A DNA stretch of 51,274 nt from Modicisalibacter coralii (GTDB lineage: Bacteria > Pseudomonadota > Gammaproteobacteria > Pseudomonadales > Halomonadaceae), in contig NZ_QWBW01000033.1 of the NCBI RefSeq assembly GCF_004117855.1, forward strand, positions 1-51,274. Reading direction: 5' to 3'. Below, in pieces: positions 1-51,274 of this stretch. Position 1 is the stretch's first letter; every line of letters starts with the position of its first letter. The position numbers were made by a program, and so were the translations under genes. The notes below the pieces were generated by a model. It was given only the letters and a program-made list of their open reading frames with translations, was not told where the DNA came from and searched no databases.

Positions 1-1225
1 CGCCGGCGAGGCGGTCGGTTTCGCGGCTGGCGGTACCGTTGCCGATGGCGATCAGCGTCACACTGTGCTTGTCGACCAGCCTGCCGAGCACCGCCAGCGC
101 CTCGTCCCAGCGGTTCTGCGGTGCATGGGGGTAGATCACCGCCTGCTCCAGGAACTGCCCGGTGGCGTCGACCACCGCCACCTTGCAGCCGGTGCGCAGC
201 CCCGGGTCGATGGCCAGGGTGGCGTGCGGGCCGGCCGGCGCGGCGAGCAGCAGATCCTTGAGGTTGGCGGCGAAGACATCGATCGCCTCGCCCTCGGCGC
301 GCTCGCGCAGCCGCCCCATCAATTCGGTCTCGAGATGGGTGTAGAGCTTGACCCGCCAGGTCCAGCGCACCACCTCGCGCAGCCAGCGATCGGCGCCTCG
401 CCCCGCGCTCTCGCCGGCCAGGTCGATGCCGGCGTGGCGGGCGATCGCCACCTCCGCCGGGTGCACCGCCGCCTCGTCCTCGCCCGGCAGCTTGAGGGTC
501 AGGCTCAGCACGCCCTCGTTGCGGCCGCGGAACATCGCCAGTGCGCGGTGCGACGGCACCCTGGCGAGGCGCTCGTCATGTTCGAAGTAGTCGGCGAACT
601 TGGCGCCCTCGCGCTGCTTGCCATCGACCACCCGGGCACACAGCTCGCCCTCCTCCCAGAGCCGGTCGCGCAGCCGGCCGACCAGCTCGGCATCCTCGGC
701 GAAGCGCTCCATGAGAATCTGCTTGGCGCCATCGAGCGCCGCCTTGGTGTCCTCGACGCCGGGCATGTCGCCTTCCGCCGGGCGCAGATAGGCCTGCGCC
801 TCGCTTTCGGGATCGCGGGTCGGATCGGCCAGCAGGGTATCGGCGAGCGGCTCGAGCCCCGCCTCGCGGGCGATCTGTGCCTTGGTACGCCGCTTCTTCT
901 TGTAGGGCAGGTAGAGATCCTCGAGGCGCTGCTTGGTGTCGGCCTCGCGGATCTGGGCGGCGAGCGCGTCGCTCAGCTTGCCCTGTTCGTTGATGCTCGC
1001 CAGCACCGCCGCGCGGCGCTCCTCGAGCTCGCGCAGGTAACGCAGGCGCTCCTCGAGCTGACGCAACTGGCTGTCGTCGAGGCCGCCGGTGACCTCCTTG
1101 CGGTAACGGGCGATGAAGGGCACCGTGGCGCCGCCATCGAGCAGCTCGACGGTGGCGGCGATCTGGGCGGGACGTACGGCGAGTTCCTCGGCGAGGCGAG
1201 CGGTGATCGTGGTCTGGGCGTCCAT
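1..1225 (-). CDS. tex: Tex-family RNA-binding transcription accessory protein, N-terminal 408 codons (3' end outside window)
   Basis: The reading frame runs from an ATG at 1225 to the left edge without a stop. The protein opens MDAQTTITARLAEEL and carries the Tex N-terminal signatures GATVPFIARYRKEVTGGLD and RLEDLYLPYKKKRRTKAQ. The YqgF-like, helix-hairpin-helix and S1 domains expected in this family of about 770 residues would lie off the window. Tex is a cytoplasmic nucleic-acid-binding protein that influences transcription; its exact role is unsettled. A GC-rich hairpin (1252-1272) lies just upstream of the start, in the leader. Identification is confident from the N-terminal motifs; the missing half cannot be assessed. 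Confidence 0.93.
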   Translation of the reverse strand, partial: MDAQTTITARLAEELAVRPAQIAATVELLDGGATVPFIARYRKEVTGGLDDSQLRQLEERLRYLRELEERRAAVLASINEQGKLSDALAAQIREADTKQRLEDLYLPYKKKRRTKAQIAREAGLEPLADTLLADPTRDPESEAQAYLRPAEGDMPGVEDTKAALDGAKQILMERFAEDAELVGRLRDRLWEEGELCARVVDGKQREGAKFADYFEHDERLARVPSHRALAMFRGRNEGVLSLTLKLPGEDEAAVHPAEVAIARHAGIDLAGESAGRGADRWLREVVRWTWRVKLYTHLETELMGRLRERAEGEAIDVFAANLKDLLLAAPAGPHATLAIDPGLRTGCKVAVVDATGQFLEQAVIYPHAPQNRWDEALAVLGRLVDKHSVTLIAIGNGTASRETDRLAG

Positions 1226-1402
1226 GGGATCCTTGCGTCATGTCTCCAACCGGCGGCCCGAACGGGGCCGCCATCGGTCGCGCCCGCCGCGTCGGCCGGG
1301 CCGGTGCCCGCTCCGTAGCGTCTGTCGAGAGAGGGGGCGCGACAAATGGCGACAAGGTACCACAAAGCCATCCGGCGACGCAGGTCGACGAACGCCGCCG
1401 AC

Positions 1403-1654
1403 TTACCAGCGAGTGCCGTCGTCGTCCCAGAAGGGGCGACTCGCCTCGCGCTCGACGTCGTCACGGGTCAGGCCGATGTCGCGCAGCATGGCATCGCTGA
1501 GATGACGCAGTTGCTGACGCTCGTGGCGCAACCGCGACCAGCGCGCGAGCCGGCGGCGCCAGCGCGCGAGCCTGTCACGACGTGCGGGAGCCCGATCCGG
1601 CCAGCCGGCGACGGACGACGCATTGCACAACCAGGTACCGATAAGCGTTTTCAT
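1403..1654 (-). CDS. DUF1127 small basic protein
   Basis: A predicted 83-residue, Arg-rich protein. The DUF1127 signature is near the C-terminus: LSDAMLRDIGLTRDDVERE followed by SRPFW. The start at 1654 is chosen because GGAGG lies 5 nt upstream; a start four codons earlier lacks a ribosome-binding site. In other proteobacteria DUF1127 proteins are small stress- or growth-phase-linked peptides, some binding RNA; the function here is unknown. The gene is divergent from the LysR gene at 1770, and the 115-bp interval holds a perfect inverted repeat, so the LysR protein probably controls it. This is a common DUF1127 arrangement. Confidence 0.85.
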   Translation of the reverse strand: MKTLIGTWLCNASSVAGWPDRAPARRDRLARWRRRLARWSRLRHERQQLRHLSDAMLRDIGLTRDDVEREASRPFWDDDGTRW

Positions 1655-1709
1655 GATCGCCTCCACAGGATGTCTCGAGGGTGTGGAAGCAGTCTCGCCG
1701 GCGGCGCAT

Positions 1710-1735
1710 AATCAATCCAACGAATGTTATTGATT
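1710..1735. promoter_or_regulatory. Inverted repeat, candidate LysR operator between divergent genes
   Basis: AATCAAT, 12 bp, then ATTGATT: a perfect 7-bp inverted repeat in the divergent intergenic region of the DUF1127 gene (start 1654) and the LysR gene (start 1770). Position and symmetry fit a LysR-type binding site. The assignment to this regulator is inference. Confidence 0.5.
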
Positions 1736-1769
1736 CAAGACATCACGCAATTTGATGGAGAACACCACC

Positions 1770-2624
1770 ATGTTGCAGACCATCGATCACGAACTGCTGC
1801 GCACCTTCGTGGCCATCGTCGATCACGGCGGCTTTACCCGTGCCGCGGAGGCGGTCAACCGCACCCAGTCGGCGGTCAGCATGCAGGTCAAGCGTCTCGA
1901 GGAGGACGTGATACGCCGCCCGCTGTTCGTCCGCGAGGGGCGCAGCATGCGCCTGACCAGCGAAGGCAACACCCTGCTCGGCTACGCCCGGCGGATTCTC
2001 GACCTGCACGGCGAAGCGCTCAACGTGCTGCGCCAGCCGGACATGGTCGGCCGCGTGCGACTCGGGGTGCCCGACGACTACGTGATGCGCTTTCTGCCGG
2101 GGATCCTCAAGTCGTTCTCGCAGAGCTGGCCACTGGTCGACGTGGAGGTCGATTGCGCGCCCTCGACCACCCTGCTCAGCCGCCAGCAGGGCAGTCTCGA
2201 TCTCAGCATCGTCACCCGCGAGGTGGGTCACGAGATCGGCGAGATCCTGCGCCAGGACGAGACGGTGTGGGTCACTGCCGAGCACCACGCCCCGCACCGG
2301 CAGAGCCCGATGCCACTGGCGCTGTTCGAGGAGCCCTGCTTCTGCCGGAGCCATGCCTGCAACGCCCTGGCCCTGGCCGGCCACGCCTATCGCGTCGCCT
2401 ACTCGAGCCCCAGCCTGGCCACCCTGCAGGCGGTGGTCGGCGCCGGGCTGGCGGTATCGGCGTGGATGAAGAGCCTGGTCACCCCGGGCCTGCGCATCCT
2501 CGGCGAGACGGATGGCTTCCCGCCGTTGCCGGCCGCCTCGATCGTGCTGCTGCGGGCCCCGGAGGCGAACTCGCCGGTGGTCGCCGAACTCGCCCAGCAC
2601 ATCGTCGAGGGATTCAGGCACTGA
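1770..2624 (+). CDS. LysR-family transcriptional regulator
   Basis: A 284-residue protein in this start choice. The N-terminal winged helix-turn-helix reads LLRTFVAIVDHGGFTRAAEA, then NRTQSAVSMQVKRLEE, about residues 8-50. A LysR substrate-binding domain follows, from about residue 85 to 270, beginning VGRVRLGVPDDY. The ATG at 1770 has GGAG 9 nt upstream; in-frame alternatives at 1752 (TTG) and 1755 (ATG) lack a ribosome-binding site. The gene is divergent from the DUF1127 gene and probably auto-regulated through the inverted repeat at 1710-1735. The effector cannot be deduced from the sequence. Confidence 0.9.
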   Translation: MLQTIDHELLRTFVAIVDHGGFTRAAEAVNRTQSAVSMQVKRLEEDVIRRPLFVREGRSMRLTSEGNTLLGYARRILDLHGEALNVLRQPDMVGRVRLGVPDDYVMRFLPGILKSFSQSWPLVDVEVDCAPSTTLLSRQQGSLDLSIVTREVGHEIGEILRQDETVWVTAEHHAPHRQSPMPLALFEEPCFCRSHACNALALAGHAYRVAYSSPSLATLQAVVGAGLAVSAWMKSLVTPGLRILGETDGFPPLPAASIVLLRAPEANSPVVAELAQHIVEGFRH

Positions 2625-2766
2625 CGCATTGAACGTGAACAACTGTGACACTCCCGGCCCAAACGTCGACGCCCTCCCCGAAGCTCATTAATGTTCGAAC
2701 CACAACACTCATAAAAAAGACTCACCAACCCAGACTCCAGACACAGGGCTTCCGAGGGCCAAGACC

Positions 2767-4449
2767 ATGCTCAAGAACATGCACCGCATCAGCGTCAAGT
2801 ACGCCAGCGCCTTCATCGGCGTGGCGCTGTCACTGCTCGTCGTCGTCGTCGCCGACTTCTTCCTCGTCGAATCGCTCAAGGGGCGAATGAGCGAATTCAG
2901 TTCGACCTTCAACAAGGCGGTCTCGGAAGTGCTCAACGCCGACCGCGACCTCTACCAGGCTCGCGTGGCCGAGATGGAGATGCTGGACGCCACCCCGGGT
3001 AGCGAGGCGTCGCAGAGCGCCCGCAGCGACTATCGGGAAAACGCTCAGCAGGCCTTCGATCGCATGCAGCAGTTCAAGACGCTGCTGGCCGGCTACCCGG
3101 ACGTGATCGACAAGCTCACCGCCTTCGACACGCTTTACAAGACCTGGGCGCAGCAGTCGTCACGGGTGTTCGAGTTGCAGGCGGCGGGCGACACCAGGGC
3201 GGCGGCGGCGCTTTCCAACGGCGACTCGCTGGCGGCCTTCGGCACCCTGCGCGATGTCTACAACATCGCCGGCGAGGCAGCCGACAAAAAAATCACCGAA
3301 CTCCACGACGCCTCGGTCGCCATGGCCAATACCAAGACCTGGATCATCGGGGTGTTCTCGCTGGTCGTGTTCGTCGCCGCCATGACGATCGCGCTGGTCG
3401 GTCCACTGATGATGTCGCGGGCGATCCGCAACGTCACCGCACGCATCAAGGAGATCGCCGAGGGCGACGGCGACCTGACCGCGCGCATCGAGTCGACCCG
3501 CCGCGACGAGATCGGCGAGCTGGCCGATCAGTTCGACGGCTTCATCGCCTACATCGACACGACCCTGCAGTCGGTCCGCGCCAGTACCCTGGGGGTGACC
3601 ACCGCCTCCGACGAGATCGCCAAGGGCAGCGTGGATCTCGCCTCGCGTACCGAACAGGCGGCATCCAATCTGCAGGAGACCTCGGCGTCGATGGAGCAGA
3701 TCTCGGCGACCGTGAGCAACACCTCGGATGCCGCCCAGCAGGCCAACAAGCTGGTCCACTCGACGTCCGACATCGCCCGTGAGGGCCGCGAGGCCATGCA
3801 GCAGGTCGAGCGCACCATGGACGAGATCAATTCCTCGGCCACGCAGATCAGCGAGATCATCGGCATGATCGACGGCATTGCCTTCCAGACCAACATCCTG
3901 GCGCTCAACGCCTCGGTGGAGGCGGCCCGCGCCGGCGAACACGGCCGCGGCTTCGCCGTCGTCGCCCAGGAGGTCCGCACCCTGGCCAGCCGCTCCGGCG
4001 AGGCGGCCAAGAGCATCCGCGAGCTGATCGACACCTCGGTGAGCCGCACCCAGTCCGGCAACGAGCTGGTCAAGCGCACCGGCCGCACCATGGGCGAGAT
4101 CGTCGCGAGCATCGAGCAGGTCACCGACGTGATCGGCGAGATCAGCGCCGGCGCCAAGGAGCAGAGTCAGGGCATCGGCCAGGTCAATACCGCGGTCAGC
4201 GAACTCGACAACATGACCCAGCACAACGCGGCAATGGTCGAGCAGTTCAGCGCGGCCTCCGGCGAGATGCGCGAACAGGCCGAGCGCCTCAATGCCCTGA
4301 TCGCCTCGTTCCGCCTGAGCGGCGAAGTGCCCGAGGCGTCATCGGCCCCGCGCCTGAACGCCCCGCAGACCGCGGCCACCGGGCAAGCCCGCCCGGTGGC
4401 ACGGCGCGGTGCTGACGAGAGCACCGACGAGGAGTGGGCGACCTTCTAG
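2767..4449 (+). CDS. Methyl-accepting chemotaxis protein with C-terminal tether pentapeptide
   Basis: A 560-residue inner-membrane chemoreceptor. Transmembrane helix 1 spans about residues 13-33. A mostly helical periplasmic sensor domain covers about 35-190, transmembrane helix 2 about 191-215, and HAMP about 214-267. The long cytoplasmic signalling coiled coil contains the conserved hairpin tip [20 protein letters not shown] and [18 protein letters not shown]. The last residues, EEWATF, resemble the NWETF-type CheR/CheB docking pentapeptide of high-abundance receptors. No che or flagellar genes lie nearby, so this is an orphan receptor. GAGGG precedes the ATG. The ligand is unknown. Confidence 0.95.
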
Positions 4450-4457
4450 ATGCGTCG

Positions 4458-4961
4458 CTAAGCGCCATCCGGCACGAAGCGCAACGCCACCCCGTTGTTG
4501 CACCAGCGCAGCCCGGTGGGCTCGGGGCCATCATCGAAGACATGGCCCTGATGCCCACCGCAGCGCGCGCAGTGGTACTCGGTGCGTGGAATCAACAGCA
4601 CGAAATCACGCTGGGTCAGCAGGTGTCCCTTCACATGGTCGAAGAAGCTCGGCCAGCCGGTCCCCGACTCGTATTTCATGTCGCTGGTGAACAGCGTCAG
4701 GCCGCAACCGGCGCAACGGTACTCGCCGCGGCGCTTCTCATCGTTCAGGGGGCTGCTCCCCGCCGGCTCGGTATCCGCCTCGCGCAGCACCTTGAACTGG
4801 GCCTCGCTGAGCCGCTCACGCCACGCCGACTCGCTGAGCTCGAGCGGCTCGACGTCGGCACCCCGCGACAGATCCAGCTGGGGACGTGCCAGCGCCCAGA
4901 CCGGGAGCAACCCCATCAGACCGCCGGCACCTAGCAGTCCCAGAAATCGGCGTCGTTGCAT
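4458..4961 (-). CDS. msrB: Tat-exported peptide-methionine (R)-S-oxide reductase MsrB
   Basis: A 167-residue MsrB reducing the R epimer of methionine sulfoxide in proteins. Visible features are GTGWPSF (about 100-106), zinc CxxC pairs at 83/86 (CAGC) and 131/134 (CARC), and the catalytic cysteine 154 in LRWCNNGVALRF. The N-terminus QRRRFLGLLGAGGLMGLL fits a twin-arginine (RRxFL) signal followed by a hydrophobic stretch and an ARP-type cleavage region. The enzyme is therefore predicted to be periplasmic, whereas the common MsrB is cytoplasmic and leaderless. It is convergent with the chemoreceptor gene (8-bp gap). A periplasmic reductant partner is not visible nearby. Confidence 0.93.
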   Translation of the reverse strand: MQRRRFLGLLGAGGLMGLLPVWALARPQLDLSRGADVEPLELSESAWRERLSEAQFKVLREADTEPAGSSPLNDEKRRGEYRCAGCGLTLFTSDMKYESGTGWPSFFDHVKGHLLTQRDFVLLIPRTEYHCARCGGHQGHVFDDGPEPTGLRWCNNGVALRFVPDGA

Positions 4962-5043
4962 GACCTGCCCTCCCCTCGCGCATTGTGGGTATCCTCGCCT
5001 CGAGCATACGTCAGGTATGGCGTTGCGGATGCAGCGAGCCGCC

Positions 5044-5080
5044 CAAAAACACCGAGGGCGCGTCCAGTGACGCGCCCTCG
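5044..5080 (-). terminator. Rho-independent terminator of pckA
   Basis: A perfect 12-bp stem CGAGGGCGCGTC / GACGCGCCCTCG with loop CAGT lies at 5053-5080. On the minus strand it is followed by GTGTTTTTG. It sits 26 bp beyond the pckA stop codon. Confidence 0.85.
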
Positions 5081-5106
5081 GCGATCGGCAATGCCCGGTG
5101 GGCGGC

Positions 5107-6687
5107 TCAGTTGAACGATGGCCCCGCCGCGACGATCGCCTCGTCGACGCCGGCGAACTTCTTGAAGTTCTCGACGAACTTGGCGATCAGTTCCTGACGC
5201 TGACGGTCGTAGGCCGCCTTGTCGTCCCAGGTCTCGCGCGGGTCGAGCAGGCGCGAATCGACACCGGGCACGGCCGTGGGCACCGCCAGGTTGAGACCAT
5301 CGATGCGCTGGGTCTCGGCATCCTTGAGAACGCCGGCCTGGATGGCGCCGATGATGCTGCGGGTGGTGGGAATGCTGAAGCGACTGCCACCGTGGCCGTA
5401 ACTGCCCCCGGTCCAGCCGGTGTTGACCAGATAGACGCGCGAGCCGAAGGCCTCGATGCGCTTGATCAGCAGGTCAGCGTACTCGCGGGCCGGACGCGGG
5501 AAGAACGGCGCCCCGAAACAGGTCGAGAACGTCGCCTCGAGTCCCGACGAGGAACCCATCTCGGTGGAGCCCACCTTGGCGGTATACCCGGACAGGAAGT
5601 GGTAGGCCGCGGCTTCCTTGGAAAGGATCGATACCGGCGGCAGGACGCCGCTCATGTCGCAGGTAAGGAAGATGATCGCGTTGGGCTCGCCGGCGCGATT
5701 CTCCTCGACCCGCTTCTCGACGTGCTCGAGCGGATAGGCGGCGCGGGAATTCTGGGTCAGACTGTCGTCGGCATAGTCGGGGGTACGGCGATCGTCGAGC
5801 ACCACGTTCTCGAGCACCGTGCCGAATCGGATCGCCTGCCAGATCACCGGCTCGTTCTTCTCGGAAAGGTCGATGCACTTGGCGTAGCAGCCACCCTCGA
5901 TGTTGAACACCGTGCCCTCGCCCCAGCCGTGCTCGTCGTCACCGATCAGATAGCGCGCCGGGTCGGCGGAGAGCGTGGTCTTGCCGGTGCCGGAGAGACC
6001 GAAGAACAGCGTGGTCTCGCCGTCCTCGCCAACGTTGGCGCTGCAGTGCATGGGCAGCACGTCCTTCTCGGGGAGCAGGAAGTTCTGCACCGAGAACATC
6101 GCCTTCTTCATTTCGCCGGCATAGCGCATGCCGGCGATCAGCACCCGGCGACGGGCGAAGTTGATGATCACCGTGCCCTCGGAGCGGGTGCCGTCACGCG
6201 CCGGCTCGCAGGTGAAGTGCGGCGCGTTGAGGATCGTCCACTCGTTCTTGCCCTTGGCATTGAAGGTCTCGGGGCGCACGAAAAGCGTCCGTGCGAACAG
6301 GTTGTGCCAGGCGGTCTCGGTGGTCACGCGGATCGGCAGATAGTACTCGGGGTCGGCCCCCACATGCAGCTCGGCGACGTAGCAGTCCCCTTCCGCGAGA
6401 TAGTCCTCGACCCGCTCCCACAAGGCATCGAAGCGCTCGCCGTCGAAGGGCCGATTGACGCTACCCCAGTCGATCAATTCGGACGTGGACGGCTCGTCAA
6501 CGATGAAGCGATCGGCCGGCGAGCGACCGGTGCGCTCGCCGGTGTTCACCACCAGCGCGCCATTGTCGGCGAGGCGACCCTCACCGGCGGCAATGGCCCG
6601 CTCGATCAGTTCGGCGGCACTCAGGTTGGTGTGGGTACGGGCGCGACGTTCCGTCGTCGCCCGGGGGGCTGCTTGATTCATGGTCAT
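5107..6687 (-). CDS. pckA: Phosphoenolpyruvate carboxykinase (ATP)
   Basis: A 526-residue PEP carboxykinase converting oxaloacetate plus ATP to PEP, CO2 and ADP, the entry step of gluconeogenesis. Visible are the kinase-1a P-loop GLSGTGKTT (about 230-238), the metal/ATP motif GDDEHGWG (about 249-256), and the substrate Arg regions [14 protein letters not shown] and [13 protein letters not shown]. The start MTMNQ at 6687 is chosen for AGGA 7 nt upstream and family length (E. coli 540); the open frame extends further without homology. Gene order pckA-hslO-hslR-yrfG matches E. coli. A strong terminator follows. Confidence 0.97.
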
Positions 6688-6899
6688 TGGGGTGTCCTGG
6701 GCCCGGGGGGCCATTTCTCTCTCGTTAGCCAAAAAAGCTTCCGGCGCATCGTCCGGACGGTGTGCCGTCTCTTTGTGTCGAAACGATGCGGGCGGAAACA
6801 TTATGGCAAAAACCCCCGGGGGGCAAAACGCCGGCTTCCTCGACGTGTTGATATGACGCGCTTCATACCACGGTAGCCGACGCTCCCCTTTTGCCGGCC

Positions 6900-7775
6900 T
6901 CAGTGCACGGTCGGCGAGCCGGCCTCTGGCGAATCGATCAACGACTCGATGTCGGCCGCCGAGAAGTGATAGCGGGTGTGACAGAAGTGACACTGGGTGT
7001 CCACGGCCTGCTGCTCGCGGAGGATGTCGCGCAGTTCGTCGGCTCCCAGGCTGAGCAGCGCCTGGGCGATGCGCTCCCGCGAACAGGTGCAGCCGAAGCG
7101 CAGCGGCTTGGGGTCGAAGACCCGGGCCGTTTCCTCGTGATAGAGGCGATACAGCAGGTCGCGCTGGGAAAGATTGAGCAGCTCGTCGTCGCTCACGGTG
7201 CTCGCCAGATGCACGACCCGGTCCCAGGCGTCGGCGTCCTGGTTGCTGGCGTCGTCGGGCAGTTGCTGAAGCAACAGGCCACCGGCACGCTCGCCATCGG
7301 CCGCCAGCCACAGGCGCGTGGCCAACTGTTCGGAACGGGCGAAGTACTCTTCCAGGCAGGCGGCGAGATCATCGCCGTCGGTGGCGACGATGCCCTGGTA
7401 ACGATTGCCTTCGCGCGGGTCGAGGGTGATAACGATCTGGCCGTCACCGACCAGGCTCCGGAAGGAGGCGCCTTCCGCCGGCAGCGGCGCTTCGTCGTCG
7501 ACCCGGGCGATGGCCCGCAGCTCGCCGCCCGGGTTGGATTCGGCCATCAGCAGGCTCAGCGCGCCACGGCCGCGCACTTCCAGGCTCAGGGTGCCATCGA
7601 GCTTGACGGTCTCGGTGAGCAGTGCCACCGCGGCCAGCATTTCCCCCAGCAGTTGACTGACCACCGCCGGATAGGCGTGACGTTCGAGAACCTCGGCGTA
7701 GGCACTCTCGAGCGAGACGATCTCGCCGCGCACGTTGGTATCGTCGAACAGGAATCGCTGAATCTGATCGGGCAT
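6900..7775 (-). CDS. hslO: Redox-regulated chaperone Hsp33
   Basis: A 291-residue cytosolic holdase activated by oxidation. The C-terminal zinc switch is intact: CTC (Cys229, Cys231) and CHFC (Cys262, Cys265). Upstream lies the Hsp33 core domain with [12 protein letters not shown]. The start [10 protein letters not shown] at 7775 is preferred over an in-frame extension of 20 codons that has no homology. In heat-oxidative stress it holds unfolded clients when its zinc is lost and the cysteines form disulfides. It is encoded downstream of hslR (56-bp gap), as in E. coli. No sigma-32-like promoter is evident immediately upstream. Confidence 0.96.
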
Positions 7776-7831
7776 GGGTTCACTCGAAATAAGGGAAAAC
7801 GGTTGGGAAAGACGAGCTTCGGGGCGGTCCG

Positions 7832-8227
7832 TCACTCGTCGGGGCGCTGGCGCTGGAAACGCTGGATATCGCGGCGGTCGCGCTTGTCGGGGCGCCCCTT
7901 GGGCGCACGCATGGTCTGGTTGGCGAGACGACGCTGTTCGGCTTCACGTTCGCGCCGAGCGAGGCTCTCCGGCGTCTCGCGATAGAGTTCGCGCGCCTCG
8001 GGCGCCCCGCGCCGCTGGTTGGAAACGGCCACCACCTCGACCTCCCAGTGATCCCAGCCCTGCGGTACCTTGATCAGGGCGCCGGGCGCGATCATCTTGC
8101 TGGTCTTGACGCGGGTCCCGTCGACCTGGACCTTGCCGCCGTCGATGGCCTTCTTGGCCAGGCCGCGGGTCTTGAAAAAGCGCGCCGCCCAGAGCCATTT
8201 GTCGATACGTACCGATTGCTGTTCCAT
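7832..8227 (-). CDS. hslR: Hsp15, S4-domain ribosome-rescue RNA-binding protein
   Basis: A 131-residue protein. The S4 RNA-binding domain spans about residues 6-65 ([19 protein letters not shown], then GGKVQVDG), followed by a charged Arg/Lys-rich tail. In E. coli, Hsp15 binds stalled 50S subunits carrying nascent chains. The ATG at 8227 is chosen; a GTG two codons upstream is possible and neither has a strong ribosome-binding site. The gene lies between yrfG (18-bp gap) and hslO, the same order as in E. coli. Confidence 0.94.
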
Positions 8228-8245
8228 GTTCACGAAAATGGGGAC

Positions 8246-8899
8246 TTAGTCGCGTGGAAACAAGGCCGAGAAGCGGTCGAGGGCGACGAATTCCTCGAGC
8301 TCACGCTCCGGCCGCCGGCTGTCGGGCTGCTTGATCCCCAGCAGGTGGCGAATGCCGAATTCCCGGGCGCTCTCCAGCACGGCGGGATTGTCATCGATGA
8401 ACAGCGTGCGCAGCGGGTCGAAGGGCTCGACCTCCTGCAGGGCGAACCAGAATTCCTGATGCTCCTTGGGCACGCCGAGATCCGCCGACGAGACGATCGC
8501 ATCCAGGTAGTCTTCCAGCCCGGTCAGCGGCAGCTTCAGCGAGAGACTCCCGCGGTCGGCATTGGTCGCCAGTATCACCCGCGGGTGGGCCTGTCTGAGC
8601 CAGGTCAGGAAGTCCAGGGCATCGCTGCGCAGGCCGATCAGATGCTGCACCTCGCGCTTCAAGGCGAGAATGTCGACGTTCAGCTCGCGCTGCCAGTAAT
8701 CGAGGCTGTACCAGTCGAGCGTGCCCTGCTCGCGGACGATCCGCTCACGGATCTCTTCCTGGAACGCTTCGTCGAGGTGATGCAGCTCGACGTAGCGACG
8801 TGGCAGGTGCTCGAGCCAGAAGTGACTGTCGAAATGCAGGTCGAGCAGCGTGCCGTCCATGTCGAGCAGGACGGTGTCGATGTCGTGCCAATCGATCAT
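8246..8899 (-). CDS. yrfG: HAD-family GMP/IMP nucleotidase, YrfG-like
   Basis: A 217-residue HAD-superfamily phosphatase with motif I DMDGTLLDL, motif II LATNAD and motif IV FIDDNPAVLESA. Similarity in length, the opening MIDWHDIDTVLLDMDGT, and synteny with hslR-hslO-pckA support YrfG, which dephosphorylates GMP/IMP in E. coli. The start at 8899 begins at MIDW; the open frame continues upstream only as read-through opposite nudE. It is first in the apparent yrfG-hslR-hslO transcript and divergent from nudE. Substrate is inferred from family and context. Confidence 0.92.
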   Translation of the reverse strand: MIDWHDIDTVLLDMDGTLLDLHFDSHFWLEHLPRRYVELHHLDEAFQEEIRERIVREQGTLDWYSLDYWQRELNVDILALKREVQHLIGLRSDALDFLTWLRQAHPRVILATNADRGSLSLKLPLTGLEDYLDAIVSSADLGVPKEHQEFWFALQEVEPFDPLRTLFIDDNPAVLESAREFGIRHLLGIKQPDSRRPERELEEFVALDRFSALFPRD

Positions 8900-8930
8900 T
8901 GGCCAGAAGCTCCACGGCGGTGGTAAAAAA

Positions 8931-8995
8931 GAACCTGGGTTTGTACGAAAAAGTCGGCGAGCGCAGCAGTTTTCGTAGAGAACCTGGATTGTACG
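8931..8995. repeat. Direct repeat pair in the yrfG/nudE divergent region
   Basis: GAACCTGGGTTTGTACG (8931-8947) recurs as GAACCTGGATTGTACG (8980-8995), 49 bp apart, inside the 126-bp intergenic region. It could be a duplicated regulator site or a small tandem duplication. No regulator is identified. Confidence 0.45.
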
Positions 8996-9025
8996 GGATA
9001 CGCCCGACCCACGCACGGAGGCCCC

Positions 9026-9604
9026 ATGTCGTCCACCACCCCCAGCAAGCCGCAGGTCCTCGATCGCGAGGAGGTCGCGCGCAGCCGCTTGTTCACCATC
9101 GAGCGCATGGACCTGCGCTTTTCCAACGGCGAAGAGCGGACCTTCGAGCGCCTCAAGGGCAGCGGCGCCGGGGCGGTGATGATCGTGGCGATGCCCGACC
9201 CCGAGCATGTCCTGCTGATTCGCGAGTATGCCGCCGGCTTCGACGACTACGCCCTGACCCTGCCCAAGGGACTGGTCGACCCCGGCGAGGACATCATCAC
9301 CGCCGCCAACCGCGAGCTCATGGAAGAATGCGGCGTCGGCGCCCACAACATCGAGCCGCTGGTCGAACTGTCGCTGGCGCCCAACTACATGAATCACCGC
9401 ATGCAGGTGCTGCTCGCCAGCGATCTCTACGCCAAGCGCCTGCCGGGTGACGAACCCGAGCCCCTGATCGTCGAGACGCATGCTCTCGAGGAACTGCCCG
9501 CCCTGCTCACCCGCGACGACTTCCACGAAGCCCGCGCCATCGCCGCCCTCTACATCGCCCGCGACAAGCTGCGCGCCGATCGGAGCACCGAGCGCTGGTG
9601 GTGA
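9026..9604 (+). CDS. nudE: ADP compounds hydrolase NudE
   Basis: A 192-residue Nudix hydrolase. A complete Nudix box (G-x5-E-x7-REL-x-EE-x-GV) runs from residue 82 to 104, beginning GLVDPGE and ending RELMEECGV. Family members cleave ADP-ribose, Ap3A and NADH type dinucleotides. A GGAGG-like site lies just before the ATG at 9026. It is divergent from yrfG; in E. coli nudE also adjoins this region. The C-terminal acidic and helical part is typical of the NudE subgroup. Confidence 0.94.
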   Translation: MSSTTPSKPQVLDREEVARSRLFTIERMDLRFSNGEERTFERLKGSGAGAVMIVAMPDPEHVLLIREYAAGFDDYALTLPKGLVDPGEDIITAANRELMEECGVGAHNIEPLVELSLAPNYMNHRMQVLLASDLYAKRLPGDEPEPLIVETHALEELPALLTRDDFHEARAIAALYIARDKLRADRSTERWW

Positions 9605-9623
9605 ACCGGGCTCGACACCGACG

Positions 9624-9655
9624 AAAAAAACCGCTCGTCACGGCGTGACGAGCGG
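9624..9655 (-). terminator. Rho-independent terminator of the repeat-protein gene
   Basis: A perfect 10-bp stem CCGCTCGTCA / TGACGAGCGG with a 5-nt loop lies at 9631-9655. On the minus strand it is followed by seven T residues (9630-9624). It lies 28 bp beyond the stop at 9684; the plus strand has no T tract, so it serves the minus-strand gene, convergent with nudE. Confidence 0.85.
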
Positions 9656-9683
9656 CTGAACCATCGTGATATCGGCTGGCGCG

Positions 9684-10103
9684 TTACTGGGCGGCGCTGC
9701 CACCCTGCACCTTGGTGTCTCCGACCTGGGTGTTGGCGGAGCCAGTCTGGGTGCTCAGGTCCGCGTCGGGGCCGGTGGCGGGTTCCCCCACGACGGCGCC
9801 CGTCGAGCCTTGGGCGGCGCTGCCACCCTCGGGCTTGACGCTACCCACCTGAGTATTGGCGGACCCGGTTTCGGTACTCAGGTTCGCGTCGGGACCGGAG
9901 GTCGTCTCGTCGAGAGTGCTGCCCCCCTGGCGGGCGGCGCCATCGGCAGCAGTACCGCCCTCGGGCTTCATGCTGTCCGCCTCGGTATTGGCCGAACCGA
10001 TCTTGCCATTCGTCATGGCGCCATCCTCATCGCCAGCGGCCAGGGCGCCGCCTGCCGAAAGGCCCAGCAGGCTTGCCAACAGAACTCCGTAAATTGCCTT
10101 CAT
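9684..10103 (-). CDS. Secreted low-complexity repeat protein of unknown function
   Basis: A 139-residue protein with a clear signal peptide (MKAIYGVLLASLLGLSAGG, cleavage near ALAAG). The mature part is rich in Gly, Ser, Ala, Thr and acidic residues and lacks Cys, Trp, Tyr and Phe. It contains three repeat units built on GSANT-x5-K-x-x-GG-x-AA; the two C-terminal copies match over about 29 residues, each beginning GPDA(N/D)LST. The start at 10103 has an ideal AGGAGG 5 nt upstream; longer frames lack one. I recognise no family. It is probably disordered, periplasmic or extracellular. It has its own terminator. Confidence 0.8.
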   Translation of the reverse strand: MKAIYGVLLASLLGLSAGGALAAGDEDGAMTNGKIGSANTEADSMKPEGGTAADGAARQGGSTLDETTSGPDANLSTETGSANTQVGSVKPEGGSAAQGSTGAVVGEPATGPDADLSTQTGSANTQVGDTKVQGGSAAQ

Positions 10104-10205
10104 GCGATCCTCCTGATCATTGATGATTGGCAAGCGACTCTTGCGCGTGCCGTCAATTACATCGTCCAGCCTAGAAAACAGTAAAAGCTCTAACAAATGC
10201 TTTGC

Positions 10206-10220
10206 TAACAATTTTTGTTA
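10206..10220. promoter_or_regulatory. Perfect AT-rich palindrome upstream of the repeat-protein gene
   Basis: TAACAA-TTT-TTGTTA, about 100 bp upstream of the 10103 start and 21 bp past the oxidoreductase stop. A weak minus-strand -35 TTGTTA (10191-10196) with TAGGCT 17 bp downstream lies next to it. It is a candidate operator or promoter region; no regulator is assigned. Confidence 0.35.
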
Positions 10221-10241
10221 CAAGATGTCCACAAACGGCAT

Positions 10242-11306
10242 TCACGTCGACTTGCGCCACGCCCCTTCCTTCAGCCGCACCCAGCGCTTCTGGCGGGCGC
10301 TGTCGAGCCCCACCTCGAGCAGTTGCATGACGGCCAGGGCATCGTCGAGCGCCACCGGATTGCCTTGCTCGCCGCGCAGGGCATCGCGGACCCCGGCGTA
10401 GTAGGCCAGGTAGTCGCCGGGTTGCGTGGGCTGGACACGACTGTCGAGCCCCCCCTGTTCGTCGGCCAGGGTCAGGGTGCCGTCACGCGGATCGCTCCCC
10501 CACCGGGGCGACGGTTGCTCGCCGGCCTTGAGCCGCGCCTCCTGGGGATCGAGACCGTATTTCACGTAACTCCCCCGGGTACCGTGGACGACGAAACGCG
10601 GCGACTCTGCCGCGACCAGCGCCGCGGCGTGCAGCACCACCCGCATGTCGCCGTAGTCGAGCAGGGCATGGAAGTCGTCGTCGACCTGGGCGCCGTCGCG
10701 GCGCATGGCCAGATCGACGAGGATCGCCTGGGGCATGCCGAACAGTTGATGCGCCTGATCGAGCAGATGCGGGCCCAGGTCGTACCAGATGCCGCCACCC
10801 GGCTTGGCCTGCTCGCGCCAGCGCGGCCGGACGTCGGGACGAAAACGGTCGAAGTGCGATTCGAAATGCACCACCCGGCCCAGGGTGGCGTCGCGCAACA
10901 GATCGCGCACGGTCATGAAGTCGCTGTCCCAGCGCCGATTGTGGAAGACCGAGAGCAGCTTGCCCGCCCGTTCGGCCTGACTGCGCAACTGGCGGGCCTC
11001 GCTCAGGGTCACCGTGAACGGCTTGTCGACGACCACGTGCTTGCCGGCCGAGAGCGCCGCCTTGGCCAGCGGAAAGTGACTCTCGTTGGGGGTGGGGATC
11101 ACCACCAGGTCGATGTCGCTGCGCGCGAACAACGCCTGGGGAGAGGCGTCGACCGTGACCTCGGGCAAGTCGGCCCTCACCTTGTCGGCATCGCTGGAGG
11201 ATACCGCCGCCAGTTCCAGCCCCGGCGTCGCCTGAATCAACGGTGCGTGGAAGGTCCGGCTGGCGAATCCATAGCCCACCAGGCCGACAGTGAACGATTC
11301 CTTCAT
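10242..11306 (-). CDS. Gfo/Idh/MocA-family oxidoreductase
   Basis: A predicted 354-residue NAD(P)-dependent oxidoreductase. The Rossmann N-terminus reads VGLVGYGFASRTFHAPLI, and the family signature DKPFTVT lies near residue 95. The catalytic-domain region reads FHNRRWDSDFMTVRDLL, with a YDLGPHLLDQA motif. The start at 11306 has AAGGAGG 5 nt upstream. Closest recognisable relatives are YdgJ-type oxidoreductases acting on sugars, polyols or related compounds. The substrate cannot be determined and the gene stands alone, so context offers no pathway. Confidence 0.9.
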   Translation of the reverse strand: MKESFTVGLVGYGFASRTFHAPLIQATPGLELAAVSSSDADKVRADLPEVTVDASPQALFARSDIDLVVIPTPNESHFPLAKAALSAGKHVVVDKPFTVTLSEARQLRSQAERAGKLLSVFHNRRWDSDFMTVRDLLRDATLGRVVHFESHFDRFRPDVRPRWREQAKPGGGIWYDLGPHLLDQAHQLFGMPQAILVDLAMRRDGAQVDDDFHALLDYGDMRVVLHAAALVAAESPRFVVHGTRGSYVKYGLDPQEARLKAGEQPSPRWGSDPRDGTLTLADEQGGLDSRVQPTQPGDYLAYYAGVRDALRGEQGNPVALDDALAVMQLLEVGLDSARQKRWVRLKEGAWRKST

Positions 11307-11481
11307 GTTTCCTCCTTGAAGCCGGCGCTCGCCCATGCCCGGCCATCATCGCGCCGGGTCATGAGTCTGTGATGCGTATCAAAAAACGGTCAAAGAAACG
11401 TCATGGCGACTTTCGTCTAATCGACCATACTGGTTCTGTCACGATTGTCACCCACCTGATACCAAAGGAGGAGCGGCGACG

Positions 11482-11592
11482 ATGTGCTATTCGGAAGAGA
11501 GCGTGGAGTTTCTGGAATTCTGGTATGTCACCGAGTGCCAACTGGAAGCACTCGAGGAAGAGATCGCCGAGGCCCTGCAGGAAGCGGCCTGA
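11482..11592 (+). CDS. Unannotated 36-residue acidic small protein
   Basis: ATG to TGA encodes 36 residues (MCYSEESVEFLEFW, then YVTECQLEALEEEIAEALQ, EAA). It is strongly acidic, with two cysteines and a predicted amphipathic C-terminal helix. A full AAAGGAGG (11464-11471) lies 10 nt upstream and an intrinsic terminator follows 38 bp after the stop, so this is a compact stand-alone transcription unit. The gene lies between the divergent oxidoreductase and the convergent ilvD. I recognise no family. Translation signals are good, but the length is too small for codon statistics. Confidence 0.65.
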   Translation: MCYSEESVEFLEFWYVTECQLEALEEEIAEALQEAA

Positions 11593-11630
11593 GGTAGAAC
11601 GTCGGCGAGAGAGCGACCGTCTCGATCATC

Positions 11631-11664
11631 GAGGCCCGTGCCTGGCACGGGCCTCGACCTTTTT
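11631..11664 (+). terminator. Rho-independent terminator after the 36-residue gene
   Basis: GAGGCCCGTG / CACGGGCCTC, a 10-bp stem with loop CCTGG, lies at 11631-11655 and is followed by GACCTTTTT. It lies between the small gene and the convergent ilvD stop. Confidence 0.85.
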
Positions 11665-11692
11665 CAGGCGTGTGGAATCAGGCGCGCCGCGC

Positions 11693-13537
11693 TCAGTCGA
11701 GCTTGCTCAGATCGCGCACCGCGCCCTTGTCGGCCGACGTGGCCAGCAGCGCATAGGCCTTGAGCGCCGCCGAGACACGGCGCACGCGCTGGATGCTCGG
11801 TTTCCAGGCCTGATCGCCACGCGCCGCCATCGCCTCGCGACGGCGTGCGAGTTCGTCGTCCGAGAGCTGGACATCGATACGCCGGTTGGGAATGTCGATG
11901 CGAATGACGTCGCCGCTCTCGACCAGGCCGATCGCGCCGCCCGCCGCCGCCTCCGGCGACACGTGGCCGATCGACAGCCCCGAGGTGCCGCCCGAGAAAC
12001 GCCCGTCGGTCATCAGTGCACAGGCCTTGCCGAGGCCCTTGGACTTGAGATACGAGGTCGGATAGAGCATCTCCTGCATGCCCGGTCCGCCCTTGGGCCC
12101 CTCGTAGGTGATGACGACGACCTCGCCCTCCTTCACCTGACCGCCCAGGATGTGCTCGACCGCCTGATCCTGGGACTCGACCACGTGCGCCGGCCCCTCG
12201 AACACCAGGATCGAATCGTCGACGCCCGCGGTCTTCACCACGCAGCCGTCACGGGCGATATTGCCGTAGAGCACCGCCAGCCCCCCCTCGCGGGAGAAGG
12301 CGTGCTCGAGATCGCGGATGCAGCCGGCGGCCCGATCGCCGTCGAGACTCGGCCAGCGCGCCGACTGCGAGAAGGCCTGCTGACTGCGTACGCCGCCGGG
12401 ACCGGCCTTGAAGAACTCGACCACGTCCGGACTCGGCGAGCGCATGATGTCCCAGGCCTCGAGCGCCTCGGCCAGGCTGTCGCCGTAGACCGTCGGCACC
12501 GTGGTGTTGAGCACCCCCGCCCGGTCGAGTTCGCCGAGGATGCCCATGATCCCGCCGGCGCGGTGACAGTCCTCGATATGGTACTGCTGGGTATTGGGCG
12601 CCAGCTTGCAGAGTTGCGGCACCTCGCGGGACAGCTTGTCGATGTCGGCCATGCCGAAATCGATCTCCGCTTCCTGGGCGGCCGCCAGCAGATGCAGGAT
12701 GGTGTTGGTGGAGCCGCCCATGGCGATGTCCAGGGTCATGGCATTCTTGAAGGCATCCTTCGAGCCGATCGCCCGCGGCAGCAGGTGCGCCTCGTCACCC
12801 TCGTAGTAGCGCTTGGCCAGCCCGACGATACGCTCGCCGGCGGTCTCGAACAGCCGGCGGCGATCGCCGTGGGTCGCCAGCATGGTGCCATTGCCGGGCA
12901 GCGCCAGGCCCAGCGCCTCGGTCAGACAGTTCATCGAGTTGGCGGTGAACATCCCCGAGCAACTGCCGCAGGTGGGGCAGGCGCTGCGCTCGATCTCGGC
13001 GATCTCCTCGTCGCTGTACTTGTCGTCGGCGGCGGAGACCATGGCATCGATCAGGTCGAGACCGTGATCGAGGAGCTTCGTCTTGCCCGCCTCCATGGGA
13101 CCGCCGGAGACGAAGATGGTGGGGATGTTGAGACGCATCGCCGCCATCAGCATGCCCGGGGTGATCTTGTCGCAGTTGGAGATGCACACCAGCGCATCGG
13201 CGCAGTGGGCGTTGACCATGTACTCGACGCTGTCGGCGATGATGTCGCGACTCGGCAGCGAATAGAGCATGCCGTCGTGACCCATGGCGATGCCGTCGTC
13301 CACGGCGATGGTGTTGAACTCCTTGGCCACCCCGCCGGCCTTCTCGATCTCGCGCGCCACCAGCTGGCCCATGTCCTTGAGATGCACGTGACCGGGGACG
13401 AACTGGGTGAAGGAGTTGGCGACGGCGACGATCGGCTTGTGGAAGTCGTCGTCGTTCATCCCGGTGGCACGCCACAGGGCGCGGGCGCCGGCCATGTTGC
13501 GTCCGGCGGTGGTGGTACGGGAGCGATACTCGGGCAT
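11693..13537 (-). CDS. ilvD: Dihydroxy-acid dehydratase
   Basis: A 614-residue enzyme, full family length (E. coli 616). It dehydrates 2,3-dihydroxy-3-methylbutanoate/pentanoate to 2-keto acids in isoleucine and valine synthesis. Fe-S cluster cysteines are visible in [12 protein letters not shown] and [17 protein letters not shown]. The C-terminal [20 protein letters not shown] motif is intact. GAGGAATACC precedes the ATG. It is monocistronic here, not linked to ilvA/ilvC/ilvE. Its 3' end is convergent with the small 36-codon gene. Confidence 0.97.
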
Positions 13538-13703
13538 GGTATTCCTCGAAGAAGCTAGCCATCTCGGAGGGGGGACGAACGGCGGTACTCGCGACGTTTG
13601 TCATCCCCCTCTTGGACATCGTGAAAAGCCGTCCGAGCCAGACGAACTTAACACGGCGGCGCCGATGGTCTGTTGGGGTCTGTCCAGCGAAGCTGAGATT
13701 CTG

Positions 13704-14355
<652 letters not shown>

Positions 14356-14363
<8 letters not shown>

Positions 14364-16053
14364 GGTCGGACTCGGGGTCTTTGCCGGCAGATGTCGGCCA
14401 GTAACGGGATTGCGGGTAGCGCGGCCGGCGCCGCGACAGCCGATCGAGCAGCGCGAACACCGCCACCACCACGACCAGCAGCATCAGCGCGGTGGCCGCC
14501 GCCCCCTGCCAGCGATAGCCGCCCAACTGCTGATAGAGCAGCATCGGCAGGGTCGGCCGGCTGGGGCTGCCGAACAGCGCGACGACGCCGAAGTCGCCCA
14601 GCGACAGGGTCATCGCGTAGGCCAGTGCCAGGCCCAGTGGACGCCGCAGCCGCGGCCAGACCAGCCAGCGCCAGCGTGCCCGGGCGGGAATGCCGAGCTG
14701 ATCGGCGAGTCGCCGCCGGGTCGGCGAGGCCTCGAGCAGCGCGCCCTGCAGGACCTGCATGGCGAACGGCAACGCCATGAAGGCGTTGACCAGCACGACC
14801 AGCGCGTAGCCCTGCCAGCCGCCCCCCAAGCTCGGACGCAACAACAGGAACAACCCGGTGCCCAGCACCATCGCCGGCAGGATCAGGATCACCTGGCCGC
14901 CGCCTTCCATCAGCCCCGCCGACAGCGCCGCGCCGCGTTGCCGCAACCGTTCGCTGCCCAGCAACAGGGCCACCGCCAGTGTCAGGGCGCCGAACGCCGC
15001 CGTCAGGGCCATGACCAGGCTCAGCCCGGTGGCCGACCACAAGGCCGCATTATCGGGTAGTGCCGGCAGGCCGCCGAGCCCGGCGATCACCACCGCGCCG
15101 AGCGGTGGCAGCAGAAGCAGCGCCAGCCCCGCGAGCCAAGCGGCGTCCACCAGTCGCGATGGCCCGAGGGCATCGCGCCGCCACCAGCGCCCGGCCGGCA
15201 GACGCTGGCCGCCGGTGGCCACCAGCGAGGTCGCCGGACCGCGATGCAGCGCCACCGCCCACAGTACCAGGCAGAAGGCCAGCTGGGTCAGCGCCAGCAG
15301 CGCCGCCCGACCCAGGTCTCCCTCGAACTTGAGGGCCTGATAGAGTGCCACCTCCAGCGTGGTCGCACGCGGCCCGCCGCCCAGCGTCATGACGATGGCG
15401 AAGCTGGTGAAGCACAGCGTGAACACCAGCGCCGCCAGTCGCGGCAGCGTCCGGCGCAACGCCGGCCACTCCAGGCAGCGCCAGATCGCCCGGCGGGTCA
15501 TGCCCAGCTGGGCGGCGAGCCGCCAGTGGGCCTCGGGCTGACGCTCCAGCGCCTGCAGCATCAGGCGCGCGGCGAGCGGCAGGTTGTAGAAGACATGTGC
15601 CAGGACGATCCCCGAGAGACCGTAGAGATAACCGGCCGGCTCGCCGGTCACGGCCCGCCACAGCGGCGCCAGCCAGCCCTGCCGGCCGTGGACGGCGACC
15701 AGTCCGAACAATGCGATCAGGGTGGGGATCACCAGCGACAGTTCCATGGCCCGCAGCAGCAGGCGTCGCCCGGGGAAACTCGGACGGCGCGCCAGCGCCA
15801 CGGCAACGGGTATCGCCAGCCCCAGGCTGATCACGCTCGACAGCGTCGCCTGGGTCAGGGTGAAGCGCAGCACGCTGCCCAGGTAAGGGTCGTGCCACAG
15901 CGCGCCGGGGTCGACCGCCGGCGCCCGCCAGAGCAGCGCCCCCAGGCTGCCGGCCCCCAGCCCGACCACGATCAGCCAGGCCAGGCCGCCCAGCCACAGC
16001 GGCCAGCGCGCGCGGTGCCAGTCGCGGGTGTCGGTCTGAGGCCCCGCCGTCAC
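14356..16053 (-). CDS. thiP: Thiamine ABC transporter permease
   Basis: About 565 residues, a fused double permease with roughly twelve hydrophobic segments and two binding-protein-dependent permease halves (the two EAA-type loops read EAHWRLAAQLGMTRRAIWRC and EASPTRRRLADQLGIPARAR). This architecture is characteristic of ThiP. The GTG at 16053 forms a GTGA overlap with the thiB stop, suggesting translational coupling; an upstream in-frame GTG at 16086 would give 576 residues. It is located in the inner membrane between ThiB and ThiQ. Confidence 0.94.
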
Positions 16054-17054
16054 CGGGTGCTGGCGCGCAGCCACTCGTCGACCCACTCACGACGATGCTG
16101 CCGGACCTGCTGCGGCGAAAAGATATAGACCTCGGGGTCGATCAGCCGCGAGAACGCCTCGGGCAGCGCATCGCCCAGATCGACCGCCGGATACATGACG
16201 TTGGTCAGCGGCAACTCGCGCTGGAACTCGCGACTCAGCATGAAGTCGAGGAACTGGCGGGCCAGGTCGGGATGCTCGGTATGCCGGGTCATCGCCGCCA
16301 CCTCGACCTGCAGGTAGTGCCCCTCGTCGAACGCGACCGCCTGGTAGCGATCGGTCTCCTCCACCGCCATGTGGTAGGCCGGCGAGGTGGCATAGGAGAG
16401 CACCATGGGCGCCTCGCCATTCATGAACAGCGAGAAGTAGGCTTCGCTCCAGTCGCGGGTCACGGTGAGGATGTGCGGCTGCAGGCCCCACCAGATCTCG
16501 TCGGCGCGCTCGCCGTAGGCGTGCTTGATCCACAGCAGCAGCCCCAGGCCCGGGGTGCTGGTGCGCGGGTCCTCGACGATCACCTTCAGATCGTCGGGTG
16601 CGGCGATCAGTTCCTCGAAGCTGTGCGGTGGCTCGGCGAGCGCCTGGGTATCGTAGACGAAGGCGAACGGCGCCCAGTCGAACGGCACGAAGGTGTCGTC
16701 GTCCCAGTCCACGGGCAACGCCAGGGGACCGAGATCGATGTCGTGGGGCGCGAGCAGCCCGGTGTCGCGGGCCTCGGCCATCAGATTCATGTCCAGGCCC
16801 AGCACCACGTCGGCGGCGCTGTCCTCGCCCTCGAGTTCGAGACGCTGGAGAATGCCCACGCCGCCGTCGAGGGCGACGAAGCGCAGCCGGCAGTCGCACT
16901 GCGCCTCGAAGGCCTTCTCGATCCTGGGCCCCGGGCCCCATTCGGAGACGAAGGCGTCATAGGTGTAGACGGTGAGCGTATCCTCGGCCTGGGCCACGGC
17001 ACTGCCGAGCAGTGCCGTCAGTGCCAGGCCGCCGACGAGCGCCTGATTGGACAT
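16050..17054 (-). CDS. thiB: Thiamine-binding periplasmic protein
   Basis: A 334-residue extracellular solute-binding protein with signal peptide (cleavage near AVAQA-E). The mature start DTLTVYTYDAFVSEWGPGP is the hallmark of the ThiB/TbpA family. Downstream motifs FVPFDWAPFAFVYD and DPRTSTPGLGLLLW also fit. AAGGAA lies 8 nt before the ATG. It is the first gene of thiBPQ. The leader has a consensus -10 and heptamer repeats but no recognisable thi-box (TPP riboswitch). Confidence 0.95.
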   Translation of the reverse strand: MSNQALVGGLALTALLGSAVAQAEDTLTVYTYDAFVSEWGPGPRIEKAFEAQCDCRLRFVALDGGVGILQRLELEGEDSAADVVLGLDMNLMAEARDTGLLAPHDIDLGPLALPVDWDDDTFVPFDWAPFAFVYDTQALAEPPHSFEELIAAPDDLKVIVEDPRTSTPGLGLLLWIKHAYGERADEIWWGLQPHILTVTRDWSEAYFSLFMNGEAPMVLSYATSPAYHMAVEETDRYQAVAFDEGHYLQVEVAAMTRHTEHPDLARQFLDFMLSREFQRELPLTNVMYPAVDLGDALPEAFSRLIDPEVYIFSPQQVRQHRREWVDEWLRASTR

Positions 17055-17083
17055 GGCGGGTTCCTTGTCGTGGCATGGGCGAT

Positions 17084-17125
17084 GAGCGTCGAGCGTCGAG
17101 CGTCGAGCGTCGAGCGTCGAGCGTC
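17084..17125. repeat. Six perfect tandem copies of GAGCGTC in the thiBPQ leader
   Basis: Six head-to-tail copies of the 7-bp unit run from 17084, followed by a partial GAG to 17128. They lie between the ribosome-binding site of thiB and its putative -10 box, so on the minus strand they make up the first ~45 nt of the transcript. Slippage could change leader length in 7-nt steps. Confidence 0.9.
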
Positions 17126-17134
17126 GAGGCCAGC

Positions 17135-17140
17135 ATTATA
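17135..17140 (-). promoter_or_regulatory. Consensus -10 box of the thiBPQ promoter
   Basis: The minus strand reads GGGCTATAATGCTGG, a perfect TATAAT 80 bp upstream of thiB and between the lon stop and the tandem repeats. No good -35 is seen at 16-18 bp. Transcription would begin near 17128, at the edge of the repeat array. Confidence 0.5.
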
Positions 17141-17166
17141 GCCCGCCATCGCCCCTGATCGGACCG

Positions 17167-19596
17167 TTACTCGAAGACGACTTTGGCCACGTCCCGGTAG
17201 TGCTTGGCGAAGTGCACGGTCATGCCCTCTTTCAGATAGTCCGGCAGCTCCTCGTAGTCGCGGCGATTAGCCTCGGGCAGGATCGCCTCGAAGATATCGC
17301 TGCGCCGGGCGGCGATGATCTTCTCGCGGATGCCGCCGACCGGCAGCACCTGGCCGGTCAGGGTCAGTTCGCCGGTCATCGCCAGTGGCCGCGAGATCGT
17401 ACGGTTCTTGGCCAGCGAGAGCAGCGCCGTGGTCATGGTCACCCCCGCCGAGGGGCCGTCCTTGGGCGTGGCCCCCTCGGGCACGTGCAGGTGGACGAAG
17501 GCTTCGTTGAAGAAGTCCGGGTCGGCATCGTATTCGCCCAGGTGGCCGAGCGCATAGCTGTAGGCGATGTTGGCCGACTCCTGCATCACCTCGCCGAGCT
17601 TGCCGGTGAGCTTGAAGCCGCGGGTCAGGGCGTGAACCTTGGACGCCTCGATGGGCAGGGTCGCCCCGCCCATGGCCGTCCAGGCCAGGCCGGTCACCAC
17701 GCCGACGCCGCGCAGCACCTGTTCCTTGCGGAAGATCGGCGCGCCGAGGAACTCCTCGAGGTTGTTGACCGAAATCTTGACCGTCTGCTGGTCGTTCTCC
17801 AGCAGCTTGACCGCCGCCTTGCGCACGATGCGGTGAAGCTGCTTCTCGAGCTGACGCACCCCGGCTTCGCGGGCATAGCCCTCGATCACCTGCTTGAGCG
17901 CCGCATCGGTGAGATTGATGCGCTTCTTGGGGATGCGGTCGCGCTCGAGCAGCCGCGGCCACAGGTGATGCTTGGCGATCGCCACCTTCTCCTCGGCGAT
18001 GTAGCCCGACAGGCGCAACTGCTCCATGCGGTCGAGCAGCGCCGGAGGAATCGAGTCCAGGGTGTTGGCGGTACACACGAACAGCACCTTCGACAGATCC
18101 AGGCGCACGTCGAGGTAATGGTCGAGGAAGTCGATGTTCTGTTCGGGATCGAGCACCTCGAGCAGGGCCGAGGCGGGATCACCCTGGAAGGACTGCCCCA
18201 TCTTGTCGATCTCGTCGAGCATGATCACCGGGTTCTCGACCTCGACCTCCTTGAGCGCCTGCACCAGCTTGCCGGGCATGGCACCGATGTAGGTGCGCCG
18301 GTGGCCCTTGATCTCGGCCTCGTCGCGCATGCCACCCACCGAGAAGCGGTAGAACTCGCGGCCCAGCGCATCGGCGATGGAGCGCCCCACCGAGGTCTTG
18401 CCGACCCCCGGCGGGCCGACCAGCAACAGGATCGAACCGCCCACGTCGCCCTTGAAGGTGCCCTCGGCGAGAAACTCGATGATCCGGTCCTTGACGTCGT
18501 TCAGGCCGTCATGATCGCGATCCAGCACCTTGCGGGCGCGCTGGAGATCCAGTTGATCGTCGGAGGTCACCCCCCACGGCAGCGACGTCAGCCAGTCGAG
18601 GTAATTGCGCGTGGTGCCGTATTCCGGCGAACCGGTCTCGAGCACCGAGAGCTTGTCGAGTTCATCGTCGATGCGCGTCTGGACCCGCTCGGGGACGGTC
18701 AGATGCTCCAGCCGGGCCCGGAAGGTGTCGACGTCGTTCTCGCGATCGTCCTTGGAGATGCCCAGTTCCTTCTGGATCACCTTGAGCTGCTCGCGCAGGA
18801 AGAACTCGCGCTGGCGCTCCTGCATCTGGGCGTTGACCTGCTCGCTGATCTCGGTCTGCAGCTGGGCGACCTCGATCTCCTTGCGCAGCAGCGGCAGCAC
18901 CTTCTGCATGCGCGCCATGATCGGCAGCGTCTCGAGGATGCCCTGCAGCTCGTCGCCCTTGGCCGAGGTGATCGCCGCGGCGAAGTCGGTCAGCGGCCCC
19001 GGCTCGTGGGGACTGAAACGGTTGAGGTAGTTCTTGAGCTCCTCGCCGTAGAGCGGGTTGATCGGCAGCAGTTCCTTGATGCCGTTGATCAGCGCCATGG
19101 CGTAGGCACGCGCCTCGTCGTCCTCGGCGTCGACCGGCTCCTTGGGGTAGCTCACCTCGACCAGATACGGCGGCTTCTTCGACAGCCAGCGCACGATGCG
19201 AAAGCGCCGCATGCCCTGGGCGATGAACTGGATCTGCTGCTCCTCGCCCTGCGCCTTGTGGACCCTGACGGCGGTACCGATCTCGGGGAAATCGCCCGGC
19301 TCGATCTCCTCGCCGCTGGGGTCGCCGACGTAGGCGACCCCCACCACGTGATGCGGGGTATCGGCGACGCGCTGCATGGTCTCCTCCCAGCGCCGCCGCT
19401 GGATCAGCAGCGGCTGGACCTGCGCGGGGAAGAAGGGCCGATTGTGGATCGGCAGCAGGTAGATGCGTTCGGGCAGATATTCCTGCGTGGGCACCACGGC
19501 GCCACGCTGGCCGCTCTGCTCGTGGGCCTGGTCGTCGCCCGATTGCCGGGAGGAATCCAGGAGAATGTCCGGTGCGTCCTGATCACGTTCGCTCAT
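17167..19596 (-). CDS. lon: ATP-dependent Lon protease
   Basis: An 809-residue AAA+ serine protease degrading misfolded and regulatory proteins in the cytoplasm. Order: acidic N-terminal extension (~35 residues), LON substrate-binding domain (about 42-235), coiled coil, AAA+ with Walker A GPPGVGKT (394-401) and Walker [10 protein letters not shown], then the S16 protease domain with catalytic Ser716 in PKDGPSAG and Lys759 in GIREKI; their 43-residue spacing equals that of E. coli Lon. AAGG precedes the ATG. A heat-shock-type promoter lies 48-74 bp upstream. Confidence 0.98.
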
Positions 19597-19643
19597 CGTT
19601 CACCCTTGTCCGCTGGGTCGAATTACCCATCATGAGGCATGGA

Positions 19644-19670
19644 ATGCGGGCACGGAGGAAGAACTTCAAG
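19644..19670 (-). promoter_or_regulatory. Sigma-32-type heat-shock promoter of lon
   Basis: The minus strand reads CTTGAA (19665-19670), 14 bp, then CCCGCAT (19644-19650). This is close to the sigma-32 consensus CTTGAA-N13/17-CCCCAT, and lon is a classical heat-shock gene. The start site would be near 19636, about 40 bp before the ATG. Confidence 0.6.
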
Positions 19671-19696
19671 CGCGTCGCACGGCAATCGCACCCGCG

Positions 19697-20971
19697 TCAG
19701 AGCAAATCCGCGGACAGCGGGCGACCGTCGAGTCGCAAGCGCCCCGACTCGACGGTCAGCACGACCCTGTCTTTCGACACCGGCAGGCCCAGTTGCATCG
19801 CCACCAGCGTCGGGACGTCGAACCACACGAAGCGCCCGTCGAGCCGCCGACGCCATGTCTCGCGGCGCGCGGGGTCGGCCAGCGCGTCCAGCGACAGGCG
19901 TCGACTGTCCCGGCCATCGAAGGTCAGTTCGCCGTGGCCGCGGGTCGACATGCCGAGCAGGTCACTGTCGAGCGACGCGCCCTCCAGGACCAGGTGCGGC
20001 GAATCGGCGAGCAGGGCGAGAATCCGCGGTTCGAGCTCGGCCAGCAGGCGACGTCGCTGCCTGTCGTCGAGAGCGGCGGGGTCACCGCCGAGACGCTGCA
20101 GGGACGCCCCCGCGGCGGCGACCAGACGGCGCACTGCACCGCCGTCGATCCGCTCGAGATGCAGGTCCAGATGGCCGGAGAGCAGCGGCTGGCCGGCCAG
20201 CGCGGCCTTGGCCAGCGACAGGCTGACCGCCAGGCGCAACTGGTCATCGAGACGCGTCTCGTCGGCATAGCGCAGGTTGGAGAGCGTCAGCGGCGCCCGG
20301 GCCGGTGACCGGTACTCGAGGCGGTCGAGGATCAGCTCGTTGCGCTGGTGATAGATGCGACGACGATCGACGAGTCGGTAGCGGTTGTTGATGTACAGCG
20401 GCCCGACGCTGAGTTCCGTCGCGTCCCGCTGCCAGCGCACCGGCGAGACCTGCCCGGTCAGGCGCAGGTCGTCGATGCGGCCTTCCAGATCGAGCTCCGC
20501 GCCGGTGAAGGCGAAGCGCCCGGCATCGCCGGTGAGCTCGAAGGCCGGCACGTCGAGGCGCACCTCGCCGCGCCGATCGAGATGACCGACCGTCGCCGTC
20601 CAGCGGGGCCGCGCGGCCGTCAGCCGATCACCGAACAGGGTGCGCATCTCGGCGGACCCCGGCACCGACTGCAGCACCTGCAGGCTGCCGTGAAGACGGG
20701 TATGCAGCACGCCATGGCTGGCCCGGTAGGGTATCGACAGCGTCCAGGGCGACTCGCCGGCGTCCGCGCTCACGGCAATCTGCCCGCGGGAGTGGAACCA
20801 GCCCCGCTCGACGTCATCGCGGACGATCCGCCAGTCGCCCTGGGCTTCGACACGCGCCAGACCGAGCGCCAGCTCGCGCTCGAAGAGCGTGCTCGAGTAC
20901 GCCAGGGCGGCGAGGTAACCGCCAACCCCCAGCACGGCTACCGCTGCCACTGCCAGCCACCGCTTACGCAT
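19697..20971 (-). CDS. YdgA-like DUF945 envelope protein
   Basis: A predicted 424-residue protein. It has an N-terminal hydrophobic anchor/signal (WLAVAAVAVLGVGGYLAALAY) and then mostly beta-rich sequence without cysteines. The pattern GWFHSRGQIAVS near residue 57 and repeated short strands match DUF945 (YdgA-type) proteins, predicted to face the periplasm. The function is not established. It is encoded upstream of lon on the same strand, but lon has its own promoter in the gap. The 5' side abuts the first copy of the dispersed palindromic repeat. Confidence 0.8.
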   Translation of the reverse strand: MRKRWLAVAAVAVLGVGGYLAALAYSSTLFERELALGLARVEAQGDWRIVRDDVERGWFHSRGQIAVSADAGESPWTLSIPYRASHGVLHTRLHGSLQVLQSVPGSAEMRTLFGDRLTAARPRWTATVGHLDRRGEVRLDVPAFELTGDAGRFAFTGAELDLEGRIDDLRLTGQVSPVRWQRDATELSVGPLYINNRYRLVDRRRIYHQRNELILDRLEYRSPARAPLTLSNLRYADETRLDDQLRLAVSLSLAKAALAGQPLLSGHLDLHLERIDGGAVRRLVAAAGASLQRLGGDPAALDDRQRRRLLAELEPRILALLADSPHLVLEGASLDSDLLGMSTRGHGELTFDGRDSRRLSLDALADPARRETWRRRLDGRFVWFDVPTLVAMQLGLPVSKDRVVLTVESGRLRLDGRPLSADLL

Positions 20972-20990
20972 CGATTTTCCCTGTCTCTCA

Positions 20991-21147
20991 GAGGGTGTCT
21001 ACAAAACAGGCGAGCGACGGCAAGACAAGGCAAAAATTGACGAGAAAGAGGACCGGTCTGGCGATCCAGTTACATGCATGTAAATGAGCATATTGAGTCA
21101 ATTTTTAACGCCGTATTGCCGAGTGCAGCCCTTTTGGAGACATCCTC
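20991..21147. repeat. Dispersed palindromic repeat, copy 1 (157 bp)
   Basis: The element begins GAGGGTGTCTACAAAA and ends TTTTGGAGACATCCTC, an inverted repeat with two mismatches. Inside are the conserved left arm GCAAGACAAGGCAAAAATTGA, pairing partly with GTCAATTTTT, and an apex palindrome TTACATGCATGTAA next to the conserved GTAAATGAG. It fills most of the gap between the DUF945 gene and the pgpA stop codon, ending at the base before that stop. Copies 2 (34454) and 3 (49275) share layout and orientation. I recognise no named family. Confidence 0.85.
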
Positions 21148-21621
21148 TCAATGCAGCCAGAGCCACAGGTGCATGGTGCTCCACGCATATACCCCGGCGA
21201 GGATGTCGTCGAACATGATGCCGAAGCCACCGGCGACGCGCCGGTCGACCAGGCGGATCGGCCAGGGCTTGATGATGTCGAAGACCCGGAACACCACGAA
21301 GCCCCACAGCGCGGCCTGCCAGGAAAACGGTACCGCGGCCATGGTCAGCCAGTAGCCGACGAACTCGTCCCAGACGATCCCCGAATGGTCGTGCACACCG
21401 AGATCGTGCGAGGTCTTGTCACACAGCCAGATGCCGATCAGTCCGGTGACCAGCACCATCCCCAGATACCAGGAAAGCGGCATGCCGGAGAACAGCCAAT
21501 AGAAGGGAATCGCCGCCAGGGTGCCGAAGGTGCCCGGGGCGAACGGCACGGCACCGCTGCCCAGGCCGAAGGCGAAGAAGTGCGTCGGACGACGCCAGAC
21601 ACTCCGGGGGGCCCGATTCAT
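21148..21621 (-). CDS. pgpA: Phosphatidylglycerophosphatase A
   Basis: A predicted 157-residue inner-membrane enzyme that dephosphorylates phosphatidylglycerol phosphate. Visible are the PgpA opening THFFAFGLGSGAVPFAPGTFG, the conserved acidic site VWDEFVGYW, the segment FRVFDIIKPWPI and MFDDILAGVYA. The start at 21621 overlaps the thiL stop (ATGA) and has GGAGG 6 nt upstream; a nine-codon longer frame is unlikely. It is the last gene of the nrdR-to-pgpA cluster. The palindromic repeat begins directly after its stop. Confidence 0.95.
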   Translation of the reverse strand: MNRAPRSVWRRPTHFFAFGLGSGAVPFAPGTFGTLAAIPFYWLFSGMPLSWYLGMVLVTGLIGIWLCDKTSHDLGVHDHSGIVWDEFVGYWLTMAAVPFSWQAALWGFVVFRVFDIIKPWPIRLVDRRVAGGFGIMFDDILAGVYAWSTMHLWLWLH

Positions 21622-22574
21622 GTCATGCCTCCGGGAAAATGTTGCCATCCACTCGGCCGCGAGGACGCGGGCACGCCGGTGATGCCTGGCGTCGCGGTCA
21701 GATGGCCGATGGGCGTCAGGGCCAGGTCACGGGCCGCGAGCCGCTGCCGGGCCCGATCCAGGGAAGATTGCGGCAGCGCGACGAGCAGTTCGTAATCGTC
21801 GCCGCCGCGCAACGCGGCATCGATGGCGTCGGCCTCGCCGAGCCGCCCCGTCAGACCGGCGGTCAGCGGCAAGGCCGTGGTATCCAGCACAGCCCCGGTG
21901 CCGCTGGCCTGGCACAGATGGGCGAGATCGGCGAGCAGCCCGTCGGAGACGTCGATGCCCGCATGGGCGAGATCGCGCAGCGCCTCCCCTGCCGCCAGCC
22001 GCGGCTCGGGCAGCAGATAGGCACGCAGCAACGGATCGTCGAGATCGCGCAGCCCGGCCTGCCAGGCGTCGAGGCCGCCACGCCCGCCACCCAGGGTGCC
22101 GGTCACCGCCAGGACGTCGCCGGGGCGGCCGCCGTCACGTCGCAGCGCCGCATCGACAGGCACCTCGCCGTGCACGGTCACCGCCACGCTCAGCGCACCG
22201 CGAGTGACGTCGCCGCCCACCAGCGCCACCCCGCTGCGCCGGCAAAGCGTATGAAACCCCGCCGAAAACGCCTCCAGCCAGGTCTCGTCGACCGCCGGCA
22301 GGGTGATCGCCATCACGCACCAGCGTGCCCGCGCGCCCATCGCCGCCAGATCGCTCAGGGCCACGGCCAGCGCCCGGTGCCCGATCGCCGTGGCGGGGGC
22401 ATCGCCGGGAAAGTGCACCTCGGCCACCGAGGTGTCGACGCTCACCGCCAGCGTCGACCCGGGGCTCGGCGACAGCAGCGCGCAATCGTCACCGGGACCG
22501 AGCACGACGCCCTGTCCCGCCGCCTGACAGGGCAGCGCGAAGTAGCGGGCGATGAGCTCGAATTCGCTGGGCAT
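21618..22574 (-). CDS. thiL: Thiamine-monophosphate kinase
   Basis: A predicted 318-residue ATP-dependent kinase making thiamine diphosphate from thiamine phosphate. Conserved elements are EFELIARYFALP at the start, GPGDDCALL (metal/ATP site), SDLAAMGARARW, GGDVTRG, and the C-terminal GIDVSDGLLADL and GGDDYELL. The ATG at 22574 lies 13 bp after the nusB stop, with no strong ribosome-binding site; coupling is likely. The four-base ATGA overlap with pgpA supports one transcript. Function links to the thiamine importer encoded 5 kb away. Confidence 0.95.
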   Translation of the reverse strand: MPSEFELIARYFALPCQAAGQGVVLGPGDDCALLSPSPGSTLAVSVDTSVAEVHFPGDAPATAIGHRALAVALSDLAAMGARARWCVMAITLPAVDETWLEAFSAGFHTLCRRSGVALVGGDVTRGALSVAVTVHGEVPVDAALRRDGGRPGDVLAVTGTLGGGRGGLDAWQAGLRDLDDPLLRAYLLPEPRLAAGEALRDLAHAGIDVSDGLLADLAHLCQASGTGAVLDTTALPLTAGLTGRLGEADAIDAALRGGDDYELLVALPQSSLDRARQRLAARDLALTPIGHLTATPGITGVPASSRPSGWQHFPGGMT

Positions 22575-22587
22575 GAGACGCGTCACG

Positions 22588-23088
22588 TCAACGACGGCGT
22601 GCGCTGACCTCGGCCGACCGCAGACGGCTGGCCAGCTTGTCGAGGATGCCGTTGACGTACTTGTGACCGTCGGTGGCACCGAACGACTTGGCCAGTTCGA
22701 CGCCTTCGTTGATCACCGCGCGGTACGGCACCTCGAGACGGTGCGACAGCTCGTAGGCGCCCAGGCGCAGGATCGCCAGCTCGATGCTGTCGAGATCCAC
22801 GAGTCGCCGGTCGAGCAGCGGCGCGATGGTCGCGTCCAGCGTCTCGCGATGGCGCACCACGTTGTGGAACAGCTCGTGAAACAAGGCCAGATCGGCGAGC
22901 TGCATGACCTTGTGCCAGTTCTCGTGATCCTCGAGGTCCTCGTCGGCCACCTGGCTGCGAAATTCGGCCTCCACCGTGGCCACCGGCTTGCCGGTCATCT
23001 GCCACTGGTAGAGCGCCTGAATGGCCAGCTCGCGAGCGGCGTGGCGCGCCTGACGCGCATCCGTGCCGGTCGGGTTGCGACTCGTCAT
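22588..23088 (-). CDS. nusB: Transcription antitermination factor NusB
   Basis: A 166-residue all-helical protein of rRNA antitermination complexes, partner of NusE (S10), binding boxA RNA. Family features are [18 protein letters not shown] near the N-terminus, [15 protein letters not shown] and [29 protein letters not shown] near the C-terminus (about 115-150). Its start overlaps ribH by ATGA, and GGAGGCGAGGC precedes the ATG. The ribH-nusB-thiL arrangement is widely conserved in proteobacteria. Confidence 0.96.
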
Positions 23089-23567
23089 GCCTCGCCTCCG
23101 AAACGCTTCATCAGTGAGACCATTTCCATCGCCGCCATCGCCGCCTCGGCCCCCTTGTTGCCGGCCTTGGTGCCGGCACGCTCGATCGCCTGCTCGATGG
23201 AATTGACGGTCAGCACGCCATTGGCGACCGGCGTCTCGTAGTCGAGCTGGAGATTGCCCAGCGCGGCGTTGCAGCCGCCGGCGACATATTCGAAATGCGG
23301 GGTACCGCCGCGGATCACCGCGCCCAGCGCGATCACCGCGTCGGGTTTGACGATGCGCAGCGCGCGCTTGACCGCCAGCGGCAGTTCCCAGGCACCGGGC
23401 ACGTGAACGATGTCGATGTTGTCCTCGTCGACGCCGTGGCGCACCAGACTGTCCACGGCCCCTTCGACGAGGCTGTCGACCACGTGATGGTTGAAGCGAC
23501 CCACGACGATCACGTAACGACCGTCGACATCGGTGAAGGAACCTTCGACTTGGGATATCGGTTGCAT
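23085..23567 (-). CDS. ribH: 6,7-dimethyl-8-ribityllumazine synthase
   Basis: A predicted 160-residue riboflavin pathway enzyme condensing 3,4-dihydroxy-2-butanone 4-phosphate with the ribitylamino-pyrimidine. Motifs: [50 protein letters not shown] and [21 protein letters not shown]. The ATG at 23567 is chosen because AGGA lies 7 nt upstream; the ATG two codons earlier (23573) is only 1 nt from it. It forms icosahedral or pentameric shells in relatives. It is followed by nusB with a 4-bp overlap. Confidence 0.96.
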
Positions 23568-23593
23568 AGCCATGTCCTGGGCAAAAAAGGGGC

Positions 23594-24778
23594 TTATTCT
23601 AGCGACTCGCCAGCGGTGGCGGAATCGGCATCCAGGCGCTCCACCACTTCCAGATCGAAGCCGGACAGGGCCGAGAATTTCCAGGGGGAACTGAGCAGGC
23701 GCATCTGGCCGACCCCCAGCTGACGCAGGATCTGCGAGCCGGTGCCGATCATCAGGTAGTTGCCGGCCCCGTCGGAATCACTGGAGCGCGGCGGACGCTG
23801 ACGGCCGAGAAAGATGTCGAGCTGGGACTTGAAGTCGAGCGAATCGCGGCCGTCGTCGAGCAGCACGAAGACCCCGGCCTGGGCCTCGGCAACACGCGCC
23901 AGGGCGTTGTGCGCGGTCCAGTTGGCCTGGCCCGACTTCTGCAGCGAGAGCAGGTCGCGCAGGCTGTCGGCGAGGTGCACGCGCACGGTGGTCGGCACGT
24001 CGGCACGCGGTTCGCCCTTGACCAGGGCCAGGTGGTGGGCGCCCTGGATACGATCGCGGAAGACGTTGAGCGTCATCTCGCCGAACGCGGTCTGCACCGG
24101 CTGGCTGTCGACGCGCTCGACGGTCTGTTCGTTGTGGATACGGTAGTGGATCAGATCGGCGATGGTGCCCATCTTCAGGCCGTGCTCGGCGGCGAAGCGC
24201 TCGAGCTCGGGCCGGCGGGCCATGCTGCCGTCCTCGCTCATCACCTCGCAGATCACCCCGCTGGGCTCGAAGCCGGCCATCGCCGCCAGGTCGCAGGCCG
24301 CCTCGGTGTGCCCGGCGCGCCGCAGCACGCCGCCGGGTTCGGCCATCAGCGGAAAGATGTGCCCCGGCTGGACGATGTCCGCGGCCGTCGCGTCACGGGC
24401 GACCGCGGCCCGCACGGTGCGCGCCCGGTCGGCGGCGGAGATGCCGGTGGTCACGCCCTCGGCGGCCTCGATCGACAGCGTGAACTTGGTGCCGAAGCCG
24501 GAGCCGTTGTCGCGCACCATCAGCGGCAGGTTGAGACGCTCGCAGCGCTCGCGGGTCATCGGCAGGCAGATCAGTCCGCGCGCATGACGCGCCATGAAGT
24601 TGATGTGCTCGGCCTCGACCTTCTCGGCGGCCATGATGATATCGCCTTCGTTCTCGCGATCCTCGTCATCCATGAGGATCACCATCTTGCCCTGGCGGAT
24701 GTCCTCGACCAGCGCTTCGATACGCGCCAGTCCACCGTCGGTCTGTGGCTCGGAGGAGTGAGAGGGTGAAAGCGCCAT
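23594..24778 (-). CDS. ribBA: 3,4-dihydroxy-2-butanone 4-phosphate synthase with degenerate GTP cyclohydrolase II domain
   Basis: A predicted 394-residue fusion. The RibB half (about 15-215) is intact: [50 protein letters not shown]. The RibA-like half (about 220-394) lacks the cysteines that bind zinc in true cyclohydrolase II; the region where they belong reads [15 protein letters not shown]. It is therefore probably active only as RibB, as in the RibBX form known from other gammaproteobacteria. The start at 24778 has GGAG 6 nt upstream. It lies 26 bp from ribH. A functional ribA must be elsewhere. Confidence 0.93.
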
Positions 24779-24973
24779 GGGGTCTCCGGTCATGTCGGAC
24801 GGCGTTGTCGAATGGCGACGCCGGCGTTTCGCCGTCACGCCGTCGGGTCAGGGCGAACACCGCTCATGGCCCTGGTTGTCGCGTGAGCGCGCCACCGGGC
24901 GGGCGATGCGTCCCTCGGGTCGGCGGTCAGGGTACCTGTCTGCAGGCAAGCGCGCCAGTCCTCGTGACACGGC

Positions 24974-26107
24974 TCACCGTATGCGCTCGGGCCGCGCGAT
25001 GATTCGCCAGTCGCGGCCCACGGCGCGGATGTCGTCGATTCGCAACGGCCGCTGCTGGGCCATGCGCTCGAGCCCCGGCAGCGCGAACAGCGGCCGTGCC
25101 TCGCCACCCAGCAGGGTCGGCGCGACGAACAGCTGCAGCTCGTCGATCAGCTCGGCGTCGAGCATCGCCCCGGCGAGCGTCGCACCGGTCTCCAGCAGCA
25201 CTTCGTTGCAGCCCTCCTCGGCCGCCAGGTGGCGCAGCAGCGCGTCCAGATCGACGCGTCCCTCCAGCGCCGGCAGGCAGAGCACCTCGGCGCCGGCCTC
25301 TTCCAGCACGGCGCGGCGTGCCTCGTCCCGGGCACAGGTCGCCACCAGGGTGCGCCCGGGTTCGCGCAGGCAGGCCGCCGCCAGCGGCAGGCGCAGTCGC
25401 GAGTCGACGATCACCCGCAGCGGCTGGCGGCTGGCGGCCAGGGCGGCCTCGTCGGCGTCGAGGCCCAGTTGCTCGGCACGCACGGTGAGCCGCGAATTGT
25501 CGAAGATCACCGACTCGACGCCGGTCATCACCGCGCTCGAGCGCGCCCGCAGGCGCTGGACCTGACGCCGCGCGGCGGGCCCGGTGATCCACTGCGACTC
25601 GCCGCTGGCCATCGCCGTGCGGGCGTCGAGACTCATCGCCATCTTCAGCCGCACGAAGGGCCGGCCCCGTTCCATGCGGGCGATGAAGCCGGGGTTGAGC
25701 GCGCGCGCCTCGCCTTCCAGCAGCCCCACCTCCACCGTGACGCCCGCCTCGCGCAGCATGGCGAAGCCCCGCCCCGCCACCTGCGGGTTGGGATCGCCCA
25801 TCGCCGCGACCACGCGCTTGACCCCGGCATCGATCAGCGCCTGCGCGCAGGGGCCGGTGCGTCCCTGGTGGGAACAGGGTTCCAGGGTCACGTAGGCGGT
25901 GGCGCCGCGGGCGGCCTCGCCGGCATCGCGCAGGGCGTGGATCTCGGCATGCGGCTCGCCGGCACGCCGGTGCCAGCCCTCGCCGACCACCTTGCGGTTC
26001 TTGACCAGCACGCAGCCGACGCGGGGGTTGGGGTCGGTGGTATAGAGACCGCGCCGCGCCAGCGTCAGCGCACGCGCCATGCGGGATTCGGGCGTCGCCT
26101 TGGGCAT
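24974..26107 (-). CDS. ribD: Bifunctional pyrimidine deaminase/reductase RibD
   Basis: A predicted 377-residue two-domain enzyme performing the second and third steps of riboflavin synthesis. The deaminase half (1-145) shows the zinc site HAEIHAL (His53, Glu55) with Cys78 and Cys87 in PCSHQGRTGPC. The reductase half (150-370) shows RPFVRLKMAMSLDARTAMAS, SQWITG and EVLLETGATLAGAML. The start at 26107 is a standard RibD start; upstream frame is read-through. It lies 37 bp downstream of nrdR. The next gene is ribBA, after a 195-bp gap where relatives often have riboflavin synthase. Confidence 0.95.
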   Translation of the reverse strand: MPKATPESRMARALTLARRGLYTTDPNPRVGCVLVKNRKVVGEGWHRRAGEPHAEIHALRDAGEAARGATAYVTLEPCSHQGRTGPCAQALIDAGVKRVVAAMGDPNPQVAGRGFAMLREAGVTVEVGLLEGEARALNPGFIARMERGRPFVRLKMAMSLDARTAMASGESQWITGPAARRQVQRLRARSSAVMTGVESVIFDNSRLTVRAEQLGLDADEAALAASRQPLRVIVDSRLRLPLAAACLREPGRTLVATCARDEARRAVLEEAGAEVLCLPALEGRVDLDALLRHLAAEEGCNEVLLETGATLAGAMLDAELIDELQLFVAPTLLGGEARPLFALPGLERMAQQRPLRIDDIRAVGRDWRIIARPERIR

Positions 26108-26144
26108 GGGAATCCTTGGACGTTGTCGACGTGACGCCGGCGGA

Positions 26145-26627
26145 TCAGCGCTCGTCGTCGTTGGGGGAAAAGCTCGGCTCCTGGGCCAGCCGATCGATCT
26201 CGGCGCGGAACTCGTCGAGATCCTGAAACCGGCGATAGACCGAGGCAAAGCGGATGTAGGCGACCTGGTCGAGACGCTTGAGCGCGTGCATCACCTCCTC
26301 GCCGATCTCGCGGGCCTCGACCTCGCGCTCACCGCGCGCCCGCAGGCGCTGGCGGATCCGCTCCACCGCCGCCTCGATCGACTCGGCACTCACCGGACGC
26401 TTCTCCAGCGCCCGCAGCATGCCGTCGCGCAGCTTGCGGGCATCGAAGCTCTCGCGGGAGCCATCGGCCTTGATCACCCGCGGCATGACCAGCTCGGCGG
26501 TCTCGTAGGTGGTGAAGCGCTCCCCGCAGCCGAGGCACTGGCGGCGGCGACGCACCTGATCCCCCTCGGCGACCAGGCGCGAGTCGGTGACCTTGGTATC
26601 GTTCTTGCCACAGAAGGGACAGTGCAT
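26145..26627 (-). CDS. nrdR: Transcriptional repressor NrdR
   Basis: A 160-residue regulator of ribonucleotide reductase genes. It has an N-terminal zinc ribbon with Cys3, Cys6, Cys31 and Cys34 ([10 protein letters not shown] and [13 protein letters not shown]). The ATP-cone follows (about 49-139), with [16 protein letters not shown]. Senses ATP/dATP and binds NrdR boxes in nrd promoters, none of which is in this window. It is the first gene of the riboflavin cluster, the same neighbour order as in other gammaproteobacteria. The start at 26627 matches the invariant MHCPFC. Confidence 0.97.
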
Positions 26628-26801
26628 CGCTCGGCATCCATCGACGGTACGAGCCTGCATTGTAACGGGATGTCGCACGAGGCGGAAATCGCGTCTCTCG
26701 CCGATCTCGGCGCCTTGCGTCGCTTATCTGGCGCCTGGGGACAAAAACCTGGACCTCCGTCACGTAATCTGACGATGACCCTCATAGCCAGGAGACACGA
26801 C

Positions 26802-27743
26802 ATGACAATCAGCCCCCTGCTGCCCCGTTCCCTCGCCGCCACCGCCGCGCTCGTGCCGCTGGGCATGAGCCTGCCGGCGATGGCCGATCTCGACACCGTG
26901 CGCTTCGGCGTGCCGCCCTGGCCCGGGGTCACGGTCAAGAGCGAGGTCGCCGCCGAGCTGCTCGAGGCGATGGGCTACCAGACCCGACAGAGCGGCCTGG
27001 CGGTCAGCGTGATCCTCAACGGCGTCGCCCAGGGCGATCTGGAGGCCTATCTCGGCGGCTGGTACCCGGTCGAGGAGGACATGGTCGAGCCCCTGGTCGA
27101 GCAGGGCAAGGTGGTCAAGGCGGCCGCCAACATCGATGGCGCCATGTCCGGCCTGGTGGTCCCCGACTATGTCTACGACGCCGGGGTGCACACGGTGGCC
27201 GACCTCGCCGCGCACCGTGACCAATTCGACGGCGAGATCCTCGGCATCGAGGCCGGCACCGGCATCAACAACGCCGTCAACGCGGCGATCGACGGCGACC
27301 TCGCCGGGCTCGGCGACTGGTCGTTGCGCGAGAGTTCCACGGCGGCGATGCTGGCCCAGGCCGGTCAGAAGATCGAGAACCACGAGTGGGTCACCTTCAT
27401 CGGCTGGGAACCGCACTGGATGAACATCAGCTACGACCTGCGCTACCTGGAGGACAGCGACGGCGCCGGGGTGGCCGGCATCGAGAGCACCGTGTGGACC
27501 GTGCTGCCCGCCGATCTCGAGCAACGCGACCCGGACGTCTATCGTTTCTTCTCGCAGTTCGTGGTGGACATCGAGGATCAGAACCAATGGGTCTACGCCC
27601 ACAGTTATCAGGAAAAGGACGCCGACGCGGTGGCCAGCCAGTGGATCGCCACGCACCTGGACACCGTCGGCCGCTGGCTCGAGGGCGTCGAGGCCAAGAA
27701 CGGCGAGCCGGCGATCGACACAGTGAGGGCCCGGTTCGACTGA
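26802..27743 (+). CDS. caiX: Carnitine/choline/betaine-type substrate-binding protein (CaiX-like)
   Basis: A 313-residue OpuAC-family periplasmic binding protein. Its signal peptide ends near GMSLPAMA-D. The mature domain has aromatic-cage-type motifs (FGVPPWPGVTVKSEVAAELL, YLGGWYPVEED, VTFIGWEPHWMN). GGAG lies 8 nt before the ATG. No permease or ATPase is adjacent; it is an orphan binding protein. In Pseudomonas aeruginosa such orphans (CaiX, CbcX, BetX) share one core transporter. The next gene is the CdhR-type regulator and carnitine genes follow, so L-carnitine is the likely ligand (inference). Confidence 0.88.
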   Translation: MTISPLLPRSLAATAALVPLGMSLPAMADLDTVRFGVPPWPGVTVKSEVAAELLEAMGYQTRQSGLAVSVILNGVAQGDLEAYLGGWYPVEEDMVEPLVEQGKVVKAAANIDGAMSGLVVPDYVYDAGVHTVADLAAHRDQFDGEILGIEAGTGINNAVNAAIDGDLAGLGDWSLRESSTAAMLAQAGQKIENHEWVTFIGWEPHWMNISYDLRYLEDSDGAGVAGIESTVWTVLPADLEQRDPDVYRFFSQFVVDIEDQNQWVYAHSYQEKDADAVASQWIATHLDTVGRWLEGVEAKNGEPAIDTVRARFD

Positions 27744-27764
27744 GCGCCGGCGGGGAGGAACGCG

Positions 27765-28751
27765 ATGCGCCTCGAGCATGACGGCCCCCTCCCCGAGACG
27801 ATCGGCTTTTTGCTGCTGCCGCAGTTTTCGATGATGGCCTTCTTCTCGGCCGTCGAACCGCTGCGCATCGCCAATCGCATCGCCGGCCGCCAGGGCGCCG
27901 GACCGCCCTTGTTCGACTGGGCGTTGATCAGCGAGGACGGCGAGCCGGTCACCGCCTCCAACGGCATGACCCTGCTCGTCGATGCGTCGATCGAGACGCT
28001 GCACAGCCTGCCCTCGCTGGCGGTGTGCAGCGGTTTCGCCCCCGAACGGCGCCTGAGCCGCGCGGTAATGCGTTGGCTGCACCGCCTGGATGCCGCCGGC
28101 TGCGTGCTGGGCGGGGTGGATACCGGCTGCTTCCTGCTCGCCGAGGCGGGCCTGCTGGCCGGCGAACGGGTCACCCTGCACTGGGAGAGCCTGCCGGCGT
28201 TTCGCGAGCGCTACCCGATGATCAGCACCTCGGACGAACTCTTCGAGCTGGGGGCGCGACGCTTCTCCTGCGCCGGCGGGACCGCAGCCATGGACATGGC
28301 CCTCGACGTGATCGCCCGGCGCCACGGCAGCCAACTGGCGATCGATGTCTCCGAGCAGCTGGTTCACGAACGCCTGCGCGCCCGCGACGACCAGCAGCGC
28401 ATGACGCTGGCGCGTCGCCTGGGCACCCACAAGCGGGACCTGGTGGAAGCCGTGGCGTTGATGGAACGCCATCTGGAACAGCCGCGACCGATCGCCGACA
28501 TCGCTCGCCACTGCGGGGTGTCGCTGCGCCAACTGCAGCGCCTGTTCGACGAGGAACTCGCCAGCACCCCCAGCGCCTGGTACCTGGCGCTGCGCCTCGA
28601 CCGGGCCTGGCACCTGCTCGCCGAGACCGACCTCGACATCCTCGCCGTGGCGCTGGCCAGCGGCTTCACCTCGAGTTCGAGCTTCGCCCGGGCCTTCCGC
28701 CGGCACTACGGCCTGTCGCCGCGCCAGAGCCGCCAGCGCCCCACCGCTTGA
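27765..28751 (+). CDS. cdhR: GlxA-family AraC-type regulator, carnitine responsive (CdhR-like)
   Basis: A 328-residue regulator. The N-terminal DJ-1/PfpI-like (class I glutamine amidotransferase-like) domain covers about 10-190, with GFLLLPQFSMMAFFSAVEP and LGGVDTGCFLLAEAGLL. The C-terminal AraC DNA-binding domain covers about 225-325, with two helix-turn-helices (PIADIARHCGVSLRQLQRLF and ILAVALASGFTSSSSFARAF). GGGAGG precedes the ATG, 21 bp after caiX. It matches CdhR of Pseudomonas, activator of carnitine catabolism. It is convergent with the catabolic operon (12-bp gap). The effector is inferred as carnitine. Confidence 0.88.
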   Translation: MRLEHDGPLPETIGFLLLPQFSMMAFFSAVEPLRIANRIAGRQGAGPPLFDWALISEDGEPVTASNGMTLLVDASIETLHSLPSLAVCSGFAPERRLSRAVMRWLHRLDAAGCVLGGVDTGCFLLAEAGLLAGERVTLHWESLPAFRERYPMISTSDELFELGARRFSCAGGTAAMDMALDVIARRHGSQLAIDVSEQLVHERLRARDDQQRMTLARRLGTHKRDLVEAVALMERHLEQPRPIADIARHCGVSLRQLQRLFDEELASTPSAWYLALRLDRAWHLLAETDLDILAVALASGFTSSSSFARAFRRHYGLSPRQSRQRPTA

Positions 28752-28763
28752 ATGAGGCGAGCG

Positions 28764-29600
28764 CTACCGCGACCCGGTCGCGACCAACGCCTCGCGCAGC
28801 CCCTCGCAGAAGGCCGCCCAGGCCCGGTTCATCCCCGCAAGCTGCGCATGGGCATGCAGCGCGCCATGGACCATGTCGGGGGCGCGGTGATAGCGGATCT
28901 CGGCCCCCTGCGCCCGCCAATGCTCGATCGCCGCCTCGAAGGGGCGCGTGAGCGGGTCGTGCTCCACGGCCAAGGCCTCGATGCGCATCGCCGGTGGATG
29001 CGCCTCGCAGAGCGCGGGGACATCGTCGGCGATCGCGCGCCAGCTCGCCAGGAGCTCGTCGCGGGCGAGCAGCGGGGCATCGGGCCCCAGCGTCTCGGCA
29101 TCGGGCGTGCCCACCGGCGGGTAGATGAGCCCCAGCGGGCGCTGCCAGCCGAGACGGCGCGCCAGATCCAGCCCCAGCCGCGCCCCGGCGCTGTCGCCGA
29201 TCAGCGCGACCGGGCGGATACCCTCGACGACCGCGTGGCAGTCGTCCAGCGCCTGCCCGTAGTCGGCCTCGGGCGCCAGGCGGTAGTCGACGCTCACCAC
29301 CACATGGCCGAGCCGCCGCGCCAGATCGGCGGCGATACCGTGATGGCTGTGTATCGAGCCCAGATTCCAGCCGCCACCATGCAGATAGAGCACGATACCC
29401 GCTGTCGCGGCGTCGGGTCGGTAGCGGCGCACCCCGACACCGTCGACCTGATCATCTTCCCAGACCAGCCCCGCGGGATCCTGCGGCGCGAAGGAACGGC
29501 ACAGGGCCTCGTAGCGGCGGCGCGCGGTGAGCATGTCGTCGGCCGCGCCGACCTCGCGCAGACCCTGCTCGAAACGCCGGATGAAGTCGTCGACGGTCAT
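28764..29600 (-). CDS. Alpha/beta hydrolase, probable short-chain acylcarnitine esterase (HocS-like)
   Basis: A 278-residue hormone-sensitive-lipase-type hydrolase. The oxyanion motif HGGGW is at 74-78, with nucleophile Ser137 in GDSAG, and the catalytic His is likely in DMVHGAL near the C-terminus. GGAGG precedes the ATG at 29600; the longer open frame overlaps cdhB and is not used. It lies 44 bp downstream of cdhB in the carnitine operon. In Pseudomonas aeruginosa the equivalent position holds the hydrolase that releases carnitine from short acylcarnitines. That function is inferred from context. Confidence 0.85.
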   Translation of the reverse strand: MTVDDFIRRFEQGLREVGAADDMLTARRRYEALCRSFAPQDPAGLVWEDDQVDGVGVRRYRPDAATAGIVLYLHGGGWNLGSIHSHHGIAADLARRLGHVVVSVDYRLAPEADYGQALDDCHAVVEGIRPVALIGDSAGARLGLDLARRLGWQRPLGLIYPPVGTPDAETLGPDAPLLARDELLASWRAIADDVPALCEAHPPAMRIEALAVEHDPLTRPFEAAIEHWRAQGAEIRYHRAPDMVHGALHAHAQLAGMNRAWAAFCEGLREALVATGSR

Positions 29601-29644
29601 GGCAGCCTCCTCGGCGGCGGCGCTGCCGGACAGCGCCGTGTCGT

Positions 29645-30151
29645 TCACGATGCGGCGTCGCCGCGCCGCGGGATACCGATGCGCCGACCGGCCAGCGTCG
29701 GCCAGTCGGCGGGATCGCACCCCGGCAGCCCGGCGATGCACGCCTCGACGTCCCGCGGAAACGGCCCCGGCCGGCCACTGTCGGTGGCCATGCCCATCAG
29801 CATCTGCTCGCTGGTCGCCAGACACTGCCCATCGACATCGTCGAGGGTGAAGAACAGATGCAGCCGCTTGGCGTCGCGGTCCAGCACCCTCACGCTGACG
29901 ACCAGCGGCTGGTCGCGATGCGCCTCCCGGCGATAGCACAGGTGCGTTTCCAGCGTATAGAGGGTGTAGGCATGGCGCCGGCGCCCCGCCTCCCCCAGGT
30001 CGAGCCGCTCCATCAACGCCTCGACCGCCAGCGAAAAGACCCTGGCGTAGGCGGCGTCGTTCATGTGGCCATTGTAGTCGACCCATTCCGGTGCCACTCG
30101 CGTCTCCAGCACGCGCAACGCCGACGTCTCGCTCATAGCCGCCTCGCTCAT
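29645..30151 (-). CDS. cdhB: Betainyl-CoA thioesterase (4HBT family)
   Basis: A 168-residue hotdog-fold thioesterase. The 4HBT signature [21 protein letters not shown] lies near residues 19-39. Hydrolyses betainyl-CoA to glycine betaine and CoA in the carnitine pathway. The ATG at 30151 overlaps the cdhA stop (ATGA) and has GAGGGG upstream; an ATG five codons later is possible. Thioesterase fold and operon position both support the call; in some relatives the domain is fused to the dehydrogenase, here it is separate. Confidence 0.9.
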
Positions 30152-31101
30152 AGTCGCCCCTCCAGGCCCTCGGCTTCCGGCCAGTACTCCTCGACCAAGG
30201 CTAGCAGGCGCACCAGGAACTCGTCGCGCCGCGACTCCAGCGCATCGACGCTGCGGCCCGCCGCCTGATGCTCGCAACCCTCGACCACGCGATCGATCAG
30301 AGTGTCGGTGAGCTCCGGCGCCTCGAGCTTGGTCCAGGGCAGCTTCAGCGCCGGGCCGAACTGCTCGAGCATGTGGCGCATGCCCTGCTCGCCGCCGGCC
30401 AGGTGGAAGGTCAGGAAGGTACCCATCAGCGACCAGCGCAGCCCGCAGCCGTAGACCACCGCGGCGTCGATCTCCTCGGTGGTCGCCACGCCGTCGTTGA
30501 CCAGGTGCAGCGCCTCGCGCCACAGCGCCTCCATCAACCGGTCGGCGATATGGCCCTCGATCTCGCGGCGCACCACCAGCGGGCGCATCGCCAGCTCGCG
30601 GTAGCGCGCCTCGGCCTGGGCCAGGTGATCCGCGCCGGTCGCCTCGCCGCCGACCAGCTCCACCAGCGGCAGCAGATAGACCGGGTTGAAGGGGTGGGCG
30701 ACGATCACCCGGCCGGGCGCATTCGCGCAATCCTGTTGCAGATCGCTGGGCTTGAAGCCGGAGGTCGACGAGCCGATCGGCACTCCCGCCGGCGCCGCGG
30801 CGTCCAGCGCGGCGAGGATCTCGCGCTTGAGTTCGAGCCGTTCGGGGACGTTCTCCTGGATCAGGTCGGCGTTCGCCACCGCCGCTTCCAGGTTGTCGAC
30901 GAAGGCGAGCCTACCCGGGTCCGCGCCCTCGGCGAGCCCCAGGCGGGTCAGCGACGGCCAGGCCCGGGCCACGGCGTCGCGGGTGCGCCCCTCGGCGCCC
31001 GCGGCCGGGTCGAAGGCGACCACGTCCCAGCCCTGTGCCAGGGCTCGCGCGATCCAGCCATTGCCGATCACCCCGGTTCCGATGACGGCCAGACACGTCA
31101 T
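30148..31101 (-). CDS. cdhA: L-carnitine dehydrogenase
   Basis: A 317-residue member of the 3-hydroxyacyl-CoA dehydrogenase superfamily oxidising L-carnitine to 3-dehydrocarnitine with NAD+. The NAD motif is GTGVIGNGW (8-16). Family signatures are [23 protein letters not shown] and [17 protein letters not shown] (catalytic His region). The C-terminal helical domain begins near residue 185. It sits between cdhC and cdhB with ATGA overlaps at both ends, so the three are translationally coupled. The neighbours distinguish it from fatty-acid hydroxyacyl-CoA dehydrogenases. Confidence 0.93.
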
Positions 31102-32006
31102 GCCTCACCTCCTGCCTGCTTGCCGGTGACCGGGTCGCGCAGCGCGAGATGCGCGCGCGTCTCGGCCGGGGTCATGACCCGCGAGCCGAGGTTTTCGATG
31201 ATATCGGCGGCCTTTTCGACCAGATCGGCGTTGCGCGCCAGCACGCCCTTGCGCAGATACAGGTTGTCCTCCAGGCCGACCCGCGCATGACCGCCGAGCA
31301 GCACCGCCTGGGCGACCATCGGCATCTGCGCGCGCCCGATGCCGAAGGCGGCCCACTGGGCGTTCGACGGCAGCTTGTTGCGCATGGTCAGCATGGTCTC
31401 GGTATCGGCCTCGGCGCCCCAGGGGATGCCCAAGCACAACTGATAGAGCGGATCGCCGTCGATCAGGCCCTCGGCCTGGAGCTGACGGGCGAACCAGACG
31501 TGGCCCAGATCGAAGCATTCCAGCTCCGGCTTGACGCCGGCCGCCTGCACCAGCCGCGCATGCTCGCGCAGCCAGTCGGCGGTATTGATGTAGACGCTGT
31601 CGCCGAAGTTGAGGCTGCCGCAGTCCAGCGTGCACAGCTCCGGCAGCAACTCGCCGACCGGCGCGTGGCGCTCGGCGGGCGTCTGGATGTCGCTGCCCGG
31701 CCCGCCCCGGTAGGGGTCCTCGGCATCCGGCACCCAGTCGCCGCCGCCGCCGGCGGTGATGTTCATGACGATGTCGGTATCCGCCTCGCGGACCCGCTCC
31801 ATGACTTCACGGAAGTGCTCCCGGGAATGGCTGATGCCGCCGGTCTCGGGATCGCGCACGTGGATGTGGGCGACACTGGCGCCGGCCTTGGCGGCGGCGA
31901 TGCAGTCGTCGGCGATCTGCCGGGGGGTGATCGGCACGTGGGGGTTCTTGGCGGTGGTGTCACCGGCCCCGGTGACCGCACAGGTGAGAATGACCCTGGA
32001 TTGCAT
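31098..32006 (-). CDS. cdhC: Dehydrocarnitine cleavage enzyme (BKACE family)
   Basis: A 302-residue beta-keto acid cleavage enzyme (DUF849). Motifs: [27 protein letters not shown] (zinc His residues) and a terminal [13 protein letters not shown]. In carnitine degradation the enzyme reacts 3-dehydrocarnitine with acetyl-CoA to give betainyl-CoA and acetoacetate. The start at 32006 has AGGAG 8 nt upstream. First gene of cdhC-cdhA-cdhB-esterase. Specificity is inferred from operon context, since BKACEs act on several keto acids. Confidence 0.92.
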
Positions 32007-32181
32007 GGCGCTCGCTCCTGGCTGTAGAAAACGCCCCCAGTGTGGCGCCACGCGACGGAAGCGACTTGACCCCTGGCGACGACTCACCCACACCAGACGA
32101 CAGCACGGAGCGTGACGGGATCCGCCCTCCTGAACGCCGTTGACGTCTTTGCGACGCCGATTGCCGAAGGGCCCCGGGATC

Positions 32182-32197
32182 TGGCACGGCTTCTGCA
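32182..32197 (+). promoter_or_regulatory. Sigma-54-type promoter upstream of the GH13_18 phosphorylase
   Basis: TGGCACGGCTTCTGCA matches the -24/-12 consensus TGGCACG-N4-TTGCW at all but one position; GG (32183-32184) and GC (32195-32196) have the invariant spacing. Transcription would start near 32208, leaving a leader of about 124 nt. No clear NtrC palindrome is seen upstream, so the activator is unknown. Confidence 0.6.
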
Positions 32198-32331
32198 ATG
32201 GGCTAGTGCAATGGCGACGACCGAACACGCCCCGCCCATCGGGCGCGCTTGCCAAATGGCACCGATCCCGCGAGCCTGACACGAGCCCCCGACGATGCGG
32301 CGCGGAGGGCACAACACAGGAGAAACAGCCG

Positions 32332-34134
32332 ATGGCCAACGACGATCCGGCGCCCAGGGCGCTACCTCCCACTCCCGCCGGCGCGCTGGACGAGGCCGCC
32401 TTCGTCGAACGGGCGCGGGCGCGCCTCGGCGAGGTCTATGGCGAGCGCACCGAAGAGGTGCTGCGCCGCCTGCTGACCCTGCTGTCGCACCACCACGGTG
32501 CCGCCCATGCCGCCCCGCGCCCGTTGTGGAGCGAACGCGACCAGTGGCTGATCACCTACGGCGACACCCTGCTCGACGGCGAGCGCCCCCCGCTCGAAGT
32601 GCTCGACGACTTCCTCGACGAACGCCTGTCGAACACCTTCAGCGGCGTGCACGTGCTGCCCTTCTTCCCCTGGAGCAGCGACGACGGCTTCGCCGTGGTC
32701 CACTATCGCGAGGTCAACCCGAGCCTCGGCGACTGGCAGGACATTCGCCGCCTGGCCGACAAGCGGGACCTGATGGTCGACCTGGTGATCAACCACGTCT
32801 CCCGCGAGTCGCTGTGGTTCGTCGACTACCTGGCCGGCACTCAGCCGGGGCGCGACTACTTCATCGAGATGGATCCCACCACCGACGTCTCCCAGGTCAC
32901 CCGGCCGCGCAATTCGCCGCTGCTGGTGCCGGTGTCGACCCGTCGCGGCACCCGTCATGTCTGGGCGACCTTCTCCGAGGACCAGATCGATCTCAACTTC
33001 GCCAACCCGGACGTGCTGCTCGAGTTCGTCGGCATCATGCTCTACTACGTCGAGCAGGGCGCGCGGATGATCCGCCTCGACGCCATCGCCTACCTGTGGA
33101 AGGAGATCGGCACCGCCTGCATCCACCTGCCGCAGACCCATGCCATCGTGCGCCTGCTGCGGGCGATCCTCGATCACGTCGCACCGGGGACGCTGCTGAT
33201 CACCGAGACCAACGTGCCGCACCGCGAGAACATGAGCTACTTCGGCCTCGAGCGGCTCGGCCCGGACGACACGCCCGACGAGGCGCACCTGATCTACCAG
33301 TTCACGCTGCCGCCGCTACTGGTGCACACCCTGACCAGCGGCGACGCCACCGCCCTGAAGACCTGGGCCAGCGGCCTGCCGACGCTGCCCGCCGGCTGCA
33401 GTTACTTCAACTTCACGGCCAGCCACGACGGCATCGGCGTGCGCGCCCTCGAAGGGCTGCTGCCGCAGCACGAGGTCGATGTCCTGCTCGAGCTGATGCA
33501 CCGTTTCGGCGGCTACGTGAGCATGAAGGCCAATCCCGACGGCAAGGACTCGCCCTACGAGATCAACATCACTTACTTCGACGCCCTCAAGGGCACCCGG
33601 CGCGGCGCCGACGCCTGGCAGGTGGAACGTTTCCTGTGCAGCCAGAACCTGCTGCTCGCCCTGCAGGGCATCCCGGGCATCTACTTCCACTCGCTGACCG
33701 CCACCCTCAACGACCACGAAGGCGTCGAGCGCAGCGGCCACCTGCGCGCCATCAACCGGCGGCACTGGGCTCGCGAGGAACTCGACGAACTGATCGACAG
33801 CCGCAGCACCCCGACCCGCGAGGCCTTCTTCTCGCTCAAGCGCCGCCTCAAGCTGCGTGCCGGCGAGCCCTGTTTTCACCCCGAGGCGCCGCAGCGCGTG
33901 CTTGACACCCCCGACGGGCTGTTCGCCGTCGAACGCGGGCCACTGCCCGACGGCCGCCGGCTGCTGGCGATCTACAACATCAGCGACAAGCGTCAGCCGC
34001 TGAGCCTGCCGGAACTCGCCGACGGCGAGTGGCGCGACGTGCTGAAGAACGGCGCACCGTACCGGCCGCGGCCCGAGGAGCGCGACATCCTGCGCCCCTA
34101 CCGCAGCCTGTGGCTGGTGCAGACCCCGACATGA
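32332..34134 (+). CDS. GH13_18 sugar phosphorylase, probably glucosylglycerate phosphorylase
   Basis: A 600-residue sucrose-phosphorylase-like enzyme with the GH13 barrel and catalytic residues Asp250 in RLDAIAYLWK, Glu292 in ITETNVPH and Asp366 in TASHDGIG. The acid/base motif ETNVPHREN is of the glucosylglycerate / glucosylglycerol phosphorylase type, not the sucrose phosphorylase type. Such enzymes split the solute with phosphate to alpha-glucose 1-phosphate. AGGAGA lies 10 nt before the ATG. The glucosylglycerate synthesis pair lies 10 kb away, supporting glucosylglycerate as substrate. A sigma-54-type promoter precedes it. Exact substrate remains inferred. Confidence 0.87.
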   Translation: MANDDPAPRALPPTPAGALDEAAFVERARARLGEVYGERTEEVLRRLLTLLSHHHGAAHAAPRPLWSERDQWLITYGDTLLDGERPPLEVLDDFLDERLSNTFSGVHVLPFFPWSSDDGFAVVHYREVNPSLGDWQDIRRLADKRDLMVDLVINHVSRESLWFVDYLAGTQPGRDYFIEMDPTTDVSQVTRPRNSPLLVPVSTRRGTRHVWATFSEDQIDLNFANPDVLLEFVGIMLYYVEQGARMIRLDAIAYLWKEIGTACIHLPQTHAIVRLLRAILDHVAPGTLLITETNVPHRENMSYFGLERLGPDDTPDEAHLIYQFTLPPLLVHTLTSGDATALKTWASGLPTLPAGCSYFNFTASHDGIGVRALEGLLPQHEVDVLLELMHRFGGYVSMKANPDGKDSPYEINITYFDALKGTRRGADAWQVERFLCSQNLLLALQGIPGIYFHSLTATLNDHEGVERSGHLRAINRRHWAREELDELIDSRSTPTREAFFSLKRRLKLRAGEPCFHPEAPQRVLDTPDGLFAVERGPLPDGRRLLAIYNISDKRQPLSLPELADGEWRDVLKNGAPYRPRPEERDILRPYRSLWLVQTPT

Positions 34135-34150
34135 GCCCCGTTCACAGCCG

Positions 34151-34172
34151 TCACGAATCAATTCGCCCCCAC
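34151..34172 (-). repeat. REP-like palindrome, inverted copy
   Basis: The minus strand reads GTGGGGGCGAATTGATTCGT, a GTGG-headed REP palindrome of the Pseudomonas/Halomonas type. It pairs in opposite orientation with the copy at 34221, 17 bp after the phosphorylase stop. Confidence 0.65.
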
Positions 34173-34453
34173 CCGCCCCGGCCTCGAGCGCCCGCCTAGG
34201 GCCCGGGCACGGGATAGCCCGTGGGAAGGAACTCGTTCCCGACGGCGGGGGCACGCCCCCATTCATCACGTCCCCCGGTCGATGCCGCAAGCGGGGTCTT
34301 GCCGGCTCGGGAGCACGCCCGCCCGGTGCCAGCGTCCCGACCACGGTAACGTTCACGAAAGATTGGCGCACTCGGGTCGCCAGAGCCACCGGCTTGCCGG
34401 TAAAGTGCCCTCAATCCGCCACCCTGGCGCTGCCGGCCATATCGTCACACCGA
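34173..34453. other. Intergenic region between phosphorylase and diguanylate cyclase
   Basis: The gene-free gap is 34135-34609. Besides the REP pair (34151 and 34221) and the palindromic repeat copy 2 (34454-34594), it contains a short hairpin CACGGG-ATAG-CCCGTG at 34208-34223. This has no T run and could be a processing structure or weak terminator. From 34246 to 34453 I see no gene or clear regulatory motif. Confidence 0.5.
34221..34245 (+). repeat. REP-like palindrome, direct copy
   Basis: GTGGGAAGGAACTCGTTCCC followed by GACGG: a GTGG head and a GGAAC-TC-GTTCC palindrome. It is nearly identical to the copy at 44457 and inverted relative to 34151, forming a two-unit mosaic. Confidence 0.7.
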
Positions 34454-34594
34454 GAGGGTGTTTACAAATTAGGCGAGCGAAGGCAAGACAAGGCAAAATC
34501 GACCGAAAAAGCGGAGTTTACACGGGGTAAATGAGCATTTTGAGGCCGATTTTAACGCCGTATTGTCGAGCGCAGGCATTTTGTAAACACCCTC
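34454..34594. repeat. Dispersed palindromic repeat, copy 2 (141 bp)
   Basis: The terminal inverted repeat is perfect: GAGGGTGTTTACAAA at the left, TTTGTAAACACCCTC at the right. The inner stem pairs AAAATCG with CGATTTT, and the apex is TTTAC-ACGGG-GTAAA. The conserved parts GCGAAGGCAAGACAAGGCAA, GTAAATGAGCATTTTGAG and AACGCCGTATTG match copy 1. It ends 15 bp before the diguanylate cyclase start, just ahead of its GAGGA ribosome-binding site, so it would be transcribed as its leader or overlap its promoter. Confidence 0.85.
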
Positions 34595-34609
34595 CGAGGA
34601 CCGTCACTC

Positions 34610-36091
34610 ATGTCACCATGGGCCTCCTGGCAAGCATGTCGCTGGCGCCAGGCCGACCTCGCGGCCGCGCGCCGCCTGCGCCAGCTCTGCCTGATTCTGG
34701 TCTGGCTGCTGGTCTGGCGGCTCTCCACGCTGATGGAATTCGCCCCCCACGCCAGCCTGTGGTTCCCCCCGGCCGGGCTGAGCTTCGCCGCCTTGCTGAT
34801 GCTGGGCCGGCGCGCCGTTCCCGCCCTGATGGTCTGCGCGATCGTCGCCACCTTCTGGGTCGATCGCCTCTACGCCTCGCACCTGCCCTGGCAGGAACTG
34901 CTGTACGCCGGCGTGCTGTTCGGGCTGGCGCACTGCGCCAGCTACGGCCTCGGTGCCTGGCTGCTCAAGAGTCTGATCCGTACCCGCGAGACGGTCTCGG
35001 TACCGGTGGTGGTGCCGCTGTTCCTGATCGTCGGCTGCCTGTCGGCGCTGTGCGCGACGCTGCTCGGCGTGGCCGCGCTGTGCACGGCCGGCCTGCTGGA
35101 GGGCGTCGTCCTCCAGGAACTGTGGCTGCCCTGGTGGGTCGGCGACATGGCCGGCGTGCTGGTCCTGACGCCCCTGTTCCTGGCCTTGTTGAGCTGGCGC
35201 TATCCCGGCGTCGAAACGTGGTTCGGTGGACTGACGTTCGCCACCGCGACGACGAGCCGGCGCGGGTTCCTGGGGAAGCTGCTGATCAGCCTGACCCTAC
35301 TCAGCCTGGTCATGCTGCTCGACGCGCACTTTCGCTCGCCCGAGATCGCCTTCGGGGTGTTCTTCCTGATCATCCCGCAGATGTGGATCGTCTACACGGA
35401 AACGCCGCTTCGCGGCGCGACGAGCATTGCGCTGTTCAGTACCCTGACGGCCCTGTGGGTCGCGGCGCTGGGGCTGATCGAACAGTCGCTGACCTATCAG
35501 TTCGCCATCTGCGTGATCGCTGCCAGCGGCTATTTCGGCTTCGCCGTTCCCGCCCTGCTCGCCCAGAACCGCCAGCTCAGCGAACTGGCCTTCCGCGACG
35601 GCCTGACCGGCGTCGTCACCCGTGGCCATTTCTTCGAACGCGCCGTCAGGATCCACGCCGAGGCACGGCGCCGCGGCAGCCCCGTGTCGCTGATCGTGTT
35701 CGACCTCGACCACTTCAAGGCCATCAACGACACCCATGGCCACGACGTGGGCGACAAGGCCTTGATCCGATTGTGTCAGGCCGTGCGCGCCGCGCTGGGC
35801 GCAAAGGACCTTTTCGGCCGCTTCGGCGGGGATGAATTCCTGCTGTTGCTGCCGGGGCACGACGGCAAGGCCGCCCGCCACCTGGCCGACCGGTTACAGC
35901 AGCGCCTCGGCGAGGTCCACGTCCCGCCGCTGCGTCATGGGCTATCGGCCACCTTCGGCGTGGTCACCCTGACGGATGACGAAACCGTGGCCCAGGCCTT
36001 CAGCCGGGCCGACCACCGGTTGCTCGAGGCCAAGCGGCAGCGATCGGCCGCGGCACCGTCGAACGCCAAAAGGACCGCGGACCGCGGCTGA
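34610..36091 (+). CDS. MASE1-GGDEF diguanylate cyclase
   Basis: A 493-residue membrane enzyme making cyclic di-GMP. The N-terminal MASE1 sensor has about eight hydrophobic helices (residues ~25-315) including the signature LWFPPAGLSFAALLMLG. The GGDEF domain begins DGLTGVVTRGHFF (330-342) and has an intact active site GGDEF (406-410). The allosteric I-site RxxD is degenerate (GAKD at 397-400), so product inhibition may be lost. The ATG at 34610 has GAGGA about 10 nt upstream. It is monocistronic. The signal sensed is unknown. Confidence 0.93.
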   Translation: MSPWASWQACRWRQADLAAARRLRQLCLILVWLLVWRLSTLMEFAPHASLWFPPAGLSFAALLMLGRRAVPALMVCAIVATFWVDRLYASHLPWQELLYAGVLFGLAHCASYGLGAWLLKSLIRTRETVSVPVVVPLFLIVGCLSALCATLLGVAALCTAGLLEGVVLQELWLPWWVGDMAGVLVLTPLFLALLSWRYPGVETWFGGLTFATATTSRRGFLGKLLISLTLLSLVMLLDAHFRSPEIAFGVFFLIIPQMWIVYTETPLRGATSIALFSTLTALWVAALGLIEQSLTYQFAICVIAASGYFGFAVPALLAQNRQLSELAFRDGLTGVVTRGHFFERAVRIHAEARRRGSPVSLIVFDLDHFKAINDTHGHDVGDKALIRLCQAVRAALGAKDLFGRFGGDEFLLLLPGHDGKAARHLADRLQQRLGEVHVPPLRHGLSATFGVVTLTDDETVAQAFSRADHRLLEAKRQRSAAAPSNAKRTADRG

Positions 36092-36095
36092 GCCC

Positions 36096-36497
36096 TCACA
36101 CCCGGCGGGCCAGCCACCAGCCGGCGGCCATGGCGACCAGCATCGCCACCAGCGGCAGGCTCGGCCCGGCGAGCGAGGCCACGGCCGGCCCCGGGCAGTA
36201 GCCGGAGAGCCCCCAACCGACACCGAACAGCGCCGCGCCGCCGAGCAGGCGGGCATCCAGGTCGCGGCGGGTGGGCAACGCGAAGCGCGGCGCCAGCCAG
36301 GGCACGCCACGCTTCCAGACCAGACGGTAACCGATGAAGGTCGTCATCACGGCGCCGCCGAGCACGAAGATCAGCGTCGGGTCCCAGTCGCCGGCGACAT
36401 CCAGGAAACCGATCACTCGGGTCGGATCGGTCATGCCGCCGATCGCCAGCCCCAGGCCGAACAGCAGCCCGGCCACGTAGCCCGGCAGCGTCTTCAT
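36096..36497 (-). CDS. YeeE/YedE-family membrane protein, second half (PmpB-like)
   Basis: A predicted 133-residue membrane protein with four hydrophobic helices. It keeps the conserved GLAIGGMTDPTRVIGFLD near the N-terminus and the cysteine motif GLSGYCPGPA, the transport-site cysteine of this family. The start at 36497 has GGGAGG upstream and overlaps the previous gene by ATGA. With its partner it forms a split YeeE/YedE channel, thought to carry thiosulfate or other reactive sulfur across the inner membrane. Operon context with pdo and sqr supports a sulfur substrate. Confidence 0.9.
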   Translation of the reverse strand: MKTLPGYVAGLLFGLGLAIGGMTDPTRVIGFLDVAGDWDPTLIFVLGGAVMTTFIGYRLVWKRGVPWLAPRFALPTRRDLDARLLGGAALFGVGWGLSGYCPGPAVASLAGPSLPLVAMLVAMAAGWWLARRV

Positions 36498-36955
36498 GGC
36501 GTTCCTCCCGGGAAATGACGCACCACATAGACCGTGGCCATCGCCACGGCCACGAACGTCACGGTCGCCGCCAGCGAACGCGGCGACAGTCGCGCCATGC
36601 CGCACACCCCGTGGCCGCTGGTGCAGCCGCTGCCGATCCCGGTGCCCAGTCCCACCAGCAGGCCGGCGACGAGCATCGTCGTCACACCGCCGACGGGGGC
36701 GCCGATCACCGCGCCCGGCTCAGCGACCACGTTGCCCGCCCCGCCGCCGGCGAGCATCACCAGCGAGGGCCCGCTGATCAGCCCGACCAGAAACGCCAGC
36801 CGCCAGGCAGTGTCACCGGCGGGACGTTCCCACAGCAGCCCCGAGAGAATGCCGCTGATACCGGCGATGCGGCCCAGCGTCGCCATCAGCCACACCGCCG
36901 AAAGACCGATCAGCACGCCGCCGATCAGCCCTTGCAGGCTCGCCATCGTGTCCAT
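36494..36955 (-). CDS. YeeE/YedE-family membrane protein, first half (PmpA-like)
   Basis: A predicted 153-residue protein with about four to five membrane helices. The family cysteine is in SGCTSGHGVCGMARLSPRSL. The start MDTMASLQG at 36955 has AAGGAA about 6 nt upstream; the longer open frame is not supported. The ATGA overlap with the following half gene indicates coupled synthesis of a two-part channel. It lies 98 bp downstream of sqr. Similar paired genes occur in BigR/SqrR-controlled sulfide detoxification operons. Confidence 0.9.
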   Translation of the reverse strand: MDTMASLQGLIGGVLIGLSAVWLMATLGRIAGISGILSGLLWERPAGDTAWRLAFLVGLISGPSLVMLAGGGAGNVVAEPGAVIGAPVGGVTTMLVAGLLVGLGTGIGSGCTSGHGVCGMARLSPRSLAATVTFVAVAMATVYVVRHFPGGTP

Positions 36956-37053
36956 TCTGGTTCCTTCCCTTGTGGGTCTTGACGTGTCGTTGTCGGTGGC
37001 GTCACGCCGTGAAGCGTCCGCCACGGGCATCATGGGCGCCCGATCGCCATGGC

Positions 37054-38340
37054 CTAACGCTCTTCGGCGACCCGTCCGGCCACCTTCTCCAGCGTGGCCG
37101 GCGCCGCCAGCCACTCGTGCCCCTTGAGCATGACGTTCCAGTACAGGCGGGGCAGCAAGTGTGCCTTGACCATCCAGCCAATGCGGGTCGCCTGCGTGCC
37201 CTCGACCAGCCAATGGGGCAGGGTCGGTTGCAGCTTGCCCCCGTAGCCGAACTCCGCCAGCACCACCCGGCCACGCTCGACCGTGAGCGGGCAGGCGCCG
37301 TAGCCCAGGTAACCCGCCTCCAAGGCACGACCGTCGAGCCGGGCCAACAGGTTCTCGGCGACCACCGGGGCCTGCTTGCGCACGGCCGCCGCGGTCTTGG
37401 CATTACCGGTACCGCTGGCATCGCCCAGGCCGAAGACATCGGGGTAGCGCCGGTGCTGGAGCGTGGCCTCGTCGAGATCCAGCCAGCCCGCCGCATCGGC
37501 CAGCACGGAGCGGCGCACCAGGTCGGGAGCGCGCTGCGGCGGCACCACGTGCAACATGTCGAAGCGCCGTTCGACGATTTCCTCGCCCGACTCGCGCGTG
37601 ACCCGAAAGCGGGCGACTCGATTGGGGCCATCCACCGCCACCAGGTTCTCCTGGTAGTGCAGGTCGATGCCGTAGTGTTCGACATAGCGCTCGAGCGCCG
37701 GCACGTAGTCCGCCACCCCGAACAGCACGCCACCGGCATTGTGAAAGCTGACGTCGATGCCGCCGAGCACGGCCCGGCGACGCCAGGCATCGCAGGCCAG
37801 ATACATTGCCTTCTGCGGCGCCCCGGCGCACTTGATCGGCATCGGCGGCTGGGTGAACAAGGCACGACCCGACGACAGCGACTGGACCAGCGACCAGGTA
37901 TAGGGCGCCAGATCGCGGCGATAGTTGGAGGTCACGCCATGCTCGCCCAGGGTCGCCTCGAGCCCGTCGATGGCCGACCAGTCGATCACCAGCCCGGGGG
38001 CCACCACCAGACTGCGATAGCCCAGGACGCGACCGTCATCGAGAACGACCCGATGCGCGTCGGGGGCCACCTGATCGCAGCGATGCCGGTACCAGGTCAC
38101 GAAATCGGGCATGACATCGCGCATCGCGCGACGCGTCTGCTCCGGGGTAAAGACCCCACCGCCGACCAGGGTCCAGCCGGGCTGGTAATCGTGGATCTCG
38201 GCGGGCTCGATGATGGCGATATCCAGGCTCTCACGGCGCTTGTGCAGACTGGCGGCCAGCGCGATGCCGGCGGCCCCGCCACCGATGATCAGCACGTCGT
38301 GACGGCCGGCGGGGACCGCGGCGGATTCGTTGGAAGACAT
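37054..38340 (-). CDS. sqr: Sulfide:quinone oxidoreductase
   Basis: A 428-residue FAD enzyme. The dinucleotide-binding N-terminus is VLIIGGGAAGIALAASL (16-32). The substrate cysteines of type II SQR are both visible: Cys171 in IKCAGAPQK and Cys350 in GYGACPLTV, the latter followed by RVVLAEFGYGGKL. The FAD motif VFGLGDASG lies near 302-310. It oxidises hydrogen sulfide to persulfide and passes electrons to quinone at the inner membrane. The ATG at 38340 has GGAG 7 nt upstream. It lies 77 bp downstream of the persulfide dioxygenase gene. Confidence 0.93.
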   Translation of the reverse strand: MSSNESAAVPAGRHDVLIIGGGAAGIALAASLHKRRESLDIAIIEPAEIHDYQPGWTLVGGGVFTPEQTRRAMRDVMPDFVTWYRHRCDQVAPDAHRVVLDDGRVLGYRSLVVAPGLVIDWSAIDGLEATLGEHGVTSNYRRDLAPYTWSLVQSLSSGRALFTQPPMPIKCAGAPQKAMYLACDAWRRRAVLGGIDVSFHNAGGVLFGVADYVPALERYVEHYGIDLHYQENLVAVDGPNRVARFRVTRESGEEIVERRFDMLHVVPPQRAPDLVRRSVLADAAGWLDLDEATLQHRRYPDVFGLGDASGTGNAKTAAAVRKQAPVVAENLLARLDGRALEAGYLGYGACPLTVERGRVVLAEFGYGGKLQPTLPHWLVEGTQATRIGWMVKAHLLPRLYWNVMLKGHEWLAAPATLEKVAGRVAEER

Positions 38341-38417
38341 GGCGAACTCCGGGAATGATCGTTCTCGTGGCCATGCCTCGCCCGGCCACCGTGGGGCCGA
38401 ACGAGGCATCGGCGGGT

Positions 38418-39284
38418 TCAGAAGCGGTCGATGGGCACCTTGAGATATACTTGGCCATTGTCCTCGGCGGGGGGCAGATGGCCGGCGCGCATGTTGACCT
38501 GCACCGAGGGCAGGATCAGCCGCGGCATGCCCAGGGTGGCATCACGCTCGCGGCGCATGGCGACGAACTGTTCCTCGCTGACCCCGTCATGCACGTGCAC
38601 GTTGCCGGCCCGCTGGTCGGCCACCGTGGTCTCGTGGGCATAGGTATCCCGGCCCGGCGCCTTGTAGTCGTGACAGAGAAACAGCCGTGTCTCGTCGGGC
38701 AGCGCCAGCACCTTCTGGATCGAATGATACAGCGTGCGTGCATCGCCACCGGGGAAATCACAGCGCGCGGTGCCATAATCGGGCATGAACAGGGTATCGC
38801 CGACGAAGGCCGCGTCGCCGATCACGTAGGTCAGGCAGGCCGGCGTGTGCCCCGGCGTATGCAGCACACGACCTTCCAGATGACCGATGGCGAAGGTATC
38901 GCCCTCCGCGAACAGCCGGTCGAACTGGCTGCCGTCGCGGGCGAACTCGGTGCCCGCATTGAAGGCCTTGCCGAAGATCTCCTGGACCTCGGTGATATGG
39001 GCGCCGATGGCCGTCCTGCCGCCGAGCTTTTCGTGCAGGTAGGGCGCCGCGGAGAGATGGTCGGCGTGAACGTGGGTTTCGAGGATCCATTCGACCGTGA
39101 GCCCCTTGCGCTCGACGAACTCGATGATCGCGTCGGCGGAGCGCACGTCGGTGCGTCCGGCGGCATAATCGAAGTCGAGTACCGAGTCGAGAATCGCGCA
39201 GGCCGAGCTTTCCGGATCCCGGACCACGTAGCTGAAGGTGTTGGTGGGCTCGTCGAAGAAGTGGGTAACGACGGGAGAGCGCAT
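38418..39284 (-). CDS. pdo: Persulfide dioxygenase / Blh-type metallo-beta-lactamase-fold hydrolase
   Basis: A 288-residue MBL-fold protein. The metal motif THVHADHLSA is at 70-79, with HTPGHTPACLTYVIGDAAF and FVGDTLFMPDYGTARCDFPGG further on. The C-terminal PRLILPSVQVN is typical of Blh/type II persulfide dioxygenases in sulfide-oxidation operons. It oxidises glutathione persulfide to sulfite with O2. The start at 39284 has AGGAG 7 nt upstream; the longer frame is unsupported. First gene of pdo-sqr-yeeE-yeeE. No rhodanese or ArsR regulator is adjacent. Confidence 0.93.
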   Translation of the reverse strand: MRSPVVTHFFDEPTNTFSYVVRDPESSACAILDSVLDFDYAAGRTDVRSADAIIEFVERKGLTVEWILETHVHADHLSAAPYLHEKLGGRTAIGAHITEVQEIFGKAFNAGTEFARDGSQFDRLFAEGDTFAIGHLEGRVLHTPGHTPACLTYVIGDAAFVGDTLFMPDYGTARCDFPGGDARTLYHSIQKVLALPDETRLFLCHDYKAPGRDTYAHETTVADQRAGNVHVHDGVSEEQFVAMRRERDATLGMPRLILPSVQVNMRAGHLPPAEDNGQVYLKVPIDRF

Positions 39285-39345
39285 GAGATGACTCCTCTTA
39301 CGCGATCGAGATGCCACCAGCATAACGCATTTTAAGTTCTAACAT

Positions 39346-39362
39346 TATTCTTTTTTTGAATA
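39346..39362. promoter_or_regulatory. Inverted repeat upstream of the sulfide operon
   Basis: TATTC-TTTTTTT-GAATA, in an AT-rich island 62 bp upstream of pdo. ATTC-spacer-GAAT dyads are the kind bound by ArsR-family persulfide sensors of the BigR/SqrR type. The regulator is not encoded nearby, so this is a tentative operator call. Confidence 0.35.
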
Positions 39363-39442
39363 TATGAAATCCCGGCTATTCACCACCCGGACGGCAGCCG
39401 ATCGCCCGACAGGGGCATGCGGCCGATTTAAGAAAACCAAAA

Positions 39443-39468
39443 GGAATATAGACTCTTCCTATTATTCC
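39443..39468. promoter_or_regulatory. Inverted repeat upstream of the ABC importer
   Basis: GGAATA-N14-TATTCC, 53 bp before the binding-protein start. A possible -10 TACACT (39486-39491) lies downstream. The symmetry and position suggest an operator for the importer; no regulator is assigned. Confidence 0.35.
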
Positions 39469-39520
39469 AAATTGGCCATTTGCGCTACACTCCCTGCATT
39501 CCATCCACGAGGAGCGGTCC

Positions 39521-40279
39521 ATGACCCTGACACGCATCGTCCAATCCGCCGCCATCGCCCTGGCGCTCGGCGCGAGCGTCGGCATTGCCCAGGCCGACAC
39601 CCTGCGGGTCGGCATGTCCGGCAAGTACTATCCCTTCACCTTCGTCGAGCAGGATCAGCTCAAGGGCTTCGAAGTGGACGTGCTGAACGCCATCGGCGAG
39701 CAGACCGGCGACGACATCGAGTTCGTCACCGCGAGCTTCTCGGGCCTGGCCGGCATGCTCGACTCCGGGCGTATCGACACCATCGCCAACCAGATCACCA
39801 TCACCCCGGAGCGCAAGGCCAAGTACGCCTTCACCGATCCCTACGTCTATGACGGCGCTCAGGTGGTGGTGCGCAAGGGCAACGACGCCATCCAGGGCGT
39901 CGAGGATCTCAAGGGCAAGACCGTGGCGGTCAACCTCGGCTCCAACTACGAGCAGTTGCTGCGCGAGCTGCCCTATGCCGATCAGATCGACATCAAGACC
40001 TACGAGTCCAACATCGAGCAGGACGTCGCCCTGGGCCGTGCCGATGCCTTCGTCATGGACCGGGTCAGCGCCACCCAGGTGATCAAGGACAAGCCGCTGC
40101 CGCTGCAGCTCGCCGGCAAGCCCTTCTCGCGTATCGAGAACGCGCTGCCCTTCCGCGACGACGAGGCCGGCCGGGCCGACCGCGACCGTATCGACGCGGC
40201 GCTGGACACGCTGCGCGACAACGGCACCCTGACGCGAATCTCCGAGAAGTGGTTCGGGACCGACATCACCCGACCCTGA
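39521..40279 (+). CDS. Polar amino acid (probably cystine) ABC transporter substrate-binding protein
   Basis: A 252-residue family 3 extracellular solute-binding protein with signal peptide (cleavage near GIAQA-D). Motifs: LRVGMSGKYYPFTF, LKGFEVDVLNAI and the terminal ISEKWFGTDI. GAGGAG lies about 8 nt before the ATG. Closest by pattern to FliY/TcyJ-type cystine binders, and adjacency to sulfur genes agrees with cystine, but other polar amino acids are possible. It is the first gene of a three-gene importer. Confidence 0.85.
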   Translation: MTLTRIVQSAAIALALGASVGIAQADTLRVGMSGKYYPFTFVEQDQLKGFEVDVLNAIGEQTGDDIEFVTASFSGLAGMLDSGRIDTIANQITITPERKAKYAFTDPYVYDGAQVVVRKGNDAIQGVEDLKGKTVAVNLGSNYEQLLRELPYADQIDIKTYESNIEQDVALGRADAFVMDRVSATQVIKDKPLPLQLAGKPFSRIENALPFRDDEAGRADRDRIDAALDTLRDNGTLTRISEKWFGTDITRP

Positions 40280-40339
40280 TGACACGGCGACCGGCCCCGC
40301 CGGTCGCCCTTCCCCTATTCAAGGTTCAGGCTGACCGCC

Positions 40340-41014
40340 ATGCACGCGCTCGATCTCGACTACATGCTGGGACTGGTGCCCATCCTGCTCGGCTATCTGC
40401 CGCTGACGCTGGAGATGGCCGTCGCCGGCATGATCTTCGCCCTGGTGCTGGCCTGCCTGCTGGCCGTGGTGCGCGTGCGCCGGCTGCGCGGGCTCAACGC
40501 CCTGGCGATGCTGTTCATCTCCTTCTTCCGCGGCACGCCGCTGCTGGTGCAGCTGTTCCTGTTCTATTACGGCCTGCCACAGCTGCTGACCTTCCTGGTG
40601 GCGATCAACGGCGTCACCGCGACCATCATGGGCCTGACCCTGCACTTCTCGGCCTACATGGCCGAATCGATCCGCGCCGCCATCGTCGGCGTCGATCGCA
40701 GCCAGACGGAAGCCGCGCTGTCGATCGGCATGACCCAGGGCCAGCTGATGCGGCGCATCGTGCTGCCCCAGGCGACACGCATCGCCACCCCGACGCTGAT
40801 GAACTACTTCATCGACATGATCAAGGCCACCTCGCTGGCCTTCACGCTGGGGGTCACCGAACTGATGGGCGCCACCCAGAAGGAAGCCGCGAGCAGCTTC
40901 CTCTACTTCGAGGCGTTCCTGGTCGTGGCGATCATCTACTGGGTGGTCGTCGAAGCCCTCTCCTGGCTGCAGCGTCGGCTGGAAACCCGTCTCAACCGAG
41001 CCTATCAGCGATGA
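40340..41014 (+). CDS. Polar amino acid ABC transporter permease (TcyL/YecS-like)
   Basis: A 224-residue HisMQ-type inner-membrane permease with about five hydrophobic helices. It has the family signature SFFRGTPLLVQLFLFYYGLP and the EAA loop EAALSIGMTQGQLMRRIVLP. It lies 60 bp downstream of the binding protein and overlaps the ATPase gene by ATGA. A single permease gene implies a homodimeric channel, as in the E. coli cystine importer TcyJLN. Confidence 0.9.
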   Translation: MHALDLDYMLGLVPILLGYLPLTLEMAVAGMIFALVLACLLAVVRVRRLRGLNALAMLFISFFRGTPLLVQLFLFYYGLPQLLTFLVAINGVTATIMGLTLHFSAYMAESIRAAIVGVDRSQTEAALSIGMTQGQLMRRIVLPQATRIATPTLMNYFIDMIKATSLAFTLGVTELMGATQKEAASSFLYFEAFLVVAIIYWVVVEALSWLQRRLETRLNRAYQR

Positions 41015-41757
41015 TCGAACTCCAGGGCATCACCAAGCGCTTCGGCGCACAGACGGTCTTCGAGAACATCGACCTGTCGCTCGAACGCGGCGAGATCATC
41101 GTCGTGGTCGGCCCCTCGGGCACCGGCAAGTCGACCCTGCTGCGCTGCATCAACTTCCTCGAGCGCCCCGACGCCGGGCATCTCACCGTCGGCGACCTGC
41201 GCGTCGACGTGACCCGGGCGACGCAGCGCGACATCCTCGCCCTGCGCCGGCGCACCGCCTTCGTCTTCCAGAACTATGCGCTGTTCGCCAACAAGACGGC
41301 GCTGGAGAACATCAGCGAAGGAATGATCGTGGTCGACCGTCTACCCAAGGAAAAGGCCCACGCCCGGGCCCGCGAGATCCTCGAGCGCATCGGCCTGGCC
41401 GACAAGGCCGACGCCTACCCGGCCTCGCTGTCCGGCGGCCAGCAGCAGCGCGTGGGCATCGGCCGCGCGATGGCCGCCAATGCCGATGTCATACTCTTCG
41501 ACGAACCGACCTCGGCGCTCGACCCGGAGTGGGTCGACGAGGTGTTGGGCCTGATGAAGCAGCTCGCCGCCGAGCGCCAGACGATGATCGTGGTCAGCCA
41601 CGAGATGCAATTCGCCCGCGACGTGGCCGACCGGGTGGTGTTCATGGACGAGGGACGCATCGTCGAACAGGCCCCGCCCGACGAGCTGTTCACCCAGCCC
41701 CGCGACGAACGCACCCGGCAGTTTTTGCGGAAGATCCTGCCCCAGGCGGCCGTCTAG
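41011..41757 (+). CDS. Polar amino acid ABC transporter ATP-binding protein (TcyN/YecC-like)
   Basis: A 248-residue ABC ATPase with Walker A GPSGTGKST (34-42), Q-loop FVFQNYALFANKTALENI, signature LSGGQQQRVGIGRAM, Walker B VILFDEPTSALDPE and H-loop MIVVSHEMQFA. It starts inside the last codons of the permease gene (ATGA). Its TAG stop shares the tetranucleotide CTAG with the stop of the convergent hrpB. Confidence 0.93.
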   Translation: MIELQGITKRFGAQTVFENIDLSLERGEIIVVVGPSGTGKSTLLRCINFLERPDAGHLTVGDLRVDVTRATQRDILALRRRTAFVFQNYALFANKTALENISEGMIVVDRLPKEKAHARAREILERIGLADKADAYPASLSGGQQQRVGIGRAMAANADVILFDEPTSALDPEWVDEVLGLMKQLAAERQTMIVVSHEMQFARDVADRVVFMDEGRIVEQAPPDELFTQPRDERTRQFLRKILPQAAV

Positions 41758-44252
41758 TCCGGCGCCCGCCGCCGGGTCCGCGCGGTGGCGACCGCCGTTC
41801 GCGGATCCTCGGGCCAGGGGTGCTTGGGGTAGCGCCCGCGCATGTCCTTGCGCACCTCGAAGTAACCCCGCTTCCAGAAGCTGGCGAGGTCGCGGGTCAC
41901 CTGCAGTGGCCGCCCGGCCGGCGACAGCAGGTGCAGCACCACCGGCACGCGCCCGCCGGCGATGCGCGGTGTCTCGCCGAGCCCGAACAGCTCCTGGAGC
42001 TTCACGGCCAGCACCGGCTCTGCATCGAGAGCGCCGCCGGCTCGGCCACTCACGTAATCCAGGCGAATGCGCGAGCCGCTGGGCACCGGCAGATGGGTCG
42101 GTGCCAGCTCGTCGAGCGCCTGGCGGCTCGACCAGTCGAGCCGGTCGAGCAGGATCCGCGCGAAGGGCAGCGCATCGAGACGCTCGAGCCGGCGGATGCC
42201 GTCGAGATAGGGGCTCAGCCAGTCCTCCAGGGTCGCGAGCAGCCGTTCCCGCGACCAGTCCGGCCACGTCTCGCCGAACTCGCGACGCAGCAGCGCCACC
42301 CGGGCGCACAACTGCTCGGCCCCGGCGTCGAACGCCAGCCGGCCACGGCGGCGCACCGCCGCCAGCAGCGCCTCGCGAATCGCCGCGTCGGGCATCTCGC
42401 GCAGCGGCCGGCGCTCGATTGTCAGTTCGCCCAACGCCCTGACCTCCTCGCCGATCAGCCGCCCTTCGGTCTCGCTCCAGGTCAGGCGGGGACGAAAGTC
42501 GCGGGTTTCGGGGAACAGCGCCTCGAGGCGCGACGGCTCGAGCGCGGCGGCACGAAATATCCGCGCCCCCTGGGCCTGGCCGTCGAGCTCCACCGCCACC
42601 AGTGCCTCGGCATGCGCCAGCGGGTGTGACGCATCGAGCAGCGCCAGGCTGCCCGCGGCCAGCTTGAAACGCCCCGGCGCCTGACGCAGCGCGACCCGCT
42701 CGGGATAGGCCAGCGCCAGCAGCTCGCCGAGGGGCGCCAGCGAATCGACGCTCAGGCCGCAGGCGAGCGTATCGGCCAGGCGCCGGGCGTCGCGATACCA
42801 TTGCCGCTCGGTGCCCTTGGCCCGGCCATCGGGGAGCCTGGCCAGCGTCGTGGCCAGATCCCGGTCCTCGCCGCCCGCACGCCCTTCCAGCAGCGCTGCC
42901 AGCCAGCAGGCCAACGGTCGCGCGTCGAGTTCACCGGCCCGTTCGAGCATCACCGCCAGGCGCGGGTGGACCGGGTAATGCGCGCAGGCCCGCCCCAGCG
43001 CGGTGAGACGATGGGCGTCGTCGAGCACGCCCAGGCGCTTGAGCAGCGAACGCCCGGCGTCCAGTGCCGCGGCCGGCGGCGGCGTCACCCAGGTGAGCGC
43101 GTCGGGCTCGACGATGCCCCAGCGGGCCAGCTCGAAGGCCAGCGGGGCCAGATCGGCCTGGCGGATCTCGGGATCAGCGTGAGCGGGCAATGGCTGCTCC
43201 TCGGCCCACAGCCGATAGCAGACACCGGGGCCCTGGCGGGCGGCACGCCCACGGCGCTGATCGGCACTCGCCCGGCTGACCCGGTGGGTGGCCAGCCGCG
43301 TCAGCCCGAGGCGCGGCTGAAAGACCGGCTCGCGGGCGAAACCGCTGTCGATGACGATGCGCACGCCGTCCACCGTGACGCTGGATTCGGCGATGGCCGT
43401 GGCCAGCACGACCCGCCGCCGCCCGTCGGGATCGCGGCTCAGCGCCCGCTGCTGGGTCTCGAGCGACAGGCGACCGTGCAGCTCATGGAGGACGACGCCG
43501 GCCGGCAGCCCGGTCAGTTCCCGCGCCAGCCGGCGGATCTCGCCGACCCCGGGCAGGATCACCAGCACGTCGCCCGCCTCGCGCGCCAACGCCTCGCGCA
43601 CCACCCCGGCCTGCTGGGTCGCCGTGGCATCGCGGGTGTTCAAGGCCCGATAGTGGGTGGTCACCGGGAAGCTCCGCCCCGGGCACTCGACCAGCGGCAC
43701 CTCGCCGAGTACGCCGGTGAGCGCCCCGACATCGAGCGTCGCCGACATCACCAGCAGCCGCAGGTCCTCGCGCAGGCCGGTCTGGACGTCCAGCGTCAGG
43801 GCCAGCCCCAGGTCCGCTTCCAGGCTGCGCTCGTGGAACTCGTCGAAGACGATGCCCGCGACGCCCTCGAGCATCGGGTCGTCCTGGATCAGTCGCGTCA
43901 GCACACCCTGGGTCACCACCTCCAGCCGCGTGCGTTCGCCGACCCGGGTCTCGCCGCGCATGCGATAGCCCACCGTCTCCCCCACCGGCTCGCCGAGTCG
44001 TTCGGCCATGTAGCGCGCCGCCAGCCGGGCCGCGACACGTCGCGGCTCGAGCAGCAACAGCTTGCCCGTGGCGCACCAGGCAGAATCCAGCAGCGCCAGC
44101 GGCACGCGAGTGGTCTTGCCGGCCCCGGGCTCGGCGACCAGCAGCGCACGGGAGTGGGCATCCAGCGCGCCCCGGATCTCGGCCAGGTGCGCGTCGATGG
44201 GCAGGGCGCCGTCAGCAGGCGCATCGAAAGAAGAGGTGTCGGAAGCGGTCAT
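41754..44252 (-). CDS. hrpB: ATP-dependent RNA helicase HrpB
   Basis: A predicted 832-residue DEAH-type superfamily 2 helicase. Walker A is AEPGAGKTTRVPLALL near residue 40, the DExH box FDEFHERSLEADL, motif III MSATLD, motif VI QRRGRAARQGPG, followed by HA2-like and HrpB C-terminal domains ending in the PWPEDPRTA region. HrpB length and C-terminal domain separate it from HrpA (1300 residues). The start MTASDTSS at 44252 is chosen over an unsupported 32-codon extension. Its cellular role is not well defined. It is monocistronic, convergent with the importer. Confidence 0.93.
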   Translation of the reverse strand: MTASDTSSFDAPADGALPIDAHLAEIRGALDAHSRALLVAEPGAGKTTRVPLALLDSAWCATGKLLLLEPRRVAARLAARYMAERLGEPVGETVGYRMRGETRVGERTRLEVVTQGVLTRLIQDDPMLEGVAGIVFDEFHERSLEADLGLALTLDVQTGLREDLRLLVMSATLDVGALTGVLGEVPLVECPGRSFPVTTHYRALNTRDATATQQAGVVREALAREAGDVLVILPGVGEIRRLARELTGLPAGVVLHELHGRLSLETQQRALSRDPDGRRRVVLATAIAESSVTVDGVRIVIDSGFAREPVFQPRLGLTRLATHRVSRASADQRRGRAARQGPGVCYRLWAEEQPLPAHADPEIRQADLAPLAFELARWGIVEPDALTWVTPPPAAALDAGRSLLKRLGVLDDAHRLTALGRACAHYPVHPRLAVMLERAGELDARPLACWLAALLEGRAGGEDRDLATTLARLPDGRAKGTERQWYRDARRLADTLACGLSVDSLAPLGELLALAYPERVALRQAPGRFKLAAGSLALLDASHPLAHAEALVAVELDGQAQGARIFRAAALEPSRLEALFPETRDFRPRLTWSETEGRLIGEEVRALGELTIERRPLREMPDAAIREALLAAVRRRGRLAFDAGAEQLCARVALLRREFGETWPDWSRERLLATLEDWLSPYLDGIRRLERLDALPFARILLDRLDWSSRQALDELAPTHLPVPSGSRIRLDYVSGRAGGALDAEPVLAVKLQELFGLGETPRIAGGRVPVVLHLLSPAGRPLQVTRDLASFWKRGYFEVRKDMRGRYPKHPWPEDPRTAVATARTRRRAPD

Positions 44253-44327
44253 CGGCCTACCGGGTCGGTTCGACGGGAGCGCTACTTTTACCATCGTCTG
44301 CCGACAGGGAAAAACGCGCCAGCCGCA

Positions 44328-44351
44328 TCGCCAATGAATTCGCCCCACAAG
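44328..44351 (-). repeat. REP-like palindrome, inverted copy
   Basis: The minus strand reads TTGTGGGGCGAATTCATTGG, a GTGG-headed REP. It is the first unit of a four-unit cluster (44328-44482) upstream of hrpB. Confidence 0.65.
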
Positions 44352-44370
44352 AGCGAGTCCTTGCTGGTTT

Positions 44371-44396
44371 CGTGGGAGGCAACTCGTTTCCTACAG
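44371..44396 (+). repeat. REP-like palindrome, direct copy
   Basis: GTGGGAGGCAACTCGTTTCC then TACAG. The core palindrome has one mismatch relative to the 44457 copy. It forms an inverted pair with the unit at 44328. Confidence 0.65.
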
Positions 44397-44410
44397 CGGT
44401 GGCTGTTTCA

Positions 44411-44434
44411 TCGCGAACCAGTTCGCTCCCACAA
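44411..44434 (-). repeat. REP-like palindrome, inverted copy
   Basis: The minus strand reads TTGTGGGAGCGAACTGGTTC then GCGA, the form of GTGG-headed REP common in Pseudomonas genomes. It is the third unit of the cluster. Confidence 0.7.
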
Positions 44435-44456
44435 CGTTGACAGGTACCGACTTCTG

Positions 44457-44482
44457 GTGGGAGGGAACTCGTTCCCGACGAT
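44457..44482 (+). repeat. REP-like palindrome, direct copy
   Basis: GTGGGAGGGAACTCGTTCCC then GACGAT, with a perfect GGGAAC-TC-GTTCCC palindrome. It is the last unit of the cluster, 25 bp from the gpgS stop, and could act as a 3' barrier for the gpgP-gpgS transcript. Confidence 0.7.
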
Positions 44483-44506
44483 GGCGGCGCCGACCCCGAC
44501 GCCTGG

Positions 44507-45727
44507 CTATACGCGACCCTGGTTGTCCAGCTCCACCGCCTCGTGCATGCGTTCCAGCAGATCGGGAATCGCCGCCTGCACCCGATTCCAGCTGGGGATG
44601 AACGGCTTGTCGCGCGGGTTGTCGAGAAAGGCCGCCCCCGCTTCCATGATGTTGGCGGCAAACAGCTCCACCGCCTGCTCCTCGCTGTGGCGGTCGAGCT
44701 TGAGACCGTTCATGGCGGCATCGTTGTCGTAGGCTTCGATCAAATCCAGGGCGATGCGATAGTACGTCGCCTTGATGGTGCGAAAGGTCTCGGCATGAAT
44801 CTCGACGCCCAGCGTCGCCAGCTTGCGATAGAGCGCCTTGGCGATATCCAGGCTCATGCGGTTGAGCCCGGCGTGGGGATCGACCTCGGAGACCGGCTGA
44901 TGCTTGTGATCGTAGATATCGGCGATGTCGACCTGACAGAGCTGCTTGGTGGAATAGTTGCGATGCACCTCGGAGAGCACGCCGATCTCCAGCCCCCAAT
45001 CGCTGGGAATGCGGATGCCATCGAGCACATCGGTACGCATCGAGAACTCCCCCGACAGCGGGTAGCGGTAGCTGTCCAGGTAATCCAGGTAGGGCAGCGG
45101 GCCGAAGACCTTCTTCAGCGCGCGGATCATCGGCGTGACCATCAGCCGAGCCACCCGGCCGTTGAGCTTGCCGCCGGCGATCCGCGAGTAGTAGCCCTTG
45201 CAGAATTCGTAGTTGAACTGCGGATGCGCCACCGGGTAGATCAGCCGCGCCAGCAGCCCCCGGTCGTAGGTGACGATGTCGCAGTCGTGCAGCGCCACCG
45301 CTTGGGTACGCCGCGAGGCCAGCATGTAGCCGGCGCAGTACCAGACATTGCGCCCCTTGCCCGGCTCCTGGGGCGATATGCCCTCGGCCTCCAGCTCGGC
45401 ATCCAGCGCCTGCAGGCGCGGCCCGTCGTTCCACAGGATGCGATGGTGCTGCGGCAACCGGGAAAAGAACTCGCGGGCGTGGAGGAACTGCTCGCGATCG
45501 GCGCGATCGAGGCCGATGACGATCTCGTCGAGATACTCCACCTTGGCCAGTTCGTCGACGATCCGCCCCAGCGCCGGCCCTTCCAGTTCCGAGAACAGCG
45601 ACGGCAGGATCAACCCCATCGGCCGCCGCCTGGCGAAGCGCTTCAGATCCGCCTCGAGCGCCTCCACCGGCCGATGCGTCAGGTTGTGAAAGTTGGTGAT
45701 GATGCCGTTCTGATAAAAATCGCTCAT
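44507..45727 (-). CDS. gpgS: Glucosyl-3-phosphoglycerate synthase
   Basis: A 406-residue GT81-type glycosyltransferase joining NDP-glucose and 3-phosphoglycerate to glucosyl-3-phosphoglycerate. The donor/metal motif HDCD is at 147-150 (ALHDCDIVTYDRG). Acceptor-side features are GLDRADREQFLHA and the conserved IPSDWGLEIGVLSEVHR. It follows gpgP with an ATGA overlap. The pair synthesises the osmolyte glucosylglycerate, known to accumulate in bacteria under salt stress combined with nitrogen limitation. Expression probably starts from the sigma-54-type promoter upstream of gpgP. Confidence 0.93.
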   Translation of the reverse strand: MSDFYQNGIITNFHNLTHRPVEALEADLKRFARRRPMGLILPSLFSELEGPALGRIVDELAKVEYLDEIVIGLDRADREQFLHAREFFSRLPQHHRILWNDGPRLQALDAELEAEGISPQEPGKGRNVWYCAGYMLASRRTQAVALHDCDIVTYDRGLLARLIYPVAHPQFNYEFCKGYYSRIAGGKLNGRVARLMVTPMIRALKKVFGPLPYLDYLDSYRYPLSGEFSMRTDVLDGIRIPSDWGLEIGVLSEVHRNYSTKQLCQVDIADIYDHKHQPVSEVDPHAGLNRMSLDIAKALYRKLATLGVEIHAETFRTIKATYYRIALDLIEAYDNDAAMNGLKLDRHSEEQAVELFAANIMEAGAAFLDNPRDKPFIPSWNRVQAAIPDLLERMHEAVELDNQGRV

Positions 45728-46602
45728 AGAGGCTCGTCCTCATGCGGGGCGGATGGCTCGAAGAAGGTCTTGCCCAGCCAGTGGTCCAGCCCCTCGCACC
45801 AGCCTTGCGGCCCCGAGGCCCGGGTGCGATACAACGCGGGGTTGGCGACGTCCACCGGGTGGCGATGCTCGCCGCGGATCAGCACCGCCTGGTCGACCGC
45901 CTCGAGCAGCGCGATATCGTTGGGCCCGTCGCCCAGCCCCAGCGTGGTCGGCGTGTCGCCGCGCAGCGCCTCGAAGCGTGCCACCAGCCAGCGCATCGCC
46001 TGGCCCTTGTCGACGTTACCCATGACGTGCCAGAAGCGCCCGCCGCGAGTGAGCGTCAGGCCGTCGTTCTGCAGGGCGCCGCGAAAGGTCTCCAGGGCCG
46101 CGTCGCTATCGTCCCAGATCAGCGGCTCGCTGCCCTCGCGCTGACGCGACAGACGCGCGCCCTCCTCGCTCAGGCCGGTGGCACGCACGACCTCGTCGAG
46201 GGTCATTTCGCTCATGGTGCGGTAGTTCAGCTTGAGCCGGTCGCGCAGCACCTCGAGGCGCTGACGCAGAAAATCGTTGTCCACCCCCGGGGTCTTGATG
46301 CACAACCCGCTGGGGTCGGCGGGGTCGCGATCCAGACGGGCATGCTGCCAGCTGGGCGGCAGGCCGATCACCGCGCCGTTCTCGGCAATGAAGGGCGCAT
46401 CCTCGAGCGCCAGTTCACGGCGCAGCGGCACCAGCTCGGCGCGGGTCTTGCTGCTGACCGGAATCACCGGCACGGCGGTCTTGCGCAGGCGTCGTAGCCA
46501 GGGCTCCGCCGGCGACCAGTCGTAGGTGTAATGATCGAGCAGGGATCCATCCAGATCGGTGAAGATCAGGCGTAATCGCTGGGCTGCCATGGCGTTTGTC
46601 AT
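45724..46602 (-). CDS. HAD-IIB mannosyl/glucosyl-3-phosphoglycerate phosphatase
   Basis: A predicted 292-residue phosphatase. Motif I is FTDLDGSLLDH (nucleophile Asp16), motif II is PVSSKTRAEL, and GLGDGPNDIALLEAV is the C-terminal metal site. The family is MpgP/YedP; adjacency and ATGA overlap with gpgS indicate that it dephosphorylates glucosyl-3-phosphoglycerate to glucosylglycerate. The start MTNAMAAQ at 46602 has GGAGGA 5-6 nt upstream. It is the first gene of the operon. A sigma-54-type promoter (46667-46682) lies 65 bp upstream. Confidence 0.92.
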   Translation of the reverse strand: MTNAMAAQRLRLIFTDLDGSLLDHYTYDWSPAEPWLRRLRKTAVPVIPVSSKTRAELVPLRRELALEDAPFIAENGAVIGLPPSWQHARLDRDPADPSGLCIKTPGVDNDFLRQRLEVLRDRLKLNYRTMSEMTLDEVVRATGLSEEGARLSRQREGSEPLIWDDSDAALETFRGALQNDGLTLTRGGRFWHVMGNVDKGQAMRWLVARFEALRGDTPTTLGLGDGPNDIALLEAVDQAVLIRGEHRHPVDVANPALYRTRASGPQGWCEGLDHWLGKTFFEPSAPHEDEPL

Positions 46603-46666
46603 CACGGTCCTCCATGAACGACCGACGATCCGTCGCCGACGGTCGCGCATCGTGGTAATGCGTCCT

Positions 46667-46682
46667 AGCACAGATTGTGCCA
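46667..46682 (-). promoter_or_regulatory. Sigma-54-type promoter of gpgP-gpgS
   Basis: The minus strand reads TGGCACAATCTGTGCT. It has the -24 GG and -12 GC elements at exact spacing and a closing T, close to the consensus TGGCACG-N4-TTGCW. The start site would be near 46656, about 54 nt before gpgP and upstream of its ribosome-binding site. Confidence 0.6.
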
Positions 46683-46843
46683 CTCAGGCCCGATCGGGCC
46701 TTGGGGCGGGCCTGAGCCGGGCCAGTCCAGGCCCTTGCACCATCCCTCACGATAGTCGATGCGGCCCGGCTCCCCCCAAGGCACCCTCTTTTCGGGCAGA
46801 CTTCGCCCCCGTCCGGTGCGGCGAGCGCCTGAACGGGCTCCGT

Positions 46844-46860
46844 TGCACAATGATGGTGCA
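46844..46860. promoter_or_regulatory. NtrC-type binding palindrome upstream of gpgP-gpgS
   Basis: TGCACAATGATGGTGCA, i.e. TGCAC-N7-GTGCA, nearly identical to the NtrC consensus TGCACC-N5-GGTGCA. It lies about 190 bp upstream of the predicted sigma-54 start site, a normal enhancer distance. It also lies 120 bp before gntK, so it could touch both genes. Confidence 0.55.
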
Positions 46861-46931
46861 TCCAGGATCCAAGCCGGGCATCAACCAACGTGTAAAAGCA
46901 CCGGAATCGTCTCATATCCCGACGTGAAAAA

Positions 46932-46940
46932 TGCTATCAT
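46932..46940 (+). promoter_or_regulatory. Extended -10 promoter of gntK
   Basis: TGCTATCAT: an extended -10 (TGn plus TATCAT), 40 bp before the gntK ATG, in an AT-rich stretch. No strong -35 is visible, as is usual for extended -10 promoters. Confidence 0.5.
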
Positions 46941-46979
46941 CAGGCTGAAAAGTCGCCATTCGACCGCGGACGTTTCTGC

Positions 46980-47492
46980 ATGAAAAACACTTCACCCTGC
47001 ATTCTGGTCATGGGCGTTTCCGGCTCGGGAAAGTCGCACATCGGCCGGGATCTCGCCTCGGCCATCGGCGCCGAATTCATCGATGCCGACGATCATCATA
47101 GCCCGACCAGTATCGCCAAGATGTCTCGCGGGGAGCCGTTGAACGATGCCGACCGCGAGGGCTGGCTCGAGACACTCGCGAATTTCTATCGGCGTTACCG
47201 CGAGGCGGGAAAACCGCTGGTCATCGGCTGCTCGGCGCTCAAGCATCGCTACCGCGACAGCCTGCGCGAGGGCGCGCCGGACCTGGAGATTCTCTATCTT
47301 CACGGCACTCGCGAGGTCCTTCTGGAGCGGCTGAACTCCCGCGGCGCGCATTTCTTCGCCGGCGAGCACATGCTCGACAACCAGTTGAGCACGCTCGAAA
47401 TGCCCGACGAGACCGAGGCCTTTCGCATCGATATTCGCACCGATCCCGCCATGATCGTTTCGCGGTTCATCGAGCATCTGAAACGCCACTGA
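46980..47492 (+). CDS. gntK: Gluconokinase
   Basis: A 170-residue P-loop kinase of the GntK/IdnK family with Walker A GVSGSGKSHIG (12-22), then FIDADDHHSPTSIAKMSRG and LVIGCSALKHRYRD, hallmarks of thermoresistant gluconokinase. Phosphorylates D-gluconate to 6-phosphogluconate. The ATG at 46980 has only a weak GGA upstream. It is divergent from gpgP and convergent with the galactonate operon, sharing a bidirectional terminator. No gluconate permease or repressor lies next to it. Confidence 0.94.
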   Translation: MKNTSPCILVMGVSGSGKSHIGRDLASAIGAEFIDADDHHSPTSIAKMSRGEPLNDADREGWLETLANFYRRYREAGKPLVIGCSALKHRYRDSLREGAPDLEILYLHGTREVLLERLNSRGAHFFAGEHMLDNQLSTLEMPDETEAFRIDIRTDPAMIVSRFIEHLKRH

Positions 47493-47508
47493 CCCACGGC
47501 GCTATTCA

Positions 47509-47543
47509 CGAAAAAGGCGACGCCTCATGCGTCGCCTTTTTCG
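47509..47543. terminator. Bidirectional terminator between gntK and dgoK
   Basis: CGAAAAAGGCGACGC / GCGTCGCCTTTTTCG: a perfect 15-bp stem with loop CTCAT, giving a T5 run on both strands. It terminates gntK (stop 17 bp before) and can serve the convergent galactonate operon. Confidence 0.92.
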
Positions 47544-47600
47544 TATCGGGGGTATCGGCAAGTGATCTTTGGTATCGCCCGTTTTTGCACCATGATCCGA

Positions 47601-47629
47601 TATCGTCGGGAACAAGCTCCCTCCCACAA
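47601..47629 (-). repeat. REP-like palindrome, single inverted copy
   Basis: The minus strand reads GTGGGAGGGAGCTTGTTCCC then GACGATA, the same family as 44457. It lies 16 bp beyond the dgoK stop, between the gene and the shared terminator. Confidence 0.65.
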
Positions 47630-47644
47630 ATTCCGTCCAGCTCC

Positions 47645-48565
47645 TCAGACTTTATGTCGGTCGGCCAGTGCACACAGCCCCGCCAGGGTCGCCGCGTCGC
47701 TGTCGATCTCGCGCACGGTGAAATCACTGGCTTCCAGCGCCCGCCGATAGAGCGCATTGAGTGTCGTCGATCCGACCAGCAGGACTTCGCCGGCCGTGGG
47801 GTGGATCCGGCGCTGGGTACGCACTTCGCTGCCGATCATCACCCCGGAGAGAAAGCTGCCGACCCGCTCGGCGGGAAGCCCGGCATAAAGGTGCCGACTG
47901 CGCGCCTCGAACAAGGCATGCAGCAGTCCCGCCGGGTGCGCGGCCGCCGTCAGCCCCTGGTCGAAGGCCCCGGCATCGAACTCGGCGGACTCGCGGGCCG
48001 GCTCGCCGGGCAAGGTGTGGAAACGCACCGCATGGTAGAGCTCACCGGTCATCGCGGTGATGAAGTCGATCATCCGCCCGGCCTCGAGTCGGGCCCACTT
48101 GCTGTGGGTACCCGGCAGGCAGCACAGGGCGGTGTCGGTCTCGCACAGCGCCAGGGCGCCGAAGGCCTGGATCTCCTCGCCGCGCATCACGTCGACGTGG
48201 TCGTCGCGGACCACCTTGACGCCGGGCACGATCCAGGCGTTGTCGAGGCCCGGCGCGGCGACCACGTTTGCGGCCAAGTCCTCGGCGGACACCGGCAGGT
48301 CGAGCTGCGGCGCTTCGCTCCAGCCACGCTTCGAGCCGACCATGCCGGCGAGATAGATCGGTACGCTCCTGGCGCCCGCGCCCTCGCGCCATGCCGCCAC
48401 CTGCGCGGCGCAGTAGTGGGGGAACTCGGCACTCGACAGCGAACGCAGTCCGGCATCGGAGCGCCGGGTCTCCAGGCATTCGCCACTCGCGCGGTCGACC
48501 AGGAAGGCGCGGAAGTTGCTGGTCCCCCAGTCGATGGCGATCAGGCGCTCGTCACCGGCCGTCAT
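47645..48565 (-). CDS. dgoK: 2-dehydro-3-deoxygalactonokinase
   Basis: A 306-residue sugar kinase of the DgoK family with IAIDWGTSNFRAFLVD at the start (phosphate-1 motif), LPGTHSKWARLEAG, and a C-terminal VLLVGSTTLNALYRRAL. It phosphorylates 2-keto-3-deoxy-D-galactonate at the 6-position. Its start overlaps the stop of dgoA by ATGA. Last gene of the galactonate operon. In some organisms dgoK-dgoA are fused; here they are separate. Confidence 0.95.
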   Translation of the reverse strand: MTAGDERLIAIDWGTSNFRAFLVDRASGECLETRRSDAGLRSLSSAEFPHYCAAQVAAWREGAGARSVPIYLAGMVGSKRGWSEAPQLDLPVSAEDLAANVVAAPGLDNAWIVPGVKVVRDDHVDVMRGEEIQAFGALALCETDTALCCLPGTHSKWARLEAGRMIDFITAMTGELYHAVRFHTLPGEPARESAEFDAGAFDQGLTAAAHPAGLLHALFEARSRHLYAGLPAERVGSFLSGVMIGSEVRTQRRIHPTAGEVLLVGSTTLNALYRRALEASDFTVREIDSDAATLAGLCALADRHKV

Positions 48566-49248
48566 GCGTCCGCCTCACGCTCGAGCTCCGAGGCCTGGTT
48601 GAGGCCTTCATTGATACGGCGCCATTCGGCGATCAGCGCGCGGCCTCGCTCGCCCACCTCGTCGGCCGACCAGCCGGGCTTGTACACGCTGCCGCCGAAG
48701 CCGAAACCGTCGATCCCGGCGGCCACCCACTCGGCCATGTTGTCGAGATCGATGCCCCCCACGGCGAGTACCGGCAGGTCGGGCGGCAATACCGCCTTGA
48801 TGTCCTTGAAGTAGCCGGTACCCAGCTTGCCGGCCGGAAACAGCTTGAGCGTGGTGGCTCCGGCGCGGACCGCCGTCAGCGCCTCGGTGGGCGTCATGCA
48901 GCCGATCATCGGCGCCAAATCCTGGGAGGCCGCCTCGCCGATCACCGCCGGATCGGTGTTGGGGGTGATCACCAGCGGCGCTTCCAGATCCGCCAGCCGC
49001 TGGCAGGCCTCGGGGTCGAGCACCGTGCCGGCGCCGATCACCACGTCATCCGGGCAGCGCTTGGCGAGCCGTTCGATGCTCTCCCAGGGGCGCGGCGAGT
49101 TGAGCGGAATCTCGATCATCCGAAAACCCGCCGTCACCAGCGCGTCGAAGATGGCGTCGACCTCGTCCGGCCGCACGCCACGCAGAATCGCCACCAGCGG
49201 CAGGTCCTTGAGAGCCGCCTGCAGGGCGGCCCGGCGCGTCTCGTTCAT
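48562..49248 (-). CDS. dgoA: 2-dehydro-3-deoxy-6-phosphogalactonate aldolase
   Basis: A predicted 228-residue class I aldolase of the KDPG/KDPGal family. Motifs: LPLVAILRGVRPDEV, RMIEIPLNSP (catalytic Glu), VIGAGTVLDPE and the Schiff-base lysine in TTLKLFPAGKLG. Cleaves KDPGal to pyruvate and glyceraldehyde 3-phosphate. The start at 49248 has GGAGG 5 nt upstream; a start seven codons earlier runs into the leader and is not used. It is separated from dgoD by the third palindromic repeat (about 170 bp gap). Confidence 0.95.
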   Translation of the reverse strand: MNETRRAALQAALKDLPLVAILRGVRPDEVDAIFDALVTAGFRMIEIPLNSPRPWESIERLAKRCPDDVVIGAGTVLDPEACQRLADLEAPLVITPNTDPAVIGEAASQDLAPMIGCMTPTEALTAVRAGATTLKLFPAGKLGTGYFKDIKAVLPPDLPVLAVGGIDLDNMAEWVAAGIDGFGFGGSVYKPGWSADEVGERGRALIAEWRRINEGLNQASELEREADA

Positions 49249-49274
49249 AGTTGCCTCCAAGTTTTTCAAGGCTC

Positions 49275-49415
49275 ACCGATGGAGGGTGAGCCTTTCGAGC
49301 GAAGGTCAGACAAGGAGAAAACGACCCAGACGACGGAGTTTACTCTTGTAAATGAGTAAGCCTGGGGCGTTTTCAACGCCGCATGACCGAGCGCAGATGG
49401 CTCACGCCCATCGGT
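49275..49415. repeat. Dispersed palindromic repeat, copy 3 (141 bp)
   Basis: It starts ACCGATGGAGGGTGAGCC and ends GGCTCACGCCCATCGGT. The terminal arms differ in sequence from copies 1 and 2 but still pair. The inner stem pairs GAAAACG with CGTTTTC and CCAG with CTGG; the apex is TTTAC-TCTT-GTAAA. Conserved segments are CGAGCGAAGGTCAGACAAGG, TGTAAATGAG and CAACGCCG. It sits between dgoD and dgoA, its last base being the first of the dgoD stop codon's reverse complement, so it is within the operon transcript. Confidence 0.85.
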
Positions 49416-50563
49416 CACCATTCGGCGATCGACCCGTCCTCATGCGTCCACACCGGATTGCGCCAGCGATGCCCCACCTTGGCGCGCTCCTCGACGAAGG
49501 CCTCGTCGATTTCCACGCCCAGCCCCGGACCCTCGGGGATCGCGCAGAAGCCGTCGTGGATCGACAGCGCGGACTTGTCCACCAGGTAATCGAGCACGTC
49601 GTTGTCCCGATTGTAGTGGATGCCCATGCTCTGTTCCTGAATGAAGGCATTGTGGTTGACGGCATCCACGTGCAGCGAGGCGGCCAGCGTCAGCGGCCCC
49701 AGCGGGCAGTGCGGCGCCAGCGCCACATCGTAGCAGGAGGCCAGCGAAGCGATCTTCATGCCCTCGCTGATGCCGCCGCAGTGCGACAGGTCCGGCTGCA
49801 CCACATCGACCATGCCCTCGGCGAGCAGGTCGCGGAACTGAAAGCGGGTATGCAGCCGCTCGCCGGTGGCGATCGGGTAGCCCAGCCCGGTGGCGATCTG
49901 CTTGAGGCTCGGCAGGTGCTCGGGCAGCACCGGCTCCTCGACGAACATCGGGTGATAGGGCTCGAGTTCACGCAGCAGCGCCTTGGCCATGGGCCGATGG
50001 ACACGACCGTGGAAGTCGATGCCGATGCCCACGTCGGGCCCCACCGCCTCGCGGGCCTCGGCGACCCGGGCCACCGCCTCGTCGATCTTGCGATGCGAGT
50101 CGACGATGGCAAGCTCCGGCGTGCCGTTCATCTTGAAGGCGGTAAAACCCTGCTCGACCAGCGCCCTGGCGCCCTCGCCCACGTCGCTCGGCCGGTCGCC
50201 GCCGGTCCAGGCGTACATGCGCATGCGGTCGCGCACCTTGCCGCCCAGCAACTGATACACGGGCACACCCAGGTCGCGGCCCTTGAGGTCCCACAGCGCC
50301 TGGTCGATGCCGGCGATGGCGCTCATCAGGATCGGACCACCGCGATAGAACCCGGCGCGGTACATCGTATTCCACAGGTGCTCGATGCGGTGCGGGTCCT
50401 GGCCGACGAGATAGTCGGCGAGTTCGTGTACCGCGGCCTCGACGGTCGCCGCGCGCCCCTCGACCACCGGCTCGCCCCAGCCGTAGCACCCTTCATCGGT
50501 CTCGATCTTGAGGAACAGCCAGCGCGGCGGCACCTGCCAGGTCTTGAGTTGGGTAATTTTCAT
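49415..50563 (-). CDS. dgoD: D-galactonate dehydratase
   Basis: A 382-residue enolase-superfamily enzyme converting D-galactonate to 2-keto-3-deoxygalactonate. Visible are the conserved start [49 protein letters not shown] (metal Asp, catalytic His), [11 protein letters not shown] (metal Glu), [11 protein letters not shown] (metal Glu) and [14 protein letters not shown] (second catalytic His). Length equals E. coli DgoD (382). It lies 10 bp downstream of the TRAP permease gene in the same operon. Confidence 0.96.
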
Positions 50564-50573
50564 GATGGTCCTT

Positions 50574-51274
50574 TTAGACTAACCACATGGCAATCTCGGG
50601 GAAGAACAGCAGCGCGAACAGCACCACCAGCTGGATGGCGATGAACGGCAACAGCGAGACGAAGATGTCCTTGAGACTCACGCTCGGTGGCGCCACGCCC
50701 TTCAAGTAGAAGGCGGCCGGGCCGAACGGCGGCGACAGGAACGACACCTGCATGTTGACCGCGAACAGGATGCCGAACCAGATCGGGCTGTAGCCCAGCT
50801 GGTCGACGATCGGCACGAAGATCGGCAGCGTCAGCATCGCCACGCCGATCCAGTCGAGGAACATCCCCAGCACCAGCAGGATCGCCATCATCACCAGCAG
50901 GATGGCGATCGGCGGCACGTCGAGGCCGAGGATCAGCTGCGAGATGAAGCGGTTGCCGCCCATCAGGTTGTAGACCCCGACCAGGGTCGCCGCGCCGATA
51001 CCGATCCAGATGATCATGCCGCAGGTCATCAGCGTCTGGCCGAGGCTTTCGTGCAGGGTCTTGAACGAGAACTCGCCGCGCCCGATCACCGCCAGCAGCA
51101 CGCCGAACACGCCCATCGCCGCGGCTTCGGTGACCGAGGCCACGCCGCCGTAGATCGAGCCCAGCACCAGGAAGGCGATCAGCCCCGGGACGACGATCGC
51201 CTTGAGCGCCTGGCCGCGGCTCGAGAAGCCCTCGTCGCGATCGGCGTCGGTCAGCGGCGGGCCGAGCTTGGGGT
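50574..51274 (-). CDS. TRAP transporter large permease subunit (DctM family), C-terminal part
   Basis: The frame enters from the right edge (first complete codon at 51272) and ends at 50574, giving 232 residues of the C-terminal half of a DctM protein. Hydrophobic helices alternate with motifs [38 protein letters not shown] and [19 protein letters not shown], typical of DctM. The protein imports a carboxylated substrate by a sodium gradient; adjacency to dgoD, dgoA and dgoK points to D-galactonate. The N-terminal half and the other TRAP subunits are outside the window. Confidence 0.93.

Follow-up and report, generated by a model that had tools for sequence, protein, structure and literature searches.

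A conserved folded core in a probable MITE family with differing terminal repeats, from Modicisalibacter coralii

ERIC repeats serve in fingerprinting, and to our knowledge there is no agreed reason for their core. These repeats, also known as IRU or RU-1 (127 bp), are long imperfect intergenic palindromes like the elements described here; the available part of PMC2229807 dates their first description to 1990–1991 and reports that in Yersinia they destabilise upstream mRNA in an orientation-dependent manner through an RNase E site. REP/BIME, the Yersinia YPAL/RU-2 and the E. coli RU-3 are dispersed palindromic repeats too, and RU-2 and RU-3 as printed in the available part of PMC2759123 show no core visible by eye. 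REPs are 20–40 bp long according to an excerpt of PMC3733652, whereas the present elements, at 141 bp and with target duplications, fall outside this RAYT-mobilised class. Terminal inverted repeats (TIRs) and target duplications similar to theirs occur in IS5-family elements of Pseudomonas syringae, namely ISPsy19 and MITEPsy1 with its proposed parent ISPsy2, for which the accessible text of PMC3189936 gives such ends and CTAG/YTAA 4-nt or 3-nt duplications. MITEs and ERIC are thus known kinds of repeat, and what is new is a core common to different TIRs and to several phyla. The literature covered, with most subscription journals outside its scope, held no description of this core, nor of ERIC joined to such elements.

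The window, a stretch of 51,274 nucleotides from Modicisalibacter coralii, holds elements of 141–157 bp (Table 1). An earlier note on this DNA had described three copies in one orientation, with a common skeleton and paired changes in their stems, the first beside pgpA. The positions hold on checking, and the covariance model R1, trained with no window copy and with one other copy from this genome, finds all three. The skeleton and the paired changes are real, and the adjacency to pgpA extends to its stop codon, which the right target duplication of copy 1 supplies. Copies 2 and 3 fold with z scores of −7.82 and −6.32 and copy 1 at full length with −4.55, each beating 200/200 dinucleotide shuffles; when copy 1 is cut at 150 nt, z is only −1.15 and 29 of 200 shuffles fold equally well. 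Each whole element forms one quasi-palindrome with the TIRs at its base. The neighbours of copy 1 are pgpA and a DUF945 gene, each read from the minus strand; a MASE1-GGDEF gene (start 34610) begins 15 bases after the end of copy 2; and copy 3 has a gene of mandelate-racemase type on one side and one of KDPG-aldolase type on the other, with no target duplication seen by eye in its flanks. Further features, beyond those noted earlier, are several TIR types, a REP-like repeat nested in copy 1 and an apex conserved far beyond this genome. The REP-like repeat (GACCGGGCTSGCGNNCSAG) occurs in the genome 26 times exactly and 9 times with one mismatch, and a backwards control gives 5; 10 of the 35 copies (7 exact, 3 with the mismatch) lie inside elements, at GAG sites as judged by eye.

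Table 1. Positions of the three elements and their parts in the window.
Feature	Coordinates	Strand	Basis or remark
Copy 1, full element, TIR GAGGGTGTCTACAAA type	20991..21147	+	R1, 43.7 bits; fold
Conserved structured core of copy 1	21017..21113	+	covariance model R1
Left target duplication TCA of copy 1	20988..20990		by eye
Right target duplication TCA of copy 1	21148..21150		by eye; minus strand reads TGA, the pgpA stop codon
Nested REP-like 19-nt repeat in copy 1, at tandem-GA site	21051..21069	+	one mismatch to pattern
Copy 2, full element, TIR GAGGGTGTTTACAAA	34454..34594	+	blastn; fold
Left target duplication CGA of copy 2	34451..34453		
Right target duplication CGA of copy 2	34595..34597		
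Conserved structured core of copy 2	34480..34560	+	R1, 94.7 bits
Copy 3, other outer-arm type (ACCGATGG..GGTGAGCC)	49275..49415	+	
Conserved structured core of copy 3	49302..49381	+	R1, 52.5 bits

Three is the count for the window but not the total, since a search of the 4.44-Mb genome (74 contigs) with R1 returns 50 matches at E ≤ 0.1, 49 of them at E < 1e-4. With copy 2 as the query, blastn gives 47 genome rows, seven of which are the palindrome matching itself in reverse, leaving 40 distinct places; copies 1 and 3 are missed. All 14 genomes of the genus, this one included, match copy 2 with its flanks, and among the matches listed nearly all fall on the element part. One element copy (C29:22700-27300) is interrupted at the apex: some 3.8 kb of DNA separates its halves, and the longest open reading frame there (627 aa) resembles a conjugation coupling protein by eye.

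The proposal of a mobile non-autonomous element is borne out by the TIRs, the target duplications, the 49 dispersed copies and an orthologous site at which the core is absent. The element termini are GAGGG.. with mostly TNA duplications, or CAGGC.. with YTAR. Perfect 3-bp duplications, for which the chance is 1/64, flank 16 of 23 GAGGGTGTTTAC-type copies (TIR GAGGGTGTTTACAAA; picked by a TIR expression from this genome and same-genus loci) and are missing from the other seven; 13 of the 16 read TNA. Among 19 Pseudomonas-type copies with CAGGC[CT]GTTGAAAAA, nine have 4-bp YTAR repeats and ten have no perfect duplication; six of the nine repeats are palindromic (CTAG, TTAA) and could be the TIR end itself, and three are not. 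Two of the checks proposed earlier were made: target-site duplications are present (copies 1 and 2 in Table 1, and the GAGGGTGTTTAC-type set) and the orthologous site of copy 2 is without the core in two relatives, as judged by eye and with the model at this one site, in 3.4-kb loci around the orthologous GGDEF gene that share short flank similarity. The reading of the copies as ordinary cis-regulatory RNAs or as terminators, each fixed at its own gene, is hardly credible: the intergenic sites near start or stop codons would suit it, and the dispersed copies, the target duplications, the absence from two relatives and the lack of a T-run after the hairpin (by eye) all argue against it.

We read the element as a MITE, short and without genes. 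Its ends suggest that it would be moved in trans by a DDE transposase of IS5 type, one that recognises the TIRs and leaves a target duplication of 3 or 4 bp. A search of the genome with PF01609 and one TIR pattern found no parent transposase with matching TIRs: PF01609 has eight matches, among them a multicopy insertion sequence (IS) with other ends, and the TIR pattern returns the ends of the elements themselves and two solitary ends. The multicopy IS was rejected as a parent on its TIR, AGAGCGCCTTTCAAAACC, and an IS5 transposase adjoining a copy in P. tremae was rejected on its one visible end, which differs. A multicopy IS with ends AGAGCGCCTTTCAAAACCT stands at six contig ends at least. 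Phage records gave no match at E ≤ 0.01.

Other copies in the genome have only the core in common with these elements and carry TIRs of TAAGCTCTGTCTGAAAAA or TAGGCTTTGTACGAAAA type, copy 3 representing a third type. Because the same core lies between different TIRs in distant bacteria, it would have outlasted a change of transposase partner or have passed from one MITE to another; this suggests that the ends of bacterial MITEs can change with a functional core retained. Conservation by descent only, the core being a piece of one ancestral IS that decayed into all of these MITEs, is improbable. The TIRs do resemble the IS5-type ends of ISPsy19 and ISPsy2/MITEPsy1 (PMC3189936, available part), yet MITEPsy1 has such TIRs without the core (by eye, and with no model match), and it was rejected as a family member on that ground; moreover, the loop letters are fixed while the stems diverge, and no autonomous element with the core was met in a search that was not systematic. 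The copies were likewise not recognisable as decayed parts of a known transposon, none of which matched in the records searched.

The core spans about 60–80 nt and comprises a covarying stem, fixed non-Watson–Crick internal loops and an apical hairpin. In the proposed fold, one strand would form, from the base upward, the covarying stem, a G.A/A.G tandem, A-T pairs with a bulged A, two mostly G-C pairs, a second G.A/A.G tandem with an extra G/C, a G.U pair and a 5-bp hairpin. Its stems are shown by covariation, and the G.A pairs themselves we infer from the fixed letters. We analysed two alignments. A2 (MAFFT) was built from 151 distinct copies, of which 18 failed a filter; the rest gave 56 clusters at 88%, and 37 were aligned. 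Paired cells make up 90.3% of A2, a percentage raised by the omission of 19 of the 56 clusters, mostly with broken or shifted arms. Covariation in A2 is 0.307, against 0.108 ± 0.009 for shuffled alignments (0/500 as high) and at most 0.120 for a slid control, and RNAalifold, unaided, returns the same 19 inner pairs. Double changes in A2 lie mostly in the variable stem; its apical helix is almost invariant, partly because the query used to fetch public loci, TTTACN{3,12}GTAAATGAGNATTTTGAG, fixed the apex letters, which are thus uninformative on conservation.

A3 consists of 55 distinct model-fitted rows from genomes sampled in the phylum of the window and from E. coli, the ERIC copy not included. 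Here covariation reaches 0.547, against 0.166 shuffled and at most 0.096 slid, and the apical stem itself covaries (UA/CG, UA/GC). The compensatory changes reported earlier, and with them the structured-RNA half of the earlier proposal, are thereby upheld; in neither alignment does covariation fall to the level of a shuffled null. The unpaired G41, G62, A63 and A66 are identical in 55/55 rows and A43 in 54/55, the pair C40-G64 is present in 55/55 and the closing G.U in 51/55, counts that are inflated by the picking of rows by model score. The left strand, GAAAAAGCG[GC]AG, was not part of the fetch query, and in the 151-copy set, which includes other phyla, its G, A and G are kept in 145, 149 and 144 copies. 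Between that first G and the A, 89 copies have G and 60 have C. Position 36 of A2 (42 of A3) is often C, so that one G.A pair is not strictly kept. A coding reading of the apex, as a Shine–Dalgarno GGAG with ATGAGCATTTTGAG, was rejected, since neither reading frame nor stop codons persist from copy to copy (by eye) and GCAG replaces GGAG in 60 of 151. Extra hairpins appear by eye at the tandem-GA sites in this genome, in a Nitrosomonadales and in a Desulfobacterales genome, as would be expected if the fold tolerates insertions at its loops.

Covariation of this kind could also arise from upkeep of the palindrome by template switching between its arms, the fold itself not being selected. The arms are palindromic and the variable stem holds most of the double changes in A2, as such a process would have it. 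Template switching should, however, also convert GA/GA, G.U and the bulged A to pairs, and these are unchanged in 51–55 of the 55 model-chosen rows of A3; the retention of the unqueried left-strand letters in 144–149 of 151 copies speaks against it as well, and we regard it as very improbable. Read on the opposite strand, the two G.A tandems and the bulged A become T.C and T, and the fixed fold therefore belongs to one strand. Retention of the G.U and of the G.A tandems points to selection acting on a single strand, probably at the level of RNA, with a putative function. Taken together, we are confident, short of certainty, that these elements form a family of MITEs whose core is under strand-specific selection.

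A scan of public genomes gave at least 120 loci carrying the core. Among the matches listed are Pseudomonas, Halomonadaceae, Nitrosomonadales and Thiotrichales, as well as Desulfobacterales and Desulfuromusa, of the Desulfobacterota, and Alistipes, Rikenellaceae and Bacteroidaceae, of the Bacteroidota. The Desulfobacterota and Bacteroidota sources are all metagenome-assembled, where binning errors are possible; six Bacteroidota genomes have 20 to 61 matches each. With scoring limited to 11 candidates in any one genome, matches at E ≤ 1e-3 occur in 105 of 398 genomes drawn from across the phylum; 16 genomes chosen for holding a copy contain from 7 to at least 150 copies each. One sampled genome of 2.0 Mb has at least 150 matches, and in the copies read from it the inner stem is incomplete. 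An E. coli intergenic repeat, first seen among low-scoring sampled genomes, is present in 5375 of 5426 E. coli genomes at a median of 5 places. Its copy between nfi and hemE has the full core (55.6 bits, E 4.6e-13 in 170 kb), with outer arms that differ and no blastn similarity to the window copy; blastn of copy 2 against E. coli returned nothing at E ≤ 0.01. This repeat is perhaps identical with the "RSA" repeats, which are of about the same number.

ERIC itself shows a weak resemblance to the elements in its core. In the one ERIC copy that was examined, AAGGC.., GGAG-CTTAC-ATAA-GTAAG-TGA and ..AACGCAG follow one another as in the core and on the same strand, and R1 scores this copy at 16.9 bits, with E 0.0003 in 644 bases without filters (next site 3.5 bits) and 0.038 in 77.5 kb; it went unreported at E ≤ 0.05 in a 170-kb R1 search, and in 32 kb of unrelated plasmid DNA chance sites reach up to 12 bits. 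The ERIC copy differs in being without the AAAA/TTTT segment and the second GA tandem of the element core, and its termini and TA target, as given in the available part of PMC2229807, differ from those of the element. A 44-base ERIC core sequence occurs in 5373 of 5426 E. coli genomes. The exact ERIC apex was found in 0 of 185 genomes taken class-wide, a result of little weight because each family was represented by one or a few. A relationship between ERIC and the elements is likely but unproven. The earlier statement that no named family was recognised thus stands in one respect, in that Rfam gives no match in the window at the gathering score and none at E ≤ 10 around copy 2, and requires amendment in another, given the resemblance to ERIC and the related E. 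coli intergenic repeat.

Placement was scored with crude rules for open reading frames (ORFs) and element boundaries. By the ORF rule, the 32 copies from this genome comprise 15 convergent, 6 divergent, 5 sense, 5 antisense and 1 unclear, and the 74 public copies outside Bacteroidota and Desulfobacterota comprise 21, 12, 22, 10 and 9, respectively. Sense placement is therefore favoured over antisense outside this genome only, and the 5 versus 5 within it gives no support to a cis role that depends on orientation in this genome. In Bacteroidota, a strong hairpin, by a threshold that 5% of random windows pass, lies just upstream of the copy in its + orientation in 17 of 22 cases and downstream in 1 of 22, a bias of side that is absent elsewhere (7 versus 10 of the 74 other public copies, 3 versus 2 of the 32 from this genome). 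A T-run is often present by eye, and the gap between hairpin and element is 3–14 nt in the 13 best-scoring Bacteroidota copies. The left gene is directed at the hairpin in 13 of 20 cases (ORF rule) and away from it in at least 4, so the hairpin need not always be the terminator of that gene. None of the five Bacteroidota copies whose ends match the expression has a target duplication. Group II introns of class IIC are placed after terminators, and the Bacteroidota copies, alone among those tested, are likewise placed behind terminator-like hairpins; Rfam finds no domain V or intron match in the window elements.

These data bear on whether the core works as RNA or as DNA. We put at somewhat less than an even chance the reading that it acts when transcribed in host mRNAs, where its fold would be the target of an RNA-binding protein, or a nuclease, that is widely conserved; such binding would make insertions tolerable or adjust the stability of neighbouring mRNAs, as reported for ERIC in Yersinia. 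In the variable stem, G.U exceeds A.C by 21 to 8 (18 to 8 in distinct stems, p 0.08; 47 of 151 rows were omitted from the count), an excess that leans toward RNA and is not decisive. A role as DNA, in which a lagging-strand hairpin or cruciform joins the TIRs for the transposase or exposes them to a host factor, appears to us unlikely, though well short of negligible. Tandem G.A is stable in DNA too, the whole element is one quasi-palindrome with the TIRs at its base, copy 2 folded with DNA parameters lies far beyond its shuffles as well (z −6.26), and the oriented Bacteroidota copies next to hairpins suggest strand-specific insertion. Against this, the closing pair that is G.U (G.T) in 51/55 rows would be C.A on the other strand, whereas a cruciform would favour Watson–Crick pairs on both, and we know of no DDE element that needs such an apex. 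The DNA may thus have a part in synapsis or strand-specific insertion, at this lower probability.

More broadly, and with slightly greater reserve than for the RNA reading, we suggest that one structured motif absent from Rfam may underlie many of the interspersed repeats found in Gram-negative bacteria, among them ERIC and the E. coli repeat. The core would then be the selected unit, riding unrelated TIRs and swapping transposases. It would be a module, in RNA or single-stranded DNA, for a recognition factor that Pseudomonadota, Desulfobacterota and Bacteroidota share, and in Bacteroidota it would enter behind terminators in a fixed orientation. Were this so, insertion would have to distinguish the two strands at some step, which DDE MITEs are not known to do. 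A fold held in common with other phyla, together with dozens of natural covariants, makes the motif testable with respect to its positions, its binding protein and its effect on mobility or mRNA fate. Many of the hairpins beside Bacteroidota copies resemble GGGGATGACTAAAAAGTAAATTAGTCATCCCC, and three Alistipes copies have their right arm interrupted by a further element, about 130 bp long and palindromic to the eye.
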